Shown here: positions 1 through 40,862 of the stretch, in pieces
Numbering within the stretch: the stretch's first letter is position 1
Layout: each line of letters starts with the position of its first letter
Source: a virus
Virus record (IMG/VR): IMGVR_UViG_3300042887_000373
Span: 1-40,862 of that record
Strand: one strand, 5' to 3'
DNA length: 40,862 nucleotides
Notes under the pieces: generated by a model
The model's input: only the letters and a program-made list of their open reading frames with translations
Told to the model about the DNA's origin: nothing
The model's database searches: none
Program-made: the position numbers and the translations under genes

Positions 1-343
1 CTTTAGGTTTTACAACGTCAAATTTAGTTCCACGTTTTCCTGTTTTATCTTTAGCTCTAATCTTACTCATATTAGCTTTTTGAACTTCGTTCCATGCTTT
101 TTCAAATGGTAAATTAAATAACCAAGCTGTTCCTAAAGCTATATAAACTATGTCAACTAAAGCATCTAAAGCTCCAGCTGCATCTTTTTTAGTTATAGCA
201 TTAGTATATTCAGCAAGTTCTTCCATTAAAAAAGCAGTTCTAAAATTAATAAGTTCACTATTACTAGGTATATCAATCTTTTCATTCTTTTCAAAGCCAT
301 ATTTTTTATGGAAATTATCTATGTCTTTTAATATATCTGTCAT
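1..343 (-). CDS. MazG-like nucleotide pyrophosphohydrolase (partial, 3' end outside window)
   Basis: An open frame starts at ATG 341-343 and runs off the left edge, giving 114 residues. It looks like the all-alpha NTP pyrophosphohydrolase (MazG/PRA-PH) family, which hydrolyses nucleoside triphosphates to monophosphates and pyrophosphate. The metal-binding pattern is visible as EELAE (residues 41-45) followed by DALVD (60-64) in a helix continuing IVYIALGTA. The start overlaps the methyltransferase stop by four bases (ATGA), so translation is probably coupled. Phage MazG proteins are thought to clean nucleotide pools or alter host stress signalling; that role is inferred here. The C-terminus is not visible. 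Confidence 0.8.
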   Translation of the reverse strand, partial: MTDILKDIDNFHKKYGFEKNEKIDIPSNSELINFRTAFLMEELAEYTNAITKKDAAGALDALVDIVYIALGTAWLFNLPFEKAWNEVQKANMSKIRAKDKTGKRGTKFDVVKPK

Positions 344-1398
344 ATCAATCTTTCTTGCTCAGGTGGTTTTCTAAAATCAACCACTTGATGTATTTCTTTA
401 TTTTCTTTTTTACTTTCTATACTATTTTTAATTATCCTTGCTACATATTCAGCTACAGGTGGCATAACACTTCTCGCAATTTGTGAACCTATAGTAGAAA
501 CTGGTCCTTCCCAAATATAATCATGAGGATAACCAGTCATATAAGCTAATTCTTTATGTCCGAATAATCTATCTTCTGTTGGATGTATATAAAAACCTCC
601 AGCTATAACTGGTATATGTTCGTCACTTTTTAATCTCCATTTCATAAATTGAGGTCTACCTTTTACTCCTCCTCTCATTCCTCCACGTTTCCAAGTTTCT
701 GGAGGATTATATCTTTCCCAAGTTACTCTTAAACTTTCTCCTTGTTTACAATGTTTTAAATAAGGAATTTCGTTTTTTCCTAACTTCATTAAATGTCCTA
801 TATCTTTTTTATGTTCTAATTTAAAATTTTTAAGAACATCTCCTGTAGTTGGTAACGGAGAAAAATTTAAAGGTCTAACACTTAAATGATACTTAGTTGC
901 TATAAAAAAAAATCTTTTACGACTATGATTTAATCCAGTATAGCCACCGTCAATTAATAAATGAGTAGTATAATATCCAAGTTCATTTGCTTCTTTAGTT
1001 AATTGTTGAATCATTTCATATCCGCCATTCTTACTATAAACTCTAGGAACTGATTCAAGTACAATAGCTTTAGGTTTTAAATCTTTTAATAAATTAAAAG
1101 CATTTCTCCAGCATGCTATTCTAGGGTCATCTCTCCAAGCCATTGCTCCTTTTTGAGTGGATCCTAAATTAGACCACGGAGCACACGGCGGGTTACAATA
1201 AATAAAATCTACTTTATTTTTAAATTTTTCTTTAGGCCAATTTTCTTCACCTTCGTAATATTCAACATTAGGAAAATTAGCTTGAAACGTTTTTTTATAA
1301 ACTCCAGGTTTCATTTCAAAATGAGCTAAAATATCAAAATGTTTTTCAACTCCTAATGCAAATCCACCTGCGAATATATATGCTCCTAATGCTTTCAT
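340..1398 (-). CDS. C5-cytosine DNA methyltransferase
   Basis: This 352-residue protein carries the ordered motifs of Dcm-type enzymes, which transfer a methyl group from S-adenosylmethionine to cytosine C5. Motif I is a slightly shortened FAGGF with GVEKHFD following (residues 9-22). Motif IV is NPPCAPWS with catalytic Cys72, motif VI is LESVP (114-118), and motif VIII is NHSRKRFFFIA (157-167). The end has a motif X-like GSQIARSVMPPVAEYVARI. The likely target-recognition region, around residues 200-270, is Gly/Arg rich. It starts inside the helicase stop codon (TAATG) and ends in an ATGA overlap with the MazG-like gene. No restriction endonuclease is beside it, so it is probably an orphan enzyme that protects or marks phage DNA; specificity is unknown. 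Confidence 0.9.
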   Translation of the reverse strand: MKALGAYIFAGGFALGVEKHFDILAHFEMKPGVYKKTFQANFPNVEYYEGEENWPKEKFKNKVDFIYCNPPCAPWSNLGSTQKGAMAWRDDPRIACWRNAFNLLKDLKPKAIVLESVPRVYSKNGGYEMIQQLTKEANELGYYTTHLLIDGGYTGLNHSRKRFFFIATKYHLSVRPLNFSPLPTTGDVLKNFKLEHKKDIGHLMKLGKNEIPYLKHCKQGESLRVTWERYNPPETWKRGGMRGGVKGRPQFMKWRLKSDEHIPVIAGGFYIHPTEDRLFGHKELAYMTGYPHDYIWEGPVSTIGSQIARSVMPPVAEYVARIIKNSIESKKENKEIHQVVDFRKPPEQERLI

Positions 1399-2909
1399 TA
1401 ATGTATTGTATAACTATACTTCGTTTCAGGCTGTAGAATGAACAAATTCTTTTTAGCTCTAGTTACTGCAACATAAAATACTCTATGTTCATCATCGGGT
1501 TCTACATTTAATCTTTTCCAAGTTTTATAAGATATATCACTAATTACAATAACATTATCACTTTCACCACCTTTAATAGCGTGTATAGTAGATAATCTAA
1601 TCCTTGCTTTATTTTTAAATATATCTCCAGATTTAACTAAAGATTCAAACATTAACATATCTTCAGGATCAAGTCCATGAATTATTTCTCTCCAATCTCC
1701 ATTTGCAAGTAATCCACAATTTTCTTTTAAATACTCTAAATTAAATTCTAAATTTGTATCTACATCTTTTAATGATTTAAATCCACGTTTAATTCCTACG
1801 TTACTTCTTAAACAAGAATATAGTTTTTGAAGTTCTTCAAAAGAAATAGTTTCTCCTTTATTTAATTTGATCCATGATCTAATGGCTACGACAAATTTAT
1901 TAGCTTTAAATTCTTGATATCCTCTTTCATAAAACCAACCCATACGTTTACAATAAGATTCAGCTCTATGTAATTGATATCCTGATCTTGCTAATACTAA
2001 CCATTCTCCTGAAGTCATATCCACTTCTTCTATAGAAGATATTTCAGTTATACTTCCTTCTTCATCTTTAGAAGTCCATTCTTTAGATTGTCTAAATGAA
2101 ATTCTATTAGTAATATTACAAGCTAGTTTATGAATTACTTTAGGAAGTCTATGACTTTTAGGAAGAACTTTAACTTCACCTTTTATATTTAAAAAATTAG
2201 TTACGTCAGCGCCTGACCATTTATAAATAGCTTGATCATCGTCACCTGCTATATATCTCAATTTACAATTCTTAGTTAATTTTTCTATTACTTTCCATTG
2301 TTTAATAGTTAAGTCTTGTGCTTCATCTACAAATACTATATCTAAATCAGGTACATACTCTTGTTCTAAAAATATATCTAACATATCTGTAAAGTCAAGA
2401 AGATTTTTAGTTTTTTTAAAATTAGAATATGATTTACTAAAATAGTCTTGCTCTTCCCAAGAGTGTTCACACTCTAATTCTTTCCATACTGATTTTAAAT
2501 CTCTTTCACTTGATCTAGCTACCTCGTCACAGAATAATAATAAATCACCTTTTTTACTTCCAATAATAAGTCCTGAGTTATCTTCTTCTGATACTCCAGT
2601 CATCTCTACTCTTACTAATTCACTAAATTCTTTTATACGTTCTCCTTTAAATACTTGACCACTATTAATATTTAAAGCTCTATAACATAGACTATGTATA
2701 GTTCTAAAATATTCTAAATCATCTTCTGATAATTTAAATTTTTTAATAACTCTTGATCTTGCTTCTTTAATAGCTCTGCGTGTAAAAGAAAAAAATCCAA
2801 TTCTATTTGCTTTATATCCTTCTGCTATTTTTTCTTCTAATATTTTTAATAGTTCTGTTGTCTTACCAGTTCCAGGACTTCCAAATATCTTTAAAGTTTT
2901 ATTGTCCAT
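1398..2909 (-). CDS. UvrD/Rep-type superfamily 1A DNA helicase
   Basis: At 503 residues this is a compact ATP-dependent 3'-5' helicase of the UvrD/Rep class. Visible motifs in order are Walker A GSPGTGKT (residues 10-17), motif Ia with FFSFTRRA (39-46), Walker B DEAQD (195-199), motif III GDDDQAIYKWSGA (222-234), SHRLP (252-256), motif V around TIHAIKGGESDNV, and motif VI VFYVAVTRAKKN (477-488). It is shorter than cellular UvrD (about 720) and resembles the minimal helicases encoded by phages. It overlaps the exonuclease gene by 11 bases and the methyltransferase start by one. With the primase and exonuclease upstream it likely acts in phage DNA replication or repair. The class call is firm; the exact role is inferred. 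Confidence 0.9.
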   Translation of the reverse strand: MDNKTLKIFGSPGTGKTTELLKILEEKIAEGYKANRIGFFSFTRRAIKEARSRVIKKFKLSEDDLEYFRTIHSLCYRALNINSGQVFKGERIKEFSELVRVEMTGVSEEDNSGLIIGSKKGDLLLFCDEVARSSERDLKSVWKELECEHSWEEQDYFSKSYSNFKKTKNLLDFTDMLDIFLEQEYVPDLDIVFVDEAQDLTIKQWKVIEKLTKNCKLRYIAGDDDQAIYKWSGADVTNFLNIKGEVKVLPKSHRLPKVIHKLACNITNRISFRQSKEWTSKDEEGSITEISSIEEVDMTSGEWLVLARSGYQLHRAESYCKRMGWFYERGYQEFKANKFVVAIRSWIKLNKGETISFEELQKLYSCLRSNVGIKRGFKSLKDVDTNLEFNLEYLKENCGLLANGDWREIIHGLDPEDMLMFESLVKSGDIFKNKARIRLSTIHAIKGGESDNVIVISDISYKTWKRLNVEPDDEHRVFYVAVTRAKKNLFILQPETKYSYTIH

Positions 2910-3696
2910 GTTTTTTATGAATATTAACTAATACTTGATGTTGCTTATTAGATAATAAAATATGTTCTTCAGATTTATTTAATTTTTCAATTACACTATT
3001 ACAAAATTCTAGTTCCCAAGTATTTAATTTAGTTGTATCCATACTCTTTAAAAAACTAGTTAGATTTTTATATTTCTCTCCTTCAATTTTTTTTAAAAGT
3101 TCATTTGGTATTTCTCTAGGAGATACGTTCTCTATTTTTAAATTCATCATATGAAAGTAAATCATACGACATACGTTCACGTCAGTTAAAGCATCATGCC
3201 AATCATGATAACCTACACTAAAAAAGAACTCATGGCATTCTTGTAATTTAGGAAATTTATAATCTTTATACTTACCCTGTAGTTTCATTTGATCTTTTGC
3301 CATCATCATTGTACAAAAAATATTATCTGGCTTTTTAAATTTCATATGAAATACATTAAATGCTCTTTCTATTATTTGTAAATCAAAAGCTGTATTATGA
3401 GCTACTAAAGTATCAGCTCGACCTAATAGTTCTGAAAAAACTTCTAAAGCTAACTTCGTTGGTATACCTGTACTTTCAGCTTCTGCTGTAGTTATTCCAT
3501 GTATATCAGATGCTTCTTTAGGAATATCAAATGGTATAAGACTAGGTTGTATTCTAAAAGATATTTGAGATACTACCTTTTCTTTATTATCACAAAGTTG
3601 AGCTGCTAAACTAACAAGATGAGGTTGATCTGGATGATCTGATTTTAAATCTCTACGCCAAAGTCCATTAGTTTCTGTATCAAAGAAAAGAATCAT
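2899..3696 (-). CDS. DEDDh 3'-5' exonuclease (DnaQ-like)
   Basis: The 265-residue product has the three Exo motifs of DnaQ-type 3'-5' exonucleases, which remove nucleotides using two metal ions. Exo I is FDTETNGL (residues 5-12), Exo II is VAHNTAFD, and Exo III is HDALTDV with the His placed as in the DEDDh subclass. About 70 residues follow the nuclease fold, mostly Lys/Glu-rich helix. It sits between a 57-residue protein (ATGA overlap at its start) and the helicase (11-base overlap). No polymerase domain is attached, so it may proofread in trans for a polymerase outside the window or process recombination ends; this is inference. Confidence 0.88.
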   Translation of the reverse strand: MILFFDTETNGLWRRDLKSDHPDQPHLVSLAAQLCDNKEKVVSQISFRIQPSLIPFDIPKEASDIHGITTAEAESTGIPTKLALEVFSELLGRADTLVAHNTAFDLQIIERAFNVFHMKFKKPDNIFCTMMMAKDQMKLQGKYKDYKFPKLQECHEFFFSVGYHDWHDALTDVNVCRMIYFHMMNLKIENVSPREIPNELLKKIEGEKYKNLTSFLKSMDTTKLNTWELEFCNSVIEKLNKSEEHILLSNKQHQVLVNIHKKHGQ

Positions 3697-3866
3697 GATC
3701 CCTTTCTTAGAGCTAATTCAACTCCTTTTACTTGAACTTGATTATCTACTTTATTTTTATCTCTATCATTTTCTAAAAATAAAATAGCAGAAGTTAAAGC
3801 ATCATTACTTACTTCTTTTTTATTAGCATAGTCAAGTAATATATTTATAGCTTGTTGTTTATTCAT
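3693..3866 (-). CDS. Small hypothetical protein (57 aa)
   Basis: A complete frame from ATG 3864-3866 to TGA 3693-3695 encodes 57 residues. The N-terminal half is predicted helical (MNKQQAINILLDYANKK), followed by a charged KDxNK-type stretch. It fills the only gap between the primase stop (8-base overlap) and the exonuclease start (ATGA overlap), which is the main evidence that it is a real coupled gene. I do not recognise a family. It could be a small accessory factor for the primase or exonuclease, but nothing in the sequence shows this. Confidence 0.6.
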   Translation of the reverse strand: MNKQQAINILLDYANKKEVSNDALTSAILFLENDRDKNKVDNQVQVKGVELALRKGS

Positions 3867-5367
3867 ATGCCTCCTTTTCTATATTTGGTTGTTTAAATTC
3901 TTCAGTCTGAATTTGAAAATTTTTAATAGACCATACATTTACAAACTTTCCTTTAATCTTTCTACCTATATGATTAGCACCTAAATTTTTTAAATAAGCT
4001 GTTATTTCATGTAATTTAAATTCTTTAAATCTATGTCTATCTAAAAATTCCATAAAATCATTAATTCTAAACTCTGTATTTACTTCTAATATAATAGCTT
4101 TACCTCTAAGTAAATCTTCAGGTTCAGTAGATGAACTTGATCCAGTACAAAATCTTTCTAATAATTCATATAATCTACCTTTATTACTTGAATCAGCTGG
4201 AGCATCTACTTCTTCTAATCTTTGCATTAAATCGTTAATAGTTTCTACCCATAACTTTTCATTAATCTTAGGAAGTAACATATTGATATTTTCAAATACT
4301 ACTTTTTTAAAATCTAAAAAACTGTAGATATGATTACTTTCTAATGGACCAATTCTTTTTTCGTTTAAAGTTAAATAGTAAGTAGGAGGATCTGTTAATA
4401 TTTTAGTTATTCCATTAAGTGATGGCATTTCTCCATTATCATTAATTCCAAATTTACATGTAATACATTTAGGTCTATTACATACAGAGTTAATAGGTGA
4501 TTCACTACATCTATAATTATAATTTTTAGTTTTTAAACTCTCTAATGTATTAGTAAATTCTCTAGGTTTAAGAGGAGGTACTAAATATTTTTCATTATAA
4601 TCCTCTAATTCTTCTTCCCAATTCTTTGGATCTTTTTTTCTTAAATAAACTCCTAAATTAAATAATCCATTATTTCTTCCACCCTCACTTATTCCACCCG
4701 AAGCTAATAAATGTTGTAAACAAGGAGGTCCTCCTGGAAGTTTATCTTCAGAGTTATCTAATTTTTTTATAAAACTTAAATCAATTTCATCTAAACTTTC
4801 TACTGAAAATTTGTGAACCCATTTAATAAAATTTTCTGGTGATAATACTTTACCATCATATAAAGCATAACGTTCAGTTTCAACTCCTCCAAAATAAGGC
4901 ATGTTAAGCCAATTACCTACATCTTCTTTAGTTAATATTTTATCTTGTAATGGTCTTAAATCATATTTATTGAATCCAAATGCTTTAGCAATCTCTTTTA
5001 ATTTTTTAATCATATGAGATGCTGGAATAAAATTTTTAGTAAATAAAAAAATATGTCCTCCTCCACTTTTAGAACGACATATAATTAAATTTTTTTTAAC
5101 AAATGATTTTGAAATTTTTTCTAAATCTACACCAGCATAATCATCTACATCAAGACATGCCCATTTACACTTACTTTCTTCATTTATTGGAACTACACCT
5201 AGACCTATCTTACCTTCTAGGTGTAATTTCCATAAATCTTTCGTATAAGGTTCTCTAATAGTATTTCCAAATCCGTCAAGCTTAACTCCTTTAGTTTGAG
5301 TAATGGTAAATTTACCATAAGCACGAGTTAGACCTGGAAATACATTAAAGAAATCGTCAGACAACAT
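3859..5367 (-). CDS. Archaeo-eukaryotic-type primase (AEP/PrimPol-like)
   Basis: This 502-residue protein appears to be an AEP-superfamily primase that would make primers for DNA synthesis. The metal site is seen as CLDVDD (residues 71-76), followed by the nucleotide-binding SGGGHIFLF (101-109) and a conserved GNWLNMPYFG (151-160). After the catalytic domain comes a PriCT-like helical region, PPCLQHLL with EGGRNNGLFNLGVY (residues 214-241). A Cys cluster follows (Cys287, Cys296, Cys301, Cys304) which, with Cys216, could hold zinc or an Fe-S cluster. The N-terminal domain resembles primases described in TOTE conflict elements and many marine phages. No DnaB-type ATPase motif is seen in the C-terminal 190 residues, so unwinding likely comes from another protein. 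Confidence 0.78.
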   Translation of the reverse strand: MLSDDFFNVFPGLTRAYGKFTITQTKGVKLDGFGNTIREPYTKDLWKLHLEGKIGLGVVPINEESKCKWACLDVDDYAGVDLEKISKSFVKKNLIICRSKSGGGHIFLFTKNFIPASHMIKKLKEIAKAFGFNKYDLRPLQDKILTKEDVGNWLNMPYFGGVETERYALYDGKVLSPENFIKWVHKFSVESLDEIDLSFIKKLDNSEDKLPGGPPCLQHLLASGGISEGGRNNGLFNLGVYLRKKDPKNWEEELEDYNEKYLVPPLKPREFTNTLESLKTKNYNYRCSESPINSVCNRPKCITCKFGINDNGEMPSLNGITKILTDPPTYYLTLNEKRIGPLESNHIYSFLDFKKVVFENINMLLPKINEKLWVETINDLMQRLEEVDAPADSSNKGRLYELLERFCTGSSSSTEPEDLLRGKAIILEVNTEFRINDFMEFLDRHRFKEFKLHEITAYLKNLGANHIGRKIKGKFVNVWSIKNFQIQTEEFKQPNIEKEAYE

Positions 5368-5370
5368 AAC

Positions 5371-6171
5371 TTAAAAAGGTGCTTCTTCGTTATCGTCAGA
5401 ATCATCAGTTACAGGTTGATCAACTTCTACAGGTTCAGATGCTTTAACTTTGCCTTTGTCCACTGATTCAGCTAGACCTTCAGCTTGACTAAATACATCT
5501 TTACTATCAATTTGACCTATTTCTTCTATTTTATATTTAAACCAACTACCCAAGTCATTCTCAGCTTGAACAGTAGAAAGATTAAATTTATATAGAAAAC
5601 TAGGTGGATCAATAGTTTGACCTTTAACATTAATCTTTTTCATTTTAAGAAGTGTATTCCACTTTCTTGAAACTGAAAGATTACTAGAAGTCATATTTAA
5701 TACAGCAGGTTCATATGTACCATCTTCTTTTTGAAGAAGCACAAAATGTTCCGCAGTATCAACTATTTGATTTTTACCTAATAAAGATTTTCTAGTTTTA
5801 GGATCAGTTTTAGTATTAGCAGGTTTCATATCATGAACTGCTACTAATCCGCCACCATCTTCTCTAGGTACCCACTCTACATAGGTTTTTCTATATCCAC
5901 AAGGAATAACTTCAATAGTATTACCATATACAGTATTAGTAACAGTATTAAAAATCATACCTTCTTCAGCTCCCTCAATATACTTTTCATCTTTTTTCTT
6001 TCTTTGAGGTGAACCTGACTGAACTATAGCTAGTCTAGGAATTGTAATATCATCGTTAGTGACATTCTGTAATCCTTTACCGGCATTTTTCAGAATTAAA
6101 TCAGCATTAATGTTACCTACTAGAGATCCATTACTTGCTGGTTTCTTTACTACTTGTTTTACTTCAGCCAT
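5371..6171 (-). CDS. Putative single-stranded DNA-binding protein
   Basis: The 266-residue product has a Lys-rich N-terminus, a probable beta-rich core (residues about 45-210) and an acidic tail ending DDSDDNEEAPF. That tail resembles the acidic tip with a final Pro-Phe that bacterial SSB proteins use to recruit partners. Conserved-looking core elements include ITIPRLAIVQSGSPQ, EGMIFNTV and GNTIEVIPCGYRK. It lies three bases upstream of the primase, a typical place for an SSB in a phage replication operon. No specific family was recognised in the core, so the function rests on the tail and context. It could instead be another replication or recombination scaffold. Confidence 0.5.
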   Translation of the reverse strand: MAEVKQVVKKPASNGSLVGNINADLILKNAGKGLQNVTNDDITIPRLAIVQSGSPQRKKKDEKYIEGAEEGMIFNTVTNTVYGNTIEVIPCGYRKTYVEWVPREDGGGLVAVHDMKPANTKTDPKTRKSLLGKNQIVDTAEHFVLLQKEDGTYEPAVLNMTSSNLSVSRKWNTLLKMKKINVKGQTIDPPSFLYKFNLSTVQAENDLGSWFKYKIEEIGQIDSKDVFSQAEGLAESVDKGKVKASEPVEVDQPVTDDSDDNEEAPF

Positions 6172-6174
6172 TTA

Positions 6175-6756
6175 TTATTTCTCCTTTCCGAGTTTTACTT
6201 TTGCTATACTGGCTTCGTATACACTAAAATATTGTTCAGGTAATGTTTCACCTAAAGAATATCTTTCTTTAGCAAAAGCTTTTAATGTACCAGGATGCAC
6301 GGTCGACTTTTCTTCATACGGGATATTCTTAAAATTTTTATTAAGAAGTCCTATAAGTTTATCAGCCTCATCGTACTCTCCTTTTGCAAAACTAACTTTA
6401 ACATCATGTTTAATTAGTTCAGCATGACCATTTTCTTCTAACCATTTAAGAGCACCTGCTCTTTTATCATCTGGTATAGAACAAAATAGTTCGTCTTTAA
6501 CTACAATTTGACTTCCATCTGCAAGATCAAATCTAGTCATATTATTACACGATGCCATAGCATCAGGTAATTCTTTTTCTTCTATTTCTCGAATTTCAGA
6601 TTTTAAGACTTTTAATCTTTCTTCTTCTTTTTCAAGAACTTTCTTTTTTTCTATTAATTTATTACCAATAGCAGTAACTATTTCTAGTCCTCCTTTTGGT
6701 AAAGTTTTCTTTTTCTTATGCTTTTCTACGGCGTCAAATATCCATTTATCCGACAT
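6175..6756 (-). CDS. Conserved hypothetical protein with N-terminal coiled coil
   Basis: I chose the start at ATG 6754-6756 because GGAG at 6767-6770 lies ten bases before it. The next ATG upstream, at 6765, is only one base from that GGAG. The 193-residue product begins MSDKWIFDAVEKHKKKK, then has a Lys/Glu coiled coil (about residues 30-65). A mixed alpha/beta half follows, with FDLADGSQIVVKDELF and a GALKWLEENGHAELI helix. The stop precedes the SSB-like start by three bases and the 5' end overlaps the previous gene by 11. I do not recognise the family. The layout of coiled coil plus small globular domain resembles proteins found beside SSB genes in marine phages; a DNA-binding accessory role is only a guess. 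Confidence 0.7.
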   Translation of the reverse strand: MSDKWIFDAVEKHKKKKTLPKGGLEIVTAIGNKLIEKKKVLEKEEERLKVLKSEIREIEEKELPDAMASCNNMTRFDLADGSQIVVKDELFCSIPDDKRAGALKWLEENGHAELIKHDVKVSFAKGEYDEADKLIGLLNKNFKNIPYEEKSTVHPGTLKAFAKERYSLGETLPEQYFSVYEASIAKVKLGKEK

Positions 6757-7087
6757 AGTCTTCATTCTCCTTTCTGTTATTATAAATATCTATCTCAACT
6801 GGATAGTAAGCTCTATGCTCTCTATCCCATTTGAGTATTTTTAGTCTACCATTATTTATATCAGAGGCAACTATTGATGCAATTGCAATAGCTACAGGAT
6901 CTCCCATTGCGAGTAAAAAATCAGAATCATTAAAATCTTTTAATTTCTGTTTCATTAAACGTACAACAGGATCAGATGAAAAAGTTATTTGCTTATACGG
7001 TCTTAGTAAAGCAATTAATTCGCCATACCTACCGGCTGCAAGAACATTTACATTTGGATTTTCTTGCACTATAAACACTTTCGCCAT
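6746..7087 (-). CDS. Conserved hypothetical protein, first gene of the replication operon
   Basis: The 113-residue product begins MAKVFIVQENPNVNVLAAG and has a beta-rich opening followed by helices around LLAMGDPVAIAIASIVAS. It ends with a strand-like region before a charged tail. An AAGGAAAAGAA purine run just before the ATG probably serves as ribosome binding site. It is the first gene of the leftward DNA-metabolism operon and faces the divergent SNF2 helicase. It overlaps the next gene by 11 bases. No domain is recognised. Its place as leader gene of an early operon suggests an early function, but nothing more can be said. Confidence 0.72.
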   Translation of the reverse strand: MAKVFIVQENPNVNVLAAGRYGELIALLRPYKQITFSSDPVVRLMKQKLKDFNDSDFLLAMGDPVAIAIASIVASDINNGRLKILKWDREHRAYYPVEIDIYNNRKENEDYVG

Positions 7088-7171
7088 TTCTTTTCCTTTC
7101 TTTTTTTGATTTACTTTATACTTAAAAAGTTTATATTTTAAAAAATTAAATTAGAAAACAGAAAGTTTTAT
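7088..7171. promoter_or_regulatory. Divergent promoter region
   Basis: This 84-bp AT-rich spacer separates the only two head-to-head genes in the window, so it must contain outward promoters or overlap them. On the plus strand TTTACT (7110-7115) and TATATT (7132-7137) are 16 bp apart, a fair sigma70-like pair. On the minus strand TATAAA (7120-7115) could be a -10, with only a weak TTTTAA 17 bp upstream (7143-7138). The arrangement is seen; the promoter boxes are inferred. Confidence 0.5.
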
Positions 7172-8647
7172 ATGCAAGTACAATTTGTTGATGAAAAAGA
7201 TTTTGTAGAATACAAATTTAAAACTAAACCATACAAACATCAATTTGATGCTTTTATGATTAGTAAAGATAAAGAGAGTTATGCTCTTTTTATGGAACAA
7301 GGAACTGGTAAATCTAAAGTTATAATAGATAATATCGCTTATCTATTTCGTAAAGGAAGTATTGACACCGTTGTAATAGCAGCACCTAAAGGTGTATATC
7401 GTAACTGGATAGCTTCTGAATATGAAACTCATATGCCAGATGATGTGAAAGAATTTACAAGACTTCAGATATGGTCTCCCGCTGAAACTATTTCTAATAT
7501 AGATAATCTAGTTGAGTTTTTAAAAGAAAGTAATAAGTTAAGATTTTTTGTAGTTAATATAGAAGCTCTATCTACAGAGAAAGGAAAGAACTACGTTCAT
7601 AGATTATTAAATACAGGTAAATCATTTTTTGTAATAGATGAAAGTTCTAATATAAAGAATAGAACTGCAAGAAGAACTAAAAATTGTCATAAATTATATA
7701 AACTAGCAAAGTATAGAAGAATATTAACTGGAACTCCAGTGACCCAAGGTCCGTTAGACTTATGGTCTCAAATGCATTTTTTAGATCCATACATATTACA
7801 AAATAGTTTTTATGCTTATCGTAATACGTTTTGTGTAATTAGAAGAAGAAGATTAACTACTCATACTTTTGATGAAGTAGTAGGTTATCAAAGATTAGAA
7901 GAACTTCAAGAAATTTTAAAGCCATATAGTTTTAGAGTAACTAAGGAAGAGTGTTTAGATTTACCTCCTAAAGTAAAAGTAATAAGACATGTAGAAATGA
8001 CACCTGAACAAAAACGAATGTATGTGACTTTAAAAAAGAGAGCTATAGTAGAGCTTGAACGTGAAAAGATAGTGTCAGCACCTCTTATAATCACACGAAT
8101 TTTAAGATTACAGCAGATATTATGTGGTTTTATTAAATATGATAATGGAGTTGAAGAAGTAATAGAAGGTGAAAATCCTCGTATACAAGAACTATTAGAT
8201 GTTATTGAAGAGACACAAGGTAATATAATTATATGGGCTACTTATAGAAACTCAATTAAATTGATCCGTGATTCAATAGCTAAAGTATATGGAGCTAGTA
8301 AAGTTGCAACTTTCTTTGGTGATACTGAATCTGAAGAAAGACAAGAGATAGTTAAGAATTTTCAAAGTGGAGAAATAAGATTTTTCGTAGGTCAACCTAG
8401 AACAGGTGGTTATGGTATAACATTAACTAATGCTAAAACTGTAATTTACTTTAATAATACTTATGATATGGAAGTAAGACTACAATCTGAAGATAGAGCA
8501 CACCGAATAGGTCAAAAAGATAAAGTTACTTATATAGACTTCGTGTGTCCTAATACTTTAGATGAAAAAATTATTCAAGTATTAAATAATAAGAAAAAAC
8601 TAGCTGACGAAATAACTGGAGATAAGTGGAAGCAATTATTTGCTTAA
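7172..8647 (+). CDS. SNF2-type superfamily 2 helicase/ATPase
   Basis: The only plus-strand gene encodes a 491-residue SNF2-family ATPase. Motifs in order are motif I EQGTGKSK (residues 42-49), motif Ia APKGVYRNW, motif II DESS in place of DEAH (156-159), motif III LTGTP (185-189), motif V GGYGITLTNA and motif VI QSEDRAHRIGQ (438-448). No chromatin-reader or nuclease domain is fused, so it is a minimal double-RecA translocase. Such proteins occur in many marine and T4-like phages and may remodel protein-DNA complexes or assist replication and recombination. Its orientation, own promoter region and tail-to-tail four-base overlap with the lysis genes suggest independent timing. The ATG has no strong Shine-Dalgarno, only AGAAAG upstream. 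Confidence 0.9.
   Translation: MQVQFVDEKDFVEYKFKTKPYKHQFDAFMISKDKESYALFMEQGTGKSKVIIDNIAYLFRKGSIDTVVIAAPKGVYRNWIASEYETHMPDDVKEFTRLQIWSPAETISNIDNLVEFLKESNKLRFFVVNIEALSTEKGKNYVHRLLNTGKSFFVIDESSNIKNRTARRTKNCHKLYKLAKYRRILTGTPVTQGPLDLWSQMHFLDPYILQNSFYAYRNTFCVIRRRRLTTHTFDEVVGYQRLEELQEILKPYSFRVTKEECLDLPPKVKVIRHVEMTPEQKRMYVTLKKRAIVELEREKIVSAPLIITRILRLQQILCGFIKYDNGVEEVIEGENPRIQELLDVIEETQGNIIIWATYRNSIKLIRDSIAKVYGASKVATFFGDTESEERQEIVKNFQSGEIRFFVGQPRTGGYGITLTNAKTVIYFNNTYDMEVRLQSEDRAHRIGQKDKVTYIDFVCPNTLDEKIIQVLNNKKKLADEITGDKWKQLFA
8630..8645. terminator. Weak hairpin at the convergent junction
   Basis: AAGCAA, a TTAT loop and TTGCTT form a 6-bp stem spanning the stop of the SNF2 gene. T-rich sequence (AATTCTTAATTTC) follows on the plus strand. 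It sits where rightward and leftward transcription meet, so a weak terminator is plausible, but the stem is short. Confidence 0.3.
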
Positions 8648-8856
8648 TTCTTAATTTCTTTAATACGTTTAACTCCGTGTTTATCTACTTCTACAATAGC
8701 TTCGATTTGTTTACATTCCATTCGCAAAGTATTTGATGTACCATCACGTTCTACTTTACGTTTTTGTTCTAAACATTCCGCAAGATTAGCTTTAGGAGAA
8801 TAATTTTCTAACTTTCCATTAAGAAACATTAATAAAGCAAATATTATTTCACCCAT
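8644..8856 (-). CDS. Small membrane-anchored or secreted protein (70 aa)
   Basis: The product begins with a short hydrophobic segment, MGEIIFALLMFLNG, that could be a signal anchor. A charged region with two cysteines (LAECLEQ and MECKQI) follows. It is the last gene of the leftward lysis/tail transcription unit and starts with a one-base overlap of the upstream stop (TAATG). The Cys pair and N-terminal hydrophobic segment after holin and coiled-coil genes are compatible with a small periplasmic lysis accessory such as an outer spanin-like protein. No lipobox is evident, so that role is weakly supported. Otherwise it is a hypothetical protein. Confidence 0.6.
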   Translation of the reverse strand: MGEIIFALLMFLNGKLENYSPKANLAECLEQKRKVERDGTSNTLRMECKQIEAIVEVDKHGVKRIKEIKN

Positions 8857-9206
8857 TACTTACCTCGTAATGAATCTAATTCTTTTTCTAGTTTATCAAC
8901 TTTTTTTTCTAATTGAGCTATAAGAACTTTAGTGTGCACATTTTCTTCTAATTGTTTAGAATGTTTATCAATTGATTTAGCTTGATACTCAATCAACATA
9001 TACATCTCCTGGTTCTTAGGAGTTTGTTCAGCTTTTTTAAGTAAGTCTTGTGACATTAACTTTTCATTAGTTTCAATTCTATTTAATCTTTCAACAATTC
9101 CAAAATAAGTCCATACCGCTACAACGATAGCAGATACAATAGCTACTATATTTTTAATAGGTAAAGATACTTGTGTTTGATCACTTACTTTAAACTCGCT
9201 ACTCAT
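8856..9206 (-). CDS. Membrane-anchored coiled-coil protein, possible inner-spanin-like lysis accessory
   Basis: The 116-residue product has one transmembrane segment (about residues 18-37, KNIVAIVSAIVVAVWTYFGI). A long polar, Lys/Glu-rich coiled-coil region fills the rest, ending in heptad-like LEKKVDKLEKELDSL. One N-terminal membrane anchor followed by a periplasmic coiled coil is the layout of Rz-type inner spanins, and the gene lies beside a holin and a lysozyme. The membrane span is however 17 residues in, with an N-terminal cytoplasmic stretch. A related alternative is an XhlA- or Gp17-like membrane protein of unknown use. The TAATG junction with the next gene suggests coupling. Confidence 0.6.
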   Translation of the reverse strand: MSSEFKVSDQTQVSLPIKNIVAIVSAIVVAVWTYFGIVERLNRIETNEKLMSQDLLKKAEQTPKNQEMYMLIEYQAKSIDKHSKQLEENVHTKVLIAQLEKKVDKLEKELDSLRGK

Positions 9207-9208
9207 AA

Positions 9209-9619
9209 TTATTCTTTAGGTTTATTTGCCATAGTTCTAGCAACTGATTCAGCTGATCGTCCTACAACATAACCTCCTAAACCTATTTGGAGTAAAGTCC
9301 AAACATCACCGGGAAGATCAATAGTAATAGCTGCTCCGAAAAAAAACTTAACTATTGGACCAAATATATAATTCCATACTAAAATAAATATAAGTACATA
9401 CATAAGTAATGGTCTCCATGATGATGCAAACCAACCTGCTTTAGCTTCAGCTTCTATAATTTTAGCAGCTGCCTGTAATTCTTGTGTATTAGATTGTAAT
9501 AACTGTGTTTGTAAATCAGCTTTTAATTTAGCTTGTAAATCTTTATCAGGTACAGATTTTTCTATTGTTGAAAATAATATTTTAGCTAATGGTGCTACTG
9601 CTCCTAACATTTGTAACAT
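9209..9619 (-). CDS. Holin of the 3TM family
   Basis: This 136-residue protein matches the layout of the 3TM holin family first noted in gene transfer agent release. It has an N-terminal helix, a Gln/Lys-rich linker and the phrase EAEAKAGWFASSWRPLLMY. Two hydrophobic spans (LMYVLIFILVWNYIFG and the region through KFFFGAAITI) follow, and it ends in the signature GLGGYVVGRSAES. It would form inner-membrane lesions that release the lysozyme. I chose ATG 9617-9619, which overlaps the lysozyme stop as TAATG. An in-frame ATG at 9628 would add three residues. Confidence 0.85.
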   Translation of the reverse strand: MLQMLGAVAPLAKILFSTIEKSVPDKDLQAKLKADLQTQLLQSNTQELQAAAKIIEAEAKAGWFASSWRPLLMYVLIFILVWNYIFGPIVKFFFGAAITIDLPGDVWTLLQIGLGGYVVGRSAESVARTMANKPKE

Positions 9620-10053
9620 TATGCACAACTCCTTATTGTATTTGATAATTCTTCACAACGTTTTGGTGTTTGTTTATACCAATTTGAATCTAACATTTGA
9701 TTTGCTGCTTCATTATAGTCTTGATTATTTAAAGCTTCAAAAAACTTTTTAAATTTACTTACACCAGTTTTTCCTAATTGAAATACCATTTCTATTATTA
9801 CTCCTTTTACTGTAGCTAAGACTAAACCTAAACTAGAAGTTAATTCATTAGCTCCTTCTACAGCTTTATTAAAATCTTTATTAAATACTTCTTCTAGTTC
9901 TTCTATACTATATTCTATTCCTTCTTGAAAGTTGTCTTTTTCTGTAACTAAATGACCATAGCCAATAGTGGCTTTTCCTAAAGAATCAAGATACATTTTA
10001 GGCACAAAGCCTTCATGTTTTTTTATGCGTGCTTTAATTTCTTCGTAGTCCAT
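9619..10053 (-). CDS. Endolysin, T4-type lysozyme (GH24 muramidase)
   Basis: The 144-residue product carries the GH24 catalytic arrangement: Glu14 in KKHEGF, Asp23 in YLDSLG and Thr29 in ATIGYGH. These equal the Glu-Asp-Thr triad of T4 lysozyme. The C-terminal half has helices with EMVFQLGKTGVSKFKKFF and ends with WYKQTPKRCEELS, also typical. It would cleave the MurNAc-GlcNAc bonds of peptidoglycan. No signal peptide is present, so export depends on the adjacent holin. The 5' end overlaps the nuclease gene by 31 bases. Length is slightly shorter than T4 lysozyme (164). Confidence 0.93.
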   Translation of the reverse strand: MDYEEIKARIKKHEGFVPKMYLDSLGKATIGYGHLVTEKDNFQEGIEYSIEELEEVFNKDFNKAVEGANELTSSLGLVLATVKGVIIEMVFQLGKTGVSKFKKFFEALNNQDYNEAANQMLDSNWYKQTPKRCEELSNTIRSCA

Positions 10054-10349
10054 AATAATCTTTTTTGGACTATTCTACACTTTTTTGTCTTTAAATCTAC
10101 TTTTAAAATAAAAATTTTTTTATTATTTACTCTTGCCATTCTTCCTATTTCAGTTCCTGATTTTTTTCCCGATTTTCTTCTTGAAACTATTTTAACATCT
10201 ATAAGTATCGTTTCTAAAGTTTTAGGATCCACGGCTACTAAATCTATAGCCGATTGAGTTTGACACCCTTTATATACAAAGTAATTTTGTTCTTGAAGCC
10301 AACAGATTGCTATATTTTCGCAGTAACAACCGATATTTTTTTTTATCAT
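10023..10349 (-). CDS. PD-(D/E)XK-type nuclease, possible Holliday-junction or intron-type endonuclease fold
   Basis: The 108-residue protein shows the small PD-(D/E)XK nuclease layout. It has an N-terminal helix with Glu11 (CENIAICWLQEQNY), a strand, then Asp36 in SAIDLVAVDP and DVK at 51-53 in place of the usual ExK. The tail is Lys/Arg rich. The pattern resembles the PD-D/E-xK endonuclease family that includes group I intron nucleases and HJ resolvase-like proteins. It lies inside the lysis region, overlapping the lysozyme by 31 bases and starting in an ATGA overlap with the gene before. Its place among late genes suggests junction cleavage or DNA processing at packaging, which is inference. 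Confidence 0.62.
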   Translation of the reverse strand: MIKKNIGCYCENIAICWLQEQNYFVYKGCQTQSAIDLVAVDPKTLETILIDVKIVSRRKSGKKSGTEIGRMARVNNKKIFILKVDLKTKKCRIVQKRLLWTTKKLKHA

Positions 10350-10570
10350 TTATTTAATAACATTATAACTAAAGAAGTTAATCCTACGATTATTCCTCCA
10401 GCTGATGTTATTAAAATATATTCTAAACGTTTGATTCTAAAACAAATATTATCTATCTTCTCATGCGTTTCTTTTTGCATGATACGACATAATTTTTCAT
10501 GATTATCAATTCTTATAGTAGCTATATCTGCTTTATTATAAACTGATCTTTTTCTTTTATTTATTTTCAT
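10346..10570 (-). CDS. Small C-terminally anchored membrane protein (XhlA-like)
   Basis: The 74-residue product has a basic N-terminus, an amphipathic helical middle (KLCRIMQKETHEKIDNICFRI) and one C-terminal membrane span, ILITSAGGIIVGLTSLVIML. This layout resembles hemolysin XhlA-type phage membrane proteins that help holin function. It is linked by ATGA overlaps to the giant upstream gene and to the nuclease after it. A lysis accessory role is likely from position but unproven. Confidence 0.6.
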   Translation of the reverse strand: MKINKRKRSVYNKADIATIRIDNHEKLCRIMQKETHEKIDNICFRIKRLEYILITSAGGIIVGLTSLVIMLLNK

Positions 10571-13500
10571 TTTGCTTCTTTTCTTAATTGTTTTATTTTT
10601 TCAAATTCAGGTTCTTTATATTTAAGTTTACCTTCTGAACTAAAAACATATTTTGCTCCTTTTAATGTTCCATCAATAACTCCACTTATAGCTTTTCCTA
10701 ATAATTTTTGTACTCCTTTAGATACCGCTTCTGGTGGTTGTATTATATAAGGTTGACCTGCTCTTTTATTAGAAGTTCCAATCATAGGATCTACTGTTCC
10801 TTCTTCAAAATATTTATCAATTAATATAGGAGTAAGTCCCATAGCTTTTCTAGTTTGATATTTTTCTGGAATTATTTTAGTAGAAATTTCTTTAAATTTT
10901 TCAGCTCCTCTTTCAATTTTTTCTCCAGCTTGAATAAGTCTAGTTCTACCAGCAACTTCTTTTACAACTTGTCCTAATTTAGATTGATCTAAACTAGCTG
11001 TTAATTTAGACATAAAAGTAGATTGTTGTGCTGGACTTAAATCATCAAGCCATTTAGGATAATTTCCGCCAATAAATTGTTTTTTAACTTGTTCTATAAA
11101 ATCTTTATAATTTAAAACTTTATCTAATTGTTTTCCAGATCCATCTATAGAATCATAAATTCTTCCTAATCTATTAATAACTAATCTATTATGATTTAAA
11201 GGACCATAAATCATATCTACAAATAATCCAGCTTTATTAGCAGCTCCCGTTAATCCTTCTCCTGTAGCCATTCTTTCTGGCTGTTGTAATAAAGTTAAAG
11301 CTTTACCTAAATCTCTATGAACATCATAAAATTCTTTACCCATAAATTTTTCTATGATTCCTTTATTATCTTTTAAATATTGTAATAATCTAACTCCATC
11401 AAAAGCTTCATATTGACCAAATCTACCTTTAGTTTTACCATACATATTTTCTAAAAAAGCAGTTTGAACATCTTTATAATATTCAGATCCAAAAGCTTTT
11501 TTTAAAACATTAACATCTGTAGTAGCTCCTTTTTGTATAATAGCTTCTACTATTTTATCTGGTGTATAGTTTTTAATATCTAATCCAAGACCAGGAAGAA
11601 CTCTACTTCCATTCTTAACTAAATCAACTTTTTCAGCAACATATTTTTCTACTTGTTGTTGAGCAAAACCAGGTCCTTTTTTAAATTGATTAAATAAATC
11701 ATCTCCTAAAATATTTTTAAAATTACTTCCATATTTTTCCATGAATTCACCATGAGTCATTTTAGCTGCTCCAGCTTCTCCAGAACCTTTAACTACTGTA
11801 TCATGGTAAAATTTAAATAAAGAAGATTTAAATTTATCTTTATTTGTAAAATTTTCATTTCTTAATATATCTCCTAGTGCTTTAGAATTAGCTCTAGCAT
11901 TAATATTATCACCCATAATATTAGTAAATATTTTTTCAGATTGTAAATTTGCTGATCTTATAACAGCGGGTGTAGCTCTACTTCCAATAACACTTGCTAT
12001 ATCTTGAAGAGAACTATTTTTAAATCCAAAATCTAATTGAGTCCATTCATCTGATAGATTTTTTAATAATTCATTTCCAGGTTTATTTTCAACTGTTGCA
12101 ATAGCATCTTTAATATTAGTTTTTAATAATCTTACACCACCTAGTAATTTAGGATTTTCTAAATTTTGTTGTTCTAAATTTCTTAAAATACTTAAAGTTC
12201 TTTTTGCATCACCATAAGTTAAATTTTGTAAAAAATCTTTATTAGAAAAAGATTTTTGTAAATCTTTTAATATATTAAAAGTTTGTTGATATTCAGGTGT
12301 TTTAAATAATTCTTTTTGTCTATTAGTAGAAGCAATAATTTTATTTTCAGCTTCTATAGCAAGTTTTTCAGCATCAGTTGCATTTTTAGGAATACTTTTT
12401 AATGATTGAATTTCAAATTTTTTAGGTTCATCAAATTTACCTTCTGATAATATTTTTCTCCATGTCTTTAAATTATCTTTTGATAAGTCTAATTCTACTC
12501 TAGTTATCTCTGGATTTTTTTTAGAAAAGTTAGTTATTTGAGTATTTAATGTACTCATTCTTTCTCTAACTTGTTCTATTAATTTAGATGTGTAAAATCC
12601 AAAATCATCTAAAGAAGTTTGACTAGGACTAAAATTTAAATTTTTAAATTCTTTATCTCTCAATAGTTGATTAGCAGCAACACTTTTATCTGCAGTTGCT
12701 TGTTCTCCTATTACTATAGTTTCAGCTTGATTTTTTATTCTATCTTTAGCTTTACTAACTCCTTGTTCAGTAAAATTATTAATTCCAGTTAATTCAGAAG
12801 TAACTTTATTTTCTACGTCTTTTGCAATGACTTCATTTTTTCCTAATAACTCACCAATTTTTTCTCTCTCTTGAGCTGATAAATTTTGAAATACTTTACT
12901 TTGAGGTATAGCTTTTTGAATATTAACAGCAAGATATTGATCAATTTGTTCTTCAGGAATTCCAGCATCAAGTAATTTTTTTCTAGCAGCAGCAACTGTA
13001 TCTAATAATTCTTTATTAAAAATAGCTTCAACTCCTTTTTCTTTAACTTCTTTTTCTAAACCAACTATAGTATTAGTTAAATGTTTAGATAAATATTCTT
13101 CTCCTGATCCAAGAACATCAAATCTTCGTGAGTAATAAACTAAATATGGAACTACTTTTTGAAAAGCACCCATAGTAAGTCCTGATACTGCTCCTTTTTT
13201 TAAAGATTGTTTAATAGCAAGTTCCATAAATTGTTCATCACTTAAATCGGGTTGAAGTCCAAAAGCTTTTCTACCAGCCATTAATTTTATAAATTCTCCA
13301 GAAGCTTCTCCTATTCCAGCTCCTGCAGCTGTTCCTAAAATTGGAGATATTGTGCTTCCAGCTATTGCAGCTGATGTAGATAAAGTAAAAGGAATAGCAT
13401 CACCTGATATAGAAGGAACATCACCTAAATCAGGTCCTTCTTTATTTACTGTACGAAAATAATTATCTCCTCCTAATTCTTTAGGAATTTTATAAATTAA

Positions 13501-14034
13501 AGCATCACTTTTTAATCCATCATATCCAACATCAGCAATCTGTACTTTAATATTATCTTTATATTTTTCAATTTCTTCTTTAGGAAATTTTTTAGATAAA
13601 TCATCTATAATTAATTTTTTAGTATTAGGTATTAAAAATTGAGGTTCTGAAAATCCAAAACTTAAAGCAGCTCTATCTCCTGCTGATAAACCCTTATCAG
13701 TTCTTATTCCTCTTGCTTTTACTTGATCCCAATAACTAGGAGCTAAATTAGTCATTACACTTGTATCAGGATCTACAATACCTTGCGAATCACTATATAA
13801 TGATTTATTTCCTTCTTCTAATTTTTTTAAAGTATCTACTCCTAATTTTTTATCAAAACCATCTAAATTATTTGAATCATCAGTTATAGTTCTAAGTCCT
13901 TGAGATTTTAATTCAAATATAGTTTGAGGTGTTTTTTTACCTTTAATTAAATCTTGAGCATCTTGAACTGAGTATCCACCTTCTCCTACAAGTCTTTCTA
14001 TAGTAGAAACCTCTTCTTGAGTAAATTCAGCCAT
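10567..14034 (-). CDS. Very large internal virion / DNA ejection protein (1155 aa), probable
   Basis: This is the longest gene in the window. The product is mostly helical, with long Lys/Glu/Asn-rich coiled-coil stretches between about residues 300 and 700. An Ala/Gly-rich hydrophobic segment lies at residues 214-245 (SAAIAGSTISPILGTAAGAG), with small-residue spacing like a membrane-inserting glycine zipper. No enzymatic motif is seen. Size, composition and its place after the tail genes and before the lysis genes match the inner core or ejection proteins of podoviruses, which leave the capsid and help DNA cross the envelope. I cannot exclude another large structural role. Confidence 0.6.
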   Translation of the reverse strand: MAEFTQEEVSTIERLVGEGGYSVQDAQDLIKGKKTPQTIFELKSQGLRTITDDSNNLDGFDKKLGVDTLKKLEEGNKSLYSDSQGIVDPDTSVMTNLAPSYWDQVKARGIRTDKGLSAGDRAALSFGFSEPQFLIPNTKKLIIDDLSKKFPKEEIEKYKDNIKVQIADVGYDGLKSDALIYKIPKELGGDNYFRTVNKEGPDLGDVPSISGDAIPFTLSTSAAIAGSTISPILGTAAGAGIGEASGEFIKLMAGRKAFGLQPDLSDEQFMELAIKQSLKKGAVSGLTMGAFQKVVPYLVYYSRRFDVLGSGEEYLSKHLTNTIVGLEKEVKEKGVEAIFNKELLDTVAAARKKLLDAGIPEEQIDQYLAVNIQKAIPQSKVFQNLSAQEREKIGELLGKNEVIAKDVENKVTSELTGINNFTEQGVSKAKDRIKNQAETIVIGEQATADKSVAANQLLRDKEFKNLNFSPSQTSLDDFGFYTSKLIEQVRERMSTLNTQITNFSKKNPEITRVELDLSKDNLKTWRKILSEGKFDEPKKFEIQSLKSIPKNATDAEKLAIEAENKIIASTNRQKELFKTPEYQQTFNILKDLQKSFSNKDFLQNLTYGDAKRTLSILRNLEQQNLENPKLLGGVRLLKTNIKDAIATVENKPGNELLKNLSDEWTQLDFGFKNSSLQDIASVIGSRATPAVIRSANLQSEKIFTNIMGDNINARANSKALGDILRNENFTNKDKFKSSLFKFYHDTVVKGSGEAGAAKMTHGEFMEKYGSNFKNILGDDLFNQFKKGPGFAQQQVEKYVAEKVDLVKNGSRVLPGLGLDIKNYTPDKIVEAIIQKGATTDVNVLKKAFGSEYYKDVQTAFLENMYGKTKGRFGQYEAFDGVRLLQYLKDNKGIIEKFMGKEFYDVHRDLGKALTLLQQPERMATGEGLTGAANKAGLFVDMIYGPLNHNRLVINRLGRIYDSIDGSGKQLDKVLNYKDFIEQVKKQFIGGNYPKWLDDLSPAQQSTFMSKLTASLDQSKLGQVVKEVAGRTRLIQAGEKIERGAEKFKEISTKIIPEKYQTRKAMGLTPILIDKYFEEGTVDPMIGTSNKRAGQPYIIQPPEAVSKGVQKLLGKAISGVIDGTLKGAKYVFSSEGKLKYKEPEFEKIKQLRKEAK

Positions 14035-14035
14035 T

Positions 14036-15358
14036 TTATTTTACCGGTTTTCTACTTTGATTAAATTCTTTTAAAATTTGATCTCCTATTTGTTTTTGCT
14101 GAATTACATCTTTTTCTCTAGTTTCTCTTATAGAAGAATATAAATTAATATCTTTATCTTTAGGAATTGTTGGAGCTATTTGAGAATAATATTTAGCTGT
14201 AGATAATTGAAAATTAGTAGCTTGTTTAGGATCACTTATACCATATAGTTTTTTAAGTGTTTCTGGATTGGCTAATTTTTCATTTTGTTCTTTTAATTGA
14301 GATTCAACTATTTTTCTAGCATCAAGTTTAGCTTGAAGATTTCCTGGATCTTTTTTAATAAGATCAAAATATGTTTTAGCATTTAAATCTGCAAATTCAT
14401 CAGTAGCTTTTTGAGAAGCTATTAATCTTGTTAAAGCTTCTCCAGTTAATCTTCCACTACCAAACCCTTTAAATAATTGTTCTAAATCTTTTTCTGATAC
14501 TGGATATAAATTTTTAGCATATCCAATTGCCGCCTGAGTTGTAAGAGAATTTAATTCTTGTTGAAACGTAACTTGATCTTGAAGGCTCATTCTATTAATA
14601 TCTTTACCAGTATAATCAGTTAGTAATTTTTCATATCTATTTTTATCTTCTGGTTTTAAATAAAGTAAAACTTCTTTCACTGGAAGTAGAGCATCTTCAA
14701 CAAGTCCTGTTGGAAGTGTTTGACCCTTAGTTGCTGCAGCTTGCATTAAATTAAATCTTTGTTCTAATACATTTTTTGATCCTAATCTTATATCTTCTGT
14801 TTTTTGAAAATTTTCAATATCTTTTTCCATAGCTTTTTCAGCTGGAGAAGCATACATTCTATTAGGACCTTGTTTTGCTTTCATAAGAGCAGCTGTAGCT
14901 TTTATATCTTCTATATCTAATTTTCTTGTTTTTTGTCTTTGAGCTACATCTTCAGAAATTACATCAGTTACGTTTTTAGCGATTTGTCCTAATGGACTTC
15001 TAGCTTCAGTTAATGGTTTATAACGAGAAGCTTCGTCTATAGTTTTTAAAGATAACATAAGAGCAAATCTTCTCTTAGGATCATTATAAGTTTCTTCTAT
15101 TTTATTAGGAAATTCAGTTGCAAAATTCTTTAAAGATTTACCTACATAACTTCCAAAATCTGAAAGAGTTCCAGTTAATCCTTTATTCTCTTCAGTTTTA
15201 TTTCTTTCAACAGCTGCTTGTGTTTCTTGATCAGCTTGAACTTGTGATCTTAAAGCATCTTCACCTGTTAATACTGTACCTTCTTGAATATTAGAAGTTG
15301 GAATAGTATTGGATAATGAATCACCTGTATATACTTCAATTTTTTTATCTTCTTCCAT
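14036..15358 (-). CDS. Probable internal virion protein (440 aa)
   Basis: The 440-residue product is largely helical and rich in Lys, Glu, Gln and Ala. It begins with a polar region (MEEDKKIEVYTGDSLSNT) and contains long coiled-coil-like stretches, for example around FQKTEDIRLGSKNVLEQRFN. No signal peptide, membrane span or enzymatic motif is seen. It lies one base downstream of the S74-containing structural gene and one base upstream of the 1155-residue protein. It is therefore probably co-translated with them as a second ejection or core component. The family is not recognised. Confidence 0.55.
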   Translation of the reverse strand: MEEDKKIEVYTGDSLSNTIPTSNIQEGTVLTGEDALRSQVQADQETQAAVERNKTEENKGLTGTLSDFGSYVGKSLKNFATEFPNKIEETYNDPKRRFALMLSLKTIDEASRYKPLTEARSPLGQIAKNVTDVISEDVAQRQKTRKLDIEDIKATAALMKAKQGPNRMYASPAEKAMEKDIENFQKTEDIRLGSKNVLEQRFNLMQAAATKGQTLPTGLVEDALLPVKEVLLYLKPEDKNRYEKLLTDYTGKDINRMSLQDQVTFQQELNSLTTQAAIGYAKNLYPVSEKDLEQLFKGFGSGRLTGEALTRLIASQKATDEFADLNAKTYFDLIKKDPGNLQAKLDARKIVESQLKEQNEKLANPETLKKLYGISDPKQATNFQLSTAKYYSQIAPTIPKDKDINLYSSIRETREKDVIQQKQIGDQILKEFNQSRKPVK

Positions 15359-16402
15359 TTAATTAACTCTTTTAAATTCAACATCTACTTTAGAATAATC
15401 TACCATTAAATATCCATCTGTATTAAAGATAGAAGCATGAGGTACTTCATGAGCCATAACACCTTGATAAACTTTATCATCACCACTATAATTAAATGTG
15501 TATATATTAATACCTGATGGAGATTTTCCAATTAGATTTATATTATTTTTTAAAGCTATATCTGACATTGCGTAAATAGAACCTATTGCTCCTAAAGCTC
15601 CTGTAACTTGACCAAATGGACTTGGACCTTGCATTGGTGTAGAAGTGAAACCAGTTCTTTCTTCTCCATAACTTCTTATTGGAGCCCCTGCTAATGCACC
15701 GATAACTTGATTAATTTGATTTTGTTCAAATCCTTGTTGTTCTACGAAATCTCTAAATGCTTCAGTTAATCCAGCTTGTTGTATTCCTCTTTCTTGACTT
15801 CCAAATTGAGCAAGTCCCGATGAAGCTCCTGCAAGAGAAGCAAGTTGAGCTTGAGAAGATCCTAATTGAGAAGCTCTATCAGCCGCAAATCTTTGAGCAC
15901 CTGACTCGAATCCTGCTTGACGTAATCTTCCGGAAACATCTCCTACTTGTCTTAAATATTCTCCACCTAATACACCACGTTGAACTCCTTCACGACCACC
16001 TCCAAATGCGCCTGCTCCTATAGCTTGACTTGATAAAGCTCGTTGTTGACCTTGATATGCTCTCTCTACATCACCTAACGCACTTGTCACAACTTGATTC
16101 TCATAAGGATTCATATATTGTTGTGCCATCGCTGGTGTAAATGTTTGTGCACCAATAGCAGCTAATTGACCCGCTTGTGGTAAAATTTGTTGACTATAAA
16201 TATCACCTGCCTGTTGTTCAGTTGCAGTAAGCGGAGCTATACGTTGACCCGTATAAGCTTGAAATGGTTGTTGACTTTCAGTTTCAGCACGTCTTAAAGT
16301 TCTTTCTTGAATCTCTTTAAAATAAGCAGGAATATCATATGTAGTTGTAGATTGTTGTGGTGCCTGTACTACAGTTGTTGATGGTTTAAAAATACTACCC
16401 AT
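15359..16402 (-). CDS. Structural protein with C-terminal S74-type (intramolecular chaperone) domain
   Basis: The 347-residue protein has a Gln/Ala/Gly-rich helical body (residues about 20-265). Its 68-residue C-terminus starts SDIALKNNINLIGK at 280 and includes YTFNYSGDDKVYQGVMAHEV. That is the signature of peptidase S74 / intramolecular chaperone domains, with the expected Ser-Asp and Leu-Lys catalytic pair. In tailspikes this domain aids trimerisation and then cuts itself off. Here the body is not a beta fiber but a helical, repeat-like protein, and the domain is short. It resembles a protein found in many marine podoviruses next to the ejection proteins. The body function is unknown. Confidence 0.75.
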   Translation of the reverse strand: MGSIFKPSTTVVQAPQQSTTTYDIPAYFKEIQERTLRRAETESQQPFQAYTGQRIAPLTATEQQAGDIYSQQILPQAGQLAAIGAQTFTPAMAQQYMNPYENQVVTSALGDVERAYQGQQRALSSQAIGAGAFGGGREGVQRGVLGGEYLRQVGDVSGRLRQAGFESGAQRFAADRASQLGSSQAQLASLAGASSGLAQFGSQERGIQQAGLTEAFRDFVEQQGFEQNQINQVIGALAGAPIRSYGEERTGFTSTPMQGPSPFGQVTGALGAIGSIYAMSDIALKNNINLIGKSPSGINIYTFNYSGDDKVYQGVMAHEVPHASIFNTDGYLMVDYSKVDVEFKRVN

Positions 16403-16856
16403 TGATTATATAAGTTCCTCCAATTACATCAAATCCAAGTTTTAAAAAAGCAAGATGTTTACGCCCTACTTCTTTTCCTTGGAATATTTCACAAATCGCT
16501 GTTAAACGATTTTCTTTTGCATATTCTTTCAATACGATCATCATTGAACGAAAGACACTATAGTTTCGATAACGTGGATTCACATGAAGCCATATAGTTC
16601 TTAAAAACTTTTTATCACTATACCACGTTTCGTCTATTGTAGCGCCTAATGTTCCTACAATAATATTATCGTATTCTACTACTATAACAAAACTATTTCT
16701 AATGTAAAATATAATATTTTCAAGGCTTTTTTTATTATTAGCATTTCCAAAGTTAAAAGGTGCTTCTTTTAACCATGTTTTAAGTAATTCCCGTATATTT
16801 ACAGCATCAGAGATACGAGCTAGTCTTATTTTATATTTATCTTTTTCCATCAGCAT
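16395..16856 (-). CDS. GNAT-family N-acetyltransferase-like protein
   Basis: The 153-residue product follows the GNAT fold order: an N-terminal IRLARISDAVNIRELL, a strand-rich middle (FVIVVEYDNIIVGTLGA), then TIWLHVNPRYRN with the acetyl-CoA-binding region. A closing LAFLKLGFDVIGGTYI is typical of these enzymes. The usual Q/R-x-x-G-x-G/A loop is degraded (RYRNYSVFR), so CoA binding may be altered. It overlaps the tail gene by 20 bases and the next gene by 8. Acetyltransferases of this kind recur near tail genes of marine phages and may modify a virion or host protein. An in-frame ATG at 16850 is an alternative start; neither has a clear ribosome binding site. Confidence 0.68.
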   Translation of the reverse strand: MLMEKDKYKIRLARISDAVNIRELLKTWLKEAPFNFGNANNKKSLENIIFYIRNSFVIVVEYDNIIVGTLGATIDETWYSDKKFLRTIWLHVNPRYRNYSVFRSMMIVLKEYAKENRLTAICEIFQGKEVGRKHLAFLKLGFDVIGGTYIING

Positions 16857-18687
16857 TCACATTTACTCTAAGAGTACCAAATCTCCAGTTATCTCCTAAA
16901 TTATTAGTTTGTACTCGAATAGCAACTTGTCTACCTCTAGCTCTAACACTACTATACCTAGTCGTAGAATTAGCTACAACATTCGTACTTTCATATTTTG
17001 TATCGTTTGGATAATCTCTTGTTCTTAAAGTAATCGTAGCATTACCAACTTGACTTTTAAAATCAGGTATTATTTTATCTATAAAACTAAATTCTTCTCC
17101 ATCTGCTATATCGCCATCACCTGATTCTATATAAGATACGATAGCACTTCCATCAGCGTTGACACCATCTTCTATATTATAAAGTAAAGTACGACCCGAA
17201 GTTAGACCATTAATTGTACTAATTGTGTTAGCAGTACTATTAGGAGAATAAGTTCCACCAATTGGAAATTGAGTTACAGCATTATCTTGATATATACTTC
17301 TCTCTATAGTTCCAAAGTACCAAGAATTTTCTTCATAGTTAAAAACTACATATCTATCTATTTGATCTGAGTTTGCAGAGCAATAATACCAAGTTACTTC
17401 AGCATAGAAAGCATTAGATCCACAATAAACTTGCGGATATTGAGTTTGATTAATATTATCAAATACATGATTTATAACAGAACATGGAACTTCTTGAACT
17501 GTTCCAGCATATCTAAAGAAAGTACCATTAGACATCCAATATGCTATATCATTTACTATAATAGTTGCATTTAAACTTACAGCTCCGCAATCGTTACCTA
17601 GTTGTCTAAATCCATAAATAAAAGGAGGACCTATATACGCCATAGAGTGAAGTGCTGTATCAGTCCATACTAAAATAGTTCCTTTAGCAGGTTTAGCTGA
17701 TCTTATTTCGCTACCACCAGATATACGTTGAGAACCTGCTGTATTAATTACATTAGGTGTCCATTCGTTATAATTTTCTTGATCAGACCAACGAATAAAG
17801 AGTTTATCTTGAGTTGAAGCATTTCCAATTGATGTCTCAGTTCCAAAACATGCTAATATTCTAGCATCAGTTGCAACCACTGATAATGTAGAAGTCGTAG
17901 GAGCATTCGCTATTATTGTAGCTCTATTATTTGTAAAACCAGCAGAAGTATCCCATAGATAAGTAGATCCATTTAATTGAGTTATAATTAAATCTTCTCC
18001 CCAGTTATTTATTGACCAGTTTCTTAAATCTATTTCAACTGTAGAAGTAATCGCTGGTTGATTCCATCCTTGAGCACCATTCCAAGGTCCAGCACTCCAT
18101 CCATATCCAAAAGTTTGAAGAGAAGGGCCTATATTTAATTGATATTGAATTGTAGCATTTCCATTCGCAGTAACTGTAGAAGTTGCAGCTGTATTTGTTA
18201 ATATAACATAAGCATCAACATTAGTTATGCTTTGAATTTCAAATTCACCAGTAAGAGAAACGTTTGAAATACCACCAACGTTGGCAACTGATACGTTAGA
18301 GATAGTAACAAAATCACCATCAAGAGCATTATGATTAGTCTGCTTTACAGTTACATTGGCATTAGAAATAACTGTACTAAAACAACTTATAGCACTATTC
18401 GTTTGACGAATTGGAGTAATATCAGCATTTGTTCCTTCTTGAGTAACGTATATTTTACGATCAGTTCCTAAAGAAGTATAACGAGCCCCTGCTAAATCAT
18501 ACCAATTAAGTAAAGCTCTTCCTACTCCTACATAATAACTATCGCTATATTTAGTCCAACCACCTATTTTTTGAGGAAGACCTTGCCTAAATCTTATCTT
18601 ATCACAATCGACCCAACGTCCTTCTGCTCCAGTTTCGGTGTCTAATGTATCTAAGCCAGGCTGAAATGTAAGTTTTGTTAATGGCAT
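16837..18687 (-). CDS. Large tail (tube/nozzle-type) structural protein (616 aa)
   Basis: The product begins MPLTKLTFQPGLDTLDTETG and has conserved stretches such as WVDCDKIRFRQGLPQKIGGW, LYNIEDGVNADG and repeated Asn/Thr-rich strands. The N-terminal phrase is shared with large tail proteins of marine podoviruses, which sit at the tail tip or nozzle like gp12 of T7. The middle has WSDQENYNEWTP and GGSEIRSAKPAKGTILVWTD, compatible with a beta-propeller-like fold. No enzymatic motif is seen. It follows the 115-residue gene by 36 bases and is the first of a leftward block ending in the ejection proteins. Confidence 0.75.
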   Translation of the reverse strand: MPLTKLTFQPGLDTLDTETGAEGRWVDCDKIRFRQGLPQKIGGWTKYSDSYYVGVGRALLNWYDLAGARYTSLGTDRKIYVTQEGTNADITPIRQTNSAISCFSTVISNANVTVKQTNHNALDGDFVTISNVSVANVGGISNVSLTGEFEIQSITNVDAYVILTNTAATSTVTANGNATIQYQLNIGPSLQTFGYGWSAGPWNGAQGWNQPAITSTVEIDLRNWSINNWGEDLIITQLNGSTYLWDTSAGFTNNRATIIANAPTTSTLSVVATDARILACFGTETSIGNASTQDKLFIRWSDQENYNEWTPNVINTAGSQRISGGSEIRSAKPAKGTILVWTDTALHSMAYIGPPFIYGFRQLGNDCGAVSLNATIIVNDIAYWMSNGTFFRYAGTVQEVPCSVINHVFDNINQTQYPQVYCGSNAFYAEVTWYYCSANSDQIDRYVVFNYEENSWYFGTIERSIYQDNAVTQFPIGGTYSPNSTANTISTINGLTSGRTLLYNIEDGVNADGSAIVSYIESGDGDIADGEEFSFIDKIIPDFKSQVGNATITLRTRDYPNDTKYESTNVVANSTTRYSSVRARGRQVAIRVQTNNLGDNWRFGTLRVNVNADGKR

Positions 18688-18723
18688 ATTATACCATTAT
18701 ATACAAAAATTTATGAATTTATA

Positions 18724-19071
18724 CTATTTTTTAGATATACTTATATTCCATTCTAATTTAACAAGCAAATCTTCAAATTGAACTACTGTTAAAGATTGTT
18801 TTCTAACATATTCATGAAGTTCTGGAACATCTATAATAACCCAATTTTTTTCAGTCTCAAATACTATTTTATCTGCCTTACTAGAAGTTGTTCCTTTTTT
18901 ACCCAATTGATTATTAGGCATTTGAAACATAGGTCTTACATCAAATTTAAATTCTTGATTAGAGTTTTTCTTTAAAACTCCAGAAATATTCCAATGTTCT
19001 GTATTTTTCTGTGTCTCTGTAGGCCAGAGTATATTATCTAAATGAATAGAAAACTTTCTCTCTATATTCAA
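18724..19071 (-). CDS. Hypothetical protein (115 aa) with TTG start
   Basis: The frame begins at TTG 19069-19071, directly after the oxygenase stop (TAA then TTG). The next Met is near residue 48, so TTG is the best start. The product is probably mixed alpha/beta, with NILWPTETQKNTEHWNISGV and a C-terminal amphipathic helix around VRKQSLTVVQFEDLLVKLEW. No family is recognised. No clear Shine-Dalgarno lies before the start, so reinitiation after the oxygenase gene is likely. The gene is between the oxygenase and the large tail protein, so a tail or fiber-modifying role is possible. Confidence 0.6.
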   Translation of the reverse strand: MNIERKFSIHLDNILWPTETQKNTEHWNISGVLKKNSNQEFKFDVRPMFQMPNNQLGKKGTTSSKADKIVFETEKNWVIIDVPELHEYVRKQSLTVVQFEDLLVKLEWNISISKK

Positions 19072-19671
19072 TTATTTGAATTGCTTACCTGTAACCCAAG
19101 TTACCAATGAATTTCTTATCCCTTTAGTTACTGGCATAACTTCATGTAATACATAAGAAGGAAATATAATTAATGTTCCTTGTGTTTTATCCATAACAGT
19201 TTCTTCTTCACCTTCATAAAGTTTAAGTTCTCCACCCTCATATTCTTCAGGATTTGTAAGTTGAATAGATATAGATAATTTTCTAACTGGAATATTCATT
19301 GCTCTATCAACGTGCTTTCCATATTTACCAGAGGGGGCTTCATAATTAGTAAATTGAAATCCTTCATTTAATCCAAATAAATCAAACTTAAAAAATCTTT
19401 CATTAAGATTTAATGTGATGTCAGTAACTCTACGAAATACCCAATCCATATCATCAACTGGATATAACCAAGATATTTTACTATCTCTAACGTCTTTTGT
19501 AACACCTTTAGTTGTTCCTTTTATTAAACCTTTGTCTTTTGCTATATTAATAATTGTTTGACATTCTTCTTTTGAAAATGCGTTATTCCAAAATGCGTAA
19601 AGACTAACTTGATCTACTTCAAAATTCCAAGATGAATTTTCAAATTTAGGTTCTTTTGCTTTCTTCTTCAT
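19072..19671 (-). CDS. 2-oxoglutarate/Fe(II)-dependent oxygenase (PKHD/prolyl 4-hydroxylase type)
   Basis: The 199-residue protein shows the jelly-roll oxygenase pattern. His120 and Asp122 lie in GKHVDR, YEGGELKLY at 144-152, and His176 and Arg186 in GTLIIFPSYVLHEVMPV and GIRNSLVTW. The His-Asp-His triad binds Fe(II) and the Arg binds 2-oxoglutarate. The FP-x-x-V-L-H and the P-V-x-x-G-x-R order are those of PKHD hydroxylases, which hydroxylate proteins. It is located immediately downstream of two glycine-rich fiber cassettes, so fiber or host protein hydroxylation is one idea. DNA modification with the phage methyltransferase is another. Substrate is unknown. Confidence 0.85.
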   Translation of the reverse strand: MKKKAKEPKFENSSWNFEVDQVSLYAFWNNAFSKEECQTIINIAKDKGLIKGTTKGVTKDVRDSKISWLYPVDDMDWVFRRVTDITLNLNERFFKFDLFGLNEGFQFTNYEAPSGKYGKHVDRAMNIPVRKLSISIQLTNPEEYEGGELKLYEGEEETVMDKTQGTLIIFPSYVLHEVMPVTKGIRNSLVTWVTGKQFK

Positions 19672-19693
19672 TAAAAATTTTATACTATAATTT

Positions 19694-20095
19694 TTAATTA
19701 TTGTCTAGTAAATCCCAATTTAAAGTTTGTTCGTTCCAATTATATCTTTGTCCATCTGTTGGATAAGCTACAGGTGCATTCCAATTACAAGTAGTTTCAT
19801 TTAAAATCCAACTGTTGTAAGGTTTAGGTGGTATGAAAGCATTTTTAATTTCATCGTAAGTATATCCAACACCTGCATGGTTTTTTCTAAAAGGAGTTCC
19901 TCCTAAAGAATGAATTCCTCCAACTGTATTATATGAAGTTTGTTTCCAAATAGCGTTTGGTTCGTTGTAAAGTGTTCTTAAAAATTCTATTCCAATTAAT
20001 TCTTGCTCTACTCCATTTGAATCTTTTAATACTTCATTAACAACAGATTCAACTCTTTCAACTATATTATTATTTAATTTTGCGAATGATGCCAT
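19694..20095 (-). CDS. Fiber-associated protein, second paralog (133 aa)
   Basis: The product is a close paralog of the protein at 21023-21421, about three-quarters identical by eye. Shared phrases include MASFAK, SVVNEVLKDSNGVEQ and GIEFLRTLYNEPNAIW, plus GGTPFRKNHAG, PPKPYNSWILNE and NWNEQTLNW. The C-terminal Trp/Tyr-rich part with YPTDG is a phrase common in fiber-related proteins of marine phages. It may act as a fiber tip, chaperone or adapter for the glycine-rich gene just before it, whose stop it overlaps by one base. The fiber role is inferred from pairing. Confidence 0.7.
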   Translation of the reverse strand: MASFAKLNNNIVERVESVVNEVLKDSNGVEQELIGIEFLRTLYNEPNAIWKQTSYNTVGGIHSLGGTPFRKNHAGVGYTYDEIKNAFIPPKPYNSWILNETTCNWNAPVAYPTDGQRYNWNEQTLNWDLLDNN

Positions 20096-21030
20096 TATGC
20101 TGTGTAACTCCCTGTACCGTTAAATTGTAAAATTGTATTACTACCAGATGTTGTAACTGTAGGTGAACCTGTTGTAGTAGATGAATAATTAGCAGTTGGT
20201 ACACTTAATATAACAACTCCTTTTCCTCCAGAACCTCCGTTTGTATTCCAAGCAGAACCTCCGCCTCCACCTCCACCTGTATTAGCTGTTCCAGCAACTC
20301 CAGCAACACCATCATTATTTCCAGCACCATTTCCTCCTCCACCAACTCCACCAGTTCCTATAGTTCCTCCTTCAGGTATATTTCCTCCACCTCCGCCACC
20401 ACCTGCTCTTGTTATTGAAGAACCAGTTATTGAAGAAGCTGTACCTGCTCCACCTGCTCCACCATTATTATTGCTATTATTAACGCCTACAGCATTTGCA
20501 CCACCGCCACCTGCACCAGAACCTCCACCGGGCGCTGTTCCGCCACCCCCACCATTATTTCCTTGGCTAGGAGATGTACTTGGAGTGTTTCCAGCAGCAC
20601 CAGGTGAATTACCTGCTCCACCTCCACCAGAACCACCACTTACTGCATTATTTCCGTTACCTCCACCACCTCCACCACCAGCAGAAGTAATTGTTGTTAA
20701 ACTTAATCCAGAAATTTCTGAATTTGAACCTGATGTTCCCTGATCTTGTGTTGAACCAGCACCACCATCACCTACTGTTACTGTAATTATTTTTCCTGTT
20801 TCGACTGATTGAGTAGATGTTCTGTAACCACCCGCGCCACCTCCACCACCATCACCTCTACCTCCTCCACCACCTCCAGCTATTACTAAAAATTGTACTG
20901 AATAAATTACAGGTGGCCAGATATTATTTTTTTTAGCATTGAATTGATCTTGTAATCTCCAAACTCCTTTTGCTACAGAAGTTGTTGGAGTATTTACTTT
21001 ACCAATTATGCCACCATTACGTTTAGCCAT
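20095..21030 (-). CDS. Glycine-rich tail fiber/adhesin, second copy (311 aa)
   Basis: The N-terminus (GGIIGKVNTPTTSVAKGVW) is a likely anchoring domain found in marine phage fibers. It leads into VQFLVIAGGGGGGRG, the opening of a glycine-rich domain. From about residue 50 to 265 runs of four to eight Gly alternate with short Asn/Ser/Thr-containing loops. The end is a conserved strand region (KGVVILSVPTANYSS to FNGTGSYTA). The Gly-rich core resembles polyglycine adhesins such as T-even gp38, where Gly helices pack and loops bind receptors. It overlaps the preceding partner gene by 8 bases and its own partner by one. Confidence 0.78.
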   Translation of the reverse strand: MAKRNGGIIGKVNTPTTSVAKGVWRLQDQFNAKKNNIWPPVIYSVQFLVIAGGGGGGRGDGGGGGAGGYRTSTQSVETGKIITVTVGDGGAGSTQDQGTSGSNSEISGLSLTTITSAGGGGGGGNGNNAVSGGSGGGGAGNSPGAAGNTPSTSPSQGNNGGGGGTAPGGGSGAGGGGANAVGVNNSNNNGGAGGAGTASSITGSSITRAGGGGGGGNIPEGGTIGTGGVGGGGNGAGNNDGVAGVAGTANTGGGGGGGSAWNTNGGSGGKGVVILSVPTANYSSTTTGSPTVTTSGSNTILQFNGTGSYTA

Positions 21031-21421
21031 TAATTAACTCCCAATTTAAAGTTTCTTCGTTCCACTTATATTTATTACCATCATTAGGTTTGTCAATAGG
21101 AGGATTCCACAAACAAGTATCTTCGTTTAATATCCAAGAATTATAAGGTTTAGGTGATATAAAAGCATCTCTTTGTGAATCGTAAGTATAACCTATTCCT
21201 GCGTGATTTTTTCTAAAAGGTGTACCACCAGAAGAATGAACTCCTCCAATTGTATTATATGAAGTTTGTTTCCAAATAGCGTTTGGCTCGTTATATAATG
21301 TTCTTAAAAATTCTATTCCAATTGATTCTTGTTCTACTCCATTTGAATCTTTTAATACGTCATTAACAACAGATTCAACTGTTATTATTATATTGTTTTC
21401 TATTTTTGCAAAACTAGCCAT
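21023..21421 (-). CDS. Fiber-associated protein, first paralog (132 aa)
   Basis: Paralog of the gene at 19694-20095 with the same N-terminal MASFAK and the same central KQTSYNT and GGTPFRKNHAG blocks. Differences concentrate in the C-terminal third (NPPIDKPNDGNKYKWNEE against NAPVAYPTDGQRYNWNEQ). It overlaps the stop of the first glycine-rich fiber by one base and the start of the second by 8, so all four genes form one translation-coupled set. The concentration of changes at the C-terminus suggests that part meets a variable partner. Confidence 0.7.
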   Translation of the reverse strand: MASFAKIENNIIITVESVVNDVLKDSNGVEQESIGIEFLRTLYNEPNAIWKQTSYNTIGGVHSSGGTPFRKNHAGIGYTYDSQRDAFISPKPYNSWILNEDTCLWNPPIDKPNDGNKYKWNEETLNWELING

Positions 21422-22386
21422 TATGCTGTGTAACTCCCTGTACCGTTAAATTGCATTATCGTATTAGCACCACTTGTTGTAACAGTTGGACTTCCTGTTG
21501 TAGTTGATGAATATCTTGCAGTTGGTACACTTAATATAACAACTCCTTTTCCACCTGATCCACCAGCACCAAGTGCTGGTCCACCTCCTCCTCCTCCAGT
21601 ATTAGCTGTTCCTGCTGTACCAGCACCACTAGAACTACCATTTCCACCGCCACCTGTTCCACCTGTTCCTGCTGGACCAGCTCCATTACTACCTCCGCCT
21701 CCTCCACCTGCTCTTGTTACTGAAGAACCAGTTATTGAAGAAGCTGTACCACTACCACCATTACCTGCTCTTAGTGGGGAAACTGAATGATTACCACCAA
21801 CAGCACCAGCACCTCCACCACCTCCTCCAAATCTCCAAGAGGCTGCATCTGTTCCTCCAGTGCCTCCATTATTTCCTTGACTTGGTGATGTGTTAGGAGT
21901 GTTTCCTGTTCCACCTGTTGATGTATTTGCTGGAGAACCTATAGAACCTCCACCTCCTCCTGAACCTCCATTTAGACCATTTTGATTAGCAGATGGTGTA
22001 TTTCCACCACCACCACCACCACCACCATTAGAAGTAATTGTAGATAATCCTGTTCCTGATATTGAAGAATTGCTTCCACTTGAACCAGTAGCAAAAGAAC
22101 CAGCACCAGCACCAGCACCACCATCTCCTACTGTTACTGTAATTACTGTTCCAACACCCACTGATTGAGTTGATGTTCTATAACCCCCAGCTCCACCAGC
22201 TCCAGCATACTCAGAACCAGCACCTCCTCCACCTGCTATTACTAAAAATTCTATTGAAATAGGTTGACCTGGCCAAGTATCTGAAACTCGTGCGTTGAAT
22301 TGATCTTCAAGAGCCCATACTCCTGATGCTGTATTAGCTGTTGGGGTGTTGACTACTCCTATGATTCCACCGTTTTCTTTTGCCAT
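21421..22386 (-). CDS. Glycine-rich tail fiber/adhesin, first copy (321 aa)
   Basis: Same plan as the 311-residue copy: N-terminal GGIIGVVNTPTANTASGVW, then IEFLVIAGGGGAGS, a long glycine-rich core and an almost identical end (GGKGVVILSVPTARYSS to FNGTGSYTA). The interior loops differ, for example GGNHSVSPLRAGNGGSG here, while the poly-Gly runs and the SITGSS-TRAGGGGGG block are kept. The ribosome binding site is GGGAG at 22397-22401. Variation in loops between copies fits two receptor specificities or a heteromeric tip. Fiber identity rests on composition, the N-terminal phrase and gene order. Confidence 0.78.
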   Translation of the reverse strand: MAKENGGIIGVVNTPTANTASGVWALEDQFNARVSDTWPGQPISIEFLVIAGGGGAGSEYAGAGGAGGYRTSTQSVGVGTVITVTVGDGGAGAGAGSFATGSSGSNSSISGTGLSTITSNGGGGGGGGNTPSANQNGLNGGSGGGGGSIGSPANTSTGGTGNTPNTSPSQGNNGGTGGTDAASWRFGGGGGGAGAVGGNHSVSPLRAGNGGSGTASSITGSSVTRAGGGGGGSNGAGPAGTGGTGGGGNGSSSGAGTAGTANTGGGGGGPALGAGGSGGKGVVILSVPTARYSSTTTGSPTVTTSGANTIMQFNGTGSYTA

Positions 22387-22402
22387 AGCAAAATTCTCCC
22401 GG

Positions 22403-22756
22403 TTAACTTATGACTTCGTATGAGATCAAACATACTAGATCACTATTGGCACTAGCGAGTCCAGAGATTACTTCATTTTCTTCTAAATAAAATGAATTTG
22501 TTTTATCAATCACTGATAAAGTTGCATCAGCGGGTACAGCAATCGTACTTGCTATTGATCTTGTATTTGTTAAATCATTGTATGCAATTGTAACATCAGC
22601 AGCACTAGTTCCATCAATGTTTGTAACTAGTATTGAATTAATTTTAAAAACTGTATTTGCTGTTGCTGTAACTAAGTTAGCACTTGTTGTAGTAAGTGCA
22701 AATGTATCTGTTTTTCCTAATATCGAACTTACATTTACTATATTCGGGTTTGCCAT
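22403..22756 (-). CDS. Small tail structural protein (117 aa)
   Basis: The product is rich in Thr, Ser, Ala and Val, with beta-strand-like blocks (FALTTTSANLVTATANTVFKI, SILVTNIDGTSAADVTIAY) and few charges, typical of small phage structural proteins. The central TSAADVTIAYNDLTN and the closing SANSDLVCLISYEVI are compatible with a jelly-roll or Ig-like fold. The ribosome binding site GGAGG lies inside the end of the upstream gene. It sits between two fiber-type genes, so a fiber accessory or baseplate role is likely but unproven. Confidence 0.6.
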   Translation of the reverse strand: MANPNIVNVSSILGKTDTFALTTTSANLVTATANTVFKINSILVTNIDGTSAADVTIAYNDLTNTRSIASTIAVPADATLSVIDKTNSFYLEENEVISGLASANSDLVCLISYEVIS

Positions 22757-22762
22757 ATTTTT

Positions 22763-23374
22763 TTATCCTCCAAAAATCATTGCCATAGCAATGGCTTTAC
22801 CTGTTGTAATTCCTGCAGTGGAAAAAGATAGTTGTCCACTACCATTTGTTACCAAAGCTTGTCCATTAGTACCATCAGTTGATGGTAAAGTAAAGTATGT
22901 TGATGAACCATTATTTCCTATTCTAGTAACATTTACGTTACCTAAATCAGCCATAACATCATACATTACCGTTCCATTTGTATATACTAAAGATTTAGAA
23001 CCTTGTGGAATGATTATACCAGTTCCACCAGTTGGTGCGAAAGTTAAATTAAAAGCTCCTGAAGTATTATTAAATACTACATATTGATTTTCTACAGCAT
23101 CTGTAAATACATTAATACTTCCAGTTAATGCACCTGTAAATTCAAGTACAGCATTATGAACCTGATCATCTGTAGTAGAATCATCAGTGTTAGTTGTAGA
23201 AGTATTAGAAGTTAGTGTAACGTTAGCAGAACCTGCAACGGATACAGCTTGATATCCTTTTACAGAAGAATCAACTCTATTAAAAACATAATTTACTAAA
23301 TTACCCCAATTTCCTGCGTTTTCACCAGAACCTTGTCTCTCTAATTTTAATCTCGATGTATATGTAGAAGCCAT
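22763..23374 (-). CDS. Tail fiber protein (203 aa)
   Basis: The N-terminal phrase TYTSRLKLERQGSGENAGNWG followed by LVNYVFNRVDSSVKGY is a hallmark of fiber proteins in marine podo- and myoviruses. In those the first 60 residues act as an attachment domain. A beta-rich region follows (NVTLTSNTSTTN, ITGSINVFTD-like segments), then a C-terminal GNNGSSTYFTLPSTDGTNGQALVTNG collar-type sequence, here given in shortened form. The last residues are AMAMIFGG. It precedes the small tail protein by six bases. It probably trimerises; the receptor-binding part is small. Confidence 0.72.
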   Translation of the reverse strand: MASTYTSRLKLERQGSGENAGNWGNLVNYVFNRVDSSVKGYQAVSVAGSANVTLTSNTSTTNTDDSTTDDQVHNAVLEFTGALTGSINVFTDAVENQYVVFNNTSGAFNLTFAPTGGTGIIIPQGSKSLVYTNGTVMYDVMADLGNVNVTRIGNNGSSTYFTLPSTDGTNGQALVTNGSGQLSFSTAGITTGKAIAMAMIFGG

Positions 23375-23379
23375 GTGTA

Positions 23380-23408
23380 TTTATACTCTTAAATTTTGTA
23401 TTTGTAAA
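23380..23408 (-). promoter_or_regulatory. Possible sigma70-type promoter for the fiber block
   Basis: On the minus strand TTTACA (23408-23403) and TATAAA (23385-23380) are 17 bp apart, in the 58-bp gap before the fiber gene at 23374. Initiation would fall almost on the ATG, implying a leaderless message, so the match may be chance in AT-rich DNA. Confidence 0.25.
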
Positions 23409-23432
23409 TAATATTCATTTATATGTTATTGT

Positions 23433-24212
23433 CTAGTTAATATTTGTCCAATTTTCAGTATTTGTACTTGTATTTATATTATCCCAGAATTTTAGAGTAG
23501 CCACACTTACATTAGCAGTTTGACCTGTTATAGTTAAAAAGTTGTTAGAATTAGCTATAACATTTCCTACAAAAGTAGTAGCTCCGCTACCGGTTAAAGA
23601 AAGAACTTGATCAGCTCTAATAGCTATCGTATTAGCTGTTACATTAGCCTGGGATCCAGTAATAGGAATAATATTATTTAATACTAAAGTAATATTTCCT
23701 AAATTTGTGTTTAATTCAAATCCTACTATATCAACACTATTAGCAGTTCCTGTTGCAACATTTCCTACAGATACATCTAAAGCTATTTCAGCACCAGTTT
23801 GAATTGTAATAGATCCACCAGCTTGAATTGAAATTAATCCTAAATTTGCATTTAATGATTGTCCACTAATAGTAACATTAGCTTCATTAAGTACAACTAC
23901 ATTATTTAAAGATATATTTGCTAATTGACCACTAATAGAAATATTAGCATTAGCAATTGTGATTATATTACCTACACTTGCTGTAAGTTGAGTTAAAGTT
24001 GAAATTGCAAAAACATTTCCAGTTCCTGTAAGAACTGCACCATGACCTATGTTCCAGGCACCACTCGACCATTCATCGGCGTTCCAGTAACCACCAAAAT
24101 CTATTTGAGTTTCTAATTCTTGACCAGTTAAAATAGCAAGAGCATCTGGATCTGTATTCCATGCTCCTACATTCCATCCATCTCTACTCCAACCGACTTG
24201 TGCTGTTGGCAT
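23433..24212 (-). CDS. Beta-repeat virion protein with Trp-rich N-terminus (259 aa)
   Basis: The N-terminus has two copies of a Trp-rich unit (WSRDGWNVGAWN, WNADEWSSGAWN). After that come about seven or eight degenerate repeats of 22-24 residues with the pattern ITGQ-x-x-N-x-x-x-G-N-x-x-x-I, for example NISISGQLANISLNNVVV and FLTITGQTANVSVATLKF. Repeats of this length suggest a beta-solenoid or stacked strand fold. The end returns to FWDNINTSTNTENWTNIN. It lies between head-tail and fiber genes, so a tail fiber or needle component is likely. The start codon is within a hairpin (24209-24232). Confidence 0.6.
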   Translation of the reverse strand: MPTAQVGWSRDGWNVGAWNTDPDALAILTGQELETQIDFGGYWNADEWSSGAWNIGHGAVLTGTGNVFAISTLTQLTASVGNIITIANANISISGQLANISLNNVVVLNEANVTISGQSLNANLGLISIQAGGSITIQTGAEIALDVSVGNVATGTANSVDIVGFELNTNLGNITLVLNNIIPITGSQANVTANTIAIRADQVLSLTGSGATTFVGNVIANSNNFLTITGQTANVSVATLKFWDNINTSTNTENWTNIN

Positions 24213-24232
24213 AGGAGTTTACCTCTCTATGC
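24209..24232 (-). promoter_or_regulatory. Hairpin enclosing the start codon of the beta-repeat gene
   Basis: GCATAG and GAG on one side pair with CTC and CTATGC on the other, with a 5-nt loop and one bulged base. On the minus strand the far arm holds the ATG (24212-24210) and the near arm holds the AGAGG ribosome binding site and the end of the upstream gene (stop 24229-24227). Ribosomes finishing the upstream gene would open it, which suggests translational coupling. Confidence 0.45.
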
Positions 24233-24652
24233 TATACGAATTAATCCGTTAGTAGCATCAGCGTTTGGAAACTGTAGCTCGAATGTTCCGTTCGTAGATG
24301 TTTTAACACCACCAAAATCTAAAACTGCAATTGCAGCATTGCTTAAACTATTATTATAAATTAAAGCAGCTTGTGCAGAAATAGTTGCATTAGCAAATGT
24401 AACATTATCAGCATCAAATATTGCCGTAGTTCCGTCAACAGTAATTGCAACGTTAGTTAATGTAGCTCCACCAGTTGTGTAATTAGTTCCACTTGATGAA
24501 ATTTCATTACTTGTAGTGTACGCAGTAGTGTTTTGATCTAAAGTAGCAAGGTTTGAATATAAAGCACACTTTAATGTACTTGCAACTAAATTTGCTCCTG
24601 GCTTCATTAAGTCTTCCTTAAATGTAACCGTGATAGCTTGTGTAATCGGCAT
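24227..24652 (-). CDS. Tail structural protein (141 aa)
   Basis: The product begins MPITQAITVTFKEDLMKPGANL and is strand-rich, with few charges and many Thr, Ala and Asn. The phrases LKCALYSNLATLDQNTTAYT and ATLTNVAITVDGTTAIFDAD are typical of small beta-sandwich virion proteins of marine phages. The C-terminus is FPNADATNGLIRIA. It is separated from the upstream adaptor by three bases. No enzymatic motif is present. A decoration or fiber-connector role is inferred from composition and position. Confidence 0.62.
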   Translation of the reverse strand: MPITQAITVTFKEDLMKPGANLVASTLKCALYSNLATLDQNTTAYTTSNEISSSGTNYTTGGATLTNVAITVDGTTAIFDADNVTFANATISAQAALIYNNSLSNAAIAVLDFGGVKTSTNGTFELQFPNADATNGLIRIA

Positions 24653-24655
24653 TTT

Positions 24656-25315
24656 TTATTGTCCTCCAGTTAAAGTGTTTTCACCAAGTGGGCTACCAGG
24701 AAATTTAAAGTCCGTTCTTCTTCTTCTACGAGCTTCATTATTAATGGCAGTCACACTCTCAACATATTTTTTGTTGTAGATATTATAGTCTTCCATGTTC
24801 TTTGTAAAGATATTTGCTTCAGATAAACAACCATATAAAAGAGCATCTGGAGTATTAGTAGTATAATAATTAGTAGTATTTGTATTAGATAATGGATTAA
24901 TTCTTCCTTGATATCCTAGTTGAATAGAATAAGCTTGATCCGGTGTAGGAGCTAAATATAACGTATTATCATCAAAATTAGCAAAATATTTAGGTTGAGC
25001 TGTTATACTTACATTAGGCCAATATTCTTGTATAAATTCTAAAGGTTTAATTTCTAAAAAAGAAACATTACCGCTTACTGTTATATTAACATAGTTAATA
25101 AGCATAGGTTCTATAGCTGATGGTAAAGTTACAAATCTATCTCCTGAATAAACTGAAGAAGTCATATTTTGATTAAATCCTACTGGATCAATATCTCTTG
25201 AAAGTCTAAACTCTGTGTTATCAATAAATGTGTCTAATTGATTTGTAAAGTCAGTTCCATTATTTTCAGCCCAGAGTTGTATATCACTCTTTAGACTTGA
25301 GTACGTCATTGGCAT
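24656..25315 (-). CDS. Head-tail adaptor-like protein (219 aa)
   Basis: MTYSSLKSDIQLWAENNGTDF followed by DTFIDNTEFRLSRDID is a helical opening seen in SU10/T7-type adaptor proteins of podoviruses. The middle has the strand block FLEIKPLEFIQEYWP and LYLAPTPDQAYSIQLGYQG. Near the end are ALLYGCLSEANIFTKNMED and an Arg-rich NNEARRRRRTDF. Adaptors of this type form a ring below the portal that connects to the tail. The 5' end overlaps the glycosyltransferase gene by 32 bases. An in-frame ATG six bases downstream is an alternative start. Confidence 0.65.
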   Translation of the reverse strand: MPMTYSSLKSDIQLWAENNGTDFTNQLDTFIDNTEFRLSRDIDPVGFNQNMTSSVYSGDRFVTLPSAIEPMLINYVNITVSGNVSFLEIKPLEFIQEYWPNVSITAQPKYFANFDDNTLYLAPTPDQAYSIQLGYQGRINPLSNTNTTNYYTTNTPDALLYGCLSEANIFTKNMEDYNIYNKKYVESVTAINNEARRRRRTDFKFPGSPLGENTLTGGQ

Positions 25316-26120
25316 CTTTTTTATCTCCTGGTGCTACAGTAAATTTAGACCATGCATATCCTTTAAATGCGTAAGTTCCCCAATGAGTAAGAGGACTTAA
25401 TAAATCAGCGTATATTTTACCACCAATCTTTTGCCACATTCTACAAAAAGCATAGTCTTCACTTAAGTATCTATTACTTTTTTCATCAATAATACAGTCA
25501 AAAAATGCATATGTATTTTTAGAAGTAAATCTTTCAGTATTTATGATCTGATCACTAGTATATTTAAGATTAGGATAAGCTTTCATCATTTTATAAAAGA
25601 CTTCTTTTTTAATACACATAAAACCTGTAGCTGCATCTAATACTTCTACAAATCCAGCTTTCATTTGAATATCTCTAGGATTTGCAAAATTTAAATTATA
25701 TCCTAAAGATTTTTGCTCCATATTTTCAAAATCTCCTTTTTTAGCAAGTTCTACAACATGGTTCCAATCTACAGATTTTCTAGCATATACTCCACAAGCT
25801 ATATCGTGTCCTGAATCTAATAATCTCCAAATATTTTTACCTTCAAAACCTATATCGGCATCTATAAACATTAAATGTGTAAATCTATCGTGTGGATCTG
25901 ACTCACATAAATCTAAAAATTGTGCAACTAAAGTATTTCTAGCTCTAGTAACTAAACTTTCATTTCCCATAGTATTTAATACCATGTGAAAATCATTTTT
26001 AGCGGCTACTGATTGAGTTTGAATAATTCCATGAAGATAACCTTCATTGATCATTCCACCATAACATGGTGTTGCAATTACAACGCCATATTTTTTCTTT
26101 TTATTTAATTCATCACTCAT
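25284..26120 (-). CDS. GT-A-type glycosyltransferase, tail-region copy (278 aa)
   Basis: The protein starts KKYGVVIATPCYGGMINEGY, a nucleotide-sugar-binding first strand. It has ARNTLVAQFL, then the metal-binding D-x-D in FIDADIGF (Asp87, Asp89), and later LSEDYAFCRMW (residues 219-229), the usual acceptor/base region. It should transfer a sugar from a nucleotide donor to an unknown acceptor. It overlaps the genes on both sides. Phage glycosyltransferases within the tail module could glycosylate virion proteins, host surface sugars or DNA. It is unrelated in primary sequence to the one at 39319-40173 beyond the fold. Confidence 0.75.
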   Translation of the reverse strand: MSDELNKKKKYGVVIATPCYGGMINEGYLHGIIQTQSVAAKNDFHMVLNTMGNESLVTRARNTLVAQFLDLCESDPHDRFTHLMFIDADIGFEGKNIWRLLDSGHDIACGVYARKSVDWNHVVELAKKGDFENMEQKSLGYNLNFANPRDIQMKAGFVEVLDAATGFMCIKKEVFYKMMKAYPNLKYTSDQIINTERFTSKNTYAFFDCIIDEKSNRYLSEDYAFCRMWQKIGGKIYADLLSPLTHWGTYAFKGYAWSKFTVAPGDKKDANDVLKSKE

Positions 26121-26512
26121 GAAGTGACTACTGTAACACTTCCTAGAGATAATGATAACAAATTTGTTGTAGCTTCTGCAACTCCTACCGCTAACACAGC
26201 TCCTGATGTATTAGGGTATATAGTCTGAATCTGATCTGGAACACCACCTATGAGTGAATTTGGGACATTTAAACGTGCATTTTCTAATGTTGTAGCATCA
26301 GTAAAATAAGTTAAATCAAGTTGTGGATGTTTTGGTTCATATTCAGAATCATGCACAAAAAGTCCATTCCATTCAAATAACATTTCATTATGAGGAAATT
26401 CTAATCCACTTCTATCTGATATAGTTCTTCCATATCTACCACTTGAAAATTTAGTGTAAGGTGCTCTATGTGGTTTTTTAGTTCTTTCACTATTAGAATT
26501 TGCGCCAGCCAT
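26117..26512 (-). CDS. Conserved phage protein of unknown function (131 aa)
   Basis: The N-terminal third is basic (SERTKKPHRAPYTKFSSGRY). It is followed by RSGLEFPHNEMLFEWNGLFVH and EYEPKHPQLDL, a phrase I associate with conserved structural-region proteins of marine phages. The end is hydrophobic and strand-like (AVLAVGVAEATTNLLSLSL). It overlaps the glycosyltransferase start by four bases (ATGA) and the upstream adaptor stop by one. The conserved His, Asn and Cys-free core show no known catalytic pattern. A minor neck or tail role is inferred from position. Confidence 0.62.
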   Translation of the reverse strand: MAGANSNSERTKKPHRAPYTKFSSGRYGRTISDRSGLEFPHNEMLFEWNGLFVHDSEYEPKHPQLDLTYFTDATTLENARLNVPNSLIGGVPDQIQTIYPNTSGAVLAVGVAEATTNLLSLSLGSVTVVTS

Positions 26513-27207
26513 TATATTGACCTTCCATATCCTGGAACTATTCTAGTTGTAGGAGTAGAGTCCGCAGATTGTGCTCTTGAAAATGCTTCTTCATAATCTA
26601 ATTTTAATTCAGCTCTCATATTACCATCTATGCCTGGTCTTTTTTTACCTAAAAAATAAGCTAGTCCAGAACACATTGCTTCAATCCAACGAGAAGGTAC
26701 ATCTATATTTTGATCTACTCCATTTACAGTATTTGCAGTTATATCTTCTATTCTTCTAATTCTCCAATATCTCATTACATCTGTAGAATTAATAGGAGTT
26801 GGATATAAAAATAAAACTGGTGTAGATAATCTTTGTAAAAAAAATTGAGTAGGTAAAGATTGAGTTGATTTAACTCCAATAGATTCATAATCTCCTAGAG
26901 CTAAACGTGTCATAAAATAATCAGTATTAGTTCCACCTTCATTTCTTCTAATACTTGATTCAACAATATCAATAGTATCAGCGGGAAGTGTATATTGATT
27001 TGTTCCTTGAACTAATGATAAAGTTTCTAATTCTACAGTCCATTGATTGTAACCACGATTGGCCCAATCTGTAAACATTATATTTAAACTTCTTCTAGCG
27101 GAACGAACATCATAACCTAATATTGGATCACCTCCAATACGATCATATGCTTCTTGAATTACTTCAGTTACATTTAACTGAAAATTAGCTGAACCCGATA
27201 GTGCCAT
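26512..27207 (-). CDS. Head-tail connector / tail tube A-like protein (231 aa)
   Basis: The sequence NVTEVIQEAYDRIGGDPILGYD followed by SARRSLNIMFTDWANRGYNQW (shown in two parts) marks the helical opening of a podovirus connector. Strand blocks QYTLPADTIDIVESSIRR and PVLFLYPTPINS come next, then a helical end with RWIEAMCSGLAYFLGKKRPG. This resembles gp4/gp11-type tail tubular A proteins, which dock below the portal. With the 219-residue adaptor it makes two related connector genes near each other. The gap to the preceding gene is six bases. Confidence 0.68.
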   Translation of the reverse strand: MALSGSANFQLNVTEVIQEAYDRIGGDPILGYDVRSARRSLNIMFTDWANRGYNQWTVELETLSLVQGTNQYTLPADTIDIVESSIRRNEGGTNTDYFMTRLALGDYESIGVKSTQSLPTQFFLQRLSTPVLFLYPTPINSTDVMRYWRIRRIEDITANTVNGVDQNIDVPSRWIEAMCSGLAYFLGKKRPGIDGNMRAELKLDYEEAFSRAQSADSTPTTRIVPGYGRSI

Positions 27208-27213
27208 AAAGAC

Positions 27214-27498
27214 CTACGCAAAGAATACAGTTAATCCTGCAACGTTAGCTAAATTAGCTTGAAGTTTAGTTCCAAATTTTATACCTTCATCTGGTATACT
27301 AATAGATATAGGACCTGATGCAACACTTGCTGCTGTAGTAATACTAAATATAGTTACATTATCATCTGCAAATGTAACAGTTCCAGCATTAGCAGTTGGA
27401 GTTGCTATAAATCCTTTTAATCTAATAGGTCCACCAAATAAAACAACATTTGATCCTGTAGTAGTAGTACTATTTGCTTTTACGTCTGAACCTGCCAT
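27214..27498 (-). CDS. Small structural protein (94 aa)
   Basis: The product is short, Thr/Val/Ala rich and nearly uncharged, with strand-like blocks TGSNVVLFGGPIRLKGFIAT and VTFADDNVTIFSITTAASV. These suggest a single beta-sandwich. A strong AGGAGG ribosome binding site precedes the ATG by five bases, which fits high expression. It lies in the neck region between a 192-residue protein and the connector. A decoration or head-completion role is plausible, but no family is recognised. Confidence 0.58.
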   Translation of the reverse strand: MAGSDVKANSTTTTGSNVVLFGGPIRLKGFIATPTANAGTVTFADDNVTIFSITTAASVASGPISISIPDEGIKFGTKLQANLANVAGLTVFFA

Positions 27499-27507
27499 AT
27501 TTCCTCC

Positions 27508-28086
27508 TTATAATAGATTATATTTTTTTAAGTCTTGTAATAATAGACTAACTCTGTCTTCATTAACAGCTGGTTTTCGTCTAATAGATGATAGTATATC
27601 ATTAGTATATTCACCTGATAAATCTAAAGATCCAACATTTAAATTCTTATCTAATCTACTATCAAAAGCAAAATCTCTTCCAGAACTGACTCCTCCACCT
27701 GTCACAGGTTTAGAATCTGAGAATTTATTAATAACTTTTTCTATATCTGATAATTTTTTATCAAGAGTTTGTTCTTGTTTTTGACCAATTATATAATCTG
27801 AACCTGTTTTAATTTCTCCTTTTCCTGCTGGAGCATCTTCTCTTTCTCCAAGAAGCCTTTGTTCTTCTGATGGTTTATATTCTTCTTTAGCTTTTTCAAA
27901 TTCTTCAAGTTGTTTAGTTTTACTATCTTTAAATAAATCACTTATACTAGAAGAAGCTCTATCTTTTGTTTCTGAAATTTTTGTAGAAATATCTGTATTA
28001 GATAAATTGGCAAACGTACTAGATAATTTACTACCGATATTTCCTATATCATTAAAATAATTTAAAAATCCGTATTCGTTTTCCAT
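27508..28086 (-). CDS. Hypothetical protein in head-tail region (192 aa)
   Basis: The product begins MENEYGFLNYFNDIGNIGSKL and is mainly polar and helical, rich in Lys, Glu, Asp and Ser. It has coiled-coil-like KTKQLEEFEKAKEEYKPSEEQ and a helix LSDIEKVINKF. The C-terminus is Arg/Lys-rich (SIRRKPAVNEDRVSLLLQDL). No Shine-Dalgarno is evident before the ATG, only AAAAG, and the strong UUCG hairpin (28098-28115) lies just upstream. It may be a minor internal or assembly protein; family unknown. Confidence 0.58.
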   Translation of the reverse strand: MENEYGFLNYFNDIGNIGSKLSSTFANLSNTDISTKISETKDRASSSISDLFKDSKTKQLEEFEKAKEEYKPSEEQRLLGEREDAPAGKGEIKTGSDYIIGQKQEQTLDKKLSDIEKVINKFSDSKPVTGGGVSSGRDFAFDSRLDKNLNVGSLDLSGEYTNDILSSIRRKPAVNEDRVSLLLQDLKKYNLL

Positions 28087-28097
28087 AGTCTTTTAAT

Positions 28098-28115
28098 GAG
28101 GGCCCGAAGGCCCTC
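28098..28115 (-). terminator. UUCG-tetraloop hairpin after the decoration gene
   Basis: On the minus strand GAGGGCC-TTCG-GGCCCTC forms a GC-rich 7-bp stem closed by the very stable C(UUCG)G tetraloop. It begins 8 bases after the stop of the gene at 28123. No T-run follows (CATTAAAAG), so it may act as an incomplete terminator or as a 3' stabiliser of the capsid/decoration message. Confidence 0.7.
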
Positions 28116-28122
28116 TAATTAA

Positions 28123-28587
28123 TTACGCTAAGTTTCTATCTTGTAAATAGTAAACAGTAACAACGGCAGAGCCAGTTGTACCATCACCAGTTCCAGCTTG
28201 AAATACAGCAGTAAGTCTTGAATCTGAAGTTCCAACATCGAAAAATGCTGAAGAAATAATAGCAGCATTTACAGCTGTTAGTCTTCCAGTAACTTTTGCA
28301 TTTGATACAGCAATATAAGCTGTAGCATTTGAAGCATTACCAACAGAAACGTTTGCAGCACCAGTATCATTAGATACTACTGTAACATCAGCAAATACTT
28401 CTACTACTTGTGAGTTAGCAGGTATTACCGCAACTGTAGTGTTAGCAGTCGCTCCCGTAAGAGCAACAACTTTACTTTGACTCATTAATACAAAACCTGT
28501 GTTTTGTATATTTTCGCCAACTGTTGTGCCTGTAGTGTCCTTAATCGTTCCCGCTTTAATCGGTCCCGAAAATGTAGTTGTACCCAT
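28123..28587 (-). CDS. Probable capsid decoration or head fiber protein (154 aa)
   Basis: The product begins MGTTTFSGPIKAGTIKDTTG, an N-terminal phrase seen in head-associated proteins of marine podoviruses. Strand-rich blocks follow (VVALTGATANTTVAVIPANS, VVEVFADVTVVSND), and the end is GDGTTGSAVVTVYYLQDRN. It is almost free of charged residues in the core. The gene is directly downstream of the major capsid gene and its GGAGG ribosome binding site lies in a hairpin loop. Placement suggests an abundant virion protein. It could instead be a head-tail or whisker component. Confidence 0.65.
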   Translation of the reverse strand: MGTTTFSGPIKAGTIKDTTGTTVGENIQNTGFVLMSQSKVVALTGATANTTVAVIPANSQVVEVFADVTVVSNDTGAANVSVGNASNATAYIAVSNAKVTGRLTAVNAAIISSAFFDVGTSDSRLTAVFQAGTGDGTTGSAVVTVYYLQDRNLA

Positions 28588-28591
28588 ATGT

Positions 28592-28608
28592 CTATACCTC
28601 CAGTATAG
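28592..28608 (-). promoter_or_regulatory. Hairpin presenting the Shine-Dalgarno of the decoration gene in its loop
   Basis: On the minus strand CTATAC-TGGAG-GTATAG forms a 6-bp stem whose loop plus first stem base carries GGAGG. The ATG at 28587-28585 follows eight or nine bases after GGAGG. Immediately upstream at 28610-28621 is CTGC-GAAA-GCAG, a small GNRA-tetraloop hairpin. The stems are seen; a regulatory effect is inferred. Confidence 0.5.
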
Positions 28609-28634
28609 TCTGCTTTCGCAGTCGTTTGAGTTAA

Positions 28635-28662
28635 ATACTAGGCGTATTGCTACGCCTAGTAT
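28635..28662 (-). terminator. GCAA-tetraloop hairpin after the major capsid gene
   Basis: The perfect 12-bp stem ATACTAGGCGTA / TACGCCTAGTAT encloses loop TTGC, read as GCAA (a GNRA tetraloop) on the minus strand. It lies 11 bases after the capsid stop. Downstream is TTAACTC, with only a short T stretch, so partial termination or protection of the capsid mRNA 3' end is likely. Confidence 0.7.
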
Positions 28663-28672
28663 AGATTAGTTA

Positions 28673-29581
28673 TTAAGCAGCTCCTTCTGAACCGTAGATA
28701 GCTCTCCAGTCTGTGAAACCGAAAGAATATCTTTCTCTAACTTTGTATCTTAAATTACCAGTTTCAAAATCGCCTTCAACAGCTTTTTTGATTGGTGATC
28801 TTACAAAGTGTTTCATTCCATCTGGGCAATCAGTCATAATGAAATATGCATCAGGATCAGTTAATCGCTGGTTAACAGCAACTCCGCCCGGAATCATACC
28901 CATTTGTTTCATTGCATTGATGTCATTATCAGCAGTCGCAGGTCTTAAATTAGATTTAAGAATACGCTCAGCAACGAACACCAATTGAGGTGGAACGATT
29001 AGTTTTTGTCCAGTCAATGCTATTGGAATACTTCTATCATCAACCGCAGTCGAGATTTGAATCAATAAACTTTCAAGAGAAGTTTCTGATAAATCAGCTG
29101 GTGTTGATAAAATGTTAGAAGAAGTTCCACCACCGCCTAGTGGGTGAGAAGCTGACAATAAAGCTTGTCCGTCTCCACCTACTGAAGTAGTAGTTGCATT
29201 GTTAAGGATATTTGCACCTTTGATTTCTTTAGTATGTTGCATTGATCTTGCTAGTGCACGAGCATACTTAGCACCTAAAGATCCGTATAAACCATCTTCT
29301 TCAGCTTCCTCAGTTATTGAGAATGCTAAAGCTATAGTTTCATGTACGTATCTCGCAGTGTAACCCTCTTTTCCACTATCGTAAGATATTGCAGCACCTT
29401 CAGCTTTAGTTGGTGCAGCTCCGAAGCCGATCATTTGTACATCTTCTTCAAAAGCTTTCATTGATTGCTCAATAGAGTAAATATCTCTCCATTGTTCTGG
29501 GTATCTATCATACTCCATAGCAAACACAGTATTTAAACCAAGATTAAGCTGCTTGGTAAACAGCGCCCTATTTAGTGCCAT
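28673..29581 (-). CDS. Major capsid protein (HK97 fold, 302 aa)
   Basis: The protein has the helical start MALNRALFTKQLNLGLNTVF, a mid-section with the E-loop-like GYTARYVHETIALAFSITEE, and ARALARSMQHTKEIKGANIL. Near the end come LIVPPQLVFVAERIL and a closing RYKVRERYSFGFTDWRAIYG typical of HK97-type P-domain ends in Mu-like and marine phage capsids. GGAG 8 bases before the ATG is a good ribosome binding site. Its position after scaffold and before the decoration gene is standard. G+C is visibly higher than neighbours, as is usual for highly expressed phage genes. No separate protease gene is seen. Confidence 0.85.
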   Translation of the reverse strand: MALNRALFTKQLNLGLNTVFAMEYDRYPEQWRDIYSIEQSMKAFEEDVQMIGFGAAPTKAEGAAISYDSGKEGYTARYVHETIALAFSITEEAEEDGLYGSLGAKYARALARSMQHTKEIKGANILNNATTTSVGGDGQALLSASHPLGGGGTSSNILSTPADLSETSLESLLIQISTAVDDRSIPIALTGQKLIVPPQLVFVAERILKSNLRPATADNDINAMKQMGMIPGGVAVNQRLTDPDAYFIMTDCPDGMKHFVRSPIKKAVEGDFETGNLRYKVRERYSFGFTDWRAIYGSEGAA

Positions 29582-29593
29582 GTGTTAATCTCC

Positions 29594-30160
29594 TTAAATA
29601 CCGCTAGCACGAGTACCATATAGATGGTTATTAATAACCACTTCTAATTTAGCATCCGCACCTACAGCGTTATCTGGCGCATCGACAAGTCTTAGTATTC
29701 TTAAAGGTAACGCAGTCGTACCTAAAGATGCTAAGTTAGCTTCTTGTTGAGATCCACCAAAAGTTGTTTCACCAGCAGTAAATAAAACATTGCAAAGCTC
29801 ACCTACGTTAGCATTTGCGAATGTACCAGAACCCTGGACTTCATATGTTATGTTTGGATCATCATATACAAATGCAGTCGCAGCTGTATTAGCTTTAATT
29901 GCAGTTGAAGCTGTCCAAACTTTGGAGAATTTTACATCTCCACTTGCTCTGTCGATGTATTGAACACCATAGAACACACCTAGTGCGTTCGATGTATTTG
30001 TTCCAATACCTACAGTTCCATCAGATAGTAATGTTACTAAATCACCAGAAAATAGTGAAGTTGCATAAGCATTAGCTATAGGATAGGCCTGAGGTCTAAC
30101 AACACCGCCAGTTAAATGCCTAAGGGGCACAAACCCATTAGGCGCATCAGTATTAGCCAT
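29594..30160 (-). CDS. Head-associated structural protein (188 aa)
   Basis: The sequence MANTDAPNGFVPLRHLTGGV leads to ANAYATSLFSGDLVTLLSDG, a pattern common in proteins encoded next to the major capsid gene of marine podoviruses. It is strand-rich, with ASGDVKFSKVWTAST and a short Asp/Ala-rich loop near the end, and has no enzymatic signature. A capsid decoration or scaffold-associated role is likely. Its ribosome binding site AAGGA is displayed in the loop of a perfect 8-bp hairpin (30161-30181). The gap to the capsid gene is 12 bases. Confidence 0.68.
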   Translation of the reverse strand: MANTDAPNGFVPLRHLTGGVVRPQAYPIANAYATSLFSGDLVTLLSDGTVGIGTNTSNALGVFYGVQYIDRASGDVKFSKVWTASTAIKANTAATAFVYDDPNITYEVQGSGTFANANVGELCNVLFTAGETTFGGSQQEANLASLGTTALPLRILRLVDAPDNAVGADAKLEVVINNHLYGTRASGI

Positions 30161-30181
30161 TTTATAACTCCTTGTTATAAA
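30161..30181 (-). promoter_or_regulatory. Hairpin presenting a Shine-Dalgarno in its loop
   Basis: On the minus strand TTTATAAC-AAGGA-GTTATAAA gives a perfect 8-bp stem with the ribosome binding site as the 5-nt loop. The ATG (30160-30158) follows the stem directly. The geometry puts the anti-SD target exposed on a stem and the start codon at its base. Confidence 0.55.
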
Positions 30182-30184
30182 TTA

Positions 30185-30637
30185 TTACTCTTTAAAACCG
30201 CCCCTCGTAACTTCGGTCTTGTAAGAACGGCTTATAGGATTTCCGGCTCTTTCTACTTTGTGAATGTCCATCTCAACTGATCGCATTAAGTTCTCAGTCA
30301 TTTTGGCGTAATATTCATTACGTTCATTTACCAGATGTTCTGGCATCTCACAGAGTACCATTCCTTCCATACCTATATAACCAGCAAATTTGCCATGTTC
30401 AATCGTAGCAAATTTATTAGCATCAGAAACAGTTTTAATGTCTCTAGGTTGCCAACCTTCTCGCATACGTTTGGCCACATTTGTTGGTGTTTCCTGTCCT
30501 AATACCATAGTTGCAATCCATCTCTGTTTGAAACCAGGTCTTGGTTCAGGTGCCTCCAATAAATTAGTTGGGCGCCACTTTGAAGCTACAGTTGATTTCT
30601 CAACTCTAGTTTCATTTTTTATTTTATTATTCTTCAT
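30185..30637 (-). CDS. Conserved head-region protein of unknown function (150 aa)
   Basis: The product is charged and probably helical, with KWRPTNLLEAPEPRPGFKQRW, VAKRMREGWQPRDIKTVSD and KFAGYIGMEGMVLCEMPEHLV. These phrases recur in proteins between scaffold and capsid genes of marine phages. The final MDIHKVERAGNPISRSYK is basic. A GGAG ribosome binding site lies six bases before the ATG. No known catalytic motif is seen. An assembly or scaffold-partner role is inferred from its position between the scaffold and capsid genes. Confidence 0.65.
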   Translation of the reverse strand: MKNNKIKNETRVEKSTVASKWRPTNLLEAPEPRPGFKQRWIATMVLGQETPTNVAKRMREGWQPRDIKTVSDANKFATIEHGKFAGYIGMEGMVLCEMPEHLVNERNEYYAKMTENLMRSVEMDIHKVERAGNPISRSYKTEVTRGGFKE

Positions 30638-30646
30638 GTCAGGCTC

Positions 30647-31597
30647 CTATAGTTGTCCTGTATCGCCAAAGTTTTTTACTTCTTTAGCAAAACGTTTTAG
30701 TGCCGCTTCATCATTAATGTCGATACCGAATTTTCTCGCAGTATCTAAATCATCAGAAGTAAGCTTAACTCGGTTACTGTCGATTCCTTTTTTACGAGAA
30801 ACCCCAGCAACAGGAGATTGCACTCTGTTAGCTTTTTGTACCACATTTTTGTCAGTTTGAGAAGAACTTTCTTCAGATTTATTAAAATGAGGTAAACTAG
30901 AAGATTTTAACCTTTTAGTCATTTCATTATAATACTCCGGATCATTTACATCCCAACCTTCCTCTGTCAGTTCAGCATCAATTCCATAAGCCATAGCTGT
31001 TTCTTTACGATAGCCAGGTTTATTGAACCAAGTACTGTTTTCTTTAACCCAATCAGCTGCTAAAGGAGGTACTTGTTTTCTAGCATCAGCTTTTTTAGGT
31101 ATTTCAGAAGCATATTCTTGCGTCTTATTCATCTGATTACGAATATCAGCCATATTTTCATACAACTTGATCTGTTCATCAGTATTTCCTTCCTCAATAG
31201 CTTGTTTAAGCTTTTGAGAAACTTGAGAATATTGACTAGATAAAGATTTACTTGCCAAGTCAAGAGTTTTTTTCTCCATATTTGACAATCTATCTTCTAG
31301 TTCAACTATTCTTTGTTCAGCTTCAGCTCGTTTAGCAACTTCTTTTTGAATTCGCTTACGAACCTTCTCTGAATAAGGAAGTTCATCTGAATAAGGCGGA
31401 ACGTTTGGTTTAGTTTCAACCTTTTCTTCGATTTTAGGTTGTTCTATTTTTTCTTCTGCTTTCTGTTCTACATTTTCTTCTTTGTAGTCGTTCATCAGAG
31501 CTTCAAGTGGATTTTGAGGAACTTCTATTTCTTTTTCAGAATTAGGTTCATCTAATTTCACTTCAATCTCTTTCTTTGTTTCTTCTTCGTTAGGCAT
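30647..31597 (-). CDS. Probable scaffolding protein (316 aa)
   Basis: The protein is highly charged, with an acidic Glu/Lys-rich first 70 residues, then a long coiled coil (about residues 80-150, KRAEAEQRIVELEDRLSNME). A WVKENSTWFNKPGY block follows, with a helical end LDTARKFGIDINDEAALKRF. Acidic N-terminus, coiled coil and helical C-terminus match phage capsid scaffolds such as those of T7 and P22. It lies before the head genes and capsid. The GGAG ribosome binding site is 6-7 bases from the ATG. No protease triad is visible. Confidence 0.72.
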   Translation of the reverse strand: MPNEEETKKEIEVKLDEPNSEKEIEVPQNPLEALMNDYKEENVEQKAEEKIEQPKIEEKVETKPNVPPYSDELPYSEKVRKRIQKEVAKRAEAEQRIVELEDRLSNMEKKTLDLASKSLSSQYSQVSQKLKQAIEEGNTDEQIKLYENMADIRNQMNKTQEYASEIPKKADARKQVPPLAADWVKENSTWFNKPGYRKETAMAYGIDAELTEEGWDVNDPEYYNEMTKRLKSSSLPHFNKSEESSSQTDKNVVQKANRVQSPVAGVSRKKGIDSNRVKLTSDDLDTARKFGIDINDEAALKRFAKEVKNFGDTGQL

Positions 31598-31642
31598 AGT
31601 TATCTCCTATGTTGGCGTTATTCTTAACTCAATAACGTATAT

Positions 31643-32011
31643 TTATATTTGCTGAGATATTACTTCAGAATTTTCAAGTGAAGCAATAATCTCATCATCA
31701 TTTACTATCACCATTTTGACATTTTGTACAGATATGCGTGCTCCTGCATAACGACCAAACAAAACCCAATCTCCTACTTTACACCAAGGCGATTTTCTAT
31801 CGCTATAACACTCTGGTCCCATTGCTATTACTTGACCTATACTATTTAAATAAGATTGAGTATCTTTATTGTTATCAGATAAATAAATACCACCTTTTGT
31901 TTTAGATACAGGACCTTTTGGTCTTATTAAAATTCTATATCCAACTGGTTGTGGTACGTTTGTTGGTGTAAGTACATCATCTTCTGTAGCCCATGCTTCA
32001 TTGTTAATCAT
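31643..32011 (-). CDS. GroES-like co-chaperonin (Cpn10), phage-encoded
   Basis: The 122-residue product has the GroES signature: PVGYRILIRPKG (residues 22-33), a flexible segment with KGGIYLSD (39-46, equal to the GGIVL mobile-loop contact), IGQVIAMGP (58-66) and KVGDWVLFGRYAGARI (78-93). It ends VIVNDDEIIASLE. GroES caps GroEL so that client proteins can fold. T4 gp31 is a phage precedent that lets host GroEL fold the T4 capsid protein. The gene sits between the portal and scaffold/capsid genes, so capsid folding is the natural guess. Lengths outside the core (about 20 residues at each end) are phage additions. Confidence 0.88.
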   Translation of the reverse strand: MINNEAWATEDDVLTPTNVPQPVGYRILIRPKGPVSKTKGGIYLSDNNKDTQSYLNSIGQVIAMGPECYSDRKSPWCKVGDWVLFGRYAGARISVQNVKMVIVNDDEIIASLENSEVISQQI

Positions 32012-32204
32012 CTTCTATTTCTCCTTTTTTGTATTTTTCTATTAACTCATTAATAATTTGTAGAGATTTATCTAAACCCTGACCGTAGCCATAGTTTCTT
32101 TTAAACTCCTCTATGTTATCTACACCTTTTGACAACAAATTATTACCTAATTCTTCTTTATGTCTTTTTATTTGATTTTTAATCGCTTGTAGTAGTTTTT
32201 CCAT
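32004..32204 (-). CDS. Small hypothetical protein (66 aa)
   Basis: The product is helical and charged (MEKLLQAIKNQIKRHKEELG), with a Gly/Tyr patch NYGYGQGLDKS and a closing INELIEKYKKGEIEDD. The last eight bases overlap the co-chaperonin start and its 5' end overlaps the upstream gene by 26 bases. It resembles small helical proteins often found beside portal genes. No family is recognised. The overlaps and coding-like composition support a real gene. Confidence 0.6.
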   Translation of the reverse strand: MEKLLQAIKNQIKRHKEELGNNLLSKGVDNIEEFKRNYGYGQGLDKSLQIINELIEKYKKGEIEDD

Positions 32205-32361
32205 TTACCATTTCTTTCAATTTATTAAGAGCATCATCAAATGATGTATTTAATTTTTTAGAAGCTATCACAAATTGTTTTGGTTTAACCAAACTTATAG
32301 ATATTCTTTTGTTTTCTAAAAATTTTTTAGCTTGTCTTATTTCTTCAGCTTTAATAGACAT
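32179..32361 (-). CDS. Small hypothetical protein (60 aa)
   Basis: I place the start at ATG 32359-32361, one base after the portal stop (TAG T ATG). A TTG 21 bases upstream would extend it into the portal gene. The product begins MSIKAEEIRQAKKFLENKR and is basic and helical, ending MVNGKTTTSD. Its 3' end overlaps the next gene by 26 bases. It probably depends on reinitiation from the portal gene since no Shine-Dalgarno is apparent. No function recognised. Confidence 0.55.
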   Translation of the reverse strand: MSIKAEEIRQAKKFLENKRISISLVKPKQFVIASKKLNTSFDDALNKLKEMVNGKTTTSD

Positions 32362-32362
32362 A

Positions 32363-34672
32363 CTATTTATCACGTTTTGCAATTCGAGAAGCTGCTTCTA
32401 CTATTTTAGCTTTCACTTCAGCATCTTTTCTAGTTTGTTGTCTCTCATTAGTCTTAACACCTTCTGCAAATCTTGCTTTACGAATGTTTAATTCTTCAGT
32501 TTTTAATTTTAAATTTTCCATTTTCTCTTGCATCTCCATTTGCATTTGTTGTTGCTCTGGACTTGGTGGCATACTACCCATTAAACCCTGAGCAGCTTGA
32601 GCTGCAGCTAATGCAATTCTATTTTCTTGTTCAATAGGAAGTGGTTTAGTTTCTTTATCTAAAAATTCTTCATTAAATTGACCACTTGATACTGGAATTC
32701 CTTCTTGAACTTGAGCTTGCATTTGTTGTTGATATAAAAATGCTAAATGTTGACCCATATGTGCTAACATTTGACCATATATAGCTTGTTTAGCTTCAGG
32801 TGTTCCACCAAATCTAGGGTCATTAATAAATTGTTGATGAACCATAAGATGAGCTTGATGGTCTTGTTCTTCAAAAACTTGAATAGGTTTACCATTTAAT
32901 ACGGCCATATTCTCAGAAACTGGATCTCTACGAGGAGTTTCTTTATCATCTATTAATAAATTTTCATAATCAGGTACATTTAAAGATTGTAAAAATCTTT
33001 TATAAGCTTGTTTTACATCAATAATTTGAGGAGCTTGTTGTGCTAATTGAAGTCCAGTTTGTGCTAAAGCAATTCTTTGAGCAGAAGATGAAATATTAGG
33101 ATCAGATACTGGTACTACATCTATCGCTTGATCAAAATCTTTTCTTCTAATGATTTTTCTTTCACCAATAGTTTCATATGGATATTCATCGTCTAAATAC
33201 TCTCCATTAATTTCATAAATTAATTTAAATTCTCTACCTTGAGCTTGATGTAATCGTTTATGTATAGCAGAAAATACTTTAGAACCTTGTTCTATAAGAG
33301 CAATAGTAGTTCCTACTGGACCAGATCCTGCGGATTGACCTACCATCGCATCTGCAATTGATGCAAAACGTCTACCTGATTCTGTCATTACTCCTAAAAG
33401 TTGAAGTAACGTAGGAGAAGGTTCTTTAAATGGAAGTGGTATAAATGATTTTCTTAAATCATCTCCATAAGCTTCTACTTCTACCCATTCTCCTGGAGAT
33501 ATAGTTAAATCTCCACCTTCAATTCTTGCTCCCTTAGCTCTAAAGCCACCATTTAAATTTGCGAATGCTGCTGAGTCAAGTAAAGCTCTTAAAGCTCCAG
33601 TGCTCGCATGCTGTAGACCGCCGATCATTTGTATTAAACCAAATCCATAGAAACCTAAACCTGGTAAATATTTATAATGAATAAAATAAGTTCTTTTACG
33701 TTTTAATTGATCTTCTTCTTTCCAGTTACGTCTAATTGATAATACTACTTGCATATCATAATCAATTGTAACGATATATGGTAAAGCAACTCCATTTTTA
33801 TCTTCTTCTAAATCTAAATCTACGTGCATTTCTAAAATAGTATGTAATCTATCAGCAGATGATGGAGACATACCTTCTAATCTTTGAAGTGTTGCCTGTA
33901 TTTGATCATCTGTATTTAAATCAGATTGAGTTTTAGATAAAGCAACATCTCTATAAAATCCTACTACTTGGTATCTTTTAATTTCATTTACAGATAATTT
34001 CATTACTTGAGTATATCTTTCTGCAGTTTGTAAATCTGTATTTTGATATGCTATTACAAAATCTTCCGCTGGTACAAATTTTGAACAAACTCTATCTAAT
34101 GTATCATCAAAGTATATTTTTTTAAATGCTGAACCCGATAATGATAAATAAAATAACATTTGATCTAATTCATTAAAGTAATCTGGAATTTGAGTAGTAA
34201 GTTGATAATTCATATAATCTTCAACTCGTGAAGCTTGTTCTATTTTCTTATCAGTAATTTTACCAATGATTTGAGTTTTTACAGGTCCACCTGGAGGAAA
34301 TAACTCCGCAATAGCTCTAGCTTGAAATTGAGTGGCAGCTTCTGCGAGTAATGGGTGATGTACTCCAGAAGCTCCCGGGAAAGGATCGTTTCTATCTTCA
34401 ACAACTACACCTAACATTTTTAGACCTTTAGAATATTGGTCTTCCCATTCTTTTCTTGAAGACTTATCATCTTCATAAGCGGTAATTAATTGTTTTCCTA
34501 TTCTTGAAATTTTAGAACTATCTAATGTCTCTGCAAGATTTTCGTAATGATCGCTTTCAAATTCTTCTTCAGCTTTTTCCGTTTCATCTTCATTTATATC
34601 GACAGTAATTTTCTTACCTTCATCATCGGTATATTGCAGTTTCTGTTTATCTAGTTCTACTTCAAGTGCCAT
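32363..34672 (-). CDS. Portal protein, P22-like podovirus type (769 aa)
   Basis: This is the large portal subunit that forms the dodecameric DNA channel. Recognisable elements are the acidic N-terminus and DRNDPFPGASGVHHPLLAEA (residues about 110-130). Further along are ARAIAELFPPGGPVKTQI, LSLSGSAFKKIYFD and YLPGLGFYGFGLIQMIGG, then DAMVGQSAGSGPVG. The C-terminal 120 residues are Gln/Met-rich and helical, like the barrel of P22-type portals. It is expected between terminase and scaffold genes as here. The final residues overlap no gene, but a small gene starts one base after its stop. Confidence 0.9.
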   Translation of the reverse strand: MALEVELDKQKLQYTDDEGKKITVDINEDETEKAEEEFESDHYENLAETLDSSKISRIGKQLITAYEDDKSSRKEWEDQYSKGLKMLGVVVEDRNDPFPGASGVHHPLLAEAATQFQARAIAELFPPGGPVKTQIIGKITDKKIEQASRVEDYMNYQLTTQIPDYFNELDQMLFYLSLSGSAFKKIYFDDTLDRVCSKFVPAEDFVIAYQNTDLQTAERYTQVMKLSVNEIKRYQVVGFYRDVALSKTQSDLNTDDQIQATLQRLEGMSPSSADRLHTILEMHVDLDLEEDKNGVALPYIVTIDYDMQVVLSIRRNWKEEDQLKRKRTYFIHYKYLPGLGFYGFGLIQMIGGLQHASTGALRALLDSAAFANLNGGFRAKGARIEGGDLTISPGEWVEVEAYGDDLRKSFIPLPFKEPSPTLLQLLGVMTESGRRFASIADAMVGQSAGSGPVGTTIALIEQGSKVFSAIHKRLHQAQGREFKLIYEINGEYLDDEYPYETIGERKIIRRKDFDQAIDVVPVSDPNISSSAQRIALAQTGLQLAQQAPQIIDVKQAYKRFLQSLNVPDYENLLIDDKETPRRDPVSENMAVLNGKPIQVFEEQDHQAHLMVHQQFINDPRFGGTPEAKQAIYGQMLAHMGQHLAFLYQQQMQAQVQEGIPVSSGQFNEEFLDKETKPLPIEQENRIALAAAQAAQGLMGSMPPSPEQQQMQMEMQEKMENLKLKTEELNIRKARFAEGVKTNERQQTRKDAEVKAKIVEAASRIAKRDK

Positions 34673-34673
34673 A

Positions 34674-34799
34674 TTATTTTTTAGGGAATCCTTTTTTCAT
34701 ATTTGCATATGCTTTTTTAGATATAGTAGATTTTGATTTAGGTCTACTCTTTCCCATTTTTTTTCTTTTATTTATATTTGCGTATAATCCTTGTTTCAT
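34674..34799 (-). CDS. Basic microprotein (41 aa)
   Basis: ATG 34797-34799 to TAA 34674-34676 encodes 41 residues, starting MKQGLYANINKRKKMGKS and ending YANMKKGFPKK. The KGLYANI-type opening is shared with tiny proteins of other marine phages. It fills the gap between the upstream basic gene (ATGA overlap) and the portal ATG one base later. Strongly Lys-rich and probably a nucleic-acid- or virion-associated peptide; function unknown. Confidence 0.62.
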   Translation of the reverse strand: MKQGLYANINKRKKMGKSRPKSKSTISKKAYANMKKGFPKK

Positions 34800-35083
34800 T
34801 TTTTTCCTTTTTTAGTTGTACCATCAGGATTTCTATTTTTACTTTTTTTACCTTTAAGTATGTCTCTATCTACTTTAGCAGCTTTACCGCCTGTTAAAGC
34901 AGAATTTACTCTTGCCATAGCCCATGCTTGTGATGATACACCTGGACGATGACCTCCTGTTCTGTAAGCAGCAAGACCTCTATTATAAATTTGTCTTATC
35001 TTAGAAGTTGATACTCCAGATTTTTTAGCTTTATTTTGTATTGCTTTTGAAACATTACCCATATTTTTTTCTAAACCTTTCAT
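34796..35083 (-). CDS. Basic conserved protein, DUF5824-like (95 aa)
   Basis: The region KAIQNKAKKSGVSTSKIRQI followed by YNRGLAAYRTGGHRPG and SSQAWAMARVNSALTGGK matches my memory of DUF5824-type proteins of cyano- and pelagiphages. In these a HRPG-x(n)-W-A-x-A-R-V-N core is conserved. The C-terminus is Lys-rich. It overlaps the genes on both sides (29 bases upstream, ATGA downstream). The family has no known function. The name of the DUF is from memory and should be confirmed. Confidence 0.62.
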   Translation of the reverse strand: MKGLEKNMGNVSKAIQNKAKKSGVSTSKIRQIYNRGLAAYRTGGHRPGVSSQAWAMARVNSALTGGKAAKVDRDILKGKKSKNRNPDGTTKKGKK

Positions 35084-35297
35084 TATGTGGACTTTGTTTT
35101 TTACTTCCTTTTAATTTACCTTTTTTATTTAAATCACCTGGTAAAATACCTGAACCTTTAGTATTTTTATTTAATCTTAAAAGAGCAGCTTTTCTTGCTG
35201 CTCTTTCTTTACCAGATAAACCGGCAAGATAATCGGACTTTACTTTTCTTTTTCTAGGTTTTGTCATTTGTTTTTCAAACCTTGATCTAGTTAACAT
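35055..35297 (-). CDS. Basic conserved microprotein (80 aa)
   Basis: The product is very Lys/Arg-rich, with the central block YLAGLSGKERAARKAALLRL and the end SPHNERFRKKYG. This pattern, YL-x-GL-x-G-x-x-R-x-x-R and a C-terminal H-x-x-x-F-R-K-x-x-G, recurs in small marine phage proteins. The ATG abuts the upstream TAA. It may bind nucleic acid or be packaged in the virion, but there is no direct evidence. Confidence 0.62.
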   Translation of the reverse strand: MLTRSRFEKQMTKPRKRKVKSDYLAGLSGKERAARKAALLRLNKNTKGSGILPGDLNKKGKLKGSKKQSPHNERFRKKYG

Positions 35298-35525
35298 TTA
35301 CTTTTTCTTTTTTTTAATTACGCCTCTTGCTATTAAAATATCTTTTTTAGTAACTTTACCGTCACCTGACATATCTGGAAAAGATTTTTTATTTTTTTTC
35401 TTTTTTACCATTTTTCCTCCTTTTGTTTCTACATATCCTTTTTTCTCTAATCTTGTTTCTCTGGCTTCCATTTTTTTAGTTTCTTTATTCTCATGTGCCA
35501 TTGATTCGTCTTTAGCTGCTCTCAT
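35298..35525 (-). CDS. Lys-rich microprotein with EF-hand/dockerin-like calcium loop (75 aa)
   Basis: Residues 51-62 (DMSGDGKVTKKD) form a complete EF-hand-type loop: Asp1, Ser3, Asp5, Gly6, Val8 and Asp12. It is followed by ILIARGVI as the exiting helix. The first 45 residues are a Lys/Glu helix. A single such loop is dockerin-like and could bind calcium, which is abundant in seawater. Its start overlaps the upstream stop by one base (TAATG). The loop match is seen; metal binding and role are inferred. Confidence 0.62.
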   Translation of the reverse strand: MRAAKDESMAHENKETKKMEARETRLEKKGYVETKGGKMVKKKKNKKSFPDMSGDGKVTKKDILIARGVIKKKKK

Positions 35526-35671
35526 TATTTTTTTCCTTTTCTTGCTTCTGATAAAGCAATTGCTATAGCTTGTTTTCTTGATTTAACTTTTTTTTTTGAT
35601 TTTCCAATATTAAGTTCTCCCTTTTTATATTCTTTCATAACTTTGGAAATTTTATTCTTCATTTTTTTCAT
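35525..35671 (-). CDS. DUF6496-like microprotein (48 aa)
   Basis: ATG 35669-35671 with GGAGG nine bases upstream gives MKKMKNKISKVMKEYKKGEL, then KVKSRKQAIAIALSEARKG. The pattern KVM-x-E-x-K-x-G-x-L and VKSRKQAIAIALSEA is the core of DUF6496, a tiny family common in bacteria and phages with unknown function. It is the first gene downstream of the internal terminator and starts with the best ribosome binding site of the microprotein train, so it likely opens a new transcript. Confidence 0.75.
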   Translation of the reverse strand: MKKMKNKISKVMKEYKKGELNIGKSKKKVKSRKQAIAIALSEARKGKK

Positions 35672-35694
35672 TGTTTAATACCTCCGGGTTCATA

Positions 35695-35719
35695 CCCTAT
35701 ACATCTATAGTATAGTATA
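35695..35719 (-). promoter_or_regulatory. Candidate promoter after the internal terminator
   Basis: On the minus strand, between the terminator and the GGAGG of the next gene, are two overlapping copies of TATACTA followed by TAGATG and TATAGGG. This could supply -10 boxes. The ACTATAG element also recalls single-subunit phage RNA polymerase promoters, but no such polymerase is visible. A new promoter is expected here because a strong terminator lies upstream. Confidence 0.35.
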
Positions 35720-35728
35720 AAACAAAAA

Positions 35729-35760
35729 ATCACTGGAATAAAGCGAATTATTCCAGTGAT
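35729..35760 (-). terminator. Rho-independent terminator within the microprotein train
   Basis: A perfect 13-bp inverted repeat (ATCACTGGAATAA / TTATTCCAGTGAT) with a 6-nt loop is followed on the minus strand by TTTTTGTTTTA. It lies 19 bases after the stop of the gene at 35780-35905. On the plus strand no T-run follows, so it acts leftward. Confidence 0.85.
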
Positions 35761-35779
35761 TAAACAATCAAAAAGGATC

Positions 35780-35905
35780 TTATTTTGAGAAGTTTGCTTT
35801 GTAATCTTCAAAAGCATCTTTCCAGAACTTTTGAACTTTCTGATTATAGTCAGTCCAGAAGCTCTTAACTTTACTATAATCTAAATAATCTAAAGGGTTA
35901 AACAT
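35780..35905 (-). CDS. Aromatic-rich microprotein (41 aa), phasin-like helix
   Basis: ATG 35903-35905 with GGAG six bases upstream encodes MFNPLDYLDYSKVKSFWTDY and ends KFWKDAFEDYKANFSK. It is one amphipathic helix with regularly spaced Phe, Trp and Tyr, unlike the basic neighbours. The pattern loosely resembles the surface-binding helix of phasins. The gene has its own ribosome binding site and is the last before the terminator, which suggests it is made in quantity. Function unknown. Confidence 0.68.
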   Translation of the reverse strand: MFNPLDYLDYSKVKSFWTDYNQKVQKFWKDAFEDYKANFSK

Positions 35906-35935
35906 AATTATCTCCTATTGTTAATAGTTATATAA

Positions 35936-36055
35936 TTACTTTTTTCCACATTTACAGGTCTCGTTCTTAAATCTTTTAGCTCTTAGTTTTAACTCATATC
36001 TCCATAGTTTATATGATAACCATGAATTAAAGTTATTTAATAGTCTAATTATCAT
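35936..36055 (-). CDS. Basic microprotein with C-terminal Cys pair (39 aa)
   Basis: ATG 36053-36055 to TAA 35936-35938 encodes MIIRLLNNFNSWLSYKLWRY, then a basic helix and NETCKCGKK. The start overlaps the upstream stop (ATGA). Trp/Arg-rich amphipathic sequence and a C-x-C end might support membrane or metal binding, but this is speculative. Confidence 0.55.
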   Translation of the reverse strand: MIIRLLNNFNSWLSYKLWRYELKLRAKRFKNETCKCGKK

Positions 36056-36339
36056 CGACATCTCCATCTTCTTCTAGCTTGTCTCAATCTTGAATTAGGA
36101 TCTTTTGCAGCTTTAGGAAACATTTTCATTTGACCTGCTGATCTTGCACAATAAGATTTTCTTCTATTAGCTGATTTACTTCCTGGCTTAACTTTACCAG
36201 TAACTGCTGTTGATAATTTAGAACCAGGATTAGCTCGTCTATACGCCATAACACCTTTACGTGTCATACCAGCACCAGATTTAGTAGGTCTAAAATTTCC
36301 AGATTTTACAGAAGTTTTAATTGGATTTTCTTTTCTCAT
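36052..36339 (-). CDS. Arg-rich conserved protein, DUF6321-like (95 aa)
   Basis: The block AVTGKVKPGSKSANRRKSYC is followed by ARSAGQMKMFPKAAKDPNSR and a final ARRRWRCR. It is the core of a small basic family I recall as DUF6321, widespread in marine phages and some bacteria. It is very rich in Arg and Lys, with two conserved Cys. Both ends are joined to neighbours by ATGA overlaps. The basic, short, conserved nature suggests nucleic acid binding; function is not known. Confidence 0.7.
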   Translation of the reverse strand: MRKENPIKTSVKSGNFRPTKSGAGMTRKGVMAYRRANPGSKLSTAVTGKVKPGSKSANRRKSYCARSAGQMKMFPKAAKDPNSRLRQARRRWRCR

Positions 36340-36470
36340 ACTCTTCCTTGTCCGTTATATTTTTTTTTATCAAAAGATTTATTTGGACTTTTAGAATGTC
36401 TTCCAGGTCTTTTCTTTTTAGTTCTTTTATAAAATAAACCCGTACCGTATGGATTACTTTTTTTTGCCAT
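36336..36470 (-). CDS. Basic microprotein (44 aa)
   Basis: ATG 36468-36470 to TGA 36336-36338 encodes MAKKSNPYGTGLFYKRTKKK followed by RPGRHSKSPNKSFDKKKYNG and QGRV. The pattern NPYGTGLFYKR-x-x-K-x-RPGRH-x-K-x-PNK is conserved in tiny marine phage proteins and resembles ribosomal-type basic peptides. It overlaps the 31-residue gene upstream by 17 bases and ends in an ATGA overlap. Function unknown. Confidence 0.68.
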   Translation of the reverse strand: MAKKSNPYGTGLFYKRTKKKRPGRHSKSPNKSFDKKKYNGQGRV

Positions 36471-36549
36471 TTTTCTTCTTTGGCTTTTTAACAGTCATAG
36501 ACTTTTGTAAACGACCTAAACCAGAACCTGAACCTGCTGATATTTTCAT
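36454..36549 (-). CDS. Very small basic peptide (31 aa)
   Basis: ATG 36547-36549 overlaps the upstream stop as ATGA and the frame runs to TAA 36454-36456. It encodes MKISAGSGSGLGRLQKSMTV and a Lys-rich end. The SAGSGSGLGRL-x-KS phrase looks non-random and the gene fits the coupled train, but it is so short that coding status is uncertain. Confidence 0.45.
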   Translation of the reverse strand: MKISAGSGSGLGRLQKSMTVKKPKKKNGKKK

Positions 36550-36818
36550 GCTTTTCTAAATGGATTTGGTTTATCTTTATTTTTAAATTTTTCTCTACGA
36601 CCTTGTGGGTATACATCTTTTTCTAAAGGAGATTTTTCTTTAGAGATTGGAACTACTTCAGCAACATCTGAATCTTCGTCTTCCATATCATCTTCATCTT
36701 CTCTTGCTGAATCTTGATCTTCCATATATCCTTTATCATCAAATAATTTTTCTTTTGATATATTTTCAAATTCTACATCTAAAATATCTTTAGTAACTTC
36801 TTTAGTATTTTTTGCCAT
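36546..36818 (-). CDS. Acidic-to-basic hypothetical protein (90 aa)
   Basis: The middle is strongly acidic (DQDSAREDEDDMEDEDSDVA) and the C-terminus basic (RREKFKNKDKPNPFRKA). Such charge-split proteins are probably disordered and may neutralise the many basic neighbours or act as a DNA mimic. It lies two bases after the upstream gene and has an ATGA overlap downstream. No family recognised. Confidence 0.58.
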   Translation of the reverse strand: MAKNTKEVTKDILDVEFENISKEKLFDDKGYMEDQDSAREDEDDMEDEDSDVAEVVPISKEKSPLEKDVYPQGRREKFKNKDKPNPFRKA

Positions 36819-36820
36819 GA

Positions 36821-37039
36821 TTAACCTCTTGATTTATTTTGTCCTTTTTTAAAACCATTATCGTCAAATGATTCGATGCTTCCTATATATTCAATATCTG
36901 GATCAAAGTAAAGTTTCTTTCCTTTATTCTTTTCTCTTTCTTTATCTATATAATCCATTTCTTCTGGAGTTAAATAGTAATCACCTTGAAGGGCTATACC
37001 TTCATCTATCATGTCAACAACTGGAGTTTTTTTTACCAT
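36821..37039 (-). CDS. Hypothetical protein (72 aa)
   Basis: The product begins MVKKTPVVDMIDEGIALQGD, then YYLTPEEMDYIDKEREKNKG and DPDIEYIGSIESFDD. It is acidic and Tyr-rich, unlike the basic neighbours. The phrase YLTPEEMDYID suggests a short helix with a start cap. It overlaps the 31-residue gene upstream by 26 bases. No family recognised; real-gene status rests on tight packing and coding-like composition. Confidence 0.55.
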   Translation of the reverse strand: MVKKTPVVDMIDEGIALQGDYYLTPEEMDYIDKEREKNKGKKLYFDPDIEYIGSIESFDDNGFKKGQNKSRG

Positions 37040-37109
37040 TTTTGTTTTTCATTTTAGACTTAGAAGGCATTAAACCTTTTTCTAATTTTTTAGTATTAAC
37101 TTTTTTCAT
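37014..37109 (-). CDS. Very small basic peptide (31 aa)
   Basis: ATG 37107-37109 overlaps the upstream TGA as ATGA and the frame ends at TGA 37014-37016. It encodes MKKVNTKKLEKGLMPSKSKM and ends NSSC. It is Lys-rich like its neighbours but overlaps the next gene by 26 bases, so it may be spurious or a translational bridge. Confidence 0.4.
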   Translation of the reverse strand: MKKVNTKKLEKGLMPSKSKMKNKNGKKNSSC

Positions 37110-37369
37110 GCTTTTTTTTCTTCTTTTTTAAAAACTTTTTTTAATTTTTCTATTAAAAGTTTTTCTTGGGCTTTTGGACCTTGTGATATATCTGCTTGTT
37201 CACCACCTAATTTTTCAATATCTTTTTCAGAAGTTGGATATAAATCTTTTGTTTTATCTTCCATTGATTCATCTGGTGTCATTTTTACTCGTGCAGGGTT
37301 TGTGTGTTCAAATCCTTCTTTAACAGCTTCTTTTATACCAGCAAGTCTTTCCGCCATATCTTTAGGCAT
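37106..37369 (-). CDS. Hypothetical protein (87 aa)
   Basis: The product starts MPKDMAERLAGIKEAVKEGF and ends in a Lys-rich helix (KLLIEKLKKVFKKEEKKA). Its middle is acidic and polar, with EDKTKDLYPTSEKDIEKLGG. It is the first member of the microprotein train after the genes next to terminase and is two bases from the upstream stop. No recognised family. Helical ends and a polar middle suggest an assembly or regulatory peptide. Confidence 0.58.
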   Translation of the reverse strand: MPKDMAERLAGIKEAVKEGFEHTNPARVKMTPDESMEDKTKDLYPTSEKDIEKLGGEQADISQGPKAQEKLLIEKLKKVFKKEEKKA

Positions 37370-37371
37370 AA

Positions 37372-37605
37372 TTAAATTACTCTCTTAATGATAATACCTT
37401 GTGGTTTAATTCCCATTAAACTTTGTTCAAAGTTTTCACGATCAACTTTTTCTTGATCTACTTGTTTTACAATGTCATTTGCATTATCTTGCATTGCTCT
37501 TTTAAGCATTGCAGCATCTTCTTTAGCACTAGGAAACTTTTCGTAAAATCTTTTATTAGAAGCTTTTACATCTTCTATTCCATATTGTTTATTGTTCTTC
37601 ACCAT
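37372..37605 (-). CDS. Hypothetical protein (77 aa)
   Basis: The product is helical and charged, starting MVKNNKQYGIEDVKASNKRF with AMLKRAMQDNANDIVKQVD and a final GIIIKRVI strand. It overlaps the upstream gene by 17 bases. Position just downstream of terminase and the 112-residue gene could suit a terminase-associated factor, but composition gives no support for a specific function. No family recognised. Confidence 0.58.
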   Translation of the reverse strand: MVKNNKQYGIEDVKASNKRFYEKFPSAKEDAAMLKRAMQDNANDIVKQVDQEKVDRENFEQSLMGIKPQGIIIKRVI

Positions 37606-37927
37606 CTAAATCCTCCGGTTTCGATAATCTTTGTGAAACTATACCCTGAAAACAAGTTTGTGTAAAGCTAGGAATCATCATATCAGATATAGGATTTTCA
37701 GGATGTTCAGCGTAATAAGATATACAAGGAACTCCTTTCTTATCCCATGCTACTAAAGCATAGCCCTTTAGATCCATTCTATCTGTAATAGCTATAGCCG
37801 CACTATGTAAAGCATCAATAACTTTATCATTTTCATGACGAGCTAATACTCGTGATGATGGCTTTCTATTAAAAACGTTAAGAGTAATAACGTTTGTGTT
37901 TTCTGTATTTTGTAACTTTTTCGTCAT
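37589..37927 (-). CDS. Hypothetical protein downstream of terminase (112 aa)
   Basis: I choose ATG 37925-37927; an in-frame ATG at 37945 would lengthen it by six residues, but neither has a clear ribosome binding site (GAAGAAG precedes the chosen one). The product includes VITLNVFNRKPSSRVLARHE, then DRMDLKGYALVAWDKKGVPC and ISYYAEHPENPISDMMIP. It appears to be a small alpha/beta protein. The start overlaps the terminase gene by 50 bases. The small-terminase gene is not otherwise identified, but nothing here indicates that role. Confidence 0.6.
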   Translation of the reverse strand: MTKKLQNTENTNVITLNVFNRKPSSRVLARHENDKVIDALHSAAIAITDRMDLKGYALVAWDKKGVPCISYYAEHPENPISDMMIPSFTQTCFQGIVSQRLSKPEDLDGEEQ

Positions 37928-39380
37928 AATCTTCTTCAGGGTCATCAGGGTGTACTACTAAAAATCCTTCACGTATTCGCATAAGAGCTTGTACACATGT
38001 ATCGTGTACGTCATCATGCTTTCCGTAAGGAAATTGAGCAGATTCCTCTATTACGTCTTTAGTCCATTCTTTATCAAGTGTAAAGACTAATCCTCCTTCA
38101 AACATACTTGCAACTCCATGCGTTCTTGAAATTTTATCTCGCTCAGGAGAGAATGTAATAACAGGTACCCCTGATCTTCTCATATCTTGTATTAAAGATT
38201 GACCCGAGGCACGTTTTTCAATAAGCACTCCATCGGGCATCCATTCTTTATAACTATCTTGCGCACGTTTTCTTAAATCTGGATATTCTAATCTTTCTTT
38301 CCATGCGTCTAATAATATACATGCAGCATAAGGTTGATTTTCTTGATCTCGTGCTGTAAAAACTCCCCATGTAGTACACGCACTAAAGTCGGCTGTAGAT
38401 GATGTACTAAACGCCGTATCATAAGATTGTATTACATAACTTAATACTGGAACTTTTTTATCTTCGTAAATATTCCACCAATCTCTTTTAATAATAGATC
38501 CTTCTTCATTAGAAGGTTGTTGTTGATAAAGAGATTGCCATACACGTTGACCTACTGTATTTTTAATTTTTTCTAAATCTTCTTTAGAATATGCTTCTGG
38601 CCATAACGCATTACCACTACTATCAATTGCTGGTAGATCCAGTATTTTCCACTTTTCTTGAGTGTCTTGTAAAATGAATCCAGCTAAATCGTCTTGATGC
38701 CATCTTGTTTGAATTAATATAATTTTACCACCAGGTTGTAATCGTGTGTAAGCTACAGATTTATACCAGTCTATTAAATTTCTTCGTTGAACTTCTGATT
38801 CAGCGTCCTCTCTTCCTTTTATCGGGTCATCTATAATTAATAAATGCGCACCTCTACCTGTAATCGCTCCACCAGCACCGACTGCACTATACGTTCCACC
38901 TTGCATTGTATGAAAACGTTTCGCACTTGTAGAATCAGATCGTAGTCCTACTTGTGGAAATACTTTATTAAAATCAGGCGATTGAACTTGGTTCCTTACT
39001 TTACGACCAAAGTCATCAGCTAACTCTTGAGCATAAGTAGCTTGTATAATAAATTCATTTGGATTATTTCCAAGATACCATGCGGGAAAGAACTCACTAC
39101 ATAACATAGACTTTCCATGTCGTGGTGGCATAAAGACTGCAAGTCTTTTAATTTCTCCCGCTTCTAATAATTCTAAATTTTTAGTAATGAGTTGTATATG
39201 TACAGGATCCTTGTATCCCGGGTACATGTATTTAGCATATGCTATTAAACTTTTTCGAGAAATATTATTATTTAATAAATTTTTAAAAAATTCTATAGCA
39301 TCAAGAGCACGCTTATCTTTAGTTTTCTGATAAAGAGTGATCGCTTCGTTTAGTTTCTGTTTTACTATCTGTTCTTGCAT
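37878..39380 (-). CDS. terL: Terminase large subunit
   Basis: The 500-residue packaging motor has a Walker A-type PPRHGKS (residues 85-91), Walker B LLIIDDP (180-186) and a coupling TRWHQDD (225-231). The nuclease domain has Asp321 in SYDTAF, Glu388 in LIEKRASG and Asp456-457 in KHDDVHD. ATP hydrolysis pumps DNA through the portal and the RNase H-like domain cuts the concatemer. Length and motif spacing are those of podovirus and T4-like TerL. The first 62 bases overlap the glycosyltransferase gene in another frame. The C-terminal tail is YDEKVTKYRKHKRYYS. Confidence 0.95.
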   Translation of the reverse strand: MQEQIVKQKLNEAITLYQKTKDKRALDAIEFFKNLLNNNISRKSLIAYAKYMYPGYKDPVHIQLITKNLELLEAGEIKRLAVFMPPRHGKSMLCSEFFPAWYLGNNPNEFIIQATYAQELADDFGRKVRNQVQSPDFNKVFPQVGLRSDSTSAKRFHTMQGGTYSAVGAGGAITGRGAHLLIIDDPIKGREDAESEVQRRNLIDWYKSVAYTRLQPGGKIILIQTRWHQDDLAGFILQDTQEKWKILDLPAIDSSGNALWPEAYSKEDLEKIKNTVGQRVWQSLYQQQPSNEEGSIIKRDWWNIYEDKKVPVLSYVIQSYDTAFSTSSTADFSACTTWGVFTARDQENQPYAACILLDAWKERLEYPDLRKRAQDSYKEWMPDGVLIEKRASGQSLIQDMRRSGVPVITFSPERDKISRTHGVASMFEGGLVFTLDKEWTKDVIEESAQFPYGKHDDVHDTCVQALMRIREGFLVVHPDDPEEDYDEKVTKYRKHKRYYS

Positions 39381-40173
39381 TTTGAAGTCCTACTCCTATA
39401 GCTCCTTTTTGACTATATATATTAAACAATTCTTTTAATTTTATAAAGGGATCTCTTTTTTGTGTTAACACTAATTCCCATGCTTCTGATTTTTGACCTA
39501 TTTTTTCTAGGTACCATGCTAATTTTTGTATATCTCTTACTTTAAAATTTTGCATACGTTCACTATGAAGATCATTTGGATCCTCGGGATTTCCTTCATT
39601 GTACTTTCTTAACTGAAAAGTTTCATCATTATTATTACCAGTAATATCTGCTCTATCGTGTATTATATCTATATCCACATCTCTCATTATATCTAAGCTA
39701 TAAGCTATCTCACTGATCCACGCATCATTTTGACCATGTAGACTGATATGATCTAATAGCATAAACCAATCTCTAGGAAAGATTGGAAATATCGCATAAG
39801 GGTGCCCAGTTTGTTCTCTTACTTTAAGCACTCTAAAATTGGATCTACGTTCCATGATTTTAGTATCCCAATTTTGAGTAGTCATTATCGCATCATCATT
39901 AAAAAACATTAGCCATTTACCTTTCGCATGAAGAGCTAAAGAATTATTATACCTATGAATATTTTCATATCCCATAGGTTTAAATGTAAGTACGACTTGA
40001 TTTGGATAATTAGTTGTCTTTAAAAATTTTATAGTATCTATATCGTCATCGTCTATTGCAAATAAAAATTGAAGAGATTTAGGATCTTTTGCTTTTCTTA
40101 TTAATGACTCTACTGATTTTTTTAAAGTTTCTACTCGCTTACGTGTAGGAAGTAGTATTGAAATATTGATCAT
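39319..40173 (-). CDS. GT-A-type glycosyltransferase (284 aa)
   Basis: The product begins MINISILLPTRKRVETLKKS, a typical GT2-like donor-binding opening, with the acidic FAIDDDDID (residues 38-46) and a D-x-D-type FFNDDAIM (90-97). Later come WISEIAYSLDIM and VDIDIIHDRADITGNN, then WELVLTQKRDPFIKLKELF. Sugar donor and acceptor are unknown. It sits upstream of terL, overlapping it by 62 bases, and its own ribosome binding site is in a hairpin stem (40179-40206). Glycosyltransferases at this spot recur in marine podoviruses; modification of virion, host surface or DNA are all possible. Confidence 0.78.
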   Translation of the reverse strand: MINISILLPTRKRVETLKKSVESLIRKAKDPKSLQFLFAIDDDDIDTIKFLKTTNYPNQVVLTFKPMGYENIHRYNNSLALHAKGKWLMFFNDDAIMTTQNWDTKIMERRSNFRVLKVREQTGHPYAIFPIFPRDWFMLLDHISLHGQNDAWISEIAYSLDIMRDVDIDIIHDRADITGNNNDETFQLRKYNEGNPEDPNDLHSERMQNFKVRDIQKLAWYLEKIGQKSEAWELVLTQKRDPFIKLKELFNIYSQKGAIGVGLQNARTDSKTETKRSDHSLSEN

Positions 40174-40178
40174 GTATC

Positions 40179-40206
40179 TACCCTAGAGTTTATAAGCTCT
40201 AGGGTA
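40179..40206 (-). promoter_or_regulatory. Hairpin sequestering the glycosyltransferase Shine-Dalgarno
   Basis: On the minus strand TACCCTAGAG pairs with CTCTAGGGTA (10 perfect bp, 8-nt loop). The second arm carries AGGG, seven bases before the ATG at 40173. No T-run follows the hairpin, so a terminator is unlikely; control of translation or of RNA processing is the better reading. Confidence 0.55.
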
Positions 40207-40221
40207 AACAAAAAAGTTTAT

Positions 40222-40395
40222 CTATTCTTCGTCAGTATCATCATTGTCCGAATCAAAATCATCTTGATCCTCGGATCCTGAATCAGTATCGGCATTATAC
40301 TTATCTTCTAAGTCGTTCAGAAGATCATCTATTTCAGCTTGTTTGTCTCTAATGCTTTCGATAATGTTTTCGAAAGATTTTTTCTTTTTAGCCAT
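40222..40395 (-). CDS. Acidic-tailed small protein (57 aa)
   Basis: I place the start at ATG 40393-40395 because AGAGG lies five bases upstream; an upstream in-frame ATG at 40428 lacks a site. The product is MAKKKKSFENIIESIRDKQA with a short coiled coil (EIDDLLNDLEDKY), followed by an acidic, probably disordered tail of Asp, Glu and Ser. Basic head plus acidic tail suggests a small scaffold, DNA mimic or assembly factor. The gene is followed by the hairpin at 40179-40206. Confidence 0.6.
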   Translation of the reverse strand: MAKKKKSFENIIESIRDKQAEIDDLLNDLEDKYNADTDSGSEDQDDFDSDNDDTDEE

Positions 40396-40459
40396 AGTAG
40401 CCTCTTTGTTTATGATTGAGACAGTCACTATACAAATAAATTTACAAAAGAAAAGAAAA

Positions 40460-40862
40460 TTATTTTTTATTTATTTCGTAGAACATGTTGTCGCTATCTT
40501 CAGATATAAAATCTTTATTTTCGACATTCCAGTAAGAACTTTGAACTTTATAGTCAGGCCAATGTGTTGCAGTAGTAAAGCTAGGCACGTTCCAAAGAAT
40601 ACGATTATTAGGCTGAATAGCATAATTACCGTTATCAAGTGCCAGAACATGTCCACACTTATGTTCTTGGGGTATTTCACTATGCTCAGTGTCGAGGATA
40701 TTAGGCTCTGGATGAGCCCAATCAATCGTAAATAGATATTCACCAGCATAAAATTTTTTATCTACCCCAAGGTATTTACATTTTTGTCCAATTAGAAAAT
40801 CAAAAGTATTAACACTAGGATAATAGCTAAATGAATTCCATAGTTCAAGATCAACGAGATTT
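40460..40862 (-). CDS. Conserved hypothetical protein (partial, 5' end outside window)
   Basis: An open frame enters from the right edge and ends at TAA 40460-40462, giving 133 residues without a visible start. It contains FDFLIGQKCKYLGVDKKFYA, then GEYLFTIDWAHPEPNILD, HKCGHVLALDNGNYAIQPNN and RILWNVPSFTT. The HVLALDNGN-x-x-x-QPNNRI-LW block recurs in uncharacterised marine phage proteins. Trp/Tyr-rich, strand-like composition suggests a compact beta protein. It lies 64 bases upstream of the acidic small protein. No enzymatic motif is seen. Confidence 0.72.
   Translation of the reverse strand, partial: NLVDLELWNSFSYYPSVNTFDFLIGQKCKYLGVDKKFYAGEYLFTIDWAHPEPNILDTEHSEIPQEHKCGHVLALDNGNYAIQPNNRILWNVPSFTTATHWPDYKVQSSYWNVENKDFISEDSDNMFYEINKK

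Follow-up and report, generated by a model that had tools for sequence, protein, structure and literature searches.

A conserved three-GAC RNA junction at the start of a phage cement gene and its probable role in gating translation

Some gene starts of this virus, a phage of an aquatic bacterium, lie within hairpins, raising the question whether these structures share one function or whether individual starts carry RNAs of their own. The window analysed here is the whole stretch of IMG/VR record IMGVR_UViG_3300042887_000373, 40,862 nucleotides long. A preliminary description had listed four starts with a Shine-Dalgarno sequence (SD) or AUG held in a hairpin, and all four inverted repeats, at 30161, 28592, 24209 and 40179, are present as described.

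Hairpins at gene starts in the window

The sites outside the cement gene are as follows.

24209..24232, minus strand: probable coupling hairpin with a covarying stem
30161..30181, minus strand: hairpin UUUAUAAC-AAGGA-GUUAUAAA-AUG, with the SD in the loop
31595..31611, minus strand: hairpin CAUAG-GAGAUAA-CUAUG, with SD and AUG inside, at the start of a scaffold-like gene (30647-31597)
31616..31637, minus strand: second, covarying hairpin upstream of the scaffold-like start, CGUUAU..AUAACG
40177..40208, minus strand: 12-bp hairpin before the glycosyltransferase AUG, with a weak SD (AGGG) in its 3' arm

The structured start of the scaffold-like gene (31595-31637) is a fifth case, overlooked in the preliminary description. 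Structured starts are not a genome-wide rule, because only 9 of the 56 starts tested reached p<=0.05 (2.8 expected) and the mean z was -0.43. Single sequences give modest support against dinucleotide shuffles, with hairpin p values of 0.017 at 30161, 0.013 at 28592, 0.030 at 24209 and <0.003 at 40177, and folding z values of -0.07, -2.29, -2.70 and -5.31, respectively. The idea of one general mechanism did not hold up: the anatomies of the sites differ, most starts in the window are unstructured and the 30161 hairpin is limited to certain clades. That the structured starts belong to virion genes agrees with 24209, 28592 and the fifth site at 31595-31637, all of which covary in relatives, but the glycosyltransferase, as far as present evidence goes, does not belong to the virion genes.

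The stem at 24209-24232, GCAUAG(A)GAG-GUAAA-CUC-CUAUGC, is paired in 96.1% of cells and its covariation is 0.227 against 0.148 +/- 0.020 in shuffled alignments (0/500 as high). The upstream stop codon UAG (24227-24229) and the SD lie in the 5' arm and loop, and the AUG (24210-24212), 14 nt from the stop, lies in the 3' arm. The pair joining stop and arm has switched 5 times, and the last codon of the upstream gene is GCA in 75/75 cases, though GCA makes up only 47% of the Ala codons of that gene. At 30161, by comparison, no covariation is found in relatives; the hairpin occurs in the clade of the window and one sister clade and is absent or broken in the rest. The glycosyltransferase stem, UUUACCCUAGAG-N8-CUCUAGGGUAGA, is found in close relatives only and is 100% paired, with one compensatory pair in 6 distinct sequences (covariation 83/500). 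It is not a U-tailed terminator, as no U-tract follows on either strand.

Sensing of upstream translation, as had been suggested, agrees well with the anatomy of 24209, whose stem contains the stop of the gene before it. The suggestion does not suit 28592: the preceding stop lies 86 nt off and another hairpin intervenes. From its sequence features we are fairly confident that 24209, which is separate from the element at 28582-28631, is a translational-coupling hairpin that would be opened by ribosomes finishing the upstream gene. It resembles the coupling hairpins of the RNA-unfolding model (PMC12548453) in that SD and AUG are sequestered and an upstream stop lies in the stem within reach. There is nothing unusual in kind about one 8-9 bp stem holding stop, SD and AUG, but the downstream gene has been exchanged behind the hairpin, unlike in the named coupling systems.

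The RNA element before the cement gene

The hairpin at 28592-28608 is real, but it forms just one arm of a larger RNA, conserved widely, that had been missed. The parts of the locus are given below in the direction of transcription.

28673..29581, minus strand: major capsid protein (MCP), Mu gpT-like (PHROG 371, Pfam PF25209/PF10124), preceding the element
28635..28662, minus strand: hairpin with a 12-bp stem and GCAA loop, located after the MCP stop and before the element
28582..28631, minus strand: the complete three-GAC RNA, covering the cement gene's ribosome-binding site (covariance-model match and folds of relatives)
within 28582..28631, minus strand: helix P1, (A)CUC(A)/(U)GGG(U), which makes a three-way junction with P2 and P3
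28621..28623, minus strand: GAC1, in 74/74 loci with a complete spacer
28610..28621, minus strand: covarying helix P2, CUGC-GAAA-GCAG, closed by the C of GAC1 and the G of GAC2
28608..28610, minus strand: GAC2
28592..28608, minus strand: helix P3, the hairpin first described, CUAUAC-UGGAG-GUAUAG, closed by the C of GAC2 and the G of GAC3
28590..28592, minus strand: GAC3
28123..28587, minus strand: capsid cement (decoration) protein, 154 aa, N-terminal tag MGTTTFSGP (AlphaFold model, PDB fold matches)

A covariance model of the element scores 64.6 bits at 28583-28630, and a search of the window with filters off found no second copy. The three-way junction is common to 41/41 distinct relatives, and the GAC core is present in all 74 near relatives with a complete spacer, no structure filter having been applied. 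In this fold the triplets supply the closing pairs of P2 (C1:G2) and P3 (C2:G3), with G1:C3 facing P1 and one unpaired A left on each strand of the junction. P1 is supported by 3-5 bp, some of which the AUG-GGG codons fix, and has the AUG at its base. P3 carries the SD in its loop, where the fold hides it only in part. The hairpin at 28635-28662 stands where relatives have a U-tailed terminator.

Compensatory changes are present in both P2 and P3. The 28592 helix is paired in 99.6% of cells, and its covariation of 0.308 compares with 0.110 +/- 0.018 in shuffles, none of 500 being as high. Both sides have changed in three of the four P2 pairs and two of the five P3 pairs. On the MCP tree, the arm state of P2 has switched 6 times and the third pair of P3 (UA/CG) also 6 times, with both sides always changing together, in loci that are not independent of each other, as is also true of the conservation counts. 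Covariation in relatives, asked for to decide whether the hairpins are real, is thus found at 28592 and 24209, amounts to one compensatory change at 40179 and is missing at 30161.

Pfam and PHROGs searches gave no name for the downstream protein, which was instead named from structure. Its AlphaFold model (pLDDT 79) has as best PDB fold matches the phage cement and capsid structures of Pam1, KHP30 and KHP40; by this modelled likeness to solved phage cement proteins it is a cement protein, and a relative in DSL-LC04 is annotated as 'cement protein'. The bodies of the cement genes are swapped behind a conserved N-terminus.

A wider family that includes the Mu-gpT-DE RNA

No known Rfam family was found at E<=5 in the whole window, and a GibS match at E 4.5 in a short stretch was set aside as a chance match. 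The Roseobacter-phage relatives carry the Rfam RNA Mu-gpT-DE (RF03012) at the same position as the window element. Both RNAs follow a gpT-like MCP (28673-29581 matches PF10124, Mu-like_gpT) and end at the next AUG, and both have GAC triplets around helix P2 and a CCC-like 5' end; the inner hairpin between two GACs reads GAC-UGC.GAAA.GCA-GAC in the window. The gene downstream of the Mu-gpT-DE RNA in CRP-902 belongs to the same family as that behind the window element. They differ in that the window element has its SD in the P3 hairpin between GAC2 and GAC3, and the outer helix CCUG/CAGG (P1) is absent, with CUC(A)/(U)GGG in its place. The RF03012 gathering threshold (49 bits) is not reached, with no match in 28500-28760 at E<=10, whereas L085, L340 and other relatives score 60-72 bits. 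Locus L412 is an intermediate matched by the window model, combining a window-like P2 with a Mu-gpT-DE-like P1 (outer helix CCUUG/CAAGG).

HTVC023P-type pelagiphages and others have undescribed, pseudoknotted versions of the GAC core at the same position. The core is found in 78/80 CRP-902-like loci, the other two having no match and a short or interrupted downstream sequence, and in 78/80 HTVC023P-like loci, the other two offering insufficient upstream sequence for the test, or none. In DSL-LC04 a U:A pair replaces G1:C3. The element abuts the cement-gene AUG in all types, and the Rfam matches end there. It was not seen in the more distant gpT phages Planktothrix, Alcaligenes, Caulobacter and ct2G2228; in the Caulobacter phage a homing endonuclease follows the MCP. 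The pelagiphage and roseophage papers examined make no mention of this RNA.

The contact with the initiation site differs between types. The Mu-gpT-DE types have their SD paired within P1, and both P1 and P2 covary. L3, the loop that connects GAC2 to GAC3, base-pairs in these types with the start codon, a pairing absent from the Rfam structure. L3 fits codon 2 in 58/58 such loci (GCC with AUGGC, CCC with AUGGG), and the two have switched jointly 7 times (permutation 0/2000), although these switches may stem from recombination moving L3 and gene together. P1 and the L3:AUG pairing together make a pseudoknot, unless they are mutually exclusive. In the HTVC023P, CRP-alternative, DSL-LC04 and ct7L0027 types L3 is engaged in a pseudoknot whose other strand lies at the SD or immediately upstream of it (permutation 0/1000 for the HTVC and alternative types). 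In HTVC types covariation is also seen in an upstream helix, H0, that involves the P2 loop.

What the element may do

Judging from sequence and position, we think it likely that 28582-28631 is a cis-acting RNA that gates translation of the cement gene. The fold over the ribosome-binding site would lower initiation until something opens it. The GAC core is kept across relatives while its contact with the initiation site varies. The most likely opener or stabiliser, which we propose tentatively, would be a virion protein, either cement or capsid, that binds the GAC junction, and such feedback would match cement to capsid supply.

Because part of the SD stays exposed in the window type, the effect of the fold could be to raise initiation instead of lowering it. 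An initiation enhancer or 5' stabiliser of the mRNA, which displays the SD clear of other pairing and regulates nothing, would suit the window type, whose SD is mostly in the loop of P3, and the AU-rich 30161 hairpin, which displays its SD likewise. We consider it unlikely, as the Mu-gpT-DE and HTVC027P types pair their SD or AUG instead of displaying it and three conserved GAC triplets exceed the needs of simple display. Rfam gives RF03012 no function and types it as Gene; sRNA, which raises the question whether the element exists on its own as a small RNA or processing product and merely adjoins the cement gene. In HTVC types a TATAAT-like box just upstream, itself preceded by a terminator, means that the element may start a transcript. 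This is nevertheless improbable, since the element always ends at the AUG with no terminator before the gene, and L3 tracks codon 2 or, in other types, finds its partners at the SD. Exchange of genes behind the 24209 hairpin and of cement bodies behind their N-terminus could suggest DNA palindromes serving as protein-binding or recombination sites at gene junctions; the compensatory changes are specific to the arms, loops are GNRA-like, pseudoknots covary and the structures sit strictly on SD, AUG and stop, all of which points to RNA and makes this very improbable. Temperature sensing, also suggested earlier, might be expected of aquatic phages with SD or AUG in stems, but an RNA thermometer is hardly credible given that the 24209 and 28592 stems are predicted from energies to be stable from 5 to 37 C, that no FourU or ROSE-like motif is seen by eye and that the conserved triplets and pseudoknots would be left unexplained.

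Gating of cement translation has parallels in the T4 gene 32 pseudoknot and gene 43 hairpin, autogenous translational operators of tailed phages (PMC3014915). Like these, the window element has folded RNA covering the place where translation of a phage gene begins, and pseudoknots are shared with the HTVC and Mu-gpT-DE types. The three-GAC junction differs in its fold and in belonging to a virion gene. It is conceivable, and we suggest it with caution, that the junction represents a new kind of translational operator in phages, its one core read in trans by the cement or capsid protein, or by a host factor, and wired to SD or AUG in at least four architectures. If true, this would set the stoichiometry of cement to capsid across a large set of phages, marine and freshwater, and would explain the orphan Mu-gpT-DE RNA.

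To our knowledge, translational control of virion proteins through structured leaders is little documented in tailed phages. Structured starts are used selectively, at cement, scaffold-like and tail-region genes. The family spans pelagiphages, roseophages and lake phages, some of which are among the most abundant viruses in the ocean. The element gives a testable function to Mu-gpT-DE as one branch of a larger family, and this wide, largely undescribed RNA family probably gates the amount of cement protein.

Start-site hairpins in the window

The window, a virus record (40,862 bases, 31.7% GC), carries nearly every gene on the minus strand. Its major capsid protein (MCP) has kin in the Pelagibacter phages HTVC023P/HTVC027P and the Roseobacter phages CRP-901/902, and relatives are encoded on several hundred IMG/VR stretches. 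The following features are discussed.

24209-24232, hairpin at the start of a tail-region gene (23433-24212)
28123-28587, cement gene
28582-28631 (-), three-GAC RNA, with the hairpin 28592-28608 as its arm P3
28673-29581, Mu gpT-like MCP (capsid gene)
30161-30181, start-site hairpin
31595-31637, start-site hairpins of the scaffold-like gene 30647-31597
40179-40206, hairpin at the glycosyltransferase start

The four hairpins of the preliminary description (24209, 28592, 30161 and 40179) are all present, but its suggestion of a general way to set protein dosage, or to sense temperature or upstream translation, does not extend to the genome, as the 56 starts tested show only a mild excess. Single-sequence statistics are strong at 40179 and weak to moderate at the other three. 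Because of this limited signal and the mild genome-wide excess, conservation in relatives served as our main evidence. In all counts the sequences are not independent events, and parsimony switches may include recombination.

Roughly two dozen close relatives keep the 40179 hairpin, with a single compensatory change among them, and the 30161 hairpin is present in two clades only. A fifth site, 31595-31637, absent from the preliminary description, has hairpins kept in all relatives seen: an invariant one holding the Shine-Dalgarno (SD) and AUG (CAUAG-GAGAUAA-CUAUG), and an upstream one that is 100% paired among 8 distinct sequences (covariation 0.234 vs 0.080 +/- 0.031, 0/500). The product downstream is a charged, scaffold-like protein.

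We also observed a mini-hairpin, UAAAC-UUUUUU-GUUUA, upstream of the glycosyltransferase hairpin (40197-40222), kept in close relatives, whose GUUUA is shared with an alternative UAAAC partner. For a small gene at 8644-8856, too, the start is embedded in a hairpin, CAUUAC..GUAAUG (shuffle p<0.003).

The three-GAC element before the cement gene

We read the spacer that follows the MCP gene in relatives anchored by their MCP, applying no structural filter. The order GAC-(hairpin)-GAC-(SD hairpin)-GAC-AUGGG is found in 74/74 relatives with a complete spacer, and all 41 distinct sequences of a wider set, gathered with a filter demanding short stems, fold into the three-way junction. The compensatory changes that the preliminary description had proposed looking for do exist at 28592-28608. 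In 27 distinct sequences from the unfiltered set, P2 (between GAC1 and GAC2) and P3 have 99.6% paired cells, both-side changes at 5/9 pairs and a covariation score of 0.308 vs 0.110 +/- 0.018 (0/500), while in slid controls the paired share drops to 22-56%. On the MCP tree the P2 arms switch six times, as does the third P3 pair, on both sides each time. Searched with a covariance model of the window-type set, the window yields a single hit of 64.6 bits and no further copy of the element.

The 154-aa product of the gene behind the element has no match in Pfam or PHROG. Its AlphaFold model, built with 28 relatives, is a beta sandwich (pLDDT 79, N-terminal tag uncertain), and the best PDB matches are the cyanophage Pam1 capsid and the KHP30/KHP40 capsid/cement structures (E 1.5e-5 to 2.2e-4). 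The homologue in DSL-LC04 is annotated 'cement protein'. By its predicted fold, the product is a capsid cement protein. The N-terminal tag M(A/G)xTTFxGP is common to these cement proteins and the remainder differs widely among phages. From the window (28123-28587) to the relative loci L340-L412 the tag is kept, and the bodies either have diverged strongly or belong to different types, as if they were swapped while the leader RNA and tag in front of them stayed conserved.

A wider family of GAC elements

Rfam places Mu-gpT-DE (RF03012) at exactly the same position in CRP-902 and in 11/20 CRP-like loci, and does not find it in the window. The GAC-triple element occurs in 78/80 CRP-like loci, L357 and L406 giving no match. 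What is said here of Mu-gpT-DE as described rests on the Rfam model. In loci of this type the outer helix P1 is CC(U)UG/CA(A)GG, SD included, and both P1 and P2 covary. The Rfam structure leaves the loop between GAC2 and GAC3 (L3) unpaired. In these loci its sequence is complementary to that of the start: GCC accompanies AUGGC and CCC accompanies AUGGG in 58/58 of them. Loop and start switch jointly seven times on the MCP tree, and 0/2000 permutations are as good.

The GAC core is also present in 78/80 HTVC023P-like loci, the other two having too little upstream sequence. L3 partners there are CUAUAC, CUAGG or UUAGG, located at the SD or 5' of it. The P2 loop pairs with a segment upstream, and this pairing shows compensatory changes (from ACUAUAC/GUAUAGU to ACUGUAU/AUACAGU, and from CCUAG/CUAGG to ACUAG/CUAGU). 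Read by eye, DSL-LC04 and ct7L0027, whose MCPs are ~59% and ~40% identical to that of the window, follow the same plan, with U:A replacing the G1:C3 pair in DSL-LC04. The locus L412 is intermediate, with P2 as in the window and a Mu-gpT-DE-like P1. Given this intermediate and the shared position and GAC core, on which the homology of the branches rests rather than on one joint model, the window element appears to be a diverged member of a family of which Mu-gpT-DE is one described branch.

In L413-L492 a TATAAT-like box lies directly 5' of the element, upstream of the cement gene, and the first helix would then begin at the transcript 5' end.

Possible modes of action

The idea that such hairpins sense upstream translation suits 24209-24232, where one covarying stem holds the stop codon (UAA/UAG), SD and AUG in 74/75 relatives and the stop/arm pair switches five times. 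This is the same anatomy as in translational coupling by RNA unfolding (PMC12548453). The last sense codon before the stop is GCA in 75/75, and GCA makes up only 47% of that gene's Ala codons. The downstream protein type changes behind this hairpin: the gene 23433-24212 has W/G-rich N-terminal repeats, and in L191-L270 other types take its place while the hairpin stays constant. At 28592, direct coupling of the cement gene to MCP translation is unlikely, because the MCP stop is 86 nt upstream with a hairpin in between.

After the MCP gene, at 28635-28662, we find a hairpin of 12 bp with a GCAA loop (UUCG in some relatives). It lacks a U-tract in the window's clade, and ordinary terminators occupy that spot in the HTVC and CRP relatives; a terminator may thus have turned into a site of read-through or processing.

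All types studied link the GAC core to at least one of the two initiation signals, SD and AUG. The simplest reading of the three-GAC RNA is a cis-acting gate on cement translation, one that would lower initiation. The sequences show the anatomy, position, conservation and covariation of the element, and the protein model shows the cement fold; the direction of the effect and a trans partner are inferred. The invariant GAC triplets with their unpaired A's suggest a candidate binding site. Our preferred guess, a tentative one, is that the cement or capsid protein feeds back on the element.
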